From Paracoccus liaowanqingii (lineage in GTDB: Bacteria > Pseudomonadota > Alphaproteobacteria > Rhodobacterales > Rhodobacteraceae): a stretch of DNA of 64,000 nucleotides. This document shows, piece after piece, positions 1 to 64,000 of the stretch. How positions within the stretch are numbered: the first letter of the stretch is position 1; each line of letters starts with the position of its first letter. The stretch lies in assembly GCF_004683865.2 (NCBI RefSeq), contig NZ_CP038439.1, forward strand, positions 1,590,501 to 1,654,500, read 5' to 3'. Under the pieces are notes generated by a model. It worked only from the letters and a program-made list of their open reading frames with translations. It had not been told where the DNA came from and made no database searches. Made by a program: the position numbers and the translations under genes.

Positions 1-255
1 CTGGCCCGGCTCGAGGTGATAGGCCACGCCGGTGTCGCCGGACGCATAGGCCGTGTCGATGTCCTGGTCCTTGAACTCCATGTTCGTCAGGATCATGGGC
101 AGCTTGGCCAGCGCGGTGGTCAGCTGGATCAGGGTGGTGGCCCCGGCCTCGACAAAGGTGCCGGGCAGATAGGCCCCCGCCACGGTCTTGTCGCTGATGG
201 TGCGCGGCTGCCAGCCGGTCGTGACCGGGCCGCGATAGATGACGTTGCCTGCCAT
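1..255 (-). CDS. Phage virion protein, C-terminus beyond window (partial)
   Basis: The 85 N-terminal codons of a minus-strand gene whose 3' end lies left of position 1. Its ATG (255-253) directly abuts the stop codon of the DUF2213 protein, so the two are probably translationally coupled. The visible part begins MAGNVIYRGP and is rich in small, polar and beta-prone residues, with no membrane segment or signal peptide. In phages with a DUF1073 portal and DUF2213 protease, the next gene is commonly a small head-decoration or cement protein, followed by the major capsid protein. Position therefore suggests a structural head protein. I do not recognise the family from the sequence itself. Confidence 0.6.
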   Translation of the reverse strand, partial: MAGNVIYRGPVTTGWQPRTISDKTVAGAYLPGTFVEAGATTLIQLTTALAKLPMILTNMEFKDQDIDTAYASGDTGVAYHLEPGQ

Positions 256-627
256 TTACTTGGCCTCCATGCCGGCGTTCAGATCGACGCCCGAGAACTC
301 GTCATCCGCGTTCGTGGTGAGGGGGGCGCCGCTCAGGCCAAAGGCCTTGCCCGGCTTGGCGCGCTCGGCCAGCTTGCGGGCGGCATTCAGGGTCAGCTCC
401 TTGGCCGAGTCCTCGTCCAGGATGTTCGCCTTGACGATGGCCGCGACGTGACCGGCCAGCTCGGCGTCGTCTTTCGCCTTCTGGTTGGTTTGCATCTCGG
501 CCAGATTGTCGGTCAGCGGCTTGATGGCGTTGGCCACGGCCCCGGCGATGTCCAGCTTGTCCAGCGTTTCCGAGAGGGTGTTCACCTTCGCGGAAAGGCC
601 GTCAAACTGCTCTTTCGTGACAGTCAT
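256..627 (-). CDS. Candidate nested scaffold protein (internal start in DUF2213 gene)
   Basis: The in-frame ATG at 627-625 (codon 251 of the protease gene) is preceded by AGAAAGGA and a 7-nt spacer, a textbook ribosome binding site inside a coding region. Translation from it would yield 123 residues starting MTVTKEQFDG. They would be mostly amphipathic helix and identical to the C-terminal part of the full-length protein. Lambda C/Nu3 is the classic case of a protease gene with an in-frame internal scaffold start. The start signal is visible; the scaffold role is inferred. The alternative is a chance purine-rich run upstream of a Met codon. Confidence 0.45.
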   Translation of the reverse strand: MTVTKEQFDGLSAKVNTLSETLDKLDIAGAVANAIKPLTDNLAEMQTNQKAKDDAELAGHVAAIVKANILDEDSAKELTLNAARKLAERAKPGKAFGLSGAPLTTNADDEFSGVDLNAGMEAK

Positions 628-1377
628 GTCGTCGTCCTTTCTGTTTTGTGTAGATTCCCGCTCGGCAGGCAGTGCCCCCAGAATTGCGGCCTTCATTCGC
701 TCCCAGACCGTGGCTCTTTCCAGCCGGTCAGCAGCTTCGAGCAGGCGGAGGCCTGCCCAATCCAGTTCGCGCTCGGCGTCATCGATCGCCGAGTTGATGA
801 CCTCGATGTCCTCGCCCTTCGAATTGACGAAGATGCCCACGCCCTGATCAGGGGTGGCGGCGCCTTCCTCGTTAAGGAGCAGCGCGTCATGGTCCCAGTA
901 GATGTCGCGGGCGTCATGCTTGAAGCCCTCGCCGTTCGCCACCGGCTCGAGGCGGCACAGCAGCCCGGTCGAGGTGTGGATCGGGTCACCGGCATTGATC
1001 GCGGCCAGCACCGCCTTGCCGCCTTCGGTGCGCCCCGCGACCTCGATGTCGATCACCTTGTCGAGCAGCACCCGGCCGCCCTCCTGGCGCGCGTTCTCGT
1101 TCCAGGCGCCGATGTAGCCGACGTTGATGCCCTCGGGGTCCGACGCACTGACGAACTTGCCGTTGACGGTCGGGTGGCCGAGAGGCGCCGGGGTGCGGTT
1201 AAGCCCGGCGAAGGACTTGGCGATCTCGTCGGCGGGATAGCGGATCCCGTTCATGACCACGTTGTCGGGCAGCGTGGCCGACGGCACGACCAGCACGTCG
1301 CGCCCATTGCGCTTCTCGCTGCGGACCGCCTTGACGTTGGCGTTCGAGCGGACATTCACGCGGACCTGCTTATGCAT
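256..1377 (-). CDS. DUF2213 phage head maturation protease/scaffold
   Basis: A 373-residue protein. Residues 1-200 match the DUF2213 phage family, with LGHPTVNG at 66-73 and a conserved HTSTGL at 134-139. Such proteins are thought to process the prohead. The C-terminal part (about 210-330) is acidic and helical, as expected for a scaffold. Two adjacent ATGs (1380 and 1377) follow GAAGGAG. The second has the better spacing (6 nt versus 3), so 1377 is chosen. The gene overlaps the portal stop by 8 bp. An internal in-frame ATG at 627 carries its own ribosome site and is listed separately as a candidate nested scaffold gene. Catalytic residues are not assigned. Confidence 0.8.
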   Translation of the reverse strand: MHKQVRVNVRSNANVKAVRSEKRNGRDVLVVPSATLPDNVVMNGIRYPADEIAKSFAGLNRTPAPLGHPTVNGKFVSASDPEGINVGYIGAWNENARQEGGRVLLDKVIDIEVAGRTEGGKAVLAAINAGDPIHTSTGLLCRLEPVANGEGFKHDARDIYWDHDALLLNEEGAATPDQGVGIFVNSKGEDIEVINSAIDDAERELDWAGLRLLEAADRLERATVWERMKAAILGALPAERESTQNRKDDDMTVTKEQFDGLSAKVNTLSETLDKLDIAGAVANAIKPLTDNLAEMQTNQKAKDDAELAGHVAAIVKANILDEDSAKELTLNAARKLAERAKPGKAFGLSGAPLTTNADDEFSGVDLNAGMEAK

Positions 1378-2674
1378 CATCGTCTCCTTCGACGTCGTCC
1401 AGCGCATCGGGGCCTTCGCCCTCGTGCCCCGTGACCATGCGGATTTCGCCGACCGAATAGACCGGCTCCATCGGCATCTTGGCGTTGATTTCGGCCATCT
1501 TCCCGGCACGCTCGATCTTCTCGGCCATCCCGCTTTCGGTCAGGTCGGACCAGTGCAGATGCCAGTCGCGCTCGGGCAGGATGCCGAAGCCCTCCAGCCG
1601 GTTCGTCAGCGCCAGAATGTTCGGGATCACTGAATCCTTGCGGCGGGCCGCGTTGGTGCGGGCCCAGTCCATCGCGTCCTCGGTGCTGGCCCGCTCGCCG
1701 GTCTGGTTGCCCACGAGGATCTTTTGCGGGATGCCGATCGAGGCCGCGAAGGACGACAGCGCGATGGCGAAGAAGTGCTCGGGGCTGGGCAGCGTGATGC
1801 CGAGGGTCTTGGCCTCGATGCCTTGTAGCAGCAGCAGTTTGTCGAAGCCTTTTTGCCAGTCGCCGACCTGCTCATCCATCCTGTCGACCACCTCGCCGAC
1901 CGGGACATTCATGGCCTCGGCCATGTCGCGCAGCTTGGCCTCTGGCGACATCGACAAGACCGGCGCCGACTTGGCGTTCTTCCAGAATCCCTCGCCGCCG
2001 GCGCCGCTGACCTTCTCCAGCGTCATGAGGTCGTTGAACCCCGGCTCGAGGATCGACCGGGCGTGAACCGTGCCGTCGCGGGACCAGAGGACCACGCGGT
2101 CGGGGTGCAGCATGAACGACCGCGTCTTCAGCTGCTGATCGTTCCCCTGCCCGACCGATGCCTCGATGAACTGGTACATGGTCGGCTGGCCGTAGTTCTC
2201 GGACGTCTCGTCCGTATCCCACTGCGCTACGGTCAGCTGCCCGGCCCATGCCGGGATGATCTCGACCAGCCCGGCCAGTCCGCCCGGCACCGTGCCCACC
2301 GGCTCGCTGAACCGCTTGCTGTCAGCCAGCCGCAAGATCGCGCCGGAATAGCCGCCCACCAGCGACATGCGGTCCGCATCGGCCAAGCGCTGCCAGACCC
2401 GCAGATCGGCGAAGCGCTGGCGGATGTCGGCCTCGACCTGGCTCTCTTTCGCCTCTTCGGTCTCCCAAAGCTCGGGCATGTCCTCCCAGGTCTTCAAGAT
2501 GGTCTTTTCGACCCCGGCCCGCGCCAGCCCGTTGCGCAGGTACATCTGGTACAGCTGCATGAAGCCGACATGGTCGGGATAACCGAAGTCCTTGTAGTGG
2601 TTATGCTTGGCCTCCGGGAAATAGCCCGGGAACAGGCTTTCGATCCGCCGCAGGGCGTTCGCGATCATGCTCAT
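1370..2674 (-). CDS. DUF1073 phage portal protein
   Basis: A 434-residue protein of the DUF1073 portal family, which forms the dodecameric ring at the capsid vertex through which DNA is packaged. The most diagnostic stretch is near residues 318-352, where IPQKILVGNQTGER is followed by STEDAMDWARTNA, a signature of this family. Length and position directly after the large terminase fit. The ATG at 2674 follows AGGGAG with a 7-nt spacer and lies 10 bp after the terminase stop. The 3' end overlaps the protease gene by 8 bp. No frameshift or truncation is apparent. The charged C-terminal tail (DDVEGDDDA) is variable in such portals. Confidence 0.9.
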   Translation of the reverse strand: MSMIANALRRIESLFPGYFPEAKHNHYKDFGYPDHVGFMQLYQMYLRNGLARAGVEKTILKTWEDMPELWETEEAKESQVEADIRQRFADLRVWQRLADADRMSLVGGYSGAILRLADSKRFSEPVGTVPGGLAGLVEIIPAWAGQLTVAQWDTDETSENYGQPTMYQFIEASVGQGNDQQLKTRSFMLHPDRVVLWSRDGTVHARSILEPGFNDLMTLEKVSGAGGEGFWKNAKSAPVLSMSPEAKLRDMAEAMNVPVGEVVDRMDEQVGDWQKGFDKLLLLQGIEAKTLGITLPSPEHFFAIALSSFAASIGIPQKILVGNQTGERASTEDAMDWARTNAARRKDSVIPNILALTNRLEGFGILPERDWHLHWSDLTESGMAEKIERAGKMAEINAKMPMEPVYSVGEIRMVTGHEGEGPDALDDVEGDDDA

Positions 2675-2684
2675 TCGCGGCTCC

Positions 2685-4148
2685 CTAGCTGCGGTGTCGT
2701 TTCTTCAGGAACATCGCGACCTGGGCCCGCTCTTCAGTGGTCAGCTCGGTGAAGGCGCGACTTGCCGCGTCCACCTGATCTTTCCATTTGCCCATCGGGA
2801 AGGCCGCCACCTCGTCAAGGAAGCCGTCATTCCATGGCCCCTCCAGCAGGAACACGTTGCCCGCCTCGGCCTGCGCTGCGAGTGGCAGAGCGCGGGTCTC
2901 TTTGTCTCCGGTCTCGGGCGAAAAGTGATAGTCGAAGCCGGTCAGGACATGGCGCATTATGTGCTGCGCCTGCGCCTTGCCCGCCTGCCCGGGGTCTTGC
3001 GGATATGAACCGCGAACTAAACCGTATGTCGCCTGGTCCTGCTCGGCCGTCGCCTTCATCAGCCTCTCAACACCCATCGGTCCCAACTGCTCTCGCGTCG
3101 CGTCCACGACGATGAACCGCCCATCAGGGGCTCGCGCGATCAGCACTCCTGCCGTTGCAGCGGCTTCTTTGTCCTCGGTCGCAGCTAAGTCCCAGGCCCG
3201 GACGAACCGGCAGCTGGTGGGCAGTGCCTTGACGGTGCCGAACCAGCTCTTTTTGAACAGTCCGCCGCCGCGGGGAACGGGCCGCTGCTGCAGCTGGCCC
3301 GCCGTGGCATAGCTGCCAAGGGTCCGCTCCAGCTCCTTCACCTGCTCCACTGGGAAGCGGTCGGCGAACAGCAGCTCGCCTTCCGTTTCGCGCGGATCCC
3401 GGAAGCCGATCGAAGTCTCGCACCGCCGCTCGGCTTCGAACCGCATCGGCAGGCACAGATGCGTGTACGGCAGCCCCTTCGACAGGATCAGCCCCGAGGT
3501 ATCGCGCTCGTGCAGGCGCTGCATAATGACGACGATGGCCGACCGGTCGTTGTTGATCCGGGTGGGCAGCGCCTCGAGGAACGACAGCTCGGCCGCCAGC
3601 AGCGCGGCGTCACTGTTCGCGTCGTCAGCCGCTAGCGGGTCATCGAGGATGACGCGATCCCCACGGGCGCCGGTCATGCTGGTGAAAGCCATGGCCTCGC
3701 GAAAGCCTGTCTGCACCGTCTCGAACTTCGTCTTCATGTTCTGGTCGTGGACCAGCGGCACCGGCCAGCGGGTCTGGTACCACTCCGACTGAATCAGCCG
3801 GCGGCACTTCACGTTGTCCCGGATCGCGAGATCCTGCTTGTGAGCCGTCGCCAGGAACCGCTTCTGCGGCATCCCCTGCGGGCCCCACTCCCAAGCGGGC
3901 CAGATCACCCCAGTCAGCAGCGACTTCATGGTGCCCGGTGGCACATTCATCAGCAGGCGGGTGATCTCGCCCCGGGTGACGGCCTCTAGATGCGCGCAGA
4001 TGGCGTCCAGCGCCCAGCCCCACTTGAGCGCGGTAGCGGGCTCCAGCACGTGCCACGCACGCTTGGCGAAGGTAGCGAGCGAGCGGCGGCATGCCTCCCG
4101 CTCCAGGGCGATCAGATCAATCGCCGGAAATGTCCTCTTTCTGAGCAT
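2685..4148 (-). CDS. terL: Phage terminase large subunit (ATPase and nuclease)
   Basis: A 487-residue packaging motor protein. The N-terminal ATPase has a deviant Walker A, PPGTMKS (70-76), and a Walker B, ILDD (167-170). The C-terminal RNase H-like nuclease shows the expected acidic residues: D320 in RAWDLA, D385 in PQDPG and D460 in KDQVDAA. The start chosen is ATG 4148, overlapping the small-terminase stop by 32 bp, because the reading frame upstream has the composition of a shadow of the small-subunit gene. No strong Shine-Dalgarno is visible, only GGCGGTGG, so coupling is likely. The protein is full length for the family and appears intact. Confidence 0.92.
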   Translation of the reverse strand: MLRKRTFPAIDLIALEREACRRSLATFAKRAWHVLEPATALKWGWALDAICAHLEAVTRGEITRLLMNVPPGTMKSLLTGVIWPAWEWGPQGMPQKRFLATAHKQDLAIRDNVKCRRLIQSEWYQTRWPVPLVHDQNMKTKFETVQTGFREAMAFTSMTGARGDRVILDDPLAADDANSDAALLAAELSFLEALPTRINNDRSAIVVIMQRLHERDTSGLILSKGLPYTHLCLPMRFEAERRCETSIGFRDPRETEGELLFADRFPVEQVKELERTLGSYATAGQLQQRPVPRGGGLFKKSWFGTVKALPTSCRFVRAWDLAATEDKEAAATAGVLIARAPDGRFIVVDATREQLGPMGVERLMKATAEQDQATYGLVRGSYPQDPGQAGKAQAQHIMRHVLTGFDYHFSPETGDKETRALPLAAQAEAGNVFLLEGPWNDGFLDEVAAFPMGKWKDQVDAASRAFTELTTEERAQVAMFLKKRHRS

Positions 4149-4566
4149 CAGCCACCGCCAGCATTTCCGCCAGGGCGGCGTCGGAGAGCTTTGAAACGTC
4201 GAGCGTCTGGACCGGGCCACCCTGCGGGCCGGTCAGTTCCACCTTGCTGGTCTCGCGCCACCCTGCCTGTGTTTTGAGGAAGAAGATGATCGAGGCCGTG
4301 TCGCCCTTGCGGGCCTTTTCCATCAGCTTCCCGCCGATCTCCTCGATGGCCTTGGCTTTGCCCATGTCGAACCGGGCGCGGATCTCCGGGTCCTCGGCCA
4401 TGATCTTGAACAGCGTCGACCGGGCCATGCCAAAGCGGTCCGCGATCTGTTCGGCCGTAAGCACTGAGGCAAGGGCCTCCAGCTGCACTTCCTGCTCATA
4501 GGTCAGGGTCTTCGCCGGCCGCCCACCCGGGCCGCCTTCACTCCGGTCTGCCATCGTGGCCCCCAT
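4117..4566 (-). CDS. terS: Phage terminase small subunit
   Basis: A 149-residue protein with an N-terminal helix-turn-helix (about residues 20-60, containing VLTAEQIADRFGMARSTL), as in DNA-recognition subunits of packaging terminases. A helical oligomerisation region and a C-terminal segment thought to contact the large subunit follow. It sits immediately upstream of terL, and the two genes overlap. ATG 4566 is preceded by GAGG at about 6 nt. ATG 4554 (MADRSEGG) is an alternative. The 5' end overlaps the small zinc-motif gene by 29 bp. Family assignment rests on the HTH plus the position. Confidence 0.8.
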   Translation of the reverse strand: MGATMADRSEGGPGGRPAKTLTYEQEVQLEALASVLTAEQIADRFGMARSTLFKIMAEDPEIRARFDMGKAKAIEEIGGKLMEKARKGDTASIIFFLKTQAGWRETSKVELTGPQGGPVQTLDVSKLSDAALAEMLAVADAQKEDISGD

Positions 4567-4705
4567 CGTCTGCCTCGCCCGTGCCGTCGCATGCCGGGCA
4601 GGTGCGTGCGCCTTCGTTGAACCAGAAGCACGGCAGATCACGTCGGGACGGATACGGGGCCGGTCGGACGGCTCCCTTGCCCTGGCACTTCTTGCAGACG
4701 CGCAT
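4538..4705 (-). CDS. Small CxxCxGxG zinc-motif protein
   Basis: A 55-residue protein with two DnaJ-like half sites: CKKCQGKG (Cys 4 and 7) and CPACDGTG (Cys 36 and 39), expected to bind one zinc ion. The ATG at 4705 follows ACGAGG with a 5-nt spacer. The 3' end overlaps terS, implying cotranscription and coupling. Similar tiny zinc-ribbon proteins are common in phage genomes, but their function is mostly unknown. Here the position at the head of the packaging genes suggests an accessory role in head assembly or packaging, which is inference only. Confidence 0.6.
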   Translation of the reverse strand: MRVCKKCQGKGAVRPAPYPSRRDLPCFWFNEGARTCPACDGTGEADDGGHDGRPE

Positions 4706-4798
4706 GCTGGCCTCGTGAGTTTCGGAGGGGGTCCGCGCAGCGTAGGAGCCGGGACCGCACCCTCCCCGCCGAGGGAGGACCACGGCGGATAGGGATAG

Positions 4799-4828
4799 AA
4801 AAACCCGCCTCGCACAAGCGAAACGGGT
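4799..4828 (-). terminator. Rho-independent terminator downstream of the 4881-5606 gene
   Basis: Read on the minus strand: an ACCCG arm, TT, a TCGC arm, a TTGT loop, GCGA, GG, CGGGT, then a run of T residues (A4799-A4803 on plus). The nested stem plus T-run form a good intrinsic terminator. It separates the 4881-5606 gene from the terminase operon. Nothing else was found in the 175 bp between 4706 and 4880. Confidence 0.65.
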
Positions 4829-4880
4829 GCATTTCGGTTATTGCAAACAGGTCTTGGGAACTAGGTGGACCATTCGCGGC

Positions 4881-5606
4881 TCAGGGACAATTTACGGAAA
4901 ACCCTAGCATTCCAGATCCGTCGACGTTGCTATCTTGTAGGACGACCTGAACCAAGCCGTTGCCGGTATCTACTGAGATACCTTCGCCAGACTCTGCATG
5001 GACTGGGTTACTCTTACCTGCAGGCCCTGCGAGATTAAGCTGGACGCGCGGGCCAGCGGTGGTGTCGACCCGTTTCGCTCCAAACACGTATCCATCGCGA
5101 CATACAGTAGCGCCTCCGCCGTCAGGTACGACAAAATCCGGGTCTGTGCTGTAACCAGCAGACGTCAATTCTCTCTGTTTGGCGTCCGCAAATCTCCGTA
5201 AGGTGCCCGCGCTCATGCTTTCGACGGCCCTTAATTCTGGACGAAGATTTTGAATCGCCAACATCAACTCAGCAGTATCACGCTGGATTGCGGCTGACGC
5301 CTTTGCATCCATTCCAACAAGCTGAGACGTGATTTTCCCGCTCAAGCTTTCAATGTTGTCAACCTTCTTCGCGATGTTATTTTGTAGCGCTTCCGCTCTA
5401 ATTACCGCCGCATCTGGAAAAATCGCGTCTGAGATTTTGTCAAGAGCTTCGTCTGCAATGAAGCCTCCCAGTAGCAGTGCAACCCCGGCAGCGGCCGCTA
5501 GAGCCTTTTGTTTTGGTCCACCCGGAGGGCGCAGTCGCAGCCCGAGCCATGCGAGGCCGTCGGACTGGTCACCTGAACGAATTTTCTGCTGATCAATGCT
5601 AGCCAA
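4881..5606 (-). CDS. Membrane-anchored coiled-coil protein, probable moron
   Basis: A 241-residue protein of unknown family. It has a cytoplasmic N-terminus, one hydrophobic segment (about 35-52, AAAAGVALLLGGF), a helical/coiled region (about 70-145) and a Gly/Asp-rich C-terminal domain with a single CRDG. The start is TTG at 5606, supported by TAGGAGA 9 nt upstream. No internal Met occurs before about residue 99. Codon choice and base composition are visibly less GC-rich than in neighbours. Minus-strand terminators bracket the gene (5721-5749 upstream, 4799-4828 downstream), so it is its own transcription unit within the prophage. That is the usual layout of a moron, often a lysogenic-conversion or exclusion gene. 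No function is proposed. Confidence 0.65.
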   Translation of the reverse strand: MASIDQQKIRSGDQSDGLAWLGLRLRPPGGPKQKALAAAAGVALLLGGFIADEALDKISDAIFPDAAVIRAEALQNNIAKKVDNIESLSGKITSQLVGMDAKASAAIQRDTAELMLAIQNLRPELRAVESMSAGTLRRFADAKQRELTSAGYSTDPDFVVPDGGGATVCRDGYVFGAKRVDTTAGPRVQLNLAGPAGKSNPVHAESGEGISVDTGNGLVQVVLQDSNVDGSGMLGFSVNCP

Positions 5607-5720
5607 CGCTTCAATCTCCTAACTCACGAACGTGTTAGAGATGCAAAAGCTTAGACTTGAAAGCAAATAGAATCGTCCCAACTCACGCCGGCTTTTGTTT
5701 TACGATGTGCTGCGGCCATG

Positions 5721-5749
5721 AAAAAAGCGCCTCGGATCTATCCGGGCGC
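5721..5749 (-). terminator. Rho-independent terminator ending the leftward early operon
   Basis: The minus-strand transcript would fold GCGCC-CGGA, loop TAGA, TCCG-A-GGCGC, then six T residues (A5721-A5726 on plus). The strong stem with one bulge and a T-run mark the end of the leftward operon (11335 to 6065), before the isolated 4881-5606 gene. The rest of 5607-5860 is A/T-rich. It presumably holds promoters for the flanking genes, but I could not pick one with confidence. Confidence 0.7.
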
Positions 5750-5860
5750 AGTTCGTCTCACTGCAGCAATGCAAGTTTTCATTACGCACGTCAACTAAAA
5801 TTATTGTCTAGCGACTTTCCGCGCTTGGAACAGATCTGGCCGTACCAAGTTGAGCGGCCC

Positions 5861-6061
5861 ATGAGCTGTGACCTTCATATCGCCCGCTGCCAGCGTCTGG
5901 CTCGTGCCTTGGCCGAGGCTCGTCTCAATGTGCTCAGCCATGAAGAGGAAGCCAGACGAGCGCACGCGCAGCTGCTCGACGCTCGGGCGGCACTGAGTGA
6001 GGCGCAAGCGCAGTTGGCTCATACCCAGCGCATGTATGATCAGCTTTTACTGATCCGATAA
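5861..6061 (+). CDS. Small coiled-coil protein, hypothetical
   Basis: A 66-residue frame starting MSCDLHIARC. After the first ten residues it is almost entirely heptad-like helix (ALAEARLNVL, RAHAQLLDAR, ALSEAQAQL). It is the only plus-strand gene proposed in the leftward half of the prophage and ends 3 bp before the 3' end of the minus-strand gene at 6065-6760. The Shine-Dalgarno is weak (GAGC). An A/T-rich stretch at 5780-5815 could hold its promoter. A competing minus-strand frame covers the same DNA. I favour the plus frame for its coherent coiled coil, but the call is uncertain. Confidence 0.4.
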   Translation: MSCDLHIARCQRLARALAEARLNVLSHEEEARRAHAQLLDARAALSEAQAQLAHTQRMYDQLLLIR

Positions 6062-6064
6062 GCG

Positions 6065-6760
6065 TCATGGAAACCTGACTTTACCCTGCGACATGACCAT
6101 GCCTCCTACCTCACGCCAAGGGGCCAGCGGCGGCAGCACATCGGTGATCGTTATCGTGTCGAGCACCCCGTCGCGTCGCAGCACAGCCCATAGGTCCAGC
6201 AGCGCCCCGCACCATGCCAGGTAATTCCTGCGCTTGGCGGCGGCCATGCTGGCGGTGCCAGTGTAGCTGATCGCACAGACGTCGCCCTTGTGTTCGCGCT
6301 TGTTCCGGTGCCGGTCGCGCCAGACCCACAGGCTTCCGGTCCGCGACACGCCCGCGACGAAGCACCCCTGGTCATTATCCCAATCCCAACCGCATGGTGT
6401 GATGGCCAGCCGCTCCCCCTGCCCCCAATCCGGCGCGCTACGGGCCCGGGCAAGCTCGGCGATCTGAGTGGCCATCTTCCGACCGCCAAGGGCATCAGGC
6501 AGCGCCTCCACCGCCGCAGCGATGATCTGGGCGTCGGGGTGGGGATCACTGGTCCCTCCCCCGTCGACGTTCACACCGACCTTGTGCCGCTCGGCCATGA
6601 TCCAGATCGTGTCTACACCCGGGCGGTCGAACTCGTGCGCGCCGTACTGGTCAAAATCGAGGACGGCCTTTTCGGTCAGGAAGGCCCAAGCGAGGGCGTC
6701 CTGCACCGACATGGACCGGGTAATGCGCGAGGCGGCTGTGATGGGCTGGTGGAGGCTCAT
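6065..6760 (-). CDS. Phage hypothetical protein
   Basis: A 231-residue soluble protein that I do not recognise. It has an N-terminal helical part (VQDALAWAFLTEKAVLDF), a Trp-rich middle segment (CGWDWDNDQGCF and GSLWVWRDRHRNKREH) and a C-terminal helical part. It is the last gene of the leftward operon, overlapping the upstream gene by 4 bp (ATGA) and followed by the terminator at 5721-5749. The tight packing argues for a real gene. Its distal place near replication and recombination genes is compatible with a late regulator or accessory protein, but nothing in the sequence says which. Confidence 0.65.
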   Translation of the reverse strand: MSLHQPITAASRITRSMSVQDALAWAFLTEKAVLDFDQYGAHEFDRPGVDTIWIMAERHKVGVNVDGGGTSDPHPDAQIIAAAVEALPDALGGRKMATQIAELARARSAPDWGQGERLAITPCGWDWDNDQGCFVAGVSRTGSLWVWRDRHRNKREHKGDVCAISYTGTASMAAAKRRNYLAWCGALLDLWAVLRRDGVLDTITITDVLPPLAPWREVGGMVMSQGKVRFP

Positions 6761-7041
6761 GCGGTGCCATGCCTTTCTCGCGCATCCGCGGGGGCATCAG
6801 CCCTGTTGGAGGGCATGATCGCCATGCCGTTCTTCAGGTCGATACCGTAGATGCTGATCACCGCCGGCACGGCTGACCGCTCGGCATTGGTCCGCCAGAT
6901 CGGCAGACCTTCCATGGCTTCGACGTTGAATGGCTTGCCTCGCGTGATGATCGCGATCGCTTCCCGCACGATCTGGACGGTGGTGCTAATGCCAGGCTCG
7001 CCCCGCCCTGATTTTATACCGTCCAAAAACCCATCACGCAT
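6757..7041 (-). CDS. Phage hypothetical protein
   Basis: A 94-residue protein of unknown function. Of two candidate starts (ATG 7047 and ATG 7041), the second is preferred because GGAAGGA lies 8 nt before it, against only 2 nt for the first. The sequence has a mixed alpha/beta pattern (TTVQIVREAIAIITRG, VPAVISIYGIDLKNGMAIM) and an Arg/Ala-rich tail. It overlaps the gene upstream by 8 bp and the gene downstream by 4 bp, so it is part of a coupled operon. No domain is recognised. Confidence 0.6.
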   Translation of the reverse strand: MRDGFLDGIKSGRGEPGISTTVQIVREAIAIITRGKPFNVEAMEGLPIWRTNAERSAVPAVISIYGIDLKNGMAIMPSNRADAPADARERHGTA

Positions 7042-7909
7042 CTGCATTGTCCTTCCGGTACCGCAGTGCCACCAGCAGATGCTTCTGCCCGTCGATCGAA
7101 GGCTTGCCGTTCTGGCCGAGCACGTCCGGGCACATGAGGGCCTGCCAGCGTTCCATAACTTGGTTGAGCGACATATCCATGATGGCAGCTGCGATGCTTG
7201 CCTTGTGCCCGCTGGTCAGCAGCTCCACCAAGCGCAGGTCATCGGCGGGGGTGAACTGACCGCTCAGGCCCTCGAGGTGCTTGACGATCCGGCGCTCGGC
7301 TAGGTTCAGGGCGCCCCACGGGCGTTCGGTGGCGGGCTTGGTGGGAGCAATATCGATTTTCTTTGTATTACCCCCCGGCGCCGGCGCGGCTTTCTTGATC
7401 GCCTTTTGATCGATGGCCGGTTTAGCGGCCACGGGCGCAGCAATTGCTGGGCTTTCTTTCTTGATCGGTTCCGACACCGGGGCGGCCTTGGCCACAGGAT
7501 CGACAGGGGTGTCGACCTCCCCCGGCATCGCCGAGACCGTCAGGTCTTGGTCAGACGTGGCCGCCTCATCCGCATCCGTCGGCAGTGCTCCACCTGAGGC
7601 CAGCTTGACCGCCGCATCGAACGCGTTCGGCTTGCGGGGCGCGAATACGATCTCCGGCCCGCGGTCAGGGCTGCCACATCCCCCCTGCCCCACATAGCTC
7701 GTGCCTTGGCCGGCATCGCTGAGGAACAGCTTGCGCCCGGTGGCGTCCTCGAACTCGGCCAGTGCTGCAGCCAGCCGCGCCAAGGCGCTTCCCTCGTCCA
7801 TCAGCTTGTGGGCGCGGTCTGCGAGCTGCGTGACGGTCATGCTGGTGAAGTGGATGCTCATGGCAGGGGTCCTTGTGCTGGGGTTTGCGGGTTTTCCTTG
7901 GGGGGTCAT
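7034..7909 (-). CDS. Phage hypothetical protein with Ala/Pro/Lys linker
   Basis: A 291-residue protein. The N-terminus is helical (TVTQLADRAHKLMDEGSAL). An Ala/Pro/Lys-rich, probably disordered linker runs about 115-190. The compact C-terminal part (about 195-285) contains LAERRIVKHLEG and HKASIAAAIMDMSLNQVMERW, the latter resembling a helix-turn-helix. The architecture suggests a DNA-binding protein. ATG 7909 is chosen because it forms an ATGA overlap with the upstream stop; ATG 7861 (MSIHFTSM) is an alternative. It lies between a probable replication-module gene and other unknowns in the leftward operon. Confidence 0.65.
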   Translation of the reverse strand: MTPQGKPANPSTRTPAMSIHFTSMTVTQLADRAHKLMDEGSALARLAAALAEFEDATGRKLFLSDAGQGTSYVGQGGCGSPDRGPEIVFAPRKPNAFDAAVKLASGGALPTDADEAATSDQDLTVSAMPGEVDTPVDPVAKAAPVSEPIKKESPAIAAPVAAKPAIDQKAIKKAAPAPGGNTKKIDIAPTKPATERPWGALNLAERRIVKHLEGLSGQFTPADDLRLVELLTSGHKASIAAAIMDMSLNQVMERWQALMCPDVLGQNGKPSIDGQKHLLVALRYRKDNADA

Positions 7910-8583
7910 GCGCTGAGCCTTTCACCGACGAAGTTGCCGCTCAGATCCGGATCCCGGCTTGCCGGACCAGCGCCCGCCCGTTCGTGGGCCTCGAACTCTG
8001 AGCAGTCCCAGATGCGCGCCAATATGCGGACGTGCCGGTTCCATTCGCTGGTGCCGATGATCTGCTCAATCGTCTCGCCTGCCGCGCGGCGGGCGCGCCG
8101 GTCCTCGAGCAGCGCCTGCTCCTCGTCGGGGAACAGTGCAAACCCCCTGTCGCGCGCCTCTGCCACATCGCGAAGCGCACCGCGACGGATCAGTTCCCGG
8201 GTTCGCAGGGCATTGCCGTAGCCCGGCATCTGACGCCCGAACTTGCCAAGCCAGTTGATCATCATGCCGATGACCTGGGCCTCCCCTGCCCCGCTCAGCG
8301 CGCCACTCGGGCGCGGGGCCTCGGCAGCGCGGCAGGCCTTGACCACCTCGCCGGGCGCCGGCCAGGCGCGGGTCGTCATGCCGGCCTCGAGGCGGCGGAT
8401 CGCGTCGTGGTACCAGTCTTGCCAGCCCTCACCCGGGGTGTGGTCGAGGATGATACGCAGGAGGCCGTCCGCATCGTCCTGCATAGCCTGAGGGTTGTTG
8501 GCGATCTGGCGCGGGGGGCTGAACCGGTTGAGCCAGTTGTTGAAGCGCATCGACAGATCGGCAGCGGCGACTTGGCTGGTCAT
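7906..8583 (-). CDS. Phage hypothetical protein, replication region
   Basis: A 225-residue, mostly helical protein, rich in Arg and Trp, directly downstream of the DUF1376 gene with ATGA overlaps at both ends. Segments such as QDWYHDAIRRLEAGMTTRAW and FGRQMPGYGNALRTRELIRR look like parts of helical replication-accessory proteins, but I cannot assign a family. In many phages the gene after a DUF1376 or replisome-organiser protein encodes a helicase-loader-like factor. That is a contextual guess only. No Walker motif is present, so it is not a DnaC-type ATPase. Confidence 0.6.
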   Translation of the reverse strand: MTSQVAAADLSMRFNNWLNRFSPPRQIANNPQAMQDDADGLLRIILDHTPGEGWQDWYHDAIRRLEAGMTTRAWPAPGEVVKACRAAEAPRPSGALSGAGEAQVIGMMINWLGKFGRQMPGYGNALRTRELIRRGALRDVAEARDRGFALFPDEEQALLEDRRARRAAGETIEQIIGTSEWNRHVRILARIWDCSEFEAHERAGAGPASRDPDLSGNFVGERLSA

Positions 8584-9440
8584 TGGCGGTACTTCTCCGG
8601 AATGTTGGCCTGGATGCCGTGGCCCTTCGGGCGGTCATCGGCGGGGCGGGGATTGTCTGACGGGCGGAGTGGAGGGGCGCGCTTTTCGGCGGCGTATCCG
8701 GCCATGGCCTCGTTCAGGACCTTGGGGCCCTTGGCGGGCGAGCCGTGGGCTCTGGCGCTATCCTTCGCCACGGTGACGATCTCGTCGTCGGTCAGGGCGA
8801 GGTCTGTGCGCCATCGACTGACGATCATTCCGGCCTCAGTCGTGATCCAGTACTTTGGGATCTGGCCGTGATGATCGAAGCCGAGGGCATGGGTGAGCCG
8901 GGGGATTATTCCCTCCCGCTCAGGCAGCCCATCAGCAGCTTTTTCAGGCGGGCCATCGGCCTCACGCGCGCTGCTGCTGCTGCTGCTGCTTTCTTTATGT
9001 AGGTTGTTGGGTTGTTGGGAAGGATGGTGCCGCGGTTCGTCCACGGTATAATCCGCGGATTGGTCCACATCATTACAATTCAGTGGCTTATCGGATTTTT
9101 CGCCGGTTTTGCGGTCGGACTGTTGCTTAACCTGACGTTCGACATAAGTGGCTTCTTGCCGTAACCTCTTAGAAATGACGACCCCATCCTCGACCGTCAG
9201 GAACTCCCTGATGACCGGCCCGATGCGGGATTTCCAAAGGCGCGGCGAGACGCGGCTGACACGGGCAAGGCGGTTGTCATCGTCTGGAAAGTCGCAGCTT
9301 TCGCGCGTCCACATCGCCATCAGAATAAGAAAGTAGGCGCCGATCTCGTCGGCCTCCAGATGCTGCGTATCGCGCTGGAAAGCATCGACCCAGATAGGGC
9401 AAGGGCGTTTTGAGCGCGATGCTTTGGCATTGAAGCTCAC
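8580..9440 (-). CDS. DUF1376 (YdaU-like) phage replication protein
   Basis: A 286-residue protein whose first 100 residues match the DUF1376/YdaU domain (PIWVDAFQRDTQHLEADEIG, then AYFLILMAMW and SPRLWKSRIGPVI). The domain is found at the head of phage replication modules and is thought to help initiate replication. A polar linker (about 105-165) includes a run of seven Ser residues encoded by a perfect trinucleotide repeat. The C-terminal part (about 180-250) is another helical domain. It overlaps rusA and the downstream gene by 4 bp each. The replication role is inferred from family and position. Confidence 0.75.
   Translation of the reverse strand: MSFNAKASRSKRPCPIWVDAFQRDTQHLEADEIGAYFLILMAMWTRESCDFPDDDNRLARVSRVSPRLWKSRIGPVIREFLTVEDGVVISKRLRQEATYVERQVKQQSDRKTGEKSDKPLNCNDVDQSADYTVDEPRHHPSQQPNNLHKESSSSSSSAREADGPPEKAADGLPEREGIIPRLTHALGFDHHGQIPKYWITTEAGMIVSRWRTDLALTDDEIVTVAKDSARAHGSPAKGPKVLNEAMAGYAAEKRAPPLRPSDNPRPADDRPKGHGIQANIPEKYRQ
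8970..8990. repeat. (GCT)7 trinucleotide repeat
   Basis: Seven perfect GCT units on plus, read as AGC (Ser) on the coding minus strand, within the linker of the DUF1376 protein. Slippage would change linker length without a frameshift. Confidence 0.95.
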
Positions 9441-9889
9441 TCGGCACCCCCGCCCACGATCAGGTCGCGCAGCTCGCGGTCGGTGCGCGGGATTGCCTCA
9501 ACCTGGACATAAGTCTCCGCGTACCGCCCCCATCGCTTTACGCACCGCGCGTCTGCCACCTGACAGTCGTCGGCCCAAGCGATCCGGCTGAGGCCGTCAG
9601 CGCAGGCTTTTTCGATATTGTCGCAGTCAGGTTTTTGCGTGTGATGCTGGCCTTCGGCCTCGGACTGCCTGCGCTTGCTCCACGATTGTGGGATGGCAAA
9701 GACCGCCACGATGCGCAGTTTGACCGGCCCCTCAATTGGGGCCGGGAAGAGTGGCCGCGCGATTTCCGCGACCTTGCGTTCAAAACCGACGGTCTCTTCG
9801 GGCGTGTACACCCGCGCCCGGCCGGCGGCGACCGTCGCCCGCGGCCTTTGTTTGGCGAAGGGCTTTCCCGGGATGGTGAACTGCACCAT
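9437..9889 (-). CDS. rusA: RusA-family Holliday junction resolvase
   Basis: A 150-residue endodeoxyribonuclease of the RusA family, which cleaves four-way junctions formed during phage recombination and replication. The N-terminal IPGKPFAKQRPRAT (6-19) is the family's opening motif. The metal-binding acidic residues are visible as KPDCDN (D88, D90) and WADD (D107/D108), followed by the conserved basic KRW (118-120). Length is typical. It overlaps the upstream gene by 1 bp and the DUF1376 gene by 4 bp. Together with the RecE-like and Sak4-like genes on the other arm, it completes a phage recombination set. Confidence 0.9.
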   Translation of the reverse strand: MVQFTIPGKPFAKQRPRATVAAGRARVYTPEETVGFERKVAEIARPLFPAPIEGPVKLRIVAVFAIPQSWSKRRQSEAEGQHHTQKPDCDNIEKACADGLSRIAWADDCQVADARCVKRWGRYAETYVQVEAIPRTDRELRDLIVGGGAE

Positions 9890-10404
9890 CAGTCGAAGTC
9901 CGACGGCTTCGGAAGGCCGGGCCGCTCGCCCTCGTCGTCACCATCTTCGTCTTCGGGCTTGGTGCCAAACATGTCGCCCTGATCCGGCTGGATGTCCGCG
10001 CCCTCCCGCTCGCCCATGAACTTTTCGCTGTCGATCATCACGACCTGGACCATCTGGCCGACGTGATCCCCGAGGACGTTCCGGTTCAGCTCGATGTTCT
10101 GGCAGGTGATCTTGGCCTCGATCCCCTTGCTGCCGCCGATCTTGACCTCGCCGAGGGTGACGACGGCATGCGGGAACTCATGGGCGGTCAGCTGGCGCAC
10201 CACGCCGCGGACGAGGTTCTTGGCAGCCAGCTCCAGCCCGTTTGCGATCTCCGCCTGCTCCGCCTCGGTGCAGAGGGCCCAGCTGGTCTTCATGTGGCGG
10301 ATCCGGCTCAGCATCGCGTCGCGGATGTCGCCCCGGAGGGTGTCGAGCTGCAGGGCATCCTCCTGCCCTTCCATGTCGTGGTGGATTTCGGCGTGTGCGT
10401 TCAT
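9889..10404 (-). CDS. Phage hypothetical protein upstream of rusA
   Basis: A 171-residue protein. The helical N-terminal half includes SRIRHMKTSWALCTEAEQAE and IANGLELAAKNLVRGVVRQL. A beta-rich segment follows (AVVTLGEVKIG, GIEAKITCQN), then a strongly acidic disordered tail (PEDEDGDDEGE). An acidic C-terminus is common in phage single-strand DNA-binding or DNA-mimic proteins, and the position next to rusA is suggestive. I do not see an OB-fold signature, however, and leave it unassigned. ATG 10404 starts MNAHAEIHHD. The 85 bp upstream hold only a small GAGCT-GGC-AGCTC palindrome (about 10459-10471). Confidence 0.65.
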   Translation of the reverse strand: MNAHAEIHHDMEGQEDALQLDTLRGDIRDAMLSRIRHMKTSWALCTEAEQAEIANGLELAAKNLVRGVVRQLTAHEFPHAVVTLGEVKIGGSKGIEAKITCQNIELNRNVLGDHVGQMVQVVMIDSEKFMGEREGADIQPDQGDMFGTKPEDEDGDDEGERPGLPKPSDFD

Positions 10405-10489
10405 GGGTGTGGTTCCGGTTCTGAGAGCCGCTGATCGCCGCGGCCGCGTGAGACGTGCAGAGCTGGCAGCTCCGCGCGGCTATGGGGTG

Positions 10490-10909
10490 TCAGGTGTCCT
10501 CGCGGGTCAGCACCGCAGCGGTCCGCTTCGCACTGTCGATGACGTCGGCGATCTGTTTGCGCGCAGTGGCCCGGCAGCCCTTGCCCATGGCCAGCTGCGT
10601 CAGCGCCATGACGGCCTCGCCGCCTTCTGCCGCCAGCTCGCCTGCCGACTGCATGAAGCAGGCAGCGTCCTCGACCTCGGGCAGCGTCTGCGTCAGCCAG
10701 CGCCGTACGGGGCGCTCCCCGACGGCATCCTCGAGGGCCATGATCTCGATCAGCGGCCAGTCCAGCTGTCCAGACTGCCGCTTGGAGATGGATCCCTTGG
10801 AGATGTCATGGCCAAGGCGGGCGCCGATCATGGCAGCGGCGGCATCGAAGCCTCCGGCCTTCTCGATCAGGTTGGCCATGAAGGCGCGGATAATCCCTCG
10901 TTCAGACAT
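10490..10909 (-). CDS. Candidate CII-like phage regulator
   Basis: A 139-residue helical protein. The first half has a helix-turn-helix-like pattern: FDAAAAMIGARLGHDISKGS, then ISKRQSGQLDWPLIEIMALE. A helical C-terminal half may oligomerise. ATG 10909 is preceded by AGAGGA with a 7-nt spacer. A hairpin (GGAAAC-CGC-GTTTCC, 10923-10937) lies just upstream of the ribosome site. It is the second gene of the leftward operon, after the Cro-like gene, which is where lambda keeps cII. The regulator role is inferred from this position and the HTH-like segment; sequence similarity to CII itself is not evident. Confidence 0.5.
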   Translation of the reverse strand: MSERGIIRAFMANLIEKAGGFDAAAAMIGARLGHDISKGSISKRQSGQLDWPLIEIMALEDAVGERPVRRWLTQTLPEVEDAACFMQSAGELAAEGGEAVMALTQLAMGKGCRATARKQIADVIDSAKRTAAVLTREDT

Positions 10910-10922
10910 CTGAGAATCCTCT

Positions 10923-10943
10923 GGAAACCGCGTTTCCTTTTTT
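10923..10943. promoter_or_regulatory. Hairpin in the cro-like/CII-like leader
   Basis: GGAAAC-CGC-GTTTCC followed by six T on the plus strand. In the leftward transcript it forms a stem ending 3 nt before AGAGGA of the downstream gene, so it could affect that gene's translation. On plus it has the form of a weak terminator. The 190-bp gap (10910-11098) also contains 8-bp arms GGCTGATG/CATCAGCC at 10978-10985 and 11013-11020. Confidence 0.4.
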
Positions 10944-11098
10944 GGCCGCCGGACCCGTGGCATCTGAGCCTGGGTGGGGCTGATGGATTTGCGAGTGGAG
11001 TGTTTGGCGTGGCATCAGCCTCACCTTTGAAGACGATCGGCGAAGCCGCAGAGCCGTGCAGACGACAAGAGCAGGACTGCGGAATGTCACGGCCGGGT

Positions 11099-11335
11099 TC
11101 ATTCGGCTGCCTCGACACTCCATCCGGGCTCAAAGTCGGACGGGGACAGTTCGACCTGACCGGCGCGAGCTGCCTCGAGGAGGCGTCGACGCGGCTTCTC
11201 CGGTACGCGCCCGCCGGTCCCGCCGCTGTCTGCGGAGGTGACCCATCGATAAACCCAGTTCACCGAACAGCCGGTGACTTCGGCAACGCGCTTTGCGCCG
11301 CCGCATTTTTTGATGATTTCCCTGGCAGGTTCCAT
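11099..11335 (-). CDS. Cro-like HTH regulator (carph-isopro type)
   Basis: A 78-residue DNA-binding protein. Residues 1-35 form a helix-turn-helix of the YdaS/Cro-like kind (IIKKCGGAKRVAEVTGCSVN, then WVYRW). The family hallmark GGTGGRVPEKPRRRLLEAAR is followed by ELSPSDF. This layout matches small phage regulators annotated as carph-isopro domain proteins. ATG 11335 has GAGG 8 nt upstream. It is the first gene of the leftward operon, transcribed divergently from the repressor, with operator O1 28 bp upstream of its start. It should act like Cro, though which operators it binds is unknown. Confidence 0.75.
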   Translation of the reverse strand: MEPAREIIKKCGGAKRVAEVTGCSVNWVYRWVTSADSGGTGGRVPEKPRRRLLEAARAGQVELSPSDFEPGWSVEAAE

Positions 11336-11362
11336 CGGCACGACCTCGCTTGTACTTATGTT

Positions 11363-11383
11363 CACTTTCCAAAATAGAAAGTG
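11363..11383. promoter_or_regulatory. Phage operator O1
   Basis: Perfect inverted repeat CACTTTC-N7-GAAAGTG with 7-bp arms, between the cro-like and repressor genes. On the minus strand a TTGAC -35-like box precedes it by the same 5-nt offset as at O4, so it probably covers the leftward early promoter. Confidence 0.7.
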
Positions 11384-11400
11384 CGAAGTCAAGCGGCAAC

Positions 11401-11415
11401 TTGCTATCTTAGCAA
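11401..11415. promoter_or_regulatory. Palindrome TTGCTA-TCT-TAGCAA in the divergent interval
   Basis: Perfect 6-bp inverted repeat with 3-bp centre, midway between O1 and O2. Its sequence is unrelated to the TTTC-N7-GAAA sites, so a second regulator may bind here. Confidence 0.4.
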
Positions 11416-11420
11416 TGTCC

Positions 11421-11441
11421 GTCTTTCGGATTCGGAAATAT
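11421..11441. promoter_or_regulatory. Phage operator O2
   Basis: TTTC-N7-GAAA core at 11424-11438, 18 bp before the repressor ATG. Same spacing as O1, O3 and O4 but weaker outer bases, consistent with autoregulation of the repressor. Confidence 0.6.
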
Positions 11442-11456
11442 CAAAAAGGGATGCGT

Positions 11457-11729
11457 ATGGAATGGCTCAAAGCAGAAATTGTCCGACGAGGGGTGACCCA
11501 GAAGGACGTAGGGGCAGCGGCAGGGCTGACCGATGTGCAGATGTCGAAGGTGCTGAGCGGCAACCGCAAGCTCAGCGCCGAGGAGGCGTCTGCGATATGG
11601 CGGCACTTCGGCTACGTTCTCCCTGACGACGAGGCCACGGATACGGACATGCGTATTCTCCAGCATTTGGCCAGATTAAGTGACGATGAAAAGACCGCTC
11701 TAGAGCGCCTGCTGAAGCGAGGCGGTTAG
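11457..11729 (+). CDS. HTH (XRE-type) phage repressor, CI position, short form
   Basis: A 90-residue protein with an N-terminal XRE-like helix-turn-helix (GVTQKDVGAAAGLTDVQMSK, then VLSGNRKLSAEEA) and a short helical C-terminus (RLSDDEKTALERLLKRG). It lacks the LexA/S24 autocleavage domain of lambda CI. ATG 11457 is chosen because AAGGG lies 6 nt upstream; ATG 11451 directly abuts it. The gene is divergent from the cro-like gene, flanked by operators, and ends in its own hairpin (11744-11768). It is the best candidate for the lysogeny repressor. Induction must use something other than RecA-driven self-cleavage. Confidence 0.7.
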   Translation: MEWLKAEIVRRGVTQKDVGAAAGLTDVQMSKVLSGNRKLSAEEASAIWRHFGYVLPDDEATDTDMRILQHLARLSDDEKTALERLLKRGG

Positions 11730-11743
11730 GATCACCGACATAT

Positions 11744-11768
11744 GCCTCCAGGGCGACCAGGAGGCTTT
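11744..11768 (+). terminator. Probable terminator of the repressor gene
   Basis: GCCTCC, 10-nt loop, GGAGGC then TTT, starting 15 bp after the repressor stop. A modest stem with a short T-run. The remaining DNA up to O3 (11769-11910) shows no gene that I accept. Confidence 0.45.
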
Positions 11769-11910
11769 CCTTCTCCCGCAGCGACAGGCTGAGGACCATT
11801 TCTTCAAGGTCTGTGTGCAAACTGTTCTCTTTTTGTTCTAATCGCAACCTAGACGTTCGGGCGCCCCGCTGTCAAAGCGCTTTTGCCCTCTCGCACCCTT
11901 ATAGCGTGTA

Positions 11911-11929
11911 AGTTTCCATTCGGGAAAGT
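11911..11929. promoter_or_regulatory. Phage operator O3
   Basis: AGTTTC-N7-GAAAGT at the head of the rightward recombination operon, 34 bp centre-to-centre from O4 and matching it in core sequence and spacing. Confidence 0.65.
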
Positions 11930-11935
11930 TTTGTG

Positions 11936-11941
11936 TTGACA
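11936..11941 (+). promoter_or_regulatory. -35 box of the rightward early promoter
   Basis: A perfect TTGACA lies between O3 and O4. The expected -10 region falls inside O4 and shows no good TATAAT match, so only the -35 is claimed. On the opposite strand TTGACT stands at the same distance from O1. Confidence 0.5.
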
Positions 11942-11944
11942 GGT

Positions 11945-11965
11945 GACTTTCGTTTATGGAAAGTC
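11945..11965. promoter_or_regulatory. Phage operator O4
   Basis: Perfect inverted repeat GACTTTC-N7-GAAAGTC with 7-bp arms, overlapping the expected -10 region of the rightward promoter. Occupancy should block the recombination/integration operon. Confidence 0.7.
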
Positions 11966-12010
11966 AGGACATAGGCAAAGCGCCTCCACACAAGCATAGG
12001 TGGGTCCAAC

Positions 12011-12178
12011 ATGTCCTCAGAACTTTCCCCTTCGCTGCCCCGTCAAGCGACACTCGAAGCCTGCGCCGGCCACGATCCCGATGCCGGGACCCACGCCACC
12101 GGCAGCCAGAAGATGCTGGTCTACATGCTGATCGGTGGGGCGCTCGGATGGGCAGTCATCGCGTGGGTGCTGCTGTGA
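12011..12178 (+). CDS. Small single-span membrane protein
   Basis: A 55-residue protein starting MSSELSPSLP, with a polar, acidic N-terminal half and one C-terminal membrane span (about 36-54, LVYMLIGGALGWAVIAWVLL). The ATG follows GGTGGG at 6 nt. Its TGA overlaps the GTG start of the next gene (GTGA), a coupling arrangement. It is the first gene of the rightward early operon, about 45 bp after operator O4. It would be expressed as soon as repression lifts. Function unknown; small membrane proteins in this position can be exclusion or host-membrane factors, but nothing here proves it. Confidence 0.55.
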   Translation: MSSELSPSLPRQATLEACAGHDPDAGTHATGSQKMLVYMLIGGALGWAVIAWVLL

Positions 12179-12390
12179 GCACCCGCGACATTCACCTCGA
12201 CATCGTTCGAGGGCGCCTGATCCGCCGTACCATCATCGGGGCCTTTGCAGGCTTGGCCATCGTGCTTGCTCTGGCGTGGTTCATTACCCTTGCAATCATT
12301 GACGGCCTGTCCCGCAGCGACTGGCCCGCCATGTGTGATGGGCTGACCACCGCTGCGGAGTGCGCGGCGCGGATAGTGGAGGCCCGCTGA
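12175..12390 (+). CDS. Small membrane protein, GTG start
   Basis: A 71-residue protein starting at GTG 12175, coupled to the preceding stop. A basic N-terminus (RDIHLDIVRGRLIRR) is followed by one strong membrane span (about 18-40, IIGAFAGLAIVLALAWFITL). A short periplasmic-looking tail carries two Cys (MCDGLTTAAECAA), which could form a disulfide. Its TGA overlaps the ATG of the next gene. The basic-in, Cys-out topology suggests an inner-membrane protein with the tail outside. No family is recognised. Confidence 0.55.
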   Translation: MSTRDIHLDIVRGRLIRRTIIGAFAGLAIVLALAWFITLAIIDGLSRSDWPAMCDGLTTAAECAARIVEAR

Positions 12391-12542
12391 TGAGCAAGAT
12401 CAACGTTTGGGGGCCAGCCGACCGCAGCGTCCCCACGCCCCTCAGCGACCACTACAAGCCGCTCTCGTGGAAGATGCGCGCCTGGCAGATTGTGACTTGG
12501 GTGCTGTTCCTGACGCTGATCGCTGCGGGGGTGGTGACATGA
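12390..12542 (+). CDS. Small C-terminally anchored membrane protein
   Basis: A 50-residue protein, MSKINVWGPA at the start, with a C-terminal hydrophobic helix (about 31-49, AWQIVTWVLFLTLIAAGVV) and a polar N-terminal half. ATG 12390 shares its first base with the preceding TGA, and its own TGA overlaps the next ATG (12539). It is the third member of a run of tiny, overlapping membrane proteins at the front of the rightward operon. The tight coupling makes it likely that all three are translated together. Confidence 0.55.
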   Translation: MSKINVWGPADRSVPTPLSDHYKPLSWKMRAWQIVTWVLFLTLIAAGVVT

Positions 12543-12847
12543 ACCGCACCCCTCTGCCCCCGATCCTTTACCTGGTCGTACGCGACTATGGCACGCTCGG
12601 TATCGGCAGCCCGGACATCACCCCGAGCCGCGACGAGGCCTACGACCATTTCACCTGCGCGACCGATGCAGGCGAGCCGGTCGCGGTCTGGCAGATCACC
12701 ACCGCCGACGGGCGGCCCGCCCGCACGACTGATGTCACCGACAGCTTCGAACACGAGCTGCAGGAGGTCTGCATCGCCCGCGATCTGGATTGGCCCACCG
12801 TGCGCCGGATCGAAGACAACCCCGCCCTGAAACTCGCCGCCGAGTAA
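12539..12847 (+). CDS. Phage hypothetical protein
   Basis: A 102-residue soluble protein starting MNRTPLPPIL, with alternating beta and alpha elements (ILYLVVRDYGTLGIG, DEAYDHFTCATDAGEPVAVW) and an acidic C-terminus. ATGA overlap with the preceding gene; 11 bp to the next start. No domain recognised. The position before the recombination genes suggests an early phage function, possibly a host-protein inhibitor or a recombination accessory, but that is guesswork. Confidence 0.55.
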   Translation: MNRTPLPPILYLVVRDYGTLGIGSPDITPSRDEAYDHFTCATDAGEPVAVWQITTADGRPARTTDVTDSFEHELQEVCIARDLDWPTVRRIEDNPALKLAAE

Positions 12848-12858
12848 GGAACCCCAAA

Positions 12859-13944
12859 ATGAACGATATGACCCCCACCCCCGGCACGGGGCTGATGCTG
12901 CCTGCCGGAACCGATCTTGCTGCCCTGTTCAAGGACGGCGCCAAGATCGACCCGCTGATTGCCATGATCGAGACCGAGGTGCGCGCCCATGTGCCCGACA
13001 CCAGCACCAACAAGGGCCGCGAGGCGATCAAGTCGCTGGCCTACAAGGTCAGCCGGTCCAAGACCGCGCTGGACGAGGCTGGCAAGGCGCTGAACGAGGA
13101 CGCCCGCAAGCAGATCAACCTGGTCGACGCAGCGCGCAAGAACATCCGCGACCGGCTGGACGCGCTGCGCGACGAGGCCCGGGCCCCGCTGGTCGCATGG
13201 GAGGTGGCCGAGGCCGAGCGCCAGGCGCGCGATCTGCTGATCCTCGACCAGCTGACGAACCACGGCATGACCGGGCACGAGACGTCCGCGGCGATCGTGG
13301 CGAAGGCGGGCAAGATCCGGGACATCACCCTGCCGCCGGACTTCGGTGGGGACCGGGATGTTGCCGAGGCCGCGCGTACTGCCACCATGCAGGCGCTACG
13401 CAACATGTTCAGCGCGGCGCAGGTTCGCGAAACCGAGGCTGCCGAGCTGGAGAAGCTGCGCAAGGAGGCGGCCGAACGGGCGGCAGCGGATGAAGCCGCC
13501 CGGATCGAGCGCGAGCGGGTCGAGGCCGAAAGACTGGCCGCCGAGCGTGCCGAGCTGGACCGCAAGGACGCGGCGGCGCGGGCTGCGCGCCAGGCGGAGG
13601 AAGAGGCGGCGCGCCAGAAGGCCGAGGCCGACCGGATCGAGCAGGCCCGCAGGGAAGCCGCCGAGAAGGCTGCCGCCGAAGCCGAGGCCCGCCACCAGCG
13701 CGAGCTGGCCGACGCCAAGCGCCGCGAGGAAGAGGCCGCCCAGCGTGAGCGTGACCGGATCGCCGCCGAGCAGCGCGCCGAGGCCGAAGCGCAGCGAAAG
13801 CGCGAGGAAAGCGCCCGCATCCGTAACCGGGTCAAGCGCGAGATCGCCGCGGCCCTGGCAGCCCTGCCCCAGCCCCTGACCCCCGAAGCGATTGCCGAGG
13901 CCCTGGTGGCCGGCGGCGTCCCGAACTGCACCGTGAGGTTCTGA
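12859..13944 (+). CDS. Long coiled-coil phage protein
   Basis: A 361-residue protein with three parts. Residues 1-170 form a helical head (GAKIDPLIAMIETEVRAHVP) of the kind that precedes phage exonuclease genes. Residues about 180-315 are a highly charged Ala/Glu/Arg coiled coil (repeats like AERAAADEAARIERERVEAE). The C-terminal segment (about 320-361) is compact (LPQPLTPEAIAEALVAGGVP). AAGGA precedes ATG 12859, and the gene ends 1 bp before the exonuclease ATG. Similar proteins sit next to RecE/RecT-type genes in other phages without a firmly known role. A structural or scaffold role in recombination is plausible. Confidence 0.65.
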   Translation: MNDMTPTPGTGLMLPAGTDLAALFKDGAKIDPLIAMIETEVRAHVPDTSTNKGREAIKSLAYKVSRSKTALDEAGKALNEDARKQINLVDAARKNIRDRLDALRDEARAPLVAWEVAEAERQARDLLILDQLTNHGMTGHETSAAIVAKAGKIRDITLPPDFGGDRDVAEAARTATMQALRNMFSAAQVRETEAAELEKLRKEAAERAAADEAARIERERVEAERLAAERAELDRKDAAARAARQAEEEAARQKAEADRIEQARREAAEKAAAEAEARHQRELADAKRREEEAAQRERDRIAAEQRAEAEAQRKREESARIRNRVKREIAAALAALPQPLTPEAIAEALVAGGVPNCTVRF

Positions 13945-13945
13945 C

Positions 13946-14986
13946 ATGGATGGCGCATGGCCCTTTGACGACTCGCCCAAGCCCGACGCGGGCAAGGGTG
14001 CAGCAACCCCTGAGCCGGAGCGCGGCGAACAGTTCCGTCTCGGCGCTGGCGTCCACCAGGTCGACGGCGAGGACTACCACCGCGACCCCTGCCCCGAGGC
14101 GTCCCTGTCCTCGACGCTGGCCAAGGTCATGCTGGCGCAATCCCCGCTGCATGCCTGGACGGCCAGCCCGCGGCTGAACCCGGACTGGGAGCCGATGAAC
14201 AAGAAGACCTTCGACATCGGCAGGGCCGCGCACCGCGCGATCCTGGGCGCTGGCGGAGACTATGTCGCCATCCCCAAGGCCATGCTGGCCAGCAACGGCG
14301 CGGCCAGCACGAAGGAGGCCAAAGCCTTCATCGAGGACGCCCGTGCCTCGGGTCAGACGCCCCTCAAGGATGACGAGGTCGACCAGACCCACGCCATGCG
14401 CGCCAAGGCTCATGACAAGCTGACGGCGCTGCAGATCGACCTCGATCCTGCCCGATCGGAGATGGTGGCCGTCGCCCAGATCGATGGCGTCTGGTGCCGG
14501 GCTATGATCGACAACGTGCCGCTGGATGCGCGCCTGCCGATCTACGACTTCAAGACCTGCGAAAACGCCAGCCCCGAAGCCTGCCAGAAGGCCATCCTGA
14601 ACTATGGCTATGACGTGCAGGCCGAGCATTACCGGCAGGTCTGGCAGGCCGCCACGGGCGAGGATCGGGTGTTCCGGTTCGTCTTCCAGGAAAAGAGCGC
14701 CCCGCACGAGGTCTGCGTGGTCGAGCTGGGCGCCGACACCCTGCTGATCGCCCGCAAGAAGATCGCCCGGGCCCGCGAGATGTGGGGGCTCTGCCTGCGG
14801 GCGGGCCAGTGGCCGGGCTATCCCCTTGGCGTCCATCGCGTCGACCTGCCTGCCTGGGCCATCGAGCGCTGGCTGGAGCGTGAAAGCCACGAGGCCCAGA
14901 TCAAGCGCGATACGGGCCGCGACATCCTTGCCGCAGCCTATGCGGCACAATCCCCTGACAATCACGAGGTGAACCCATGGGCCTGA
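13946..14986 (+). CDS. RecE-like exonuclease (PD-(D/E)XK, DUF3799 type)
   Basis: A 346-residue nuclease-like protein. The PD-(D/E)XK core is visible: GRAAH (H96), an acidic lead-in (AQIDG, D180; RAMIDNVPLD), YDFKTC with D201 and K203, and a downstream YGYDVQAEHYR helix (220-230). These are the features of the RecE/exonuclease VIII C-terminal domain, which digests duplex DNA 5' to 3' to expose single strands for annealing. Here the nuclease domain stands alone rather than behind a long N-terminal extension. It overlaps the ATPase gene by 10 bp, so the two are translated together and probably act together. Confidence 0.8.
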   Translation: MDGAWPFDDSPKPDAGKGAATPEPERGEQFRLGAGVHQVDGEDYHRDPCPEASLSSTLAKVMLAQSPLHAWTASPRLNPDWEPMNKKTFDIGRAAHRAILGAGGDYVAIPKAMLASNGAASTKEAKAFIEDARASGQTPLKDDEVDQTHAMRAKAHDKLTALQIDLDPARSEMVAVAQIDGVWCRAMIDNVPLDARLPIYDFKTCENASPEACQKAILNYGYDVQAEHYRQVWQAATGEDRVFRFVFQEKSAPHEVCVVELGADTLLIARKKIARAREMWGLCLRAGQWPGYPLGVHRVDLPAWAIERWLERESHEAQIKRDTGRDILAAAYAAQSPDNHEVNPWA

Positions 14987-16077
14987 TCCGCTTCATTCCC
15001 GTCACGCAGATCCACGACCCCCTGACCCTGTCGATCGGCCTCAGCGGCGGATCGGGCACGGGCAAGACCTACACTGCGCTTCTGATGGCGCGGGGCATCG
15101 CTGAGACCGTTACGGGGAAGGCCGGGGCGCCCATCGGGTACGTCGACACCGAGAACCGCCGTGCCCTGCACTACAAGGCGGCTTTCCCCGAGATGATGCA
15201 CTTCGATTTCACCGCCCTGGATGAAATGGGCGACCTGGTCGGCTTCGGGCCGGAACGCTGGATCGAGGTCATTGACGCCGCCGAGGAAGCCAAGCTGCCG
15301 GTGCTGATCCTGGACAGCTTCTCGCATGCCTGGGAGGGTGTCGGTGGGGTACTGGACCTGCACGCGACCACGCTGGAGCGACTGACCGGCGGCAAGAGCG
15401 AGCTGGCGGACAAGCGCAGCCAGCTGGCGTGGGCCGAGGTCAAGCCGCGGTACCGCCGCCTGATCGACCGGATCGTGCGGGCAAAGTGCAACATCATCAT
15501 CTGCACCCGCGCCAAGCCGGTCATGCAGAGCGGCTTCGGGGCCAACGCCAAGAACGCCCGCAAGACCAAGACCCGCCGCGATGACGTGCCGTGGGATCCG
15601 GCGAGCGACGGCGACCTGATGTTCGAGATGACCACGATGGTGATCCTCGACCCCTCCGCGCCCGGCTGCCCGGTGCACCGCATCAAAGTGGCAGACCAGT
15701 TCAAGGCCCTCCTCGACCCGCGCCAGCCGATGGGGACCGAGACGGGCCGCAAGATGGCCGAATGGGCCCGAGGCCAAGGCAACGCCCAAGAGCAGAAGGC
15801 AGCCCTGGACGAGGCGCGGGACGAGGCGCGCAAGGGCCGCGCAGCGATGCGCTCCTGGTGGCAGGCGAACCCGCAGAAGGCAGCCATTGCCAAGACGATC
15901 CTGGCCGAGCTGCAGGACATGGCCGAGGCCGCGGACGCCGACGCGAAGGCTGCGGACGACGACCCGTTCGCCGACGTGCCCAAGGCTGACCCCGACGAAC
16001 CGTCCGACAGCATGACCCCCGAGCAGCGCGCCGAGTACGAGGCAGCCATAGCCGCATTGAGCGGCGCTGCGGCCTGA
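14977..16077 (+). CDS. RecA/Sak4-like phage recombination ATPase
   Basis: A 366-residue P-loop protein. Walker A is GGSGTGKT (24-31), Walker B is PVLILDS (108-114), and the conserved IGYVDTEN lies at 53-60. The RecA-like core spans about 1-240. A helical, Ala/Asp-rich tail (about 270-366) is probably flexible and acidic. Its place after a RecE-like exonuclease, where RecT would normally sit, and its size suggest the Sak4 group of RecA-like annealing ATPases or a related AAA_24 protein. ATG 14977 overlaps the exonuclease gene by 10 bp. The ATPase fold is secure; the annealing role is inferred from context. Confidence 0.75.
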   Translation: MGLIRFIPVTQIHDPLTLSIGLSGGSGTGKTYTALLMARGIAETVTGKAGAPIGYVDTENRRALHYKAAFPEMMHFDFTALDEMGDLVGFGPERWIEVIDAAEEAKLPVLILDSFSHAWEGVGGVLDLHATTLERLTGGKSELADKRSQLAWAEVKPRYRRLIDRIVRAKCNIIICTRAKPVMQSGFGANAKNARKTKTRRDDVPWDPASDGDLMFEMTTMVILDPSAPGCPVHRIKVADQFKALLDPRQPMGTETGRKMAEWARGQGNAQEQKAALDEARDEARKGRAAMRSWWQANPQKAAIAKTILAELQDMAEAADADAKAADDDPFADVPKADPDEPSDSMTPEQRAEYEAAIAALSGAAA

Positions 16078-16085
16078 CCCCCACC

Positions 16086-16152
16086 CTGCCGTCCGTCGCC
16101 TGTGACGGCAGCACCTGGCGGGGCCAATGCACCATTCCGGCCCCGCCCTTTT
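16086..16152 (+). terminator. Tandem hairpins, probable intra-operon terminator
   Basis: Two stems follow the ATPase gene: CTGCCGTC/GACGGCAG (16086-16111), then GGCGGGGCC/GGCCCCGCC (16117-16147) followed by CTTTT. The second has the form of an intrinsic terminator. It would separate the recombination genes from the methylase, excisionase and integrase genes unless antitermination occurs. Confidence 0.5.
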
Positions 16153-16175
16153 CCCATCATCACGAGGATCGAGAC

Positions 16176-16391
16176 ATGCGCCACGACTTCGAGAACATCC
16201 CCGAGGATGTCGTTGTCATCTTGCACCCCGCCGATGCGAACCTGATCCACCGCGAACCGGTGAAAGCCACCCGCCTCGGCGATTACTTCTACTGCGCCGG
16301 GACCGACCCAATGCGGATGGGGGCGGATTACGGGCTGGGTGAGATCGCGGCGTTCATGCGCGGCTATGAGCTGGCGGCGGTGACGGCATGA
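16176..16391 (+). CDS. Phage hypothetical protein
   Basis: A 71-residue protein starting MRHDFENIPE. It appears to be a compact alpha/beta fold (DVVVILHPADANLI, GDYFYCAGTDPMRM) with a helical end. A purine-rich CACGAGGA sequence lies about 8 nt before ATG 16176. It overlaps the adenine methyltransferase gene by 4 bp (ATGA). No known domain was identified. It follows the tandem hairpins and is the first gene of the distal part of the rightward operon. Confidence 0.55.
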   Translation: MRHDFENIPEDVVVILHPADANLIHREPVKATRLGDYFYCAGTDPMRMGADYGLGEIAAFMRGYELAAVTA

Positions 16392-17023
16392 GCCAGAACA
16401 TCAGCACCGCTGTAATGCAGCGGCGGTCCGAACCGCATGACAGCCTGGACGATTTCCCGACGCCACCATGGGCCACGCGGGCTTTGTGTCACTGGCTGCG
16501 CGAAGCAACTGGTCGTGTGCTCAGTGATATGAGCTGTCGCGAGCCTGCTGCGAACCGTGGGCACATGTTCAGGCCGCTTCGTGAGTTCTTCGCCAGCGTC
16601 GAGGCCGCGGACATCCACGACTACGGCGCCGGCTTCCCGCAGCAAGACTATCTGTTCGGCCCGAATCCCGAGCGCGTGGACTGGACAATCACAAACCCGC
16701 CCTTTCGCCTCGCCGAGCAGTTCATCTCGAGGGCGCTGGCCACCTCTGAACTTGGCGTCGCTGTCATTGTTCGTTCAGCCTTTCTGGAGGGGATCGGCAG
16801 GCATGATAGGCTGTTCTGCATCACGCCTCCTACTGACATTCTGCAGTTCAGCGAGCGGGTCGTGATGCACAAGGGCCGTCTAGTGCCAGGCGGCAGCACT
16901 GCCACCGCCTACTGCTGGCTTGTATGGGACAAGTGCTCTCCGCCGCGCTGCACCATCTTCGACTGGATCGAGCCCTGCCGATCGAAGCTGGAACGGGCGA
17001 GCGATTATCAGGTGGCGGCATGA
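16388..17023 (+). CDS. Phage adenine-specific DNA methyltransferase-like protein
   Basis: A 211-residue protein with the catalytic NPPF motif (TNPPF, 102-106) of N6-adenine methyltransferases. It opens with DDFPTPPWATRAL (21-33), typical of phage Dam-like enzymes, and has a motif-I-like EPAANRGHM (52-60). Motif I has Asn where Gly is usual, so S-adenosylmethionine binding deserves checking. Such enzymes modify phage DNA against host restriction or alter regulation. It overlaps both neighbours by ATGA junctions. There is no associated endonuclease that would make it a restriction system. Confidence 0.7.
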   Translation: MSQNISTAVMQRRSEPHDSLDDFPTPPWATRALCHWLREATGRVLSDMSCREPAANRGHMFRPLREFFASVEAADIHDYGAGFPQQDYLFGPNPERVDWTITNPPFRLAEQFISRALATSELGVAVIVRSAFLEGIGRHDRLFCITPPTDILQFSERVVMHKGRLVPGGSTATAYCWLVWDKCSPPRCTIFDWIEPCRSKLERASDYQVAA

Positions 17024-17481
17024 GCCCGCGCCCCCAACCCATCAAGCACGGCACGATCTATGCCTACAAGTGCCGCGGCTGCCGGTGTGACCCCTGCACC
17101 CGGGCCAATACCGAGACCTGCAAGACCGAGCGGCGCCGGAAGGGCATCCTGAGCCCCGGGAACGCCTGCAAGGTCGGGACTGAGGTCTTCACGACACAGC
17201 AGGAGGCTGCCCGCGCTGCCGGGCGGACCAAGGGCGCGATCACGTATCACCTGAACCGCTACGGCAACCTTGACCGCCTCGGAGGCAAGCGCGGCGGGCC
17301 CAGCAAGGGGCGATGCAAGCCGGTCTGCGTCGGCATGCAGGAATGGCCGTCCCGCTCGGCGCTGGACCGGGCCTTAGGTGTCCCCATCGGAACGGTCAGC
17401 GCCTGGATCCTGCGCGGCGACATGAACGCGCTGATCGGCGCGGTGATGAATATGAACCCAGCCAGAAAGGCCGCAGCATGA
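17020..17481 (+). CDS. Cys-cluster and HTH phage protein
   Basis: A 153-residue basic protein. Five Cys (18, 21, 23, 26, 34) form a cluster, CRGCRCDPC then TETC, compatible with zinc binding. Two weak helix-turn-helix-like segments follow, one at TQQEAARAAGRTKGAITYHL and one near the end (RSALDRALGVPIGTVSAWIL). The overall look is a zinc-plus-HTH DNA-binding protein, perhaps related to phage or intron-associated HTH modules. It is coupled by ATGA to the methyltransferase before it and to the endonuclease gene after it. Function unknown. Confidence 0.55.
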   Translation: MSPRPQPIKHGTIYAYKCRGCRCDPCTRANTETCKTERRRKGILSPGNACKVGTEVFTTQQEAARAAGRTKGAITYHLNRYGNLDRLGGKRGGPSKGRCKPVCVGMQEWPSRSALDRALGVPIGTVSAWILRGDMNALIGAVMNMNPARKAAA

Positions 17482-18098
17482 CCGTCTTACGCATCCTGAT
17501 TGCCTGCGAGACGTCGAGCGTCATGCGCCGGGCCTTCGCCGCCCGTGGGCACGACGTCTGGTCCTGCGACCTGCTTCCGGCCGAGGACGCAAAACAGATA
17601 GGAGACTATCCGCTCTACCTTGTCACAAATCTAGGCCGGGTCATCAGCTTCCAATCAGGCGCGCCCATTGTGATGAAGCCCCGGCCACACATAGGCGGCT
17701 ACAGAATAGTCACTCTCTGCAATCGGGAGCGACGCACGACGACCACTGTCCACCGACTTGTTGCGAAAGAATTCCTGCCAAACCCGCAAGGGCTGCCGCT
17801 TGTTCGGCATCGCGATGGAGACAGGTCGCACAACTCGGCCGGCAATCTCGCGTGGGGCACCTATGCGGACAATGAGGCCGATAAGATCGAACACGGGACG
17901 CGCCGATACGGGACTTCGCGAATGAAGCTGAACCGCGCTGCCCGCGCTGAAGTGCTGGAAATGCACAGGATGGGAGTGACCCGGCGAGAGATTGCTGAGG
18001 TGTTCGGCGTGGATCGGTCAACGGTCACCCGACTCGTTAACGGAACGACATGGAGCAACCGGAAATGGCCGATAGCAGATGGGGCAGCGCAGCGATGA
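17478..18098 (+). CDS. NUMOD4-HNH homing endonuclease fused to a methylase N-terminus
   Basis: A 206-residue chimera. Residues 1-39 (ILIACETSSVMRRAF, ARGHDVWSCDLLPAED) are the conserved start of a phage DNA-methylase-like family. From residue 41 the protein switches to a homing endonuclease. A NUMOD4-like segment, GDYPLYLVTNLGRVIS (42-57), is followed by the HNH fold VHRLVAKEFLPN...VRHRDGD...HNSAGNLAW (91-126). A C-terminal helix-turn-helix, GVTRREIAEVFGVDRSTVTR, spans 166-185. The junction is seamless and in frame. A short frame after it (18095-18235) resembles the methylase C-terminus. The HNH residues look intact, so the endonuclease may be active; the methylase cannot be. Confidence 0.75.
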   Translation: MTVLRILIACETSSVMRRAFAARGHDVWSCDLLPAEDAKQIGDYPLYLVTNLGRVISFQSGAPIVMKPRPHIGGYRIVTLCNRERRTTTTVHRLVAKEFLPNPQGLPLVRHRDGDRSHNSAGNLAWGTYADNEADKIEHGTRRYGTSRMKLNRAARAEVLEMHRMGVTRREIAEVFGVDRSTVTRLVNGTTWSNRKWPIADGAAQR

Positions 18099-18235
18099 CC
18101 GTCCACCGCGCGCCGCCCGGCCCGGATCGGTGGAAGATGCGCAGCAGGACGTTCGAGGGTGTGGCTCAGGCCTGCGCCGATCAATGGGGCGGCCATGCCC
18201 TGCAAGAAATGGAGGTGGCTAATGGGACGCCATGA
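18095..18235 (+). pseudogene. C-terminal remnant of the interrupted methylase-like gene
   Basis: A 46-codon frame (APPGPDRWKMRSRTFEGVAQ, then ACADQWGGHAL) that I recognise as the usual C-terminal signature of the same phage methylase-like family whose N-terminus opens the preceding gene. It is in a different frame from the endonuclease, with an ATG overlapping that gene's TGA, so it might still be translated as a peptide. The catalytic middle of the methylase is absent. This was judged from memory of the family, not by alignment. Confidence 0.55.
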
Positions 18236-18515
18236 AACAATCCGCGGGCCCTACTCGCCCGAGACCCTCGCCGAGCGGTGGGGCGTCAGCTCAGAGACCA
18301 TCCGACAAATGACACATCGCGGCGAATTGCCCAGCTTCAGAGTTGGTCGCAGTATCCGCATCCCCGCGCAGGCAGTAGAGGATATCGAATGCGGCAAATC
18401 AGCATCGGACGGCTCAAAGGCCGTTTCGTCGTCAGCTGGAAATCAGATGATGGTCGGCGGAAGCGATTTCGTCTTGAAGCACTCAGCCGAAAGGAAGCCG
18501 AAGCAGAGGCCATAG
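18222..18515 (+). CDS. xis: Excisionase-type HTH protein
   Basis: A 97-residue protein. Residues 10-55 form a MerR/excisionase-like winged helix (YSPETLAERWGVSSETIRQM, then THRGELPSFRVGRSIRIPA), the HTH_17 type used by recombination directionality factors. ATG 18222 has GGAGG 6 nt upstream. The C-terminal 40 residues overlap the start of the integrase gene in another frame (127 bp). They are Ser-rich and probably disordered, so the functional domain ends near residue 57. Overlap with the integrase is strong contextual support for an excisionase. Confidence 0.75.
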   Translation: MGRHETIRGPYSPETLAERWGVSSETIRQMTHRGELPSFRVGRSIRIPAQAVEDIECGKSASDGSKAVSSSAGNQMMVGGSDFVLKHSAERKPKQRP

Positions 18516-19372
18516 ATGTCTATCGCCGGGAAACGATCACAACATCTGGCGAGACTGTCGAGGCCCTGTGGAAGCTATATCTGAACGAGCGCGAGGGCCG
18601 GGCTATCGTCAAGTCGATGAGCTCGACGGTCAAGGCCATGATGCCGTTCTTCGGCGCGCTGCGGCCGGACCAGATCACCGTCGAACATTGCCGCGACTAT
18701 GACGCCCGGCGCCGCCTTGCAGGCATCAAGCAGGGCACCGTCTGGACCGAGCTGGGCCATCTGCGGATCGTGGTGAATTGGGCTGTGAAAAAAGGGCTCA
18801 TAGAGCGGGCGCCGTTCATCGAGCTGCCGCAGAAGCCCGCACCACGCGAACGGCACCTGACACGTGCCGAGGCCGGCGCACTGATCCGCGCCGAAGCGCA
18901 GCCGCATATCATCCTGGCGATCCGCCTGATGCTGTCCACCGCCGCCCGCGTGGGCGCCATCCTCGACCTGACATGGGATCGGGTAGATCTTGAGCGGCGC
19001 GTCATCAACCTGCGCACAGAGGGCACCGGCCCGCGCAAGGGTCGCGCTGTGGTGCCGATCAATGACACGCTGCTGGCGGCGCTGGTCGAGGCGAAGGGCC
19101 AAGGCATGACAGACCATGTGATCGAGTGGAACGGCAAGCCCGTCCAATCGATCCGCAAGGGATTCGGCGTGGCCGTCCGATCCGTCGGCCTGAAGGACGT
19201 GACGATTCACACCCTGCGCCACAGCGCCGCCGTTATGATGGTCGAGGCGGGTACGTCGATGGATGAGGTCGCGCAGTACCTGGGCCACAGCAACAGCTCG
19301 ATCACCTTCAAGACCTACGCCCGGTTCAGCCCCTCACACCTGCGCGCAGCTTCGAGGGTTTTGGATTTCTAG
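18389..19372 (+). CDS. int: Tyrosine-type site-specific integrase
   Basis: A 327-residue tyrosine recombinase. The N-terminal arm-binding part (1-50) is followed by a SAM-like core-binding domain (about 55-140) and the catalytic domain (about 155-320). Catalytic residues are visible: R187 (TAARVGA), K217, H274-x-x-R277 (HTLRH), H300 (YLGHSN) and the nucleophile Y310 (KTYARF). ATG 18389 follows GAGGA with good spacing. The gene lies at the prophage end and stops 85 bp from the 3' end of tRNA-Val, as expected for an integrase that targets the tRNA 3' end. Confidence 0.93.
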   Translation: MRQISIGRLKGRFVVSWKSDDGRRKRFRLEALSRKEAEAEAIDVYRRETITTSGETVEALWKLYLNEREGRAIVKSMSSTVKAMMPFFGALRPDQITVEHCRDYDARRRLAGIKQGTVWTELGHLRIVVNWAVKKGLIERAPFIELPQKPAPRERHLTRAEAGALIRAEAQPHIILAIRLMLSTAARVGAILDLTWDRVDLERRVINLRTEGTGPRKGRAVVPINDTLLAALVEAKGQGMTDHVIEWNGKPVQSIRKGFGVAVRSVGLKDVTIHTLRHSAAVMMVEAGTSMDEVAQYLGHSNSSITFKTYARFSPSHLRAASRVLDF

Positions 19373-19457
19373 CGGTCCAAGTGATCCGCCCAAGGTTCAA
19401 TGAATAATGGAGCGTTTAGTCGATGGCTGCCATATTCGCTGAATTGCTGAGGAATAG

Positions 19458-19483
19458 TGGTGGCCCGTGACAGATTCGAACTG
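19458..19483. other. Predicted attachment site core (tRNA-Val 3' end)
   Basis: The 3' T-arm, acceptor strand and CCA of tRNA-Val face the prophage and the integrase. Tyrosine integrases commonly use this part of a tRNA gene and regenerate it on integration. The other copy should lie at the far prophage end outside the window, so the exact core cannot be defined here. DNA at 19373-19457 shows no gene and may hold arm sites. Confidence 0.45.
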
Positions 19484-19532
19484 CCGACCGGCCCGGTGTA
19501 AACGGGACGCTCTACCACTGAGCTAACGGGCC
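19458..19532 (-). tRNA. tRNA-Val (anticodon TAC)
   Basis: A 75-nt cloverleaf on minus: acceptor GGCCCGT pairs with ACGGGCC, discriminator A, CCA encoded. D-arm is GCTC...GAGC, the anticodon loop TTTACAC gives TAC, and the T-arm is GGCAG-TTCGAAT-CTGTC. The outermost anticodon-stem pair (27:43) is a mismatch. The 3' end faces the integrase. This is the chromosomal border of the prophage. Confidence 0.93.
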
Positions 19533-19607
19533 CTGTGTCTTCCGCTTGGGAACACGCGGCGCATAAGACCGACCGGGGCTGCGTTTGGCAAGACGAAAAT
19601 GCCGCCC

Positions 19608-20249
19608 TCAGTCGCGATCCCGGGGGTGGCGCAGGGTCCGGCAGGCGCCGTTCGAGACGACATGCACCGCGCCCTGCCGCATCTCGCCCTCGGCCCATTT
19701 GTCCGGGGGCCATCGGGCGGGGGGGCATCGGTCGGGGCTCATGTCCAGCGCCGCCGCCCGCAGCATCCGCAGCGTGATCCCGTGGCTGACGATCAGCACC
19801 GGCACGGAGGTCCCGGCCAGCGGACCCAGGAACCGCCCGCAGCGCGCCGCCAGCGCCGCCAGCCCCTCGCCCCCCGGGCAGCGGTCGTACCAGGCCAGCG
19901 GCGGGCCGGCGAAGACCTCGGGCCGTTCGCGTTCCAGGTCGGCCAGCAGGCGCCCGGCAAAGGTCCCGATGCCGATCTCGGACAGCAGCGGCTCGGTGCG
20001 GAACGGCTGCGTGCCGAAGACCAGCCGCGCGGTCTGCCGCGCCCTTTCCTGCGGGCTGGACAGGCGCCGCCCCGCCACCCCGGCCACCAGCGCGGCCTGC
20101 CATCCGGCCTGCCGCAGGCCCCGCGCCGTCAGCGGCGCATGCAGGGCGCCCTGTAGCCGCCCCTCGGCGTTCCAGACCGTCTCGCCATGGCGCATCAGAT
20201 ACAGGTCCGGCAGGCCGCCCCGTCGATCCTTGTCCGTCCCGTCGCCCAT
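19608..20249 (-). CDS. Histidine phosphatase family protein
   Basis: A 213-residue member of the histidine phosphatase (phosphoglycerate mutase-like) superfamily. The catalytic RHG is at 20-22 in LMRHGETVWN. The second Arg lies in SSPQERARQTA, and the second catalytic His is in VLIVSHGITL. Broad-specificity phosphatases such as CobC or GpmB-like enzymes share this layout. ATG 20249 (MGDGTDKD) follows GGGGG. It is the first chromosomal protein gene beyond the prophage and is transcribed towards tRNA-Val. The substrate cannot be read from sequence. Confidence 0.85.
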   Translation of the reverse strand: MGDGTDKDRRGGLPDLYLMRHGETVWNAEGRLQGALHAPLTARGLRQAGWQAALVAGVAGRRLSSPQERARQTARLVFGTQPFRTEPLLSEIGIGTFAGRLLADLERERPEVFAGPPLAWYDRCPGGEGLAALAARCGRFLGPLAGTSVPVLIVSHGITLRMLRAAALDMSPDRCPPARWPPDKWAEGEMRQGAVHVVSNGACRTLRHPRDRD

Positions 20250-20407
20250 GATCCCCCTGCCCGGCCGTCCCGCCGCGCCCGCGATCATAGAAGCGCCGCG
20301 CGGGCAGGCCAATGCCCCGCTCCTGACCCCCGCATCACACGGCAGGGTTGCAACTGCGTCCGGCGTACCTGTTTTGCAACATGTCGGCAGCCGTCAATCG
20401 CCGTCGA

Positions 20408-20436
20408 TTGCTTGCCGTCAAAGAGAACCGCATAGT
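20408..20436 (+). promoter_or_regulatory. Candidate sigma-70-type promoter of the outer-membrane gene
   Basis: TTGCTT (20408-20413), a 17-bp spacer, then CATAGT (20431-20436), 26 bp before the ATG. It is the best match in the 213-bp gap 20250-20462; otherwise nothing was seen there. Confidence 0.4.
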
Positions 20437-20462
20437 TCACTTTCAATTCTTGGAGATCGAAG

Positions 20463-21068
20463 ATGAAACTTTGCAACCTTGCCGTCGCCGCCATCTTTGC
20501 CGCCTCCGGGGCCGCCGCCGGCGGCTATACCGCGCCGGGATTCGGGCCCGTGGCCGTCGGGCCGATGGGCTCCGCGTCGGCGGGCACCGACTGGTCGGGC
20601 TTCTATGCGGGCCTGCAATATGGCGAGGGCAGCGGCGACCTGACCCTGGACGGCCCCTTGGGAGATGCCGATTTCGATGCCTACGGCCTGCATGTCGGCT
20701 ATCAGCGGGACATGGGCCGCGTCGTGCTGGGCGGCGATCTGGACTATAACAGCGTCGATTTCGAAGGCGCCGACGAGAAGGGGGACCTGCTGCGCCTGCG
20801 CGCGCGGGTGGGCTATGACGCGGGCCGCGTCATGCCCTATCTGACCCTGGGCGTCGCGGGCGTGCATGGCGACATCGCGGGCGACCGCCTGGCCGATACG
20901 GGGCTGACCTACGGGATCGGCGCCGATGTCCTGGTCACCGACCGCCTCACCGTCGGCGTCGAATACACCCGCAACACCTTCAAGGACATCCTGGACGACC
21001 TGAGCGGCATCTCGGGCCTCGATCTGGACACCGACCTGGTGCAGGTCCGGGCCAGCTACCGCTTCTGA
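20463..21068 (+). CDS. Outer-membrane beta-barrel protein
   Basis: A 201-residue exported protein with a Sec signal peptide (about 1-19, ending ASGAAAG). The barrel of about eight strands has alternating patterns such as WSGFYAGLQYGEGSGDLTL, AYGLHVGYQRDMGRVVLGGD and TDRLTVGVEYTRNTF. It ends in the aromatic ASYRF typical of BAM substrates. It resembles the small Omp25/OmpA-barrel porin family of alphaproteobacteria. Such barrels give envelope stability and sometimes small-solute passage. TTGGAG precedes the ATG. A hairpin at 21078-21109 separates it from the convergent oxidoreductase gene. Confidence 0.85.
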   Translation: MKLCNLAVAAIFAASGAAAGGYTAPGFGPVAVGPMGSASAGTDWSGFYAGLQYGEGSGDLTLDGPLGDADFDAYGLHVGYQRDMGRVVLGGDLDYNSVDFEGADEKGDLLRLRARVGYDAGRVMPYLTLGVAGVHGDIAGDRLADTGLTYGIGADVLVTDRLTVGVEYTRNTFKDILDDLSGISGLDLDTDLVQVRASYRF

Positions 21069-21077
21069 GGTACGAAG

Positions 21078-21109
21078 GGCCGACCGCAACCCCGGGGGTG
21101 CGGTCGGCC
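21078..21109. terminator. GC-rich hairpin between convergent genes
   Basis: GGCCGACCGCA...TGCGGTCGGCC, 11-bp perfect arms with an inner CCCC/GGGG, between the barrel protein and the oxidoreductase. No T-run on either strand, so termination is likely but not certain. Confidence 0.45.
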
Positions 21110-21114
21110 AAGCT

Positions 21115-22122
21115 TCAGATCTCCAGCACGATCTTGCCGAAATGCGCGCCGGATTCCTCGTGGCGGAAGGCGTCGGCGATCTGGTCCAGCGCAAAGCTGC
21201 GGTCGATCAGCGGGCGGATGCCCGTGACCTCCAGCGCGCGGACGAAGTCCATCTGCATGGCGCGGCTGCCCACGATCAGCCCCTGCAGGCGCTGTTGACG
21301 CGCCATCAGCGCCGCCGTCGGCACCTCGCCCGAGGCGCCCGTCAGCACCCCGATCAGCGAGATATGCCCGCCGACACGGCAGGCGGTGATCGACTGCGGC
21401 AGGGTGCCCGGACCCCCGACCTCGACCACGTGATCCACGCCCCGGCCCCCGGTCAGCTCGCGCACGCGGGCGCCCCAGTCCGGTTCGGTCCGATAGTTGA
21501 TCGTGTGGGACGCGCCCATCTCGCGCAGCCGCGACAGCTTGTCGTCCGAGGACGAGGTCGCGATGACCTGCGCACCCATGGCGATGGCCAGCTGCACCGC
21601 AAAGATCGACACGCCCCCCGTGCCCAGGGTCAGCACCGTGTCGCCCGCCTTCAGCCCGCCATCGACGACCAGCGCCCGCCACGCGGTCAGCCCGGCGGTG
21701 GTCAGCGTCGCGGCCTCGGCTGGGCTGTAGCCCTTGGGCGCCCTGGTGAACCAGGACACCGGCCGCACGGCCACCTCGCAGGCATAGCCGTCGGTGCCGT
21801 CGCCGGGCGTGCCCGAGAAATCCGCGACCGGCGGCGGCCCGTCCGCCCATTGCGGGAAAAAGCACGAGACGACCTGATCGCCCACGCCGAACTCGGTGAC
21901 GCCCGCGCCCACGGCCTCGACCACGCCCGCCCCGTCCGACATCGGGATGCGGCCATCCTCGGTCGGCATCCGGCCCGAGACGACGCCGAAATCGTGGAAA
22001 TTGAGCGACGAGGCCTGCAGGCGCACCCGGATCTCTCCGGCGCGCGGCTGGCCCGGATCGGCGATCTCGACGACCTGCAGGCGCTCCAGCCCGCCGGGGC
22101 TTGCGATCTTGACGGCTTTCAT
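21115..22122 (-). CDS. Zinc-free MDR oxidoreductase (quinone reductase-like)
   Basis: A 335-residue medium-chain dehydrogenase/reductase. The N-terminal GroES-like domain (1-130) starts MKAVKIASPGGLERL and carries SSLNFHDFGVVSGR. The Rossmann domain has LTLGTGGVSIFAVQLAIAMG (about 163-182), the NAD(P) loop. The structural-zinc Cys cluster and the catalytic zinc ligands of alcohol dehydrogenases are absent, pointing to the quinone-oxidoreductase-like branch. It stands alone, convergent with the outer-membrane gene. Substrate unknown. Confidence 0.85.
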   Translation of the reverse strand: MKAVKIASPGGLERLQVVEIADPGQPRAGEIRVRLQASSLNFHDFGVVSGRMPTEDGRIPMSDGAGVVEAVGAGVTEFGVGDQVVSCFFPQWADGPPPVADFSGTPGDGTDGYACEVAVRPVSWFTRAPKGYSPAEAATLTTAGLTAWRALVVDGGLKAGDTVLTLGTGGVSIFAVQLAIAMGAQVIATSSSDDKLSRLREMGASHTINYRTEPDWGARVRELTGGRGVDHVVEVGGPGTLPQSITACRVGGHISLIGVLTGASGEVPTAALMARQQRLQGLIVGSRAMQMDFVRALEVTGIRPLIDRSFALDQIADAFRHEESGAHFGKIVLEI

Positions 22123-22254
22123 GGGTGATCCTTTCCTGCCCGGAACGGGCGGTCGGCGGACCCTATCACCGAAGCCGCACAGGTTCGATGGCCTGCGGAC
22201 GAGAGGGGCTCAGGGGCGACCTACCGCAGCCCGGTGTTCTGGAAATCGAGGAGA

Positions 22255-22328
22255 TGGAGCGGGTGAAGGGAATCGAACCCTCGTCGTAAGCTTGGGAAGC
22301 TTCTGCTCTACCATTGAGCTACACCCGC
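22255..22328 (-). tRNA. tRNA-Gly (anticodon CCC)
   Basis: A 74-nt cloverleaf: GCGGGTG pairs with CACCCGC, discriminator T, CCA encoded. D-arm GCTC/GAGC, anticodon loop TTCCCAA giving CCC, T-arm GAGGG-TTCGATT-CCCTT. The outermost anticodon-stem pair (27:43) does not pair. No integrase or repeat lies next to it. Confidence 0.93.
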
Positions 22329-22369
22329 CTTGCCTGTCGCCTACCGCACGGCGCAGGACAGGTCAAGCC

Positions 22370-22783
22370 TCAGCGCAGGCCCATCTCCGCCAGGGCGGCG
22401 GCGATGGCGGGGGGCAGCGGCTCCTCGCTGGCGCGCCCCTCGGGCAGGTCGGGCGGGGCATCGCCCGGGGCCAGATAGCGCCATCCCTGGAAGGGCCGTC
22501 GCGGCACCGCCGCCACCCGCACTAGATCGCGGTCCAGCACCAGGCCGCAGCGCAGGATTCCGTCCGCGCCCTCGACCCGGTCCAGCGCCAGGATCCGCTG
22601 GCGGGCCAGCATCACCCCCTTGAACACCCAATAGATCGAGCCGCCCTCCAGCAGTTCGGTCTCGCGCTTTGGCCACATGCGGGTGACATGCATCGCGGGG
22701 GCGTCCCCGAACCGGCGCTGCCAGACGGCCAGATCCTCGGGCCCCTCGGCGCCCACGCACAGCTTCATCAGGTTCAGCACCAC
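22370..22783 (-). CDS. DUF1489 family protein
   Basis: A 137-residue protein of the DUF1489 family, widespread and mostly single-copy in alphaproteobacteria. The pattern is clear: MVLNLMKLCVGAEGPEDLAVW, then WPKRETELLEGGSIYWVFKG in the middle, and DPxxxR-type segments around the RRPFQGWRYL motif (95-104). No enzymatic function is established. It lies 41 bp upstream of tRNA-Gly and 118 bp after proB on the same strand. The 118-bp gap holds no gene. Family call is from memory of its N-terminal and central motifs. Confidence 0.8.
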   Translation of the reverse strand: MVLNLMKLCVGAEGPEDLAVWQRRFGDAPAMHVTRMWPKRETELLEGGSIYWVFKGVMLARQRILALDRVEGADGILRCGLVLDRDLVRVAAVPRRPFQGWRYLAPGDAPPDLPEGRASEEPLPPAIAAALAEMGLR

Positions 22784-22901
22784 GACCCCTCCCGCCCCGT
22801 CCTTGCCCCGCCCAACGCGGCAGACCGGCCCTTCGGCTTCTTCTTCACGTAAATATCCCCGCCGGAGGCATCCGGCCGCGACGCCGGCCCGCCCGTCGGG
22901 A

Positions 22902-25129
<2,228 letters not shown>

Positions 25130-25155
25130 CTATGTAAAGGGCAAAGGAGACCGCG

Positions 25156-26544
25156 ATGATCCGTTTCGACAACAGCTATGCCCGGATGCCCGAGGGCTTC
25201 TTCGCCCGCGTGGACCCCACCCCGGTGAGCGCGCCGCGCCTTCTGGCGCTGAACGGCCCGCTGGCTGACAGGCTGGGGCTGGACCGGGACGCGCTGACGG
25301 TGGGCATGCTGTCGGGCAATGCGGTCCCCGAGGGCGCCGCCCCCCTGGCGCAGGCCTATGCGGGGCACCAGTTCGGCGGCTTCGTCCCGCAGCTGGGCGA
25401 CGGGCGCGCGGTCCTGCTGGGAGAGATCACGGCGCCGGACGGGGCGCGCTTCGACATCCAGCTGAAGGGCTCGGGGCCCACACCCTTCTCGCGGCGCGGT
25501 GACGGGCGGGCCTGGATGGGGCCGGTGCTGCGCGAATATCTGGTGTCCGAATTTATGGCCGCGATGGACGTCCCCACCACCCGCGCGCTGGCGGCGGTCG
25601 CCACCGGAGAGGAAGTGTGGCGCGAACAGGGCGGGCTGCCCGGCGCGGTGCTGACCCGGGTGGCGGCCAGCCATATCCGCGTGGGCACCTTCCAGTTCTT
25701 CGCCGTGCGCGACCGCAAGACGGATCTGGCGGCGCTGACCGATCATGTCATCGCGCGCCATTACCCGCAGGCCGACGGCCCGCTGGCGCTGCTGGACCAG
25801 ATGGTCGCGGCCCAGGCCGAGACCATCGCGCAGTGGATGTCGCTCGGCTTCATCCACGGGGTGATGAACACCGACAACATGGCGATCTCGGGCGAGACGA
25901 TCGACTACGGGCCCTGCGCCTTCATGGATGTCTATCATCCCGACACGGTGTTCTCCTCGATCGACCGGCAGGGGCGCTATGCCTGGGCCAACCAGCCCAA
26001 CATCGCTGTCTGGAACCTGGCGCAGTTCGCCACCTGCCTGATCCCCCTGATGGGCGAGGAGGAGGCGGCGGTCGAGGCCGCGACGCATTCCGTCCACCGC
26101 TTCGCGCCGCTGTACCAAGCGGCTTGGCTGCGCCGCTTCGGCGCCAAGCTGGGGATCGAGGGCGCCCCGAACCAGGCGCTGATCGAGCGGCTTCTGGGCC
26201 TGATGGCCACGCAGCGGGCGGATTTCACCCGGGTCTTCGCGGGCCTGTCGGACGGGACCGCGCGCGACGAGTTTCTGGACCGCGACGCCTTCGATGCCTG
26301 GGCGCGCGACTGGCAGGCGCTGTCGCCCGACCGGGCGGCGATGGCCCAGGCCAATCCCCGCCGCATTCCCCGCAACCACCGCGTCGAGGAGGCCATCGTG
26401 GCCGCCGTGGCGGGCGACATGGCGCCCTTCGAGCGGCTTTTCGCGGCGGTCACCCATCCCCGCGATCTGCGCGAGGATTGGGCAGACCTGGCCCATGCCC
26501 CGACCACCGGGCAGGCGGTCCTGCAGACCTTTTGCGGAACCTGA
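25156..26544 (+). CDS. selO: SelO family protein adenylyltransferase
   Basis: A 462-residue pseudokinase-fold enzyme (YdiU/SelO) that transfers AMP to Ser, Thr or Tyr of target proteins, linked to redox homeostasis. Conserved features: [20 protein letters not shown] (about 69-88), [42 protein letters not shown] (the metal/catalytic Asp-Asn region) and the late [10 protein letters not shown]. Many bacterial SelO proteins end without selenocysteine, and here the C-terminus is an ordinary QTFCGT. The frame is intact and starts at ATG 25156 after AAAGGAGA. Confidence 0.93.
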
Positions 26545-26623
26545 CGGGCTTGTGCGCGCGCCCCTCTTGCGGGCGGCGCGTTCCCGGCCATGATCTGCCC
26601 CATGCCCCCACGCGGACGGACGG

Positions 26624-27304
26624 ATGCTGAAGATCGCCAGCTACAACCTGCACAAATGCCGAGGGCTGACCGGCCCCCACGCGCCCCTGCGCAACCTTGC
26701 GGTGATCCGGGCGCTGGATCCCGACATCATCGCCCTGCAGGAGGTCGACTTCCGCTATGGCGCCCGCCCCGAGGCGCTGCCGCGCAAGCTGATCCAGGCC
26801 GAGACGGGTCTGGTCCCCGCCGACATCACCGGCACCACCGACAGCAGCCTGGGCTGGCACGGCCAGACCATCCTGATGCGCCCGCACCTGGCCGCCCAGG
26901 CCGTGCTGCGCCGCCTGCCGCTGCCGGGGCTGGAGCCGCGCGGCGCCGTGGCGCTGCGCCTGCCGGGCCTGACGGTGATCGGCGCGCATCTGGGGCTGGC
27001 GCGGTCCTCGCGGCGCGCGCAGCTGGCGCGGATCACCGCCCGGGCCGGACGGATCGGCGGCGACAACATCGTGCTGATGGGCGATTTCAACGAATGGCGC
27101 GACGACCGGGGCTTGGAATCGCTGGCGGGCTTCCGGGTGATCGCGCCCGGCGCCTCGTGGCCCGCGCCCCTGCCCCGGCTGCGGCTGGACCGCATGGCCC
27201 TGTCCAACGCGCTGGAGGTGCTGGAGACCGGCGTCTTCACCGGGGCGGGGGCGCGCGACGCCTCGGATCACCTGCCGATCTGGGCGCGCATCAACCTGCC
27301 GTGA
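26624..27304 (+). CDS. Endonuclease/exonuclease/phosphatase-fold protein
   Basis: A 226-residue EEP-superfamily hydrolase. Metal and catalytic motifs are visible: IASYNLHKCRG at the start (N8), DIIALQEVD (E40 region), VIGAHLGLARSS (His), NIVLMGDFNEW (D and N) and the terminal ASDHLPIWARI (D-H). Members range from DNA-repair nucleases to phospholipases and phosphatases, and the sequence does not decide which. It follows selO by 79 bp on the same strand and ends 59 bp before eno. Confidence 0.85.
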   Translation: MLKIASYNLHKCRGLTGPHAPLRNLAVIRALDPDIIALQEVDFRYGARPEALPRKLIQAETGLVPADITGTTDSSLGWHGQTILMRPHLAAQAVLRRLPLPGLEPRGAVALRLPGLTVIGAHLGLARSSRRAQLARITARAGRIGGDNIVLMGDFNEWRDDRGLESLAGFRVIAPGASWPAPLPRLRLDRMALSNALEVLETGVFTGAGARDASDHLPIWARINLP

Positions 27305-27333
27305 AGATTGCGACTTCGGGTCGCGGGCGCTAA

Positions 27334-28638
<1,305 letters not shown>

Positions 28639-28678
28639 CCCCGGTCGCGCGATCGGCACCCCCGGTCGCGCGTGCCCC

Positions 28679-30100
28679 TCAGTCCGGCCCCTCCAGCGGG
28701 CCGGACCGGGCCATCTGCCCCAGGGTCTGCAGCGCGGCGGCCAGCCGGTCGCGCGGCATCCGGCAGTTCAGCCCGACCCGCACGCCCTCGTCCGTTCCCC
28801 CGTCCTGCCCCGGCACCCGGAAATCCGAGGTCGGGCGCGCGATCACCCCCGCCGCCGCGGCCCGCGCCACGAAATCCACCGCCGTCCAGGGCGGCGCCAG
28901 CGGCAGCCAGACCATCGGCACGCCCGGCTGCGTCACCGCCCCCAGGCCCGCGAACGCCTCCTGCGCCAGGGCCAGCCGGTCGGCCACCTGATCCTGCACC
29001 AGCTGCGCGATCCGCGCCGCATCGCCCGACCGCATCAGCCGCGTGACCAGCCCGGTGATCGGCAGCGACAGGCCCATATGGCTGTGCTGGGCAGCGACGC
29101 GGCCCGCCTGCCCCATCCCTTCGGGGCAGATCAGGATGCCGAAGCGCAGCCCCGCCGCGATGATCTTGGACAGGCTGGACACGTGCCAGACCCGCTCGGG
29201 CGCCAGGGCCCGCAGGCTGGGCGGGCCGTCGGGCCGGGGGCTGGGGGCATAGCATTCGTCCTCGATCACCTGCAGGTCGTGGCGCCGCGCGACCTCGACG
29301 ATGGCGGCGCGGCGGGCGGGGCCCATTCCCGCCATGGTGGGGTTCTGGGCCGAGGGCGTCAGGCAGACCAGCCGCGCCCCCGAGGCCCGCGCCACCCGGT
29401 CCAGGTCCGAGGGCACCATCCCCTGATCGTCCAGCGCCACCGGCAGGGTCTGCGCCCGCATCAGCCGCGCGGCATGGCCGATGCCGGGATAGGTCAGCGC
29501 CTCGGCCATGACCCGGGGCGCCTGATCCGCCAGGCACAGCGCCATCACCAGCGTGATCGCGTGCTGCCCGCCATTCGTCAGCACCATGTCGGCCACCGAG
29601 ACCGGCCCGAGCGCGCGGTCCGACATCCAGTCCAGCGCCGCCGCGCGGCAGTCCTGATCGCGGCTGAGCGGCATGTAGTCCAGAAGGTCCGCATCCAGCC
29701 CCCCGGCCAGCGCGCCCAGGTGACCCCCGATGATCCGCGCCTGCCCGCAATCGGGCAGCTGCGGGATGCGCAGGTCGGCGGGCCCCTGCGCCTGCGCGGG
29801 ATGGTCCAGGCTTTCGTACAGCAGCGGCTGCGGCACCGGCGGGCGCGGGCGCGGGGCGGCGATGAAGCTGCCGCGCCCGACATGGCTTTCGACCACGCCC
29901 TCGGCGGCGGCGGCCTGATAGGCGCGGGCCACGGTGCCGGTGGTGACCTTCAGCCGCCACGCCAGATCGCGCATCGGCGGCAGGCGCGTGCCCGGCGCCA
30001 GAAGGCCCGACCGCGCCGCCTCGCGCAGCGCATTGGCCAGCGCGCGGAACTTGGGGCCGGGCTGGCCGGACAGGTCGGGCTGCCATTCCTCGATCCGCAT
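28679..30100 (-). CDS. MocR-type (GntR-aminotransferase) transcription regulator
   Basis: A 473-residue two-domain regulator. The N-terminal GntR winged helix spans about 10-80 (LREAARSGLLAPGTRLPPMR, then DLAWRLKVTTGTVARAYQAA). The C-terminal PLP-dependent aminotransferase fold (about 110-470) includes LTNGGQHAI, RLVCLTPSAQNPTM, VIEDECYAP and WHVSSLSKIIAAGLRFG, the last containing the PLP-binding Lys. MocR proteins sense PLP or amino-type ligands and usually control a neighbouring gene. ATG 30100 follows AGGGAGG. It is divergent from the takP-like gene across 229 bp, so takP is a natural target candidate. The interval shows nothing else recognisable. Confidence 0.9.
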   Translation of the reverse strand: MRIEEWQPDLSGQPGPKFRALANALREAARSGLLAPGTRLPPMRDLAWRLKVTTGTVARAYQAAAAEGVVESHVGRGSFIAAPRPRPPVPQPLLYESLDHPAQAQGPADLRIPQLPDCGQARIIGGHLGALAGGLDADLLDYMPLSRDQDCRAAALDWMSDRALGPVSVADMVLTNGGQHAITLVMALCLADQAPRVMAEALTYPGIGHAARLMRAQTLPVALDDQGMVPSDLDRVARASGARLVCLTPSAQNPTMAGMGPARRAAIVEVARRHDLQVIEDECYAPSPRPDGPPSLRALAPERVWHVSSLSKIIAAGLRFGILICPEGMGQAGRVAAQHSHMGLSLPITGLVTRLMRSGDAARIAQLVQDQVADRLALAQEAFAGLGAVTQPGVPMVWLPLAPPWTAVDFVARAAAAGVIARPTSDFRVPGQDGGTDEGVRVGLNCRMPRDRLAAALQTLGQMARSGPLEGPD

Positions 30101-30212
30101 GGGGACCTCCCTGTGTCGCGCGCGTGGACCCCGTGTTACTGCGCCGATTTGCCGCGCACAATCGGCTGGATGCGGGTTCGGGGCCTGCCGGCGCGGGCCG
30201 GGGCGAAAATAA

Positions 30213-31466
<1,254 letters not shown>

Positions 31467-31485
31467 TCGCCGCCTGACGCAACCG

Positions 31486-31520
31486 AAAGCCGCCGCGCGG
31501 ATCCCGCGCGGCGGCTTTTT
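31486..31520. terminator. Strong bidirectional terminator between takP and takM
   Basis: Perfect 15-bp stem, AAAGCCGCCGCGCGG with its complement, loop ATC, then T5 on plus and an A/T-rich foot on minus. Serves takP and probably the convergent takM. Confidence 0.85.
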
Positions 31521-31562
31521 CGTGTCCGGGTGATGGGGGCCGGACCGACCGGACCCCGGGGA

Positions 31563-33452
31563 TCAGTTCCCCGACAGGCCCGGGGGCGGGCCGCCGAAGC
31601 CCAGGCCCATCCCGCCCGAGGGCGCCGCGGCCCCCGGTGCCGGGGCGGTCTGCGGGGCGGGTGCGGGTGCTGCCGGATCCGTGGGCGCCGGGGTCGCGGG
31701 CGCCGGGGTCGCGGGCGGCTGCTGGCCGAAGGGCGATCCGCCCAAGCCCCCGAGCGTGCCGAAGCCGCTTCCGCCGCCCTCGGCCGGGGCCGAGCCGCCG
31801 CCCAAGCCACCGCCAAGTCCTCCGCCGAGGCCCCCACCCAAGCCCCCGCCCATCGGGATCTCAATGCGCATGTTCGAGGTGTCGATGACCGGGCCGCGGT
31901 AATGCATGACCATGGCCGGGAAGGCGATGACGGCGGCGATCATCATCACCTGCAGGCCGACGAAGGGCACCGCCCCGCGATAGATGTGCAGCGTGGTGAT
32001 CGGGTCCATGCGCTTGCCGGTGATCTTGTCCAGATAGGACTGCCGTGGCGCCACGGATCGCAGATAGAACAGCGCGAAGCCCACCGGCGGGGTCAGGAAC
32101 GAGGTCTGCATCGTCACCGCCAGGATCACCCCGAACCAGACCAGATCGACCTCCAGCGCATTGGCGGCGGGGATCAGCAGCGGCACGATCACGAAGGCCA
32201 GCTCGAAGAAGTCGAGGAAGAAGCCCAGGATGAAGATGATCACGCAGGCGGTGATCAGGAAGCCCACCTGACCGCCCGGCAGCGCGGTCAGCAGGTCGCG
32301 CACCCAGATATGGCCGTTGATCGAATAGTAGGTCAGCGAGAAGACCGTGGCGCCGATCAGGATGAACATGACGAAGGCCGACAGCTTGACCGTCGACAGA
32401 AGCGCCTGGTTCAGCACCAGATAGGTCAGCCGCCCCTTCATCGCGGCCAAGATCAGCGCGCCCATGGCCCCCATCGCGCCGCCCTCGGTCGGCGTGGCGA
32501 TGCCGAGGAAGATCGTGCCCAGCACCAGGAAGACCAGCGCCAGCGGCGGGATCATCACGATGATCACCTGCCGCGTCATCGGCGACAGCAGCCCCAGCCC
32601 GGTCATCCGGTCCAGCATGGCCGCGATCAGCAGCACGGCGACCGCGATGGTCGCCGCCCAGATCGGGGCATTGGCGATGCCCGCCCCCTCCAGCCCGCGC
32701 GCGGCCAGCCAGTAGACCGCCACCGCGCCCAGGATCGCCGCCAGCAGCGACCAGCCGCCCGAACCCAGGCTGCGGGCCTCCAGCGGCAGGGCCGGCATGG
32801 ATTTGGGGCGCAGGAAGGACAGGACCAGCACATAGAGGATGTAGATGCCGGTCAGCGCCAGCGCGGGCACCAGCGCGGCCTTGTACATGTCGCCCACGGA
32901 CCGGCCCAGCTGGTCGGCCAGCACGATCAGCACCAGCGACGGCGGAATGATCTGCGCCAGCGTCCCCGAGGCCGCGATGACCCCGGTCGCCAGCGGCTTG
33001 TCGTAGTTGTAGCGCATCATGATCGGCAGCGAGATCAGACCCATCGAGATGACCGAGGCCGCGACCACGCCCGTCGTCGCCGCCAGCAGCGCGCCGACCA
33101 GGATGACCGCATAGGCCAGGCCGCCGCGGACCGGGCCGAACAGCTGGCCGATGGTGTCCAGCAGCTCCTCGGCCATGCGGGACCGTTCCAGCACGATGCC
33201 CATCAGGGTGAAGAAGGGGATGGCCAGCAGCGTGTCGTTGCGCATGACGCCGAACACCCGGTCGCCAAGCGCGCCCAGCAGGTTCCAGCCCAGGTTCACC
33301 TGGTCCGACAGCGGCGTCAGGAACACCCCGAAGAAGAAGAACAGCAGCCCGTTGGCCGCCAGCGCGAAGGCGATGGGATAGCCGAACAGCAGGAAGGCCA
33401 CCATCGAGAAGAACATGATGGGGGCCAGGTTGTGGGCGATGAGGTCGATCAT
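31563..33452 (-). CDS. takM: TRAP transporter large permease with Gly/Pro-rich tail
   Basis: A 629-residue DctM-type membrane protein of the large TakM kind, with about 12-14 hydrophobic spans up to residue 525. Motifs include FTLMGIVLERSRMAEELLD, LLAATTGVVAASVISMGLIS, GTLAQIIPPSLVLIVLADQ and ATPTEGGAMGAMGALILAA. Residues 534-629 form an extra tail: four GGGL repeats, a Ser/Gly stretch, an Ala/Pro-rich stretch (TPAPATPAPTDP) and a final GlyPro end. The tail looks disordered and cytoplasmic or periplasmic depending on topology. ATG 33452 overlaps takQ by 4 bp. Secondary sodium-coupled uptake of 2-oxo acids with the TakP-like receptor is the likely job. Confidence 0.88.
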   Translation of the reverse strand: MIDLIAHNLAPIMFFSMVAFLLFGYPIAFALAANGLLFFFFGVFLTPLSDQVNLGWNLLGALGDRVFGVMRNDTLLAIPFFTLMGIVLERSRMAEELLDTIGQLFGPVRGGLAYAVILVGALLAATTGVVAASVISMGLISLPIMMRYNYDKPLATGVIAASGTLAQIIPPSLVLIVLADQLGRSVGDMYKAALVPALALTGIYILYVLVLSFLRPKSMPALPLEARSLGSGGWSLLAAILGAVAVYWLAARGLEGAGIANAPIWAATIAVAVLLIAAMLDRMTGLGLLSPMTRQVIIVMIPPLALVFLVLGTIFLGIATPTEGGAMGAMGALILAAMKGRLTYLVLNQALLSTVKLSAFVMFILIGATVFSLTYYSINGHIWVRDLLTALPGGQVGFLITACVIIFILGFFLDFFELAFVIVPLLIPAANALEVDLVWFGVILAVTMQTSFLTPPVGFALFYLRSVAPRQSYLDKITGKRMDPITTLHIYRGAVPFVGLQVMMIAAVIAFPAMVMHYRGPVIDTSNMRIEIPMGGGLGGGLGGGLGGGLGGGSAPAEGGGSGFGTLGGLGGSPFGQQPPATPAPATPAPTDPAAPAPAPQTAPAPGAAAPSGGMGLGFGGPPPGLSGN

Positions 33453-34081
33453 GGGCGGCGCTCCGGCGTGTCGGCGGCCTGGGATGCGGCCTTCTGTTCG
33501 TCTTCCAGACCGACGACCATCAGGGCGGCCTCTCGCAGCGCGGCCTCGTGGGTGTCGCCATGGGCGATGGGGTCGGGGATGATGCCGCGCATGACCGCGA
33601 CCTTCTTGATCAGCTCGGAAATGCCCTGCGCGAACAGCAGGCCAAAGCCCGCCACCATCACGCCGCGCACCGGCCACAGCGCCAGCCCGCCCGCGTTCAT
33701 CGACACCTCGCCGGTGCGCAGGCTGCCCATCAGGGCGGGCCAGGTCAGCCACAGCATCACGGTGGTGAAGGGCAGCAGGAACAGCACCGTGCCGATCACG
33801 TCGATCCAGTGCTGCGCGCGGCGCGACCAGCGGCCATAGATCACGTCGATGCGGATATGCTCGTTGTCCAGCAGCGTCCAGGCCGAGGCCAGCATGAAGG
33901 CCGCGCCGAACAGATACCACTGCGCCTCCAGCCAGGCGTTCGACGAGATGCTGAAGACCTTGCGGATGATCGCATTGGTGGCGCTGATCAGCACCGCCAG
34001 CAGGATCAGCCAACTGACGGACCGGCCGATCAGGGTCGTGATGCGGTCGATGCCGCGCGATAGGGCCAACAGGGCACCCAT
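33449..34081 (-). CDS. takQ: TRAP transporter small permease
   Basis: A 210-residue DctQ-type protein with four membrane spans (SVSWLILLAVLISATNAII; WLEAQWYLFGAAFMLASAWTL; VIGTVLFLLPFTTVMLWLTW; WPVRGVMVAGFGLLFAQGI) and a typical EHIRIDVIYGRWSRR loop. The acidic C-terminal tail is cytoplasmic. ATG 34081 follows GGAGG at good distance. It is first in a two-gene takQM operon that is convergent with takP. DctQ proteins scaffold the large permease. Confidence 0.9.
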   Translation of the reverse strand: MGALLALSRGIDRITTLIGRSVSWLILLAVLISATNAIIRKVFSISSNAWLEAQWYLFGAAFMLASAWTLLDNEHIRIDVIYGRWSRRAQHWIDVIGTVLFLLPFTTVMLWLTWPALMGSLRTGEVSMNAGGLALWPVRGVMVAGFGLLFAQGISELIKKVAVMRGIIPDPIAHGDTHEAALREAALMVVGLEDEQKAASQAADTPERRP

Positions 34082-34208
34082 GATATGTCTCCTCCCCTCA
34101 GGCGCTGCCCGTTTCCGGGGCAGGTGTCCGGTAGACCCGGCATTCCGCGCAGTCACCGGATATGCTGCATCCGCCCCCATACGGTCAAGTTTTTACGGCT
34201 TCTTGACG

Positions 34209-34931
34209 CTAGGTCATCAGGGCCAGCCCGACCAGCGCCGCGCATTCCGCCAAGAGGGCCGAGGCGCCCAGCACGTCGCCGGTCTGCCCGCCCAGCAGCC
34301 GACAGGCCCGGCGCGAGACCGCCACGACCGACAGGCCCACCAGGACGGTGGCCAGCGCCGCCGCCCCCGGCCCCGGCGCGCAGAGCCACAGGGCCAGCAC
34401 GCCGATCAGCGCGGCCATCGCTGCCGCCCGGCGCGAGGGGCGACCCGCGCCTTGTCCCAGCCCGTCGCTCCGCGCGGGCGGCAGGGCGCGCATCAGAAGG
34501 ACCGGCGCCACCCGGCCCAAGGCCGCCGCCCCGATCAGCGCCAGCGGCCCGAGCGCGGTCAGCGCCGCCACCCGGATCAGCGCAGTGGCGATCAGCGCCA
34601 TGGTGCCATAGCTGCCGATGGTCGAGTCGCGCATGATCCGCAGCCGGTCCTCGCGCGTGCGCCCGCCGCCCGCGTCGGCGAAATCGGCCAGCGCATCCTC
34701 GTGCAGCGCCCCGGTCAGCCAGACGGCCAGCGCGACGGCCAAGGCGGCGGGCAGCAGGCCCGGCCCCGCCAGCCATAGGGGCAGGCCCGCCATCGCACCC
34801 ACCAGCGCGCCCACCAGCGGAAAGGCCCAGGCCGCCTCCGACAGAGGCACCATGCGCGGCGGAAGGAAGCGGCCAAGCGGCAGCCGGGTCAGGAAGACCA
34901 GCGCCAGCAGGACCTGCTGCGGCCTAGTCAA
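34209..34931 (-). CDS. cobS: Adenosylcobinamide-GDP ribazoletransferase
   Basis: A 240-residue integral membrane enzyme (cobS in E. coli naming, cobV in Pseudomonas/Rhodobacter). It joins adenosylcobinamide-GDP and alpha-ribazole in the last steps of vitamin B12 assembly. Conserved features: FLTRLPLG near the start, the metal-binding HEDALADFADAGGGRTREDR, and RDSTIGSYGTMALI, followed by several hydrophobic spans (about 90-235). Overlaps cobT by 8 bp, ends the cobU-cobT-cobS operon. Very Ala/Leu-rich, as usual for the family. The gap to takQ is about 127 bp and holds no gene. Confidence 0.9.
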   Translation of the reverse strand: MTRPQQVLLALVFLTRLPLGRFLPPRMVPLSEAAWAFPLVGALVGAMAGLPLWLAGPGLLPAALAVALAVWLTGALHEDALADFADAGGGRTREDRLRIMRDSTIGSYGTMALIATALIRVAALTALGPLALIGAAALGRVAPVLLMRALPPARSDGLGQGAGRPSRRAAAMAALIGVLALWLCAPGPGAAALATVLVGLSVVAVSRRACRLLGGQTGDVLGASALLAECAALVGLALMT

Positions 34932-35877
34932 TCCCGGCCTCGGCGAAGGTCGCCATGCCGTTGTGGCATTCCAGCGCCGCGCGCAGCACCATCAGCGCCA
35001 CCGCCGCGCCCGATCCCTCGCCCAACCGCATGTCCAGCGACAGGACCGGCGGCATGCCAAGCGCCGCGATCAGGCGGCGGTGGCCCGGCTCGGCGCTTTC
35101 ATGGCCGATCAGGCAATGGGCCAGCGCGTCGGGGTCGTCGCGGGTCAGCGCCCCCGCCGCCGCCGTGCAGATGAACCCGTCCAGGATGACCGGGATGCGC
35201 AGCGCGCGCGCGCGCCCGATCGCCCCGCAGATCGCCGCCTGCTCGCGCCCGCCGAAAGCCGCCAGCGTGTCCTCGGTGCCGGTCGTTGCGTGCCGCGCCA
35301 GCCCCTCGGTCACGACGCGGATCTTGGCGGCCAGCATGTCCCCATGGGCGCCGGTGCCGGGGCCGACCCAGTCCTCGGCCCGCCCCCCGAAGGTCGCCGC
35401 CGCCAGTGCCGCCGAGGTGGTGGAGTTGCCGATCCCCATCTCGCCCAGGATCAGGACCTGCGCCTGCGGGTCCACGGCATCTGCGCCGCGCGCCATCGCG
35501 TCCCGCACCTCGGCTGGCGTCATCGCGGGGCCTTGGGTGAAATCGCCGGTGCGCCGGTCCAGATCCAGCGCCACAACGGACAGATCGGCCCCCGCCACGC
35601 GGCACAGCTGGTTGATCGCAGCCCCGCCCGCGCGGAAATTGGCGACCATCGCCGCCGTCACGGCGGGCGGAAAGGGCGTGATCCCCTGCGCGGTGACGCC
35701 ATGATTGCCCGCAAAGACCAGCGCCTGCGCGCGGTCGATCCGGGGCCGGTCGGTCCCCTGCCAGCCCGCCATGAAGACCGCCAGCTCCTCCAGCCGCCCG
35801 AGCGAGCCCGGGGGCTTGGTCAGCTGCACCTGCCGGTCGCGGGCGCCCTGCGCGGCGGTGTCGTCAAATCGGGTCAT
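34924..35877 (-). CDS. cobT: Nicotinate-nucleotide dimethylbenzimidazole phosphoribosyltransferase
   Basis: A 317-residue enzyme activating dimethylbenzimidazole as alpha-ribazole phosphate for the lower ligand of B12. Motifs: TKPPGSLGRLEELAVFMAGW near residue 20-40, VFAGNHGVTAQGITPFPPAV, GEMGIGNSTTSAALAA, GTGAHGDMLAAK and the terminal catalytic LDMRLGEGSGAAVALMVLRA with its Glu. It overlaps cobU by 14 bp and cobS by 8 bp. A translationally coupled trio. Complete. Confidence 0.95.
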   Translation of the reverse strand: MTRFDDTAAQGARDRQVQLTKPPGSLGRLEELAVFMAGWQGTDRPRIDRAQALVFAGNHGVTAQGITPFPPAVTAAMVANFRAGGAAINQLCRVAGADLSVVALDLDRRTGDFTQGPAMTPAEVRDAMARGADAVDPQAQVLILGEMGIGNSTTSAALAAATFGGRAEDWVGPGTGAHGDMLAAKIRVVTEGLARHATTGTEDTLAAFGGREQAAICGAIGRARALRIPVILDGFICTAAAGALTRDDPDALAHCLIGHESAEPGHRRLIAALGMPPVLSLDMRLGEGSGAAVALMVLRAALECHNGMATFAEAGID

Positions 35878-36394
35878 CGGGATCCTCTCGGGACGGCTTG
35901 AGCCGCAGGGGCAGGCCGCTGACGGCCAGCCAGACCTGATCGGCCATGTGGGCCACGGCCTGATTCATCCGCCCGTGATCGTCGCGGAAGCGCCGGGCCA
36001 GCGCATTGGCGGGCACGATCCCCTGCCCCAGTTCGTTGGTCACAAGGACGACAGGACAGGATTGCTGACGTAACGTCACGACAAGGCCTTCGACATCCGC
36101 GCGGCCCTCGCAATTCGACATCCACAGGGTCAGGCAATCGACCAGCCGCACGCCCTGCCCGTCGGTCGCGCGCAGCGCGCCCGCCAGATCCAGGGGCGTC
36201 TCGATGGTGCGCCAACCGTCGCCGCGACCGCGTTGATGTTGCTGTATTCTGTCCGTCATCTCACCGTCACGCGGCTCGGCCGTGGCCAGATAGATCCGGG
36301 GCAGTGCATGACGTGCAACAAGCCGCTCGGCCAAGGCCGACTTGCCCGACCGCGCGCCGCCGGTCACCAGGGTGATCTGTCCGCGTTCCCTCAT
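35864..36394 (-). CDS. cobU: Adenosylcobinamide kinase/guanylyltransferase
   Basis: A 176-residue bifunctional enzyme that phosphorylates adenosylcobinamide and then attaches GMP. The P-loop GGARSGKSALAE is near residue 13-24; YLATAEPRDGEM and RIQQHQRGRGDGW (guanylation His region) follow. VDCLTLWMSN and VTNELGQGIVPANALARRFRD match the family. ATG 36394 (MRERGQITLVTGG). Divergent from the oppA-like gene, with 130 bp between starts. First gene of the cob trio. No cobalamin riboswitch was seen upstream. Confidence 0.93.
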   Translation of the reverse strand: MRERGQITLVTGGARSGKSALAERLVARHALPRIYLATAEPRDGEMTDRIQQHQRGRGDGWRTIETPLDLAGALRATDGQGVRLVDCLTLWMSNCEGRADVEGLVVTLRQQSCPVVLVTNELGQGIVPANALARRFRDDHGRMNQAVAHMADQVWLAVSGLPLRLKPSREDPDDPI

Positions 36395-36524
36395 GCGGGC
36401 CTGTTTTCCACAGGGCGCGCGGCTTGAAAAGCGCGAAACGCGGCTTGCCCATGCAGACGGTTTCACTCACCTTCGTGCCATTCAGGTGCGAGACGACACC
36501 GACACGCAACTTGGAGGAGTTGGG

Positions 36525-38126
36525 ATGACCAAACTTTTCACCACCACCGCCCTGCTGACCGCCCTGGCCCTGCCGGCGCTGGCCGTCGAGCCTGCCGAAG
36601 GCGAGACCCTGGCCGAGACCCAGACCTATACCTATTGGCTGCTGGACGCGATCAAGTCGCTGGACCCGGCGCTGAACACGGATGTCGAGGGCTCGGACGC
36701 GCAGCGCAACCTTTATGAGGGGCTGATGATCGAGGATGCCGCGGGCGCGATGATCCCCGGCATGGCGACCAGCCACGAGGTCAGCGAGGACGGGCTGACC
36801 TATACCTTCACGCTGCGCGACGCCAACTGGTCGAACGGCCAGCCGGTGACGGCGGATGATTTCGTCTATGCCTGGCAGCGCGTCGTCACCCCCGAGACCG
36901 CGTCGGAATATGCCTGGTACCTGGAACTGATGAACGTCCAGAACGCCACCGCCATCGTCGCGGGCGAGATGACCCCCGACCAGCTGGGCGTCGCCGCGCT
37001 GGACGACAAGACGCTGCAGGTCACGCTGACCACGCCCACGCCCTATTTCATCAACACGCTGTCCCACACCACGACCTATCCCGTGCCCCGCGCGGTGATC
37101 GAGGAGCATGGCGACGCCTGGACCCGGCCCGAGAACCTGGTCGGCAACGGCGCCTACACGCTGGCCAGCCACAATCTGGGCGTCGAGATCGTCTTCGAGA
37201 AGAACCCCGAATACTGGGATGCCGAGAACGTCCTGATGGAAACCGTGCGCGGCGTCACGGTGAACGACAACAACGTGGCCCTGACCCGCTATCAGGCGGG
37301 CGAGCTGGACCGCGTGCAGATCCCCGCCGGGCAGTACCCGCGCCTGTCGGAGGAGTTCCCCGACCAGGCGGTCTCGGTCCCCTATGGCTGCTCCTATGCC
37401 TATGTTTTCAACATGGGCGAAAACGGCCCCGAGGCGCTCAAGGACCAGCGCGTCCGCGAGGCGATGGCCCTGTCGCTGAACCGCGAGGTCATCGTGGATC
37501 AGGTCCTGCAGGGCGGCCAGCGCCCGGCCTACAGCTGGACCCACTGGGCGATCAACGGCTTTGCCGCGCCCGAGGGCGGCATGGAGGACATGCCGATGGA
37601 GGCGCGCCTGGAGCGTGCCGCCGAGCTGCTGGCCGAGGCGGGATACGGCCCCGACAACCCGGTGCGCCTGCAGCTGCAGTACAACACCGACGACAACCAC
37701 CGCCTTCTGGCCATCGCCGCCCAGCAGTTCTGGCGCCCCCTGGGCATCGAGATCGAGCTGAACAACGTCGAATGGGCGGTTCATACCGACCGCCTGCAGT
37801 CGGGCGATTTCGAGGTCGCGCGCTATGCCTGGTGCGCGGACTACAACGAGGCGACGACCTTCCTCGACTGGTTCCGCACCGACGGCTACAACAGCGGCAA
37901 GTGGTCGAACGCCGAATATGACGAGCTGCTGGCCGAGGCCCGCACCGCCGAGGACACCACGCCGCTGTACCAACGCGCCGAGGAGATCCTGGCCGAGGAG
38001 GTCCCCGCCGCCTTCGTCTATCACTATTCCAAGGTCGACATGATCAACCCCGCCATCAAGGGCCTGCCGACCGAGAACCTGCGCAACACCTGGTATGCGA
38101 AAGACCTCTATCGCATCGCCGAATAA
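36525..38126 (+). CDS. oppA: Oligopeptide ABC transporter substrate-binding protein
   Basis: A 533-residue periplasmic receptor of the OppA/DppA family. The Sec signal peptide is about 1-20 (LFTTTALLTALALPALAV). Class-C SBP motifs: SLDPALNTDVEGSDAQRNLY, EGLMIEDAAGAMIPGMATSH, TYTFTLRDANWSNGQPVTAD, LVGNGAYTL and WCADYNEATTFLDWF (binding-site Trp/Asp region). ATG 36525 follows TTGGAGGAG. First gene of a plus-strand operon with both permeases and both ATPases. Ligand is probably peptides but is not proven by sequence. Confidence 0.9.
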   Translation: MTKLFTTTALLTALALPALAVEPAEGETLAETQTYTYWLLDAIKSLDPALNTDVEGSDAQRNLYEGLMIEDAAGAMIPGMATSHEVSEDGLTYTFTLRDANWSNGQPVTADDFVYAWQRVVTPETASEYAWYLELMNVQNATAIVAGEMTPDQLGVAALDDKTLQVTLTTPTPYFINTLSHTTTYPVPRAVIEEHGDAWTRPENLVGNGAYTLASHNLGVEIVFEKNPEYWDAENVLMETVRGVTVNDNNVALTRYQAGELDRVQIPAGQYPRLSEEFPDQAVSVPYGCSYAYVFNMGENGPEALKDQRVREAMALSLNREVIVDQVLQGGQRPAYSWTHWAINGFAAPEGGMEDMPMEARLERAAELLAEAGYGPDNPVRLQLQYNTDDNHRLLAIAAQQFWRPLGIEIELNNVEWAVHTDRLQSGDFEVARYAWCADYNEATTFLDWFRTDGYNSGKWSNAEYDELLAEARTAEDTTPLYQRAEEILAEEVPAAFVYHYSKVDMINPAIKGLPTENLRNTWYAKDLYRIAE

Positions 38127-38214
38127 GCCGTCAGGCTGACCACGGGGCCGGGGCGGAGCCATTCCGCCCCGGCCCTGCGCTTTTCATTCCATCCCGCAGG
38201 GAAGGCCCCACGCG

Positions 38215-39138
38215 ATGTTCGCATTTGTCCTGCGACGGCTGGCGGTGGCGATACCCACGCTGCTGCTGCTGATCGTCTTTTCCTTCCTCCTGATGCATCT
38301 GGCACCGGGCGGTCCCTTCACGGGCGAACGGGCCCTGCCCCCGCAGGTGCTGGCCAATCTGGAGGCCCAGTACGGGCTGAACGATCCGCTCTGGCTGCAG
38401 ATCTGGAACTATCTGGTCAGCGTGGTCGTGCATTTCGACTTCGGCCCCAGCTTCGTCTATCCCGACCGCACGGTGAACCAGCTGATCGCCAACGGCTTTC
38501 CGGTGACGCTGACCTATGGCGGGCTGTCCTTCGTCACCGCCGTGATCTTCGGCGTGTCCCTGGGCGTGGTGGCCGCGATCTGGCACAATTCCTGGATCGA
38601 CTATCTGGCCGTGGGCATCTCGATCGGCGCGCAGGTGCTGCCGAACTTCGTCATGGCGCCGCTGCTGGTCCTGATCTTCACGCTCTGGTACGGGCTGCTG
38701 CCCGGCGGCGGGTGGAGCTTTTCCGATCCCAGCTTCTGGGTCATGCCGGTGATCGCGCTGGCGACCAGCTACATGGCCTCGATCGCGCGGATCACCCGGT
38801 CCTCGATGCTGGAGGTGCTGGGCAGCAACCACATCCGCACCGCGCGCGCCAAGGGGATGCCGGAGCATCGCGTGATCATCCGCCATGCGCTGAAGCCCGC
38901 GATGCTGCCGGTGATCAGCTATCTGGGGCCGGTCTTCGTGTCGATGATCACCGGGTCGGTGGTGATCGACATCTATTTCTCGACCGGCGGGATCGGCAAG
39001 GCCTTCGTGGACAGCGCGCTCAACCGCGATTATGCGGTGATGATGGGCGTGACCATCCTGGTGGGCGCACTGACGATCCTCTTCAACCTTCTCGTCGACG
39101 TGCTCTATGCATGGATCGACCCCAAGATCAGGTATTAA
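38215..39138 (+). CDS. oppB: Oligopeptide ABC transporter permease (OppB-type)
   Basis: A 307-residue membrane protein with six spans. The start is LRRLAVAIPTLLLLIVFSF, and APGGPFTGERALPP is the typical OppB periplasmic entry. The EAA loop that contacts the ATPase is ARITRSSMLEVLGSNHIRTA, then RAKGMPEHRVIIRHAL. It lies 88 bp after oppA and 4 bp before oppC. The Opp-type GxF region and length are normal. Confidence 0.92.
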   Translation: MFAFVLRRLAVAIPTLLLLIVFSFLLMHLAPGGPFTGERALPPQVLANLEAQYGLNDPLWLQIWNYLVSVVVHFDFGPSFVYPDRTVNQLIANGFPVTLTYGGLSFVTAVIFGVSLGVVAAIWHNSWIDYLAVGISIGAQVLPNFVMAPLLVLIFTLWYGLLPGGGWSFSDPSFWVMPVIALATSYMASIARITRSSMLEVLGSNHIRTARAKGMPEHRVIIRHALKPAMLPVISYLGPVFVSMITGSVVIDIYFSTGGIGKAFVDSALNRDYAVMMGVTILVGALTILFNLLVDVLYAWIDPKIRY

Positions 39139-39142
39139 GGTC

Positions 39143-40069
39143 ATGGTCATCGATCAGCAGAAGATGCAGTCCCTGTCCGACCGGCTGGTGACGGACGAGG
39201 TGCGCGGGCGCAGCCCCTGGGCCGATGCCCGCCGCCGCTTCTGGCGCAACCGGGCCGCGATGCTGGGCCTGACGATCCTGGTGCTGGTGACGCTGTTCGC
39301 CCTCTTCGGCGGCGTCTTCTCCCAGTGGTCGGGCGAGGAGCTGGATTTCAGCGTCATGGGCCAGGTGGCCCAGATGGGCCAGCCGTCCTTCGCCAACGGC
39401 CATTACTTCGGCACCGACAATCTGGGGCGGGACCTCTACGCCCGTGTCGTGCAGGGCACCCAGATCAGCCTGATGGTGGGCATCGTGGGCGCGGGCATCG
39501 CGGTCATCGTCGGCACGCTCTACGGCGCGACGGCGGGCTATGTCGGCGGGCGCACCGACCAGATCATGATGCGCGCCGTCGATATCCTGATGTCGATCCC
39601 CTACATGTTCGTGCTGATCCTGCTGCTGGTCATGTTCGGGCGGTCCATGTCGATGCTGTTTCTGGGCATCGGGCTGATCTCGTGGCTGGACATGAGCAGA
39701 ATCGTGCGCGGCCAGACGCTTAGCCTGAAGAACCGGGAATTCATCGAGGCCGCGCGCGCCACCGGCGTCTCAAGCTTCCGCATCATCATCCGCCATATCG
39801 TGCCAAACCTGCTGGGCGTCGTGGCGGTCTATGCGACGCTGCTGGTGCCGCTGATGATCCTGACCGAAAGCTTCATCAGCTTCCTGGGCCTCGGCGTGCA
39901 GGAACCGCTGACCTCGTGGGGCGCGCTGATTTCCGAAGGCGCGGGCACGATGAACTATGGCACCCTGTGGCAGCTGGCCTTCCCGCTGTTCTTCTTCGTC
40001 ATCACGCTGTTCGGCTTCTTCTTCGTGGGCGACGGCCTGCGCGATGCCCTCGACCCCAAGGAGAGGTGA
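39143..40069 (+). CDS. oppC: Oligopeptide ABC transporter permease (OppC-type)
   Basis: A 308-residue membrane protein. A cytoplasmic N-terminus (SPWADARRRFWRNRAAMLGL) precedes the first span, as in OppC/DppC. Motifs: GTDNLGRDLYARVVQGTQIS, and the EAA loop RIVRGQTLSLKNREFIEAAR followed by ATGVSSFRIIIRHIVPNLLG. C-terminal spans end in VGDGLRDALDPKER, the usual OppC end. ATG 39143 is chosen over an upstream frame extension because it follows AAGG and the oppB stop. ATG 39164 remains possible. Confidence 0.92.
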   Translation: MVIDQQKMQSLSDRLVTDEVRGRSPWADARRRFWRNRAAMLGLTILVLVTLFALFGGVFSQWSGEELDFSVMGQVAQMGQPSFANGHYFGTDNLGRDLYARVVQGTQISLMVGIVGAGIAVIVGTLYGATAGYVGGRTDQIMMRAVDILMSIPYMFVLILLLVMFGRSMSMLFLGIGLISWLDMSRIVRGQTLSLKNREFIEAARATGVSSFRIIIRHIVPNLLGVVAVYATLLVPLMILTESFISFLGLGVQEPLTSWGALISEGAGTMNYGTLWQLAFPLFFFVITLFGFFFVGDGLRDALDPKER

Positions 40070-40070
40070 C

Positions 40071-41183
40071 ATGGCCCTTCTGACCCTCACGGACCTGTCG
40101 GTCCGCTTCGCCACCAACGACGCCGAGGTCCGCGCCGTCACCGACGTGAACCTGACCGTCGATCAGGGCGAGACCCTAGGCATCGTCGGCGAATCCGGCA
40201 GCGGCAAGTCGCAGCTGTCCTTCGCCATCATGGGCCTGCTGGCGCGCAACGGCCGCGCCTCGGGCAGCGTGATGTTCGACGGGCAGGAGATCCTGAACGC
40301 GCCCGCCAAGGCGCTGAACCGCATCCGGGCCGAGCAGATCGCGATGATCTTCCAGGACCCGATGACGTCGCTCAATCCCTACATGCGGGTGGCCGACCAG
40401 ATGGCCGAGGTGCTGACCCTGCACAAGGGCATGGGCAAGCGCGAGGCCGTGGCCGAATCCGTGCGCATGCTGGATGCGGTCAAGATCCCCGACGCCAGGG
40501 GGCGCATCCGCCTCTATCCGCACGAGTTCTCGGGCGGCATGCGGCAGCGGGTGATGATCGCGATGGCGCTGCTGTGCCGCCCCAAGCTGCTGATCGCGGA
40601 CGAGCCCACGACCGCGCTGGACGTGACCGTTCAGGCGCAGATCATGGCGCTGCTGTCGGACCTGCAGCGCGATTTCGGCATGGCGATGATCCTGATCACC
40701 CACGATCTGGGCGTGGTCGCCGGGTCCTGCGAGCGGGTGGCCGTCATGTATGGCGGCCGCATCCGCGAGACGGGGCCGGTGCGCCCGATCTTCGCCGAAC
40801 CGACCCATCCCTATACCCAGGGCCTTCTGAACGCGATCCCGCGCGTCGATCAGGAGGGTGACGAGCTGCGCGCCATCCCCGGCCAGCCGCCGAACATGAG
40901 CCGCCCGCCCCCGGGCTGCGCCTTCCAGCCGCGCTGCCCCTATGCCCGGGAGGGCTGCGACAGCATCGACCCCCCGCTGGAGATCTTCGCGCCGGACCGC
41001 GCGCGGGCCTGCCACGCCCCCGTGGCCGAGGTTCTGGCCCGCCGGACCACCCGCCATCCCGACGCGGACCAGTCTGCCGACGACACTGGCGCCCATCCCG
41101 GCACCGTCGCGGACAGCGCCATTCCCCGCGGCGCCGTCGCCGGCGCCGGTGCCGCCGGAACCCCCACGGAGGGACAGCCATGA
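40071..41183 (+). CDS. oppD: Oligopeptide ABC transporter ATPase (OppD-type)
   Basis: A 370-residue ABC ATPase. Walker [10 protein letters not shown] (about 40-48), Q-loop [12 protein letters not shown], signature [15 protein letters not shown] and Walker [13 protein letters not shown] with the H-loop ITHD. The C-terminal Cys cluster ([15 protein letters not shown] and CHAP) is the [4Fe-4S]/zinc region common in Opp/Dpp ATPases. The last 45 residues ([18 protein letters not shown] and a Gly/Ala tail) are an unusual low-complexity extension. GGAGAGG precedes ATG 40071. It overlaps oppF by 4 bp. Confidence 0.92.
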
Positions 41184-42202
41184 CCCCGCTTCTGGACGTG
41201 CGCGACCTGCGCGTGACCTTCCCCATCCACCCCGAGGGCGCGATGCCCTGGGCCAAGCCGCTGCCGCTGCAGGCCGTAGCGGGCGTGGATTTCACGTTGA
41301 ACCCTGGCGAGACCCTGGGCGTGGTGGGCGAATCGGGCTGCGGGAAATCGACGCTGGCGCGCGCGCTGATCGGGCTGGTGCCCGCCTCGGGACAGGCGCG
41401 CTGGTCGGACGGACAGGACCTGCTGGCGCTGAGCGCGCGGCAGATGCTGAAATACCGCCAGGACATCCAGATGGTCTTCCAGGACCCGCTGGCCAGCCTG
41501 AACCCGCGCATGACCGTGGGCCAGATCATCGCGGAACCCCTGACCACGCACCGCCCGGACCTGAGCCGGGCAGAGGTCAAGGACCGCGCCCGCGCGATGA
41601 TGGACAAGGTCGGGCTGCTGCCCAACCAGATCAACCGCTATCCGCACGAGTTCAGCGGCGGCCAGTGCCAGCGCATCGGCATCGCCCGGGCCCTGATCGT
41701 GGAACCCAAGCTGATCATCTGCGACGAGCCCGTGTCGGCGCTGGACGTGTCCATTCAGGCGCAGGTCATCAACCTGCTGATCCGGCTGCAGCGCGATCTG
41801 GGCCTGTCGCTGGTCTTCATCGCGCATGACCTGTCGGTGGTGAAGCATATCAGCGACCGGGTCATGGTCCTCTATCTGGGCAAGGTGATGGAGATCGCGT
41901 CCTCGGCCGACCTCTATGGCGCGCCGCAGCATCCCTACACGCAGGCCCTGCTGTCGGCGGTGCCGGTGCCCGATCCGACCATCGAGACCGCCAAGACCAT
42001 CGTGCCGCTGGCGGGCGATCTGCCCTCGCCCATGAACCCACCCTCGGGCTGCGTGTTCCGGACCCGCTGCCCGCGTGCGCAGGCACGCTGCGCCGCCGAG
42101 GTGCCGGTGCTGCAGGGCACGGACCACCGCGCGGCCTGCCATTTCCCCGGCCCCCTGACGGCCGAGGAGATCGCCCACGCCCGCCGGACAGAGGCCGCCT
42201 GA
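41180..42202 (+). CDS. oppF: Oligopeptide ABC transporter ATPase (OppF-type)
   Basis: A 340-residue ABC ATPase that pairs with OppD. Walker A GESGCGKST, Q-loop MVFQDPLASLNPRM, signature FSGGQCQRIGIARAL, Walker B LIICDEPVSALD, H-loop FIAHDLSV. C-terminal CVFRTRCPRAQARC, typical for OppF. It starts [18 protein letters not shown]. Two base pairs separate its stop from the following exporter gene, so the exporter is likely in the same transcript. Complete. Confidence 0.93.
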   Translation: MTPLLDVRDLRVTFPIHPEGAMPWAKPLPLQAVAGVDFTLNPGETLGVVGESGCGKSTLARALIGLVPASGQARWSDGQDLLALSARQMLKYRQDIQMVFQDPLASLNPRMTVGQIIAEPLTTHRPDLSRAEVKDRARAMMDKVGLLPNQINRYPHEFSGGQCQRIGIARALIVEPKLIICDEPVSALDVSIQAQVINLLIRLQRDLGLSLVFIAHDLSVVKHISDRVMVLYLGKVMEIASSADLYGAPQHPYTQALLSAVPVPDPTIETAKTIVPLAGDLPSPMNPPSGCVFRTRCPRAQARCAAEVPVLQGTDHRAACHFPGPLTAEEIAHARRTEAA

Positions 42203-42204
42203 GC

Positions 42205-44055
42205 ATGCCGCCCGACACCCCCGCCGCCCCGGATTTCTCGGCGCGTTGGGCGGCGCTGAAGAACATCCCACCCTTTCTGGCGATGGTCTGGCGGGCCAGC
42301 CCCGCGCTGACCCTGGCGATGGTGGTGCTGCGCCTGATCCGCGCGCTGATGCCGGTGGCGATGCTGTGGGTGGGCAAGCTGATCATCGATCAGGTCGTGG
42401 CGCTGTCGGCCTCCGGCGGGCCCGAGACCCTGACCGGCTGGTGGGACAGCGGGCTGGCCGACGGCCTGGTCTGGCTGGTCGCGCTGGAGCTGGCGCTGGC
42501 CGTGGGACAGGACGTGCTGGGGCGGCTGGTCACCTATGTCGATGCGCTGCTGCAGGAAAAGCTGGTCATCGACATCTCGATCCGGCTGATGGACCATGCG
42601 GCGGGCCTGGATCTGGCCAGCTTCGAGGATGCGGGCTTCCAGGACCGGCTGGACCGCGCGCGGCGCCAGACGATGGGGCGGATCCCGCTGCTCAACCAGC
42701 TGATGCAGCAGATGCAGGACAGCGTGACGGTGGCCAGCTTCGCGGTGGGCCTGATCCTCTACAACCCCTGGCTGGTGGTGCTGCTGGCGCTGGCGCTGAT
42801 CCCGTCGCTGCTGGGCGAGATGCATTTCAACGCCCGCACCTATGCGCTGAACCACGCCCGCGCCGCCGACCGGCGCGAACGCGACTATCTGCGCATGATC
42901 GCCGCCACCGCCGAGACCGCCAAAGAGGTCAAGATCTTCGGCCTCTCGCCCTGGCTGCGCGACCGCTATCTGGTGCTGGCGCGGCGGTTCTACGTGGAAA
43001 ACCGGGTGATCCAGCGGCGGCAACTGTCGGTCATGGCGGTGCTGACCGCGCTTGGCACGCTGGCCTATTACGCGGCCTTCCTGTGGATCATCGCGCGCAC
43101 CCTGACGGGGCAGCTGTCGCTTGGCGACCTGACCTTCCTGTCGGGCAGCTTCCTGCGCCTGCGGGGGTTGCTGGAGGGGCTGCTGGCGGGCTTTTCCGGC
43201 ATGGCGGGACAGGCCATGTATCTGGACGACCTGTTCGAGTTCTTCACCGCGGTCCCCGCCATCGCCTCGCCCGCAGACCCGCTGCCGGTGCCGCGCCCGA
43301 TCGTTCAGGGCTTTCGCTTCGAGAATGTCGGTTTCCGCTATCCGGGCCGCGAGGACTGGGCGATCCGCCACATGACGCTGGACTTGAAGGTGGGCGAGAC
43401 GGTCGCGCTGGTGGGCGAGAATGGCGCAGGCAAGACCACCATCGTCAAGCTGCTGGCGCGGCTCTACGATCCCGACGAGGGGCGCATCACGCTGGAGGGG
43501 CGCGACCTGCGCGACTATGACCTGGACAAATTGCGCGGCACCATCGGGGTGATCTTCCAGGATTTCGTGCGCTATGCGGTGACGGCGGCCGAGAACATCG
43601 CCATCGGCCGGATCGAGGCGCGCGACGACCGCCCCCGCATCATCGCCTCGGCCGAACGCGCGCTGGCCGATCAGGTCATCGCCAAGCTGCCGCAGGGCTA
43701 TGACCAGATGGTCGGGCGCCGCTTCGCGCGCGGGTTGGACCTGTCGGGCGGCGAATGGCAAAAACTGGCCATCGCGCGGGCCTACATGCGCGACGCGCAG
43801 CTGCTGGTGCTGGACGAGCCGACGGCGGCGCTGGATGCGCGGGCGGAATACGAGGTCTTCCAGCGCTTCAAGGACCTGACGGCGGGGCGGACGGCGCTGC
43901 TGATCTCGCACCGCTTCTCCTCGGTGCGGATGGCCGACCGGATCATCGTGCTGGAGGCGGGCCGGGTGCAGGACCAGGGCACGCATGCCGAACTGGTCGC
44001 CCGCCCCGGCCGCTATCGCGAGCTGTTCGAGCTGCAGGCCCAGGGCTACCGCTAG
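42205..44055 (+). CDS. ABC exporter (fused membrane and ATPase domains)
   Basis: A 616-residue half-transporter. The N-terminal transmembrane domain (about 25-340) has six hydrophobic spans. The C-terminal nucleotide-binding domain has Walker A GENGAGKTT (about 407-415), Q-loop VIFQDFVRYA, signature LSGGEWQKLAIARA, Walker B LLVLDEPTAALD and H-loop ISHRFS. ABC exporters of this layout move lipids, drugs or peptides outward, unlike the four preceding import components. The start MPPDTPAAPD lies 2 bp after oppF. Its substrate is unknown. Linkage to a peptide importer suggests peptide or lipopeptide handling, which is inference. Confidence 0.88.
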   Translation: MPPDTPAAPDFSARWAALKNIPPFLAMVWRASPALTLAMVVLRLIRALMPVAMLWVGKLIIDQVVALSASGGPETLTGWWDSGLADGLVWLVALELALAVGQDVLGRLVTYVDALLQEKLVIDISIRLMDHAAGLDLASFEDAGFQDRLDRARRQTMGRIPLLNQLMQQMQDSVTVASFAVGLILYNPWLVVLLALALIPSLLGEMHFNARTYALNHARAADRRERDYLRMIAATAETAKEVKIFGLSPWLRDRYLVLARRFYVENRVIQRRQLSVMAVLTALGTLAYYAAFLWIIARTLTGQLSLGDLTFLSGSFLRLRGLLEGLLAGFSGMAGQAMYLDDLFEFFTAVPAIASPADPLPVPRPIVQGFRFENVGFRYPGREDWAIRHMTLDLKVGETVALVGENGAGKTTIVKLLARLYDPDEGRITLEGRDLRDYDLDKLRGTIGVIFQDFVRYAVTAAENIAIGRIEARDDRPRIIASAERALADQVIAKLPQGYDQMVGRRFARGLDLSGGEWQKLAIARAYMRDAQLLVLDEPTAALDARAEYEVFQRFKDLTAGRTALLISHRFSSVRMADRIIVLEAGRVQDQGTHAELVARPGRYRELFELQAQGYR

Positions 44056-44067
44056 GTCGGGCTATCG

Positions 44068-45450
44068 CTAGATCACGCTGCCCAGCACGATCACCGTGAT
44101 CAGCGCCACGACCGGGATCGCGACCGCCACCACGAAGATGTCGGCATAGCTTTTCTTGTGCGTCAGCCCGGTGATCGCCAGCAGGGTGATGACCGCGCCG
44201 TTATGGGGCAGCGCGTCAAACCCGCCCGAGGCCAGCGCGGTCACGCGGTGCATCAGCTCCATGCTGATCCCCTGCGCCCGCCCCATCTCGGCGAATTGCG
44301 CGCCAAGTGTCTGCAGCGCGATGGACATGCCGCCCGAGGCCGAGCCGGTGATCCCCGCCAGCACGTTGACCGCCACGGCCAATGATGCGACCGGGTTTTC
44401 CGGAAACAGCCCCAGCACCGCGTCGCGGATGATCGTGAAGGCCGGCAGCGAGGCGATGACCGCGCCGTATCCCACCTCGGAGGCGGTGTTGAAGATCGGC
44501 AGCAAGGACCCCATCGTGCCGGCATTGACGCTTTCGCGCAGGTCGGCGAAGCGGCGCCAGTTCAGCCCGATGGCCAGGCAGATCGACACCACCAGCGACA
44601 CGATGATCGCCCAGATGCCCGCCACGGCGGCCAGGTCCGTCTCTCCGTATTCCGGCAGGGCCAGATAGTCGGCGGTCATCGCCGGAAAGATGAACCAGGT
44701 CAGCGCGGCGTTCAGCACGATCACCGCCACGACCGGCAGCACGGCCAGCGCAAAAGGCGGCAGGTCGGCCTCGTCGCGCAGATTGGCGTCGGCGGCGGTG
44801 GTCGGGTGGTCGCCATAGCCCTCGGACCGGCTGGCGGCGGCAGCGGCGCGACGGTTCAGCCAGATCGTGCCCCCCGCCAGCATGATGATCCCCGCCAGCA
44901 GCCCGAACAGCGGCGCGGCGAAGACATTGGTGCCGAAGAAGGGCATCGGGATCGCGTTCTGGATCGCGGGCGTACCGGGGAATGCGGTCATGGTGAAGGT
45001 GAAGGACCCGAGCGCGATGGCCGCGGGCAGCAGCCGTTTGGGGATGTCGGCGCGACGGAACAGCGCGTTGGCGATGGGATAGACGGCAAAGGCCACCACG
45101 AACAGCGACACGCCGCCATAGGTCAGCACCCCGCAGGACAGCACCACCGCCAGCACTGCGCGCCCGGGGCCGAGCCGGTCCACGATCCACTCCGCGATGG
45201 ACCGCGCCGCCCCGCTGTCGGCCATGACCTTGCCGAAGATCGCCCCCAGCAGGAACAGCGGGAAATAGGTGATGACATAGCCGCCAAGCGATCCCATGAA
45301 GACCTGCGTGTAGGTCGCCAGCAGCGGCAGCCCCCCCGACAGCGCCACCGCCATCAGCGACAGCAGCGGCGCCAGGATCAGCACCGTGATCCCGCGATAG
45401 GCCAGATACATCAGCAGGATCAGCGACAGGAAAATTCCCAGCAGGCCCAT
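44068..45450 (-). CDS. GntP-family permease
   Basis: A 460-residue secondary transporter with 12 or so spans, of the GntP (gluconate/3-hydroxybutyrate/citrate-like) family. Motifs: VLTYGGVSLFVVAFAVYPIA, GSFTFTMTAFPGTPAIQNAI, LPIFNTASEVGYGAVIASLP, GITGSASGGMSIALQTLGAQ and ASGGFDALPHNGAVITLLAI. The last type is common in the 3-hydroxybutyrate/short-chain acid permease branch. Convergent with the ABC exporter (12 bp between stops). No neighbouring catabolic gene fixes the substrate. Confidence 0.88.
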   Translation of the reverse strand: MGLLGIFLSLILLMYLAYRGITVLILAPLLSLMAVALSGGLPLLATYTQVFMGSLGGYVITYFPLFLLGAIFGKVMADSGAARSIAEWIVDRLGPGRAVLAVVLSCGVLTYGGVSLFVVAFAVYPIANALFRRADIPKRLLPAAIALGSFTFTMTAFPGTPAIQNAIPMPFFGTNVFAAPLFGLLAGIIMLAGGTIWLNRRAAAAASRSEGYGDHPTTAADANLRDEADLPPFALAVLPVVAVIVLNAALTWFIFPAMTADYLALPEYGETDLAAVAGIWAIIVSLVVSICLAIGLNWRRFADLRESVNAGTMGSLLPIFNTASEVGYGAVIASLPAFTIIRDAVLGLFPENPVASLAVAVNVLAGITGSASGGMSIALQTLGAQFAEMGRAQGISMELMHRVTALASGGFDALPHNGAVITLLAITGLTHKKSYADIFVVAVAIPVVALITVIVLGSVI

Positions 45451-45545
45451 GGCGGCTCCTCTAGCGGCTTTGGGCCAGAGTGGCAGCGCGACGCGCGCGC
45501 GGCAAGATGCTGCGCTGCGGAAACTTTATCCAACTTGGGGGGAAA

Positions 45546-45622
45546 TGGTACCGCCTACCCGTCTCGAACGGGTGACCTCTAGATCCACAATCTAGCGCTC
45601 TAACCAACTGAGCTAAGGCGGC
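45546..45622 (-). tRNA. tRNA-His (anticodon GTG), A73, no G-1
   Basis: A 77-nt cloverleaf: GCCGCCT pairs with AGGCGGT (G1-T72 wobble), discriminator A73, CCA encoded. D-arm GCTC/GAGC, anticodon loop TTGTGGA giving GTG, T-arm ACCCG-TTCGAGA-CGGGT. The base before G1 is T, not the usual encoded G-1, and position 73 is A rather than C, as known in a clade of alphaproteobacteria. Confidence 0.95.
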
Positions 45623-45725
45623 ACAGGGCGGTTTCTTAGCCCCGACGCGCCCGGCATGCAAGCCCCGCTTGCCGCGAAATCGCGTTTGCGCTAGAGAAAG
45701 TTTCCCCGATGACAAGGACATGACC

Positions 45726-45936
45726 ATGGGCATCAACAGCGAAAGCGACATCACCGCCAATATCCAGATCGGCCCGACCGACCTGGGGATGGTGCGCATC
45801 TATGTCCAGGGCGAGGGCGTCGATCTGCCGATGGATTTCGACCCCGAGGAGGCGACCGAGATCGCCGAGGAGCTGATGGCCGCCGCGGAAGCCGCACGCG
45901 CCATGGGCCAGGGCGGCAAGGCGCCCGGCGGCGGGT

Positions 45937-45956
<20 letters not shown>
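45726..45956 (+). CDS. Small acidic protein (DUF6324-like)
   Basis: A 76-residue protein that looks like the Rhodobacteraceae family DUF6324: MGINSESDITANIQIGPTDL, GMVRIYVQGEGVDLPMDFDP, then a helical Glu/Ala-rich end and a basic Gly-rich tail. No function is known. Start ATG 45726 is preferred to ATG 45720 because AAGGA lies 7 nt upstream. The 3' end overlaps the convergent mmcB gene by 20 bp. Family call from memory. Confidence 0.75.
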
Positions 45957-46407
<451 letters not shown>

Positions 46408-46508
46408 GGCCATCAGATTAGAACGAAGCGGAAACGCCCGCAACCCGTCTTGCAGCCGCCCGGACCCGGCGCTAGCGTCCCGCCCGAACCCCATCAACGG
46501 AGACTGAC

Positions 46509-46856
46509 ATGACCGAGATCACCCGCATCGGCACCGGCACCCGCATGAGCCAGGCGGTCATCGCCAACGGCTTCGTCTTCCTGGCGGGTCAGGTGGGCGA
46601 GCCCGGCACCCCGGTCGCCGACCAGACCCGCGCCGTGCTGGCCCAGATCGACGACCTGCTGGCGCAGGCGGGCAGCGACAAGACGAAGATCGTCTCGGCC
46701 CAGATCTGGATGGCCGACATGGCCGAGTTCGCCGAGATGAACGCGGTCTGGGATGCCTGGGTGCCCCAAGGCGCCGCCCCTGCCCGCGCGACCGGGGAAT
46801 CGGCGCTGGCGACCCCCGACTACAAGGTCGAGATCATCGTCACCGCGGTCCTCTGA
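46509..46856 (+). CDS. Rid family (RidA-like) protein
   Basis: A 115-residue Rid/YjgF-fold protein. RidA hydrolyses reactive enamine/imine intermediates from PLP enzymes. Visible signature: ANGFVFLAGQVGEPGTPVAD, QTRAVLAQIDDLLAQAG, AQIWMADMAEFAEMNAVWDA and PARATGESALATPDYKVEII. An Arg (in PARATGE) sits near the position of the catalytic Arg105 of RidA, but the exact subgroup (RidA versus Rid4-7) is uncertain. GGAGA precedes the ATG. Single gene, convergent with lpxB. Confidence 0.85.
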   Translation: MTEITRIGTGTRMSQAVIANGFVFLAGQVGEPGTPVADQTRAVLAQIDDLLAQAGSDKTKIVSAQIWMADMAEFAEMNAVWDAWVPQGAAPARATGESALATPDYKVEIIVTAVL

Positions 46857-46865
46857 CCGCAACCG

Positions 46866-48020
46866 TCACTGCGGTCGCCTGACCGCGGCGATCACCGAGG
46901 CGGCGGCGCGAAGGCCCGGCGCCTCGCCCCCCTTGCCCAAGCGCTCCATCGTCAGGTCCATCGCCTCCAGCTGGGCGGCGCGGCCCGAGGGTTCCTCCAG
47001 CGTCTGCTGAAGGGCCTGGGCCAGCGGACCGGGCTGGCAGGCCCGGCCCAGGAATTCGGGCACGGCGCGGGTGTCGCTGACCAGATTGACCAGCGTCACC
47101 GTGTCGGTGCGCAGCAGCACCCCCACGATCAGCCGCGACAGGGGCGCCATGTCATAGCCGATGACCATCGGGATGCGGTTGGCCGCCAGCTCCAGGCTGA
47201 CCGTCCCCGAGGCCGCCAGTGCCAGATCGGCGGCGGCGAAGGCCGCGCGCTTTTCCTCGGCCTCCTCGACCACGATGGGGGCGGTGGGCCAGCGCCGCGT
47301 CATGTCGCGCACCAGCCCCGCCACGCCGGGCACGGTCGGCAGGACCACGCGGATCTCGGGCACCCGGTCGCGCAGCCGCATCAGCGCCTCGTCGAAGCGG
47401 GGGCCGAGGCGCGCGACCTCGCCCCGCCGCGATCCGGGCAGGCACAGGACGACCGGCGCGTCGGGCGCGATGCCATGGGCATTGCGGAACAGCTGCGCCT
47501 CGTCGGGGCCCGCCACGTCCGAGGTGGCGACCGGATGGCCCACGAAATCGCAGGTCATGCCGGCGGCCTCCATCAGCGGCGGCTCGAAGGGCAGGATGGC
47601 CAGCACATGGTCGATCACCCGCGCCATCTTGCGCGCCCGCCCCGGGCGCCAGGCCCAGACCGAGGGCGCCACATAATGGACGGTGCGCAGGTCGGGGCGG
47701 GCCGCGCGGGCCAGATGGGCCACGCGCAGGCCGAAATCGGGGCTGTCGATGGTGATCAGCACGTCGGGCGCAGCCGCCGTCACGGCTTCGGCGGTCTGCG
47801 CGATGCGGCGCTTGAGATGGCGGTATTTCGGCAGAACCTCCCAGATGCCCATGACCGACAGCTCGTCCATGGAAAAGAGGCTGTGCAGGCCCAGACCCGT
47901 CATGGCCGGGCCACCGATGCCGTCGAACTGCGCGTCAGCGTCCAGCTGGCGCAGCCCCGCCATCAGCGCCGCACCCAGCTGGTCGCCCGAGGCCTCTCCC
48001 GCGATCAGGAAGTAACGCAT
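46866..48020 (-). CDS. lpxB: Lipid-A-disaccharide synthase
   Basis: A 384-residue peripheral membrane glycosyltransferase that joins lipid X and UDP-diacylglucosamine. Motifs: FLIAGEASGDQLGAALMAGL (start), GLHSLFSMDELSVMGIWEVL, DVLITIDSPDFGLRVAHLAR, YVAPSVWAWRPGRARKM, DHVLAILPFEPPLMEAAG, LCLPGSRRGEVARLGPRFDE and AASGTVSLELA. Last gene of fabZ-lpxA-lpxI-lpxB, 63 bp after lpxI on the same strand. Complete. Confidence 0.95.
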   Translation of the reverse strand: MRYFLIAGEASGDQLGAALMAGLRQLDADAQFDGIGGPAMTGLGLHSLFSMDELSVMGIWEVLPKYRHLKRRIAQTAEAVTAAAPDVLITIDSPDFGLRVAHLARAARPDLRTVHYVAPSVWAWRPGRARKMARVIDHVLAILPFEPPLMEAAGMTCDFVGHPVATSDVAGPDEAQLFRNAHGIAPDAPVVLCLPGSRRGEVARLGPRFDEALMRLRDRVPEIRVVLPTVPGVAGLVRDMTRRWPTAPIVVEEAEEKRAAFAAADLALAASGTVSLELAANRIPMVIGYDMAPLSRLIVGVLLRTDTVTLVNLVSDTRAVPEFLGRACQPGPLAQALQQTLEEPSGRAAQLEAMDLTMERLGKGGEAPGLRAAASVIAAVRRPQ

Positions 48021-48083
48021 GCCGGTCCGCCTTGTTGCTGTGCTGTCATGGGTAGGGGGACAGCCGGGATCTGGCCAGAGCTT

Positions 48084-48905
48084 TCAGTCGGGATCGCCCG
48101 TGACGGGGGCCGCTGCCCAGAGGAACAGCCCCGCTGCCTGCGCCCGGCGCAGCGCCTCGGCGCGGTCCAGGAGGATCACGCCGCCCGCCGCCCATGCGAT
48201 GCCCGCCAGACCGGCGGCGGCGGCCTGGTCGACGCTGTCGGGGCCAAGGGTCGGCAGGTCGATGCGCCGGTCCTGCCCAGGCTTCGGCGCCTTGTAAAGG
48301 ATGCCGCGCGCGCCGCCTGCGTTGGGACGCAGATCGGCGTGGCGGGCCGCAAAGTCCAGCATCGCGGCGGTGCCTGGCAGGGTCTCCAGCGCCAGGCACA
48401 GGCCTTGGGCGACCACCGCCCCCTGACCCAGATCCAGCGGGCCGGTCTGCGCCAAGATCCGGGCGGCACGATCCACGTCCCGGCGGTCCGCATCTGAGGG
48501 CACGCCGGTCAGCACCCCCTCGCCCGGGATCAGGTCCGGTGCGATTTCCGATACAGAACAGATGGTCATATCGTTTTCCTCGAAGATGTCGAGGACGGTG
48601 CGCAGGGCCGCGTCGTCGCCAGATTGAAGCGCCGACAGGATGCGCGGGACCAGCTGCGCGGTGCGCGGGTCGAAAGCCTCGGGATCCAGCCGGGGACGGC
48701 GGATGGCGCCCGCGAAGACGACGCGGGTGACGCCCTGCGCGTGCAGCTCGTCCAGGAAGGGGATCAAGCGTTCCAGACGGAAGGGCGTGGCGTCCAGGCC
48801 CTCGGGCGCGAACCCCTGCAGGGTATAGACCAGCGGATCGTGCAGGCAGGCCGCGACTGCCGGGGCCAGGGCGCCCTGGCCCGCGATGAGGGCGATGCGG
48901 CTCAT
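48084..48905 (-). CDS. lpxI: UDP-2,3-diacylglucosamine diphosphatase, LpxI type
   Basis: A 273-residue LpxI, the alternative to LpxH used by alphaproteobacteria, hydrolysing UDP-2,3-diacylglucosamine to lipid X and UMP. Motifs: IALIAGQGALAPAVAACL, VTRVVFAGAIRRPRLDPEAF, GDDAALRTVLDIFEENDMTI, DLGQGAVVAQGLCLALETLP and the late PTLGPDSVDQAAAAGLAGIA (LPTIG-like metal/substrate region). The catalytic Asp region is GDDAAL/DRRDVDRAARI. Overlaps lpxA by 4 bp. Confidence 0.93.
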   Translation of the reverse strand: MSRIALIAGQGALAPAVAACLHDPLVYTLQGFAPEGLDATPFRLERLIPFLDELHAQGVTRVVFAGAIRRPRLDPEAFDPRTAQLVPRILSALQSGDDAALRTVLDIFEENDMTICSVSEIAPDLIPGEGVLTGVPSDADRRDVDRAARILAQTGPLDLGQGAVVAQGLCLALETLPGTAAMLDFAARHADLRPNAGGARGILYKAPKPGQDRRIDLPTLGPDSVDQAAAAGLAGIAWAAGGVILLDRAEALRRAQAAGLFLWAAAPVTGDPD

Positions 48906-49690
48906 TCCGGCCGGGGCGCCAGGAAGCTGCGATCCGAGGGGCCGAGGATGAAGTCCAGCACGTCGCGTTCCATGCCCGTCACCTGCGCCTCGGCGCGGGT
49001 GCGGGCGGTGTCGCGGAAGGACCCGGCCCCCAGATCGGCCAGCAGCGCCCGCAGCGCGGCGATGTCGGCGCGGCTAGCGCCCCGGCGCTTGAGGCCGATG
49101 ATGTTCAGCCCGTCCAGATGCCCGCGCGGGCCCTGCACCAGCCCATAGGGGATCACGTCGGCGGTCACCATCGTCACCGCGCCGATCATCGCGCCGCGCC
49201 CGATGCGCACCCATTGATGCACGCCCGACAGCCCGCCGACGATGACGTCATCCTCCAGATGGCAATGCCCGGCGATGGCGACGCTGTTGGCCAGGATCAC
49301 CCGGTCGCCGATGCGGCAGTCGTGGCCCACATGGCTGGAGGCCATGAATAGCCCGTCATCGCCCACGACCGTCTCGCCGCCGCCGCCCGCCGTGCCGGGG
49401 TTCATCGTGACGTATTCGCGGATGCGGTTGCGGGCACCGATGCGCAGGCAGACATCCTCGCCCTTGAACTTCAGGTCCTGCGGCACCTCGCCGATCGAGG
49501 CGAAGGGGAAGATCACCGTCCCCTCGCCGACCTCAGTGTCGCCGGTGACGACTACATGGGATTTCAGCACCACCCCATCCGCCAGCCGGACCCGGGGTCC
49601 GACGACGCAGAACGGTCCGATCTCGACATCGGCGCCGATCCGGGCGCCGGGTTCGATCACGGCCAAAGGGTGGATGCCGCCTTCAGCCAT
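48902..49690 (-). CDS. lpxA: UDP-N-acetylglucosamine acyltransferase
   Basis: A 262-residue left-handed beta-helix enzyme that adds the 3-OH acyl chain in the first step of lipid A synthesis. Hexapeptide repeats are clear: [78 protein letters not shown] and [20 protein letters not shown]. Catalytic His is in SSHVGHDC. It overlaps fabZ by 8 bp and lpxI by 4 bp. Complete. Confidence 0.95.
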
Positions 49691-50159
49691 CCTTGCGGGC
49701 CATCATGGCCGTGTATTCGGCCGAGGCGCACAGCTGGCCGTCGACCATGGCGCGGCCCTCGAACTTCCAGATCTTGCCGCCGCCGCGGATGGCGCGGCAA
49801 TGCAGTTCCAGCACGTCGCCGGGCACGACCATGCGGCGGAACTTGCAGTTGTCGATCCCCATGAAATAGGTCTGCATCTCCTCGTCGATCACGTTCATGC
49901 TGATCCCCACCACGACGGCGGCGGTCTGGGCCATCGCCTCGATGATGGTGACGCCGGGCATGATCGGGTGATTGGGGAAATGGCCCTGGAAATGCGGCTC
50001 GTTCGCGGTCACGTTCTTGATGCCCACCGCGCCCTCGAAGGGGACGATGTCGCGCACCTTGTCGATGAACAGGAACGGATAGCGATGCGGGATGATCCGC
50101 TTGATCAGCGCCAGATCGGCCTCGGTATGGGGGGCGGGGTTGCGCTCGGCTTCGGCCAT
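49683..50159 (-). CDS. fabZ: 3-hydroxyacyl-ACP dehydratase
   Basis: A 158-residue hot-dog-fold dehydratase of fatty acid synthesis. Catalytic His and Glu lie in [20 protein letters not shown] followed by [32 protein letters not shown] is the family's opening motif. Start [10 protein letters not shown] at 50159 follows GGAACGA. First gene of the lipid A cluster here. Instead of the usual lpxD and bamA, the gene upstream on the same strand belongs to an unrelated operon (61 bp gap). Confidence 0.95.
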
Positions 50160-50220
50160 GGGTCGTTCCTTCGGGCGGTTTGAACGGGGTTAGCAATCGA
50201 GGCGGCGGATGGCAAGCGGC

Positions 50221-52317
50221 TCAGGCGGGGCGCCGCCGCCCCTCGGCCAGCCAGCCGGTGAGGATCAGGCCCGAGATGAGCGCCAGCCACGCCCAGCCCG
50301 GCAGCAGGGGGCGGCGGTCCAGCCCGGTGATCTGCGCGGCGTCGCGGGGCGTGACGCCGATCCAGTCGCCGCCCAGACCCGTGCCGCTGGCGGCGCGGCC
50401 CGGGCGGGTCTGGCGCAGGTCGGGCACGCCGTCCGAAAGGCGCAGGACGGCGCCGCCCGAGCCTTCGGTCAGCGCGGCCAGCAGGGGCGCGTCGGCCACC
50501 GTCTCCTCGAATTCGCGGGGTGCCGCGGGGCCAAGCGCCAGCACGCGGGCGATGTCGCCGTCGACCAGACGGTAGAGCCCGGGCTCGGGCGCGGTCCAGT
50601 CGGCGATGAAGCGGCCCGGCCCGTCCGGGGCCAGGGGCACCTGGGTCACCGTGCCATCGGGATGGGTCACCTGCAAGGGCCCGGCGCTGTCGGCCATCGT
50701 GCGCCGCGTCAGGGCCACGGTCAGGCCGTCGCTGACATCGGCCAGAAGCGCCTCTTCCTCCAGCTCGGGTTCCTGCATCGACCAGTGGGCGATGCGGCGC
50801 AGCAGCTCCAGCTGCGGGCCGCCGCCCTCGAAGCCGCGCCCCCACAGCCAGACCTGATCGCTGGTCAGCAGGGCGACGCGCCCCTGCCCCACCCGGTCCA
50901 GGATCAGAAGCGGGCTGTCCTCGGCCCCGGTCAGGGCGACCTGGGCGCCGGGTTCGGGCGTCACCTCGGCCATGCGCAGCCAGCGGCCCCAGTCCGGTTC
51001 ATCGGGGTCGGGACCGGCCAGACCGGCAGTGACGGGATGGCGGCGCCCGTCCTCGGTCAGGCGCGGCAGATAGGGCTCCTCGATCACCCGTCCGGTGGGG
51101 CGGGCGGGCAGGATCGGGCCCAGAGGCGACAGGTTCAGGCTTTCGACCGAGGCCATCTCGGGCCCGGCCGAGACCAGGATCGCGCCGCCCTCTTCGACAT
51201 AGCGGGCGATGTTGAGGTAGTAGTCGGGCGGCAGGATGCCCCGCACGCTGTAGCGGTCGAAGATGATCAGGTCGAAATCGTCGATCCGGTCCAGAAACAG
51301 CTCGCGCGTCGGGAAGGCGATCAGGGACAGCTCGCTGACGGGGACACCGTCGAACTTGTCGGGCGGGCGCAGGATGGTGAAATGGATCAGATCGACGCCC
51401 GCATCCGATTTCAGCAGGTTGCGCCAGGTCCGCTCGCCCGCATGCGGCTCTCCCGAGACCAGCAGCACGCGCAGTCGGTCGCGCACGCCGGTGATGCTGA
51501 TCGCGGCGGCGTTGTTGCGATCGGTCAGCTCGCCCGGGGGCGCCTCGGCCAGTTCGATCTGCACGACGTTCTGGCCCGCGTGGCGCGGGATGACCGGCAG
51601 GGTCAGGCTGGTGTTCAGCGGCACGGCGACGGTCTGGCCGTCCTCGCCGTCCACCGACAGGCGCAGCGCGACGCTGCCCCTCTGCTGGCCCTCGGGGACG
51701 GCGCCCTGATCCTCGACGCGCAGGCGGATGGTCACCTCCTGGTCGATCAGGCCGAAGGCGGGGGCCTCCTCGATCACCAGGCGGCGGTCCCAGTCCTCGG
51801 GCTGGCCGGTCAGCAGGACATGCAGCGGCGCGGGCAACCCTTCGGGCAATTGCGCGGGATCGTGCAGGCGGCCATCGGTCAGGGCGATGACGCCCGCCAG
51901 CCGGGCCTCGGGTTCGGCGGCGACGGCGCGCGACAGGGCGGTGCCCAGCAGCGTGCCGTCATCGTCGTCGCCCACCGTCACGCGGCGCAGGTCGGTGCCC
52001 GGCAGGGCGCCGATCCGGTCGGTCAGCGCGGCCACGGCCGCATCGACCTGCGCGGCCCGCCCCGGCAGGTCCTGGCTGGAGGATCGGTCGTCCAGCAGGA
52101 TCACGATGTCGGACAGGCCCGCCCGGGTGCCCAGTTCCAGCGCCGGTCCGGCCAGGGCCAGCGCGGCGGCCAGCCCCGCCAGCCCGCGCCAGGCCCAGCC
52201 CCGCAGGCCCCGCCACAGCGCGAAGCCCGCAACCAGCGCGGCCAGCACGGCCAGCGCCACGATGGCCCACCACGGCAAAGCCGGGTCGAAGCGCAGCTGG
52301 GTCAGGGTGGCGGTCAT
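50221..52317 (-). CDS. Large membrane protein, VWA/glutamine-amidotransferase-like, MoxR operon
   Basis: A 698-residue protein. Two spans near the N-terminus (PWWAIVALAVLAALVAGFAL and the region to residue 55) precede a VWA-like domain (SDIVILLDDRSSSQDLPGRA). A beta-rich middle follows. A class I amidotransferase-like fold contains DLIIFDRYSVRGILP and ARYVEEGGAILVSAGPEM, and a last span near the C-terminus is LLPGWAWLALISGLILTGW. In related bacteria the fourth gene of moxR-DUF58-DUF4159 operons has this layout. ATG 52317 overlaps the DUF4159 gene by 4 bp. Function unknown, probably envelope-associated. Confidence 0.75.
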   Translation of the reverse strand: MTATLTQLRFDPALPWWAIVALAVLAALVAGFALWRGLRGWAWRGLAGLAAALALAGPALELGTRAGLSDIVILLDDRSSSQDLPGRAAQVDAAVAALTDRIGALPGTDLRRVTVGDDDDGTLLGTALSRAVAAEPEARLAGVIALTDGRLHDPAQLPEGLPAPLHVLLTGQPEDWDRRLVIEEAPAFGLIDQEVTIRLRVEDQGAVPEGQQRGSVALRLSVDGEDGQTVAVPLNTSLTLPVIPRHAGQNVVQIELAEAPPGELTDRNNAAAISITGVRDRLRVLLVSGEPHAGERTWRNLLKSDAGVDLIHFTILRPPDKFDGVPVSELSLIAFPTRELFLDRIDDFDLIIFDRYSVRGILPPDYYLNIARYVEEGGAILVSAGPEMASVESLNLSPLGPILPARPTGRVIEEPYLPRLTEDGRRHPVTAGLAGPDPDEPDWGRWLRMAEVTPEPGAQVALTGAEDSPLLILDRVGQGRVALLTSDQVWLWGRGFEGGGPQLELLRRIAHWSMQEPELEEEALLADVSDGLTVALTRRTMADSAGPLQVTHPDGTVTQVPLAPDGPGRFIADWTAPEPGLYRLVDGDIARVLALGPAAPREFEETVADAPLLAALTEGSGGAVLRLSDGVPDLRQTRPGRAASGTGLGGDWIGVTPRDAAQITGLDRRPLLPGWAWLALISGLILTGWLAEGRRRPA

Positions 52318-55070
52318 GGGGCCAGGAACTCCTCGGTCCGCAGGCGGTCCAGCAGGGCCGGCACATGGACCTGGTCGGATTTGTAGTTGCCCGTCAGCAC
52401 GTACATGATCAGGTTGATGCCGAAGCGGGTGGCGATCTCGCGCTGCTGCTCGCCCTCCCAGCCCCGGCCGATGGGATAGGCGGCATAGCCGTTCTCGTCC
52501 ACGGCCCAAGCCTCGGCCCAGCTGTTGCCGCCGATCACCACCGGGCTGACCCCGTCATTCAACTGGCGGAAGGGCATGCCGTCGGCGGTGGTGGCGTCCA
52601 CGGGCGGGGCCTCCAGCCAGACCGGGTTGCCCTGCCAGCGGCCGGGGAAATCGTCCAGCAGGTAGAAGGCGCGGGTCAGGACGTGATCGTCGGGCACCGG
52701 GGCCAGCGGCGGGATGTCCAGCGGTGCCGCCAGTCGGCGCAGCGCATCCGACATGTCCGGCCCGCCCACCCCCGCGATATCGCCGTCGCGCGTGTCGAAC
52801 AGGATCATCCCGCCCGAGCGCAGGAAGGCGTTCAGCCGCAGATAGGCGCGCGGCCCGGGTGCGGCCTGCCCTTCGGTGATCGGCCAGTAGAGGAAGGTCA
52901 GAAGCGACAGGTCGTCTGCCTCGAGGTCGATGCCGATGGGCGGGCCCGGCTCGACCGAGGTGCGCGCCCGCAGGGCCAGGGACAAGCCCGACAGCCCCTG
53001 CTCGGATGCCTCGTCGATCCTGGCGTCGCCTGTGATCACATAGGCCAGCGCGACCTCGCCTGCGGCGCGCATCAGGTCGGGGTCCAGGTCCTGCGCCTGT
53101 GCCCGGGGACCGGGCAGGATCGCCAGCCCCATCAGGATCGCGGCCATGGCCCCCCGGCTCCGCCCGCGCGCCAGCCAGGCCGAGCCGAGCGCATCCAGCG
53201 CCAAGAGCAGCGCCGCCGCTGCCAGAAGCGCGCCCTTGAGATTGCGCCCGGGGGCCGCGCCCGCCGCCTCGACCGTGGCGCCGGGCCAGGTGGCGCGCGT
53301 GAAGGGCCCGCCCGCGTTCAGGGCCTGCCGCCGTTCGCCCGCCGCATAGATGCCGGCGGGGCGGTCGGGACCGGGCCCTTGGGCCAGATCGGCGGCGGGC
53401 ACCGGGGCCAGCCCCTCGGCCGGCGCGGGACGGCCGAAACCGTCCAGCACGGTCAGGGGCGTCCAGAAGGGCTGCTGACGGTCGTCCGAGGCCTCTTCGG
53501 CGGGGGTCAGGCGGGCGGTGGCGACCAACCGCTCGACCATCTGCACGAAGAGGCCCGACAGCGGCAGGTTCGACCATTCGGCATTGGCGGTCACATGGAC
53601 CAGCACCACCTGCCCCTCGCCAAGCCGGTCGCGGGTGATCAGCGGCGTGCCGTCCGACAGCGCGGCCAGCGTCTTGCCCGCCAGATCGGGGGCGGGCTGC
53701 GCCATCAGCTGCGCGCGCACGGACACATCCCCGGGCACCGACAGCCCCGCGAAGGGCCCGTCCGCCGCAAAGGGTGCCAGTCCGCGCGGATCGCCCCAGG
53801 ACAGCGCGCCGCCGATGTCGCGCCCACCCTGGCGCAGGGCCACGGGCAGCAGGGGCTCGTCGATCAGCCGGTCGTAACCGGCCATGCGCGGCCCGGCAAA
53901 GCGGATCAGCAGCCCGCCACCATCGACCCAGGTCATCAGCGCCGCCGTCTCGGCCAGCTGGACCTGGTCGATCAGCACGATCACGTCGGGTGCGCTGTCC
54001 AGCACGTCGCCAAGCGTGCCCTCGATCAGATCGGATCCCGGCGCCAGCGCCTGGCGCAGGTAATGGGACTGTTCCAGCAGCTGCTGCCCCTCGGCCTGGC
54101 CCACGGCCTCGCCCACCAGCGCGACCTTGCGGCGGCGCACACGGTCGTCGGCCAGCACGACGGCGCCGGCATGGGTCTCGGCCTCGATCTGGAAGCGGGT
54201 GATGCGGTTGCGCAGTTCGGGCGGCAGGTCGATGGCCACGGCGCGCGCGGTCAGCCCGTCGCGATCGGTCGGATCGCCGGGGGTCAGGCGGGCCAGCGTG
54301 CGCTCGATCCCCTGCGGGTCGGGGCCGATGGCCAGGATCGCGGGCGCGGCCGCGTCGGTGGCGGTCAGGCTCAGCGAGGGGGTTTCGCCCCCCTCCAGCG
54401 CCAAGGTGCGCAGGGGGCGGGCGGGCGGCACCACCGTCACCGGCCCGCGCGCGGCCAGCGCCGCCAGCCAGTCCGCCCGGTCGGGATGGTCGGTGCCGTC
54501 CGCGATCCACAGGGTCGACAGGCGCCCCTGCGGCGCTTCGGCCAGCGCCTCCTCGGGATCGCCGGCAAGGCGCGAGGACCAGGGCATGGGCTGCGCGCCC
54601 CGCAGCCCCGCCAGCAGGGCGCCCGCGGGCTGGAAGGCCAGCGCGCCGGGACGCGCGCGGCCATCGGCCCAGATCAGGGCGGCGGGTCGGCCCGCGGCGG
54701 CGGCCTGGGTCAGGGCGCGCTCGGCCCGGCCTTGGCGCGCGGCCCAATCGGGGGCAGCCGCGAAGCCCGCATCCATCACCACGAGCAGCGGCCCGTCGGC
54801 GGCGGGCTGGACGACCGGGCGCCAGACCGGCCCGGCAAAGGCCAGGATCAGCGCCGCCACCGCCGCCAGCCGGATCAACAGCAGCCACCACGGCGTCCGC
54901 TGCGCCAGGGGCGCGCGGTCGGCCAGCCCCAACAGCAGCGCCACGCCCGGAAAGGCGATGCGCCGGGGCGCGGGCGGCATGGCGCGCAGGATCACCCACA
55001 GGACCGGCAGCACGATCAGCGCGCCCAGCAGCCAAGGCGCGGCAAATCCCAAGGGCCCCAGGATCAGCAT
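52314..55070 (-). CDS. DUF4159/BatA-domain membrane protein
   Basis: A 918-residue protein. The N-terminal BatA-like double span (GFAAPWLLGALIVLPVLWVI; TPWWLLLIRLAAVAALILAF) precedes a long VWA-like/beta region. A pair of spans near residues 640-680 is followed by a C-terminal DUF4159 domain with ADDLSLLTFLYWPITEGQ and SGGMILFDTRDGD, an amidotransferase-like fold without obvious catalytic triad. ATG 55070 is coupled to DUF58 (TGATG). Third gene of the MoxR operon. Likely part of an envelope-linked chaperone-type complex; the client is unknown. Confidence 0.85.
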   Translation of the reverse strand: MLILGPLGFAAPWLLGALIVLPVLWVILRAMPPAPRRIAFPGVALLLGLADRAPLAQRTPWWLLLIRLAAVAALILAFAGPVWRPVVQPAADGPLLVVMDAGFAAAPDWAARQGRAERALTQAAAAGRPAALIWADGRARPGALAFQPAGALLAGLRGAQPMPWSSRLAGDPEEALAEAPQGRLSTLWIADGTDHPDRADWLAALAARGPVTVVPPARPLRTLALEGGETPSLSLTATDAAAPAILAIGPDPQGIERTLARLTPGDPTDRDGLTARAVAIDLPPELRNRITRFQIEAETHAGAVVLADDRVRRRKVALVGEAVGQAEGQQLLEQSHYLRQALAPGSDLIEGTLGDVLDSAPDVIVLIDQVQLAETAALMTWVDGGGLLIRFAGPRMAGYDRLIDEPLLPVALRQGGRDIGGALSWGDPRGLAPFAADGPFAGLSVPGDVSVRAQLMAQPAPDLAGKTLAALSDGTPLITRDRLGEGQVVLVHVTANAEWSNLPLSGLFVQMVERLVATARLTPAEEASDDRQQPFWTPLTVLDGFGRPAPAEGLAPVPAADLAQGPGPDRPAGIYAAGERRQALNAGGPFTRATWPGATVEAAGAAPGRNLKGALLAAAALLLALDALGSAWLARGRSRGAMAAILMGLAILPGPRAQAQDLDPDLMRAAGEVALAYVITGDARIDEASEQGLSGLSLALRARTSVEPGPPIGIDLEADDLSLLTFLYWPITEGQAAPGPRAYLRLNAFLRSGGMILFDTRDGDIAGVGGPDMSDALRRLAAPLDIPPLAPVPDDHVLTRAFYLLDDFPGRWQGNPVWLEAPPVDATTADGMPFRQLNDGVSPVVIGGNSWAEAWAVDENGYAAYPIGRGWEGEQQREIATRFGINLIMYVLTGNYKSDQVHVPALLDRLRTEEFLAP

Positions 55071-55959
55071 CAGCGCGCCCCCTGCCCGACCGACTGGCCC
55101 AGGGCCTGCCACAGCCAGTTCAGCGCCTCTGCGGCATCGCCATCGGTCTGCCGGGTCGCGAACTGCCAGCCCGCCTGCCGCGCATGCGCGCCCAGCCAGT
55201 CCTGCCGCTCGGCCAGCCGGGCCAGATAGGCGGCGCGCAGGCCGCCCGCGTCGCGGCTGTCATGGCGAAGGGCGCCGGTCAGGGACCGGAACTCGACCGC
55301 GCCGTCGAAGGGAAAGCGCGCCTCGTCGGGATCGAGGATCTGCAGCAGCACGCCGCGCACCCCCAGCCCCGCCGCCTGCGCCAGCAGATCCCCGACCCAG
55401 GCCGGATCGGCCAGAAAATCGGACAGCACGACCACCCGCTGCCCCGGCCGCAGCGCACCGGGCGAGGGCGTGTCGTCGTCCTGCCCGGTCGCGGGGGTCA
55501 GGGCCAGGGCCTCGGCCAGCCGGTCGGCCTGCAGGCGACCGGCACGGGCGGGCTGGCCCAGAAGGCCCACCTTTTCCCCGCCGCGCAGCATCAGCATGCC
55601 GGTGGCCAGCGCCAGAAGCTGCCCGAAACCCGCCTTGGTCGGCCGGTCTGGACCGCCGGTGAAGTCCATCCCCTGCCCGCGCGACAGCCAGATCGCGGCG
55701 GCCTGCGCGGTCTGCGCCTCGCGGTCGCGCACGAACTGCACGTCAGAGCGGGCCGAGCGGCGCCAGTCGATGCTGCGGGCCCCGTCGCCCGAGGCGGCGG
55801 GGCGGTATTGCCAGAAATCCTCGCCCGGGCCCGCGCGCCGAAGCCCGTGGGCGCCGGGCGCCACCATCGCCGCCAGCCGTTCGGCCGACAGGATCAGGCC
55901 CGGCAGGTGGCCCGAGGCCGCCTCGGCGCGGGCGCGCAGACCGGCGGGCGGCGTGATGC

Positions 55960-55963
<4 letters not shown>
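55070..55963 (-). CDS. DUF58 domain protein
   Basis: A 297-residue protein of the DUF58/VWA-like family, usually encoded beside MoxR ATPases. The key motif lies in the middle: [20 protein letters not shown], then [20 protein letters not shown], matching the DUF58 consensus. A VWA-like fold follows ([20 protein letters not shown]). No membrane span is obvious. ATG 55963 overlaps the moxR stop (ATGA). A partner or client adaptor of the ATPase. Confidence 0.88.
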
Positions 55964-56967
<1,004 letters not shown>

Positions 56968-57031
56968 GACATTGCCCTTCCGCTGCTTTATGACGAAGCA
57001 TAGGCAGTCGGGCAGAAGGCGACCAGATCGA

Positions 57032-57577
57032 ATGGCGGAAAACGGTGACAAAAGCGTGAGTGCCGCAGGCCTCGCCGAGGCGGTCGAGATCGCGGCCAAG
57101 GGCGGTCCCCCGCCCGTGCATCTGTGGAACCCCCCCTATTGCGGCGAGATGGACCTGCTGATCCGCGCCGACGGCACCTGGCTGCACGAGGGCAGCCCGA
57201 TCGGGCGCCCGGCGATGGTGCGGCTGTTCGCGGGCATCCTCAAGCGCGAGGGGGACCGGTTCTTCCTGGTCTCGCCGGTCGAAAAGCTGGGCATCCGGGT
57301 CGAGGACGCGCCCTTCCTGGCCACCGATGCCGAGATCGCGCCCGGGCGCGTCACCTTCACCACCAATGTGGGCGACCGGGTCGAGGCGGGTCCCGACCAT
57401 GCGATCATCCTGCGTGGCAGCGCCGAGGCGCCGCGCCCCTATGTCCATGTCCGCGCGGGGCTGGAGGCGCTGATCGACCGCAAGACCTTCTACCGGCTCG
57501 CCGCGGGTGCCGCACCGGGGCCGGAGGGCCGCATCGGCATCGAGGCCGGCGGACAGTTCTTCGCATTGGAGCCGTAA
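57032..57577 (+). CDS. DUF1285 family protein
   Basis: A 181-residue protein of the DUF1285 family. Clear segments: PPPVHLWNPPYCGEMDLLIR, ADGTWLHEGSPIGRPAMVRL, FAGILKREGDRFFLVSPVEK and the C-terminal beta-rich part. The family is common in proteobacteria and has no established biochemical role. ATG 57032 lies 64 bp from the divergent moxR start. It is coupled (TAATG) to the next gene. Confidence 0.85.
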   Translation: MAENGDKSVSAAGLAEAVEIAAKGGPPPVHLWNPPYCGEMDLLIRADGTWLHEGSPIGRPAMVRLFAGILKREGDRFFLVSPVEKLGIRVEDAPFLATDAEIAPGRVTFTTNVGDRVEAGPDHAIILRGSAEAPRPYVHVRAGLEALIDRKTFYRLAAGAAPGPEGRIGIEAGGQFFALEP

Positions 57578-58347
57578 TGCCGCGCTTTGCCGCCAACCTG
57601 ACGATGCTGTTCACGGAGATCCCGATCCTCGACCGCTTCGCCGTCGCCGCCGAGGCCGGGTTCGAGGGGGTCGAGATCCTGTTCCCCTATGACGTGGCCG
57701 CACCCGACCTGTCGCGGGCGGCCATCGCCGCCGGGCTAGACATCGTCCTGATCAACGCGCCGCCCCCCAACTGGGCGGGCGGTCCGCGCGGCTTTGCCGC
57801 CGTTCCGGAACTTCAGGATCGGTTCCGTCGCGATTTCGAACGCAGCCTGCGTGTGGCCCAGGTGCTGCGCACGCGCCACATCCACCTGATGGCCGGGCGG
57901 GCCCAGGGCGAGGCCGCGCTGGAGACCTTCGTCGAGAACCTGTCCTGGGCCACGAAGCGCGCCCCCCATGCCAGCCTGACCATCGAGCCGCTCAACCAGG
58001 TCGACATGCCGGGCTATTTCCTGTCCGATTATGGCTTGGCCATCGACATCATCGACCGGATCGCCGCGCCCAACCTGGGGCTGCAGCTGGACACCTATCA
58101 CGCCCAGCACATCACCGGCGACATCATGGCCTGCTGGCGCAAGGTGGCCCCGCTGGTGCGCCACATCCAGATCGCGGGCCATCCCGGGCGGCAGGAACCC
58201 GACACCGGCACGCTGGATTATCCCGCCTTCTTCGCAGAGCTGGACGACTGGGGCTATCGGGGCTGGGTGGCGGGCGAATACAACCCCCGGCAGACCACCC
58301 TCAAGGGGCTGGACTGGCTGCGCCGGGCGCTGGCCGTGCGCAGCTAG
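57577..58347 (+). CDS. hyi: Hydroxypyruvate isomerase-like TIM-barrel enzyme
   Basis: A 256-residue protein of the xylose isomerase-like TIM-barrel fold, Hyi family. Features: FAANLTMLFTEIPILDRFAV, AAEAGFEGVEILFPYD, DIVLINAPPPNWAGGPRG, SLTIEPLNQVDMPGYFL (catalytic Glu), LGLQLDTYHAQHITGD (metal Asp/His) and GWVAGEYNPRQTT (second Glu). Hydroxypyruvate isomerase or a related C3/C4 sugar-acid isomerase is likely. Its partner genes of glyoxylate metabolism are not present. Coupled to DUF1285. Confidence 0.88.
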   Translation: MPRFAANLTMLFTEIPILDRFAVAAEAGFEGVEILFPYDVAAPDLSRAAIAAGLDIVLINAPPPNWAGGPRGFAAVPELQDRFRRDFERSLRVAQVLRTRHIHLMAGRAQGEAALETFVENLSWATKRAPHASLTIEPLNQVDMPGYFLSDYGLAIDIIDRIAAPNLGLQLDTYHAQHITGDIMACWRKVAPLVRHIQIAGHPGRQEPDTGTLDYPAFFAELDDWGYRGWVAGEYNPRQTTLKGLDWLRRALAVRS

Positions 58348-58465
58348 GCCGACGAATTTCTATCGCACGCACGGAACTTGCACGCTTTGTGGCCCGTTGG
58401 CCCGGTGATGCGTCGCCATGCCGCGCCGATTTGCGCGACAGACGCCCGGACAAAGGAAAAAAGTC

Positions 58466-58540
58466 ATGAATTCGATCATCTACATCGTCGGCCTGGTCGT
58501 GGTCGTGCTGTTCATCCTGTCCTTTCTTGGCCTGCGTTGA
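58466..58540 (+). CDS. 24-residue single-span membrane peptide
   Basis: MNSIIYIVGLVVVVLFILSF then LGLR: almost entirely one hydrophobic helix with a basic end. The ATG is preceded by AAAGGA at about 7 nt, a convincing ribosome site. It stands 11 bp before the larger membrane/coiled-coil gene and shares its direction. Very short membrane proteins of this sequence type recur in Rhodobacteraceae genomes, by memory. Likely a real small protein, with unknown role. Confidence 0.7.
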   Translation: MNSIIYIVGLVVVVLFILSFLGLR

Positions 58541-58551
58541 GGAAAACGGAC

Positions 58552-59685
58552 ATGAATGAAAACCTGAATACTGCCGATGGCGCGGCGCGCGGTCATGTGG
58601 ATTGGGCGTCGATCCTGGCAGGCGCCGCGATCGCGGCCGGGGCATCGGTCGTCCTGACCGGCTTCACGGCGGCCTTGGGCCTGGGCTCGATTTCGGCCGA
58701 GCCGGGCGAGGGTCTGGGCACCTTCGCCCTGATTCTGGTCGGCCTCTTCGCCTTCGTGTCGCTGGTCGCGGTCTATGGTCTGGGCGGCTATGTCGCCGGA
58801 CGCATGCGTGCCCGCCACTCGGCCTCGGAAGACGAGACCGAAGCGCGTGACGGCGTCCACGGCCTGACGGTCTGGGCCATCGGCATGATCCTGGGCGGCA
58901 TGCTGGCCGCCGGGGCGATCTCGGGCGGCGTGCGCGCGGCGGGTAGTGCCGCCACCACGGCGGTCGAAGCGACCGGCTCTGCCGTCGGCGGCGCCCTGCA
59001 GGGCACCGGCCAACTGGCGGGCGGCATCGTGGGCGGCGCAGGCCAGCTTGCGGGCGGCGCGATCAGCGGCGTGGGCCAGCTGGCCGGCGGCGCGGCATCG
59101 GGCGCGGCGGAAGCCGCCTCGGGCGACAGCACCGGAGGCAATGGCGGCAACCCGCTGGATTACCTGACCGACCGTCTGCTGCGCGGCGAAGCCGCCGCAC
59201 CGCAGGAGTTCTCGGACGAGGCGATCCGCAGCGAAGTGACCAGCATCCTGGGCACCGTCCTGCGCACCGGCGAAGTTCCCGAGGACGATCTGGACTATCT
59301 GCGCGACGCGCTGGCGGCCCGGACCGAACTGACCCCGAACCAGATCGACGCCCGCGTCGACCAGGCCGTGACCCAGGTGCAGGAACTGCGCACCGAGGCC
59401 GAAGAGCGTCTGGCCGAAGCGCAGGCTCAGGCGGAAGAGGCTCTGGCCACCGCCGAAGCCCGTGCGCAGGAACTGCGCGCCGAGGCAGAGCAGCGCCTGC
59501 AGGAAGCTCAGGACGCGGCGATCGACGCGGCCGAAGCTGCGCGCAGCGCCGCCGTCTGGTCGGCCCTGTTCTTGGCCGTCACCTCGCTGGTGGCCGGTCT
59601 GGCAGCCTGGATGGGTGCCATCCGGGGCGGTCACGACCGCGATGCGGGCCGCGTCTGGTCGGGTCTGACCCGCCGCCGCAGCTGA
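58552..59685 (+). CDS. Membrane protein with Gly-repeat and coiled-coil domains
   Basis: A 377-residue protein. It has two to three membrane spans near the N-terminus (ASILAGAAIAAGASVVLTGF; FALILVGLFAFVSLVAVYGL) and a third hydrophobic stretch (WAIGMILGGMLAAGAISGGV). A Gly/Ala-rich repeat region (GQLAGGIVGGAGQLAGGAIS) follows, then a DUF-type acidic segment and an Ala/Glu/Arg coiled coil (about 275-335). A final span (AVWSALFLAVTSLVAGLAAW) ends the protein. The 24-residue peptide immediately precedes it. Topology suggests an envelope-linked protein with a cytoplasmic coiled coil. Unknown function. Confidence 0.75.
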   Translation: MNENLNTADGAARGHVDWASILAGAAIAAGASVVLTGFTAALGLGSISAEPGEGLGTFALILVGLFAFVSLVAVYGLGGYVAGRMRARHSASEDETEARDGVHGLTVWAIGMILGGMLAAGAISGGVRAAGSAATTAVEATGSAVGGALQGTGQLAGGIVGGAGQLAGGAISGVGQLAGGAASGAAEAASGDSTGGNGGNPLDYLTDRLLRGEAAAPQEFSDEAIRSEVTSILGTVLRTGEVPEDDLDYLRDALAARTELTPNQIDARVDQAVTQVQELRTEAEERLAEAQAQAEEALATAEARAQELRAEAEQRLQEAQDAAIDAAEAARSAAVWSALFLAVTSLVAGLAAWMGAIRGGHDRDAGRVWSGLTRRRS

Positions 59686-59725
59686 GGCGACGCACGCCCC
59701 ACGGGGACGTGACGGAATGATGACC

Positions 59726-59762
59726 AAAGGGGCCCCCGACCGTCGTGTCGGGGGCCCTTTCC
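59726..59762 (+). terminator. Strong intrinsic terminator
   Basis: GGGCCCCCGAC, loop CGTCGT, GTCGGGGGCCC, with AAA before and TTT after. Perfect 11-bp stem, 40 bp after the coiled-coil protein gene. The rest of the gap to typA (to 59831) is short and presumably holds its promoter. Confidence 0.8.
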
Positions 59763-59831
59763 AATTGCGGGCTGGCATTCACGGCCCTTATCGGCTAGGG
59801 CAGCCGCGAAACCTATAGATTTAAGGCTGTC

Positions 59832-61652
<1,821 letters not shown>

Positions 61653-61675
61653 TCCCCGATCGCCCGACCTGAAGG

Positions 61676-61706
61676 AACCGCGCGCTTGAAATAAGCGCGC
61701 GGTTTT
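61676..61706 (+). terminator. Intrinsic terminator of typA
   Basis: AACCGCGCGCTT, loop GAAAT, AAGCGCGCGGTT then TT; perfect 12-bp stem ending in a T-run, 23 bp after the typA stop. Confidence 0.88.
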
Positions 61707-61718
61707 GTCTATTATAAG

Positions 61719-61746
61719 TTGTCGCGCATTTGACACTTCGTGATAA
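61719..61746 (+). promoter_or_regulatory. Candidate promoter/operator of the TetR gene
   Basis: TTGTCG, 16-bp spacer, TGATAA in the 198-bp gap between the typA terminator and the TetR gene. An ACTTC/GAAGT inverted repeat (61735-61754, 10-bp centre) overlaps its end and could be an operator. Both are weak. Confidence 0.3.
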
Positions 61747-61904
61747 GGTGAAGTCCGGGCGGGCCGTGATGCCCTGAACTTGCGGTCTTTTTCGACGCCC
61801 GGATGATCGTCACTGCGTGAATTGGGCTTGGCCCGGGCCCGCCACCAGTGTTTTGTCTGCTGTTGTTTCTCGGGTCAGAACAGCGCCGCAAACCGGGTCC
61901 CGAC

Positions 61905-62549
61905 ATGAGCGATATGACACCTTCGGACAAGCGCCTCGGCCTGCACGAACAGGCCATCAGCGCCGTGCTGATCCTGATGGAACAGCGCCGGTTCCAGCAG
62001 GCCACGGTGGACGAGGTGGCGCTGGCCATCGACACCCCGATCGAGCGGTTGCGGCGGCTCTTTCCCGATGACGACGCCCTGCTGATCGCCAGCATCGAGC
62101 AGTCGCTGGTCGTGCTGATGGATGTCAGCCGCCGCGCGGTCGTCCAGGTCGATCCCGACGACGCGCTGGCGCAGTTCACCGCCCTGGCCGACGCCTATCT
62201 GGACTGGGCGGCGGTCCACCACGTCCAATTCCGCATCCTGTCGGATTGCGATCCCGCCTTCCTGCTGCAGACGGTGACGCTCAAGCGCTATATCGACGGC
62301 ATGACCGACCTAATGACCCGCATGATGACCCGGGCGCGCGACGACGGCCGTCTGCACCCGCGCGAGGACATCCCCCTGCTGGTCCTGTCGGCGCGCAGCT
62401 ATGCTTACGGCCTGGCGCGGATGATCGTGGATGGACGGATGCAGGACTGGGCCCCCGACAGGGACCCGGTCGTCATGGCCAAGGAGCTCAGCCGGGACTT
62501 CGTCCTGCGGATCGCCCGCAGCAGCCGGCAGGACCCCTCCAATACGTGA
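61905..62549 (+). CDS. TetR-family transcription regulator
   Basis: A 214-residue TetR/AcrR-type protein. The helix-turn-helix (about 30-60) contains QQATVDEVALAIDTPIERLR followed by RLFPDDDALL. The ligand/dimer domain covers the rest, helical and Met/Arg-rich (DGMTDLMTRMMTRARDD). Start MSDMTPSDKR at 61905, with only a weak purine-rich site upstream. It lies between typA and ahcY on the same strand, 71 bp before ahcY. It may control either itself or ahcY, but no shared operator was seen. Confidence 0.8.
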   Translation: MSDMTPSDKRLGLHEQAISAVLILMEQRRFQQATVDEVALAIDTPIERLRRLFPDDDALLIASIEQSLVVLMDVSRRAVVQVDPDDALAQFTALADAYLDWAAVHHVQFRILSDCDPAFLLQTVTLKRYIDGMTDLMTRMMTRARDDGRLHPREDIPLLVLSARSYAYGLARMIVDGRMQDWAPDRDPVVMAKELSRDFVLRIARSSRQDPSNT

Positions 62550-62620
62550 CAGTTTGACCCTTTCGATGACCGGGGGCTTGCGGTATCCCGATGCCAACCT
62601 GGAATGACGAAAGAGCAGCC

Positions 62621-64000
62621 GTGACCGATTACATCATCAAGGATATCGCCTTGGCCGATTACGGCCGCAAGGAACTGGACATCGCCGAGACCGAGATGCC
62701 GGGCCTGATGGCCCTGCGCGCCGAATATGGCGAAGCCAAGCCCCTGGCGGGCGCCCGGATCGTGGGCTCGCTGCACATGACCGTTCAGACCGCCGCCCTG
62801 ATCGAGACGCTGACCGCCCTTGGCGCCGATGTCCGGTGGGCCTCGTGCAACATCTATTCGACGCAGGACCACGCGGCGGCGGCGATCGCCAGGTCCGGCG
62901 TCCCGGTCTTTGCCATCAAGGGCCAGTCGCTGGAAGAGCATTGGGATTATCTGGACCGGTCGTTCCAGTTCCCCGAGGGCGCCAACCTGATCCTGGACGA
63001 TGGCGGCGACGCGACGCTCTACGTGCTGCTGGGCGCGCGGGCCGAGGCGGGCGAGGACATCATCCCCGTGCCGGAATCCGACGAGGAAACGGTGATCAAG
63101 GCGCAGATCGCCAAGCGCATGGCGCAGTCCCCGGGCTGGTTCACCAAGACCCGCGACCAGATCCTGGGCGTGTCCGAGGAGACCACCACCGGCGTGCACC
63201 GCCTGTACGACCTGCAGAAGAAGGGCCTGCTGCCCTTCCCCGCGATCAACGTGAACGACAGCGTCACCAAGTCGAAGTTCGACAACAAGTACGGCTGCAA
63301 GGAATCGCTGGTCGACGGCATCCGCCGCGCCACCGACGTGATGATGGCCGGCAAGGTCGCGGTCGTCTGCGGCTATGGCGACGTGGGCAAGGGCTCGGCG
63401 GCGTCGCTGCAGGGCGCGGGCGCCCGCGTGAAGGTGACCGAGGTCGATCCGATCTGCGCGCTGCAGGCGGCGATGGACGGCTTCGAGGTGGTGACGCTGG
63501 AGGATGTGGCCGACAGCGCCGACATCTTCATCACGACGACCGGCAACCGCGACGTGATCCGATTGGAGCACATGCGCGAGATGAAGGACATGGCCATCGT
63601 CGGCAATATCGGCCATTTCGACAACGAGATCCAGGTGGCCAGCCTGCGCAACCACAAATGGACCAACATCAAGGACCAGGTGGACATGATCGAGATGCCC
63701 TCGGGCAACCGCATCATCCTGCTGTCCCAGGGCCGCCTGCTGAACCTGGGCAATGCCACGGGCCATCCGTCCTTCGTGATGTCGGCCAGCTTCACCAACC
63801 AGGTGCTGGCGCAGATCGAGCTGTTCACCAAGGGCGACGACTACAAGCCCGGCGTCTACATCCTGCCCAAGGCGCTGGACGAGAAGGTCGCGCGCCTGCA
63901 TCTGGAGAAGGTCGGCGCCAAGCTGTCGACCCTGTCGACGGAACAGGCCGCCTATATCGGGGTTGCGCCCGAGGGACCCTTCAAGTCCGACCATTACCGG
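62621..64000 (+). CDS. ahcY: Adenosylhomocysteinase (3' end cut at window edge)
   Basis: 460 codons of S-adenosylhomocysteine hydrolase, which splits S-adenosylhomocysteine into adenosine and homocysteine. Motifs: [96 protein letters not shown] (NAD loop) and [20 protein letters not shown]. The window ends in FKSDHYR, so only the final residue or two and the stop are missing. GTG start at 62621; the ribosome site is weak (AAAGAG). Complete enzyme otherwise. Confidence 0.96.

Follow-up and report, generated by a model that had tools for sequence, protein, structure and literature searches.

The immunity region of a Paracoccus prophage: a two-cluster, lambda-type operator arrangement and a candidate SOS-controlled antirepressor gene

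The 64-kb stretch of Paracoccus liaowanqingii DNA analysed here (the window, to which all unprefixed positions refer) contains a prophage immunity region that we read, with a probability of roughly 70%, as a lambda-type switch induced via an SOS-controlled antirepressor. Its two-cluster, lambda-type operator system is supported by a comparison of related immunity regions and by the natural replacement of positions 11027-12529 in two genus-mates. Protein binding, promoter activity, and the function and mode of action of the antirepressor we infer from the DNA sequence. The most interesting part of the switch is a convergent open reading frame (ORF) that appears to be wired to the SOS response.

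In the proposed mechanism, the short XRE-type repressor would bind five palindromes of 19-21 bp in the lysogen. These fall into two clusters, one (O1, Omid and O2) between the repressor and cro genes and the other (O3 and O4) where the rightward arm begins. O1 and O4 would occupy the spacer between the -35 and -10 elements of the early promoters, with the right operator arm doubling as the -10 element. Because these two sites lie over the early promoters, their occupancy would block the replication genes on the left and the recombination, excision and integration genes on the right. Each of them would have an upstream counterpart 35 bp off, beyond the -35 box (Omid for O1 and O3 for O4), whereas O2 would be an extra site that probably tunes the repressor's own promoter. 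Cro is predicted to read the same sites as the repressor. Because the repressor lacks a self-cleaving domain, induction would probably be indirect, not as in lambda. Upon DNA damage, LexA would leave its box, the small gene behind it would be transcribed against the repressor gene, and the product of that gene, perhaps together with antisense transcription, would disable the repressor. The arrangement suggests how prophages with non-self-cleaving repressors may still answer DNA damage.

The features on which this reading draws are as follows.

10490-10963, minus strand: weakly CII-like gene of the leftward arm (phrog_101 at E = 0.008 only)
11027-12529: immunity stretch, holding cro, the repressor gene and all five sites; replaced whole in loci L021 and L022
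11099-11335, minus strand: cro-like gene, 78 aa, first gene of the leftward arm
11363-11383: O1, candidate operator over the leftward early promoter; 21-bp form with perfect arms; TTTC-N7-GAAA core at 11366-11380
11387-11392, minus strand: -35 box TTGACT of the putative leftward promoter, with GAAAGT in the -10 slot at 11364-11369; read from the sequence
11398-11418 (centre 11408): Omid, candidate fifth operator, ACTTGC-TATCTTA-GCAATG, 35 bp from O1
11421-11441: O2, candidate operator adjoining the repressor start, 58 bp from O1; core at 11424-11438
11457-11729, plus strand: repressor gene, 90 aa, XRE-type helix-turn-helix (Pfam HTH_31/HTH_3, both under the curated cut-offs)
11572-11820, minus strand: small convergent ORF, 82 aa, TTG start, sharing about 155 bp with the 3' end of the repressor gene
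11824-11838: LexA (SOS) box GTTC-N7-GTTC, 4 bp before the TTG start of the small ORF
11846-11875, minus strand: possible promoter of the small ORF, TTGACA (11870-11875), 18 bp, TAGGTT (11846-11851); found by eye and absent from the strict scan
11910-11930: O3, candidate operator upstream of the -35 box of the rightward promoter; core at 11913-11927
11936-11941, plus strand: -35 box TTGACA of the putative rightward promoter, with GAAAGT in the -10 slot at 11959-11964; read from the sequence
11945-11965: O4, candidate operator over the rightward early promoter; 21-bp form with perfect arms; core at 11948-11962
14009-19372, plus strand: rightward arm, with exonuclease VIII-like, AAA, excisionase-like and integrase genes among its contents
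19458-19503: 46-bp attachment repeat inside tRNA-Val(tac); a second exact copy lies outside the window at C1:1565757-1565802

Candidate operators, early promoters and gene arms

The motif TTTC-N7-GAAA occurs exactly four times in the 64-kb window, whereas 100 dinucleotide shuffles contained 0.11 copies on average and never more than one. A preliminary description of this DNA had placed its four operators at these positions, with perfect arms in O1 and O4, and we confirmed both points. Its four-site system needs one addition, a fifth, variant site that it had missed, so that the layout is 3+2. This site, Omid, keeps the register of the others and carries a T-to-G change in the left arm with the mirror change in the right (TTGC-N7-GCAA). 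Although Omid is not of the TTTC type, it is unlikely to be a chance palindrome, as the probability of a symmetric-variant site within 2 bp of its position was 0.0013 in 20,000 shuffles. The weakest of the five is O2, with three mismatches to the 19-bp form by a count made by eye.

The preliminary description had also proposed scanning the host genome. In 4.93 Mb, the 19-bp form ACTTTC-N7-GAAAGT has two exact copies, O1 and O4, both in this prophage; O3 and two further genomic sites beyond the prophage differ from it at one position. At up to two mismatches the form is no commoner than its mirror control (60 versus 72 genome-wide). The bare TTTC-N7-GAAA core occurs 46 times genome-wide against 19 for the mirror control, and four of the 46 lie inside the 44.2-kb prophage.

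Centre to centre, the sites are 35 bp (O1-Omid), 23 bp (Omid-O2) and 35 bp (O3-O4) apart. The identity of the first and last distances indicates that both early promoters share one module, to which O2 is an extra. As read from the sequence, the module at each predicted early promoter is an upstream site, a -35 box and a site over the spacer and the -10 element. A TTGAC box had been noted at the same offset before O1 on the minus strand and O4 on the plus strand, and this holds. Both -35 boxes span offsets -19 to -14 from the operator centres, and GAAAGT occupies the -10 slot 17 bp on. A strict sigma-70 consensus scan of 10900-12400 listed no promoter. Among the relatives described below, 32 of 37 loci carry a TTGACA-like hexamer at one of the offsets -19 to -17 from O1, and 18 of 25 do so for O4. 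Such hexamers peak again at -7, an effect of the common operator core TTGCGA, which is itself similar to TTGACA. In the related loci L026 and L027, O1 lies very near the cro ATG, so that the transcript may be almost leaderless, unlike that of the window.

The assignment of replication genes to the leftward arm and of recombination, excision and integration genes to the rightward arm, made in the preliminary description, is borne out by profile matches. Further left of the CII-like gene these are to RusA and a primosomal/DUF1376 protein, and on the right to exonuclease VIII-like, excisionase-like and integrase proteins. The prophage measures 44.2 kb between its exact 46-bp repeats.

The Cro-like protein is 41-46% identical to proteins annotated as Cro-like in Paracoccus phage Pben1 and Sinorhizobium phage phiLM21. 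It does not reach the cut-off of the YdaS family (PF15943; 18.1 bits against 30 in Pfam), and two of six relatives match it at E <= 0.01. The repressor, which has no Pfam match to an S24 or other peptidase domain, has eight relatives at 61-80% identity. A direct search with it of viral contigs, genome contigs, phages and plasmids returned no relative; weak relatives (27-37%) occur in 4 of 394 family genomes and 11 of 125 genus genomes, its own included.

A recurrent geometry with changing operator sequence

Weak repressor matches in genus-mates led to loci L026 and L027, and Cro matches to phage Pben1 (L029). In all three, a different palindrome occurs four times, spaced almost as in the window. 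The window's Cro protein alone found nothing in viral contigs, whereas an alignment of Cro proteins found 15 of the 125 genus genomes (own included) and 106 viral contigs. The comparison took in 80 viral loci kept of the 106, the window, L026, L027, L029 and 13 genus loci; a filter for a repressor-side ORF passed 82 of these, and 64 were retained as non-redundant. The repressor region encoded by L079 is that of L027, and the one encoded by L078 is that of L029 (Pben1).

Among the 64 loci, a copy of the O1 palindrome lies 32-36 bp beyond O1 in 24 (0-1 in 20 shuffles) and 56-61 bp beyond it in 26 (0-2), and far palindrome pairs 32-36 bp apart are present in 19 (0-1). At least one of the three spacings is shown by 40 of the 64: one by 15 loci, two by 21 and all three by four, leaving 24 with none, with L037, L040 and L043 read on the wrong strand and counted as misses. 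The window itself scores two of the three because its Omid differs from O1. In further genus, family and class loci, read on the correct strand and scored with no shuffle control, the three spacings are present in 4, 7 and 5 of 27 that were new to the comparison or misread in the first set; these are 30 scored loci (5, 9 and 6) minus L036, L038 and L041, which had already been used, and the set excludes L044-L046 (weak matches) and L140 (flank too short). The Omid-O2 distance is 23 bp in the window and 24-26 bp in relatives.

What recurs within the palindromes is the register rather than the sequence. Half-sites in 32 loci, picked by a filter that demanded the geometry and including L051 and L067 with a wrongly chosen O1, share C at -4 (96%) and T at -7 (89%), while the rest varies between phages. 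These observations offer a testable rule for immunity regions of alphaproteobacterial phages, namely to look for palindromes at set distances from cro and not for a known sequence.

The operator sequence follows the regulators. Across 33 loci with confident sites (L067 hand-corrected, L051 dropped, L026 and L029 added), distances between operators rise with those between Cro proteins (rho 0.59) and with those between repressors (rho 0.49), each with a Mantel p of 0.0005 and with shared ancestry still included; the partial correlations are 0.49 for Cro and 0.33 for the repressor. Locus L047 carries the window's operator together with a repressor that has a similar recognition helix, and L063 also shares the operator. 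In genus-mates G440 (L021) and G439 (L022), blastn alignments to the window cover 10496-11026 (531 bp at 86%) and begin again at 12530 (about 84%), so that the immunity stretch is exchanged in its entirety. Beyond 10496, the left arm likewise matches in patches, indicating that these phages are mosaics. The L021 cassette encodes a helix-turn-helix repressor-like protein of 149 aa and has a pair of CCAC-N5-GTGG palindromes at each end; the L022 cassette differs, with a repressor-like protein of 127 aa (helix-turn-helix seen by eye).

The convergent small ORF and its LexA box

GTTC-N7-GTTC, the motif in front of the small ORF, is the published LexA box of Caulobacter (PMC12700426). In the host of this prophage, it stands upstream of both lexA and recA. 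Its core occurs 128 times genome-wide on both strands against 84 for the mirror control, a modest excess, and the window holds a second match at 59326, far from the prophage. The presence of the box before the ORF and its association with short repressors (below), together with the LexA-controlled antirepressors known in 186, N15 and Gifsy, lead us to read the small ORF as a putative SOS-induced antirepressor gene.

The same arrangement recurs at loci with short repressors. With a short repressor taken as one of fewer than 160 aa, and with this border and the 200-bp reach both set after a first look at the data, a box lies no more than 200 bp behind the repressor gene at 13 of the 26 loci with short repressors and at none of the 52 with long ones (Fisher 4.7e-8). 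The first locus set alone gave 7 of 13 and 0 of 45, and a reach of 300 bp gives 14 of 26 and 4 of 52. Ten loci without a plausible repressor were dropped from these counts by eye (L081, L112, L125, L039, L137, L138, L139, L141, L144 and L145), L140 was likewise left out, and the Cro matches of L040-L043 are weak (E 1e-6 to 1e-4). An exact box within 200 bp is absent from the other 13 short-repressor loci, L047 and L063 among them. Of the 13 loci with a box, 9 have a longest small ORF that begins at a distance of 28-44 bp from the edge of the box, compared with 18 bp for the window; in 12, this ORF and the repressor gene share 107-188 bp. A short repressor-like gene is followed by a box, at 70-135 bp, in L021, L022 and L023 as well (box at 8520 in L021 and 2799 in L022).

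Four loci with long repressors, L067, L080, L087 and L108 (x about 1100), have a box about 265 bp after the repressor gene and, behind it, similar ORFs (MKRPP...CDDCGHSR), possibly another SOS-controlled early gene.

The small ORF of the window matches no Pfam or PHROG family, hence no homology to known antirepressors was found, and a protein search returned no relatives. The part of it that does not overlap the repressor gene has a coding-like GC content by codon position (0.73/0.27/0.70), and substitutions between L026 and L027 are distributed 11/9/20 over the codon positions (p about 0.08, by hand). Pairwise alignments of small proteins with their own repressors gave a weak signal (combined p 0.037). 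Against a profile of repressor C-termini, 6 of 15 small proteins beat all 100 plain shuffles. When shuffles preserved the hydrophobic pattern and the own repressor (though not its relatives) was excluded, the combined p was 2.6e-7, for loci that are not independent of one another. The resemblance of the small-protein family to the repressor's C-terminal helix would suit interference by mixed dimers. However, the window's own small protein is not significant in this test (its score of 3.6 was reached by 21 of 300 shuffles), and segments of unrelated Cro proteins used as controls scored up to 5.2 (mean of 33, -0.13). We therefore confine dimer mimicry to the wider generalization below.

The LexA box might instead stand here by chance and the small ORF be an antisense artefact, leaving a plain lambda-type switch that is induced spontaneously or via another phage's factor. 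The modest genome-wide excess of the box core, the small ORF's lack of a family and of relatives, and the two box-less loci L047 and L063 would all fit. Yet chance does not readily produce boxes at half of the short-repressor loci and at none of the 52 long-repressor ones, nor ORFs that start at a similar distance from the box in 9 of 13 cases and overlap the repressor gene in 12, nor the further boxes of L021, L022 and L023; we consider this explanation unlikely. Alternatively, the effective LexA-controlled product might not be a protein at all, and the repressor gene might be silenced by antisense RNA or transcriptional interference. A transcript from the box would enter the repressor gene, as the overlaps in 12 of 13 loci illustrate, and the window's ORF begins with TTG. 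However, the counterparts share a helical motif that scores against the repressor C-terminus profile, and both the codon-position composition and the preference of the L026/L027 substitutions for third positions speak for a translated gene, which makes an effect without a protein rather improbable.

An SOS-induced antirepressor protein thus remains our preferred reading of the small gene. The part of the reading in which repressor and Cro share the palindromes has its own competitor, namely that Cro alone or the repressor alone reads them and the other regulator uses other DNA. The symmetric difference of Omid, with TTGC for TTTC, looks as if made for a different reader. Against this, the operators covary with both proteins (partial correlations as above), and in the comparable CP-933P system the footprints of both regulators overlap (PMC8630535). 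A single reader is the least probable of these three explanations.

A wider generalization is tentative, and we would not yet put it on a par with the main reading. The window may represent a widespread alphaproteobacterial class in which a short repressor, together with a LexA-controlled convergent gene over the 3' end of the repressor gene, has taken the place of the self-cleaving one. The small protein would copy the C-terminal helix of the repressor and act by mixed dimerisation, on a recurrent 3+2 scaffold (33-35, 57-60 and 33-35 bp) whose operator sequence changes with the repressor and Cro.

Relation to known phage switches

In lambda, the repressor and cro genes are divergent with operators between them, the operators number 3+3, and the replication genes lie behind cro. 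Transcription of its repressor gene runs parallel to that of the recombination and integration arm and away from cro. The region described here is alike in having a second operator cluster at the other early promoter and in the contents and relative directions of its arms. It differs in having 3+2 sites, with spacings of 35 and 23 bp, and a 90-aa repressor without a self-cleavage domain, and in the LexA-boxed convergent ORF between the repressor and the far operators. The preliminary description had called the switch a mirror image of lambda's with the orientation swapped. Since the relative gene directions are those of lambda, the swap merely reflects the strand on which the map is drawn, and we rejected it as a special feature. 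The accompanying match to lambda PR and PL stands as the outline of a lambda-type switch; the equivalent pairs, though, are O1 with Omid and O4 with O3, and O2 is extra.

Rhizobium phage 16-3 (NC_011103), also an alphaproteobacterial phage, has two operators on each side of its c repressor gene. It differs from the present case in that its annotated operators are of an ACAA type and lie 17 bp (OL) and 26 bp (OR) apart, and in that its c gene is 792 bp long. The candidate operators of the window do not fit this type and spacing.

The PaaR2/YdaS/YdaT system of CP-933P offers a parallel for the regulators. According to PMC8630535, YdaS acts there as Cro, the footprints of the repressor and YdaS overlap between the divergent genes, and additional sites accompany an analogous PL. 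By contrast, the operators named in that study are OR1-3 and OL1-3, with four 18-bp inverted repeats at equal spacing, CP-933P has a toxin-antitoxin pair beside its repressor, and the Cro protein of the window scores below the YdaS cut-off of Pfam.

For the proposed induction, the relevant precedents are the small LexA-controlled proteins that switch off repressors, among which PMC3121763 names GfoA/GftA of Gifsy, Tum of 186 and AntC of N15. The window resembles the Tum and Gifsy cases in having a LexA box before the gene and a repressor without a peptidase match. The Gifsy antirepressor genes, as described there, differ in lying outside the immunity region, whereas the ORF here is convergent and overlaps the repressor gene.

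Among the literature matches listed, drawn mostly from outside the subscription literature, none describes the 3+2 geometry or a LexA-boxed convergent ORF in its accessible text. For phiLM21-like prophages, a 2025 study (PMC12429752) states that lambda- or 16-3-like operators are absent. The present analysis supplies candidate operators for phiLM21 (L093) itself. This phage has a related Cro, an O1 (x = 17) and, on the far side, two palindromes separated by 35 bp, all with an operator sequence other than the window's; it differs from the window in that the scan found neither near copy and in its repressor of 227 aa. In the study of the Paracoccus virome that includes Pben1, the word 'operator' is absent from the main text, which reports only one CI-like protein with an S24 domain (PMC6536676). 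Pben1 combines a related Cro, the same geometry and a LexA box with another operator sequence. Like that of the prophage described here, the integrase gene of Pben1 adjoins a tRNA-Val(TAC).
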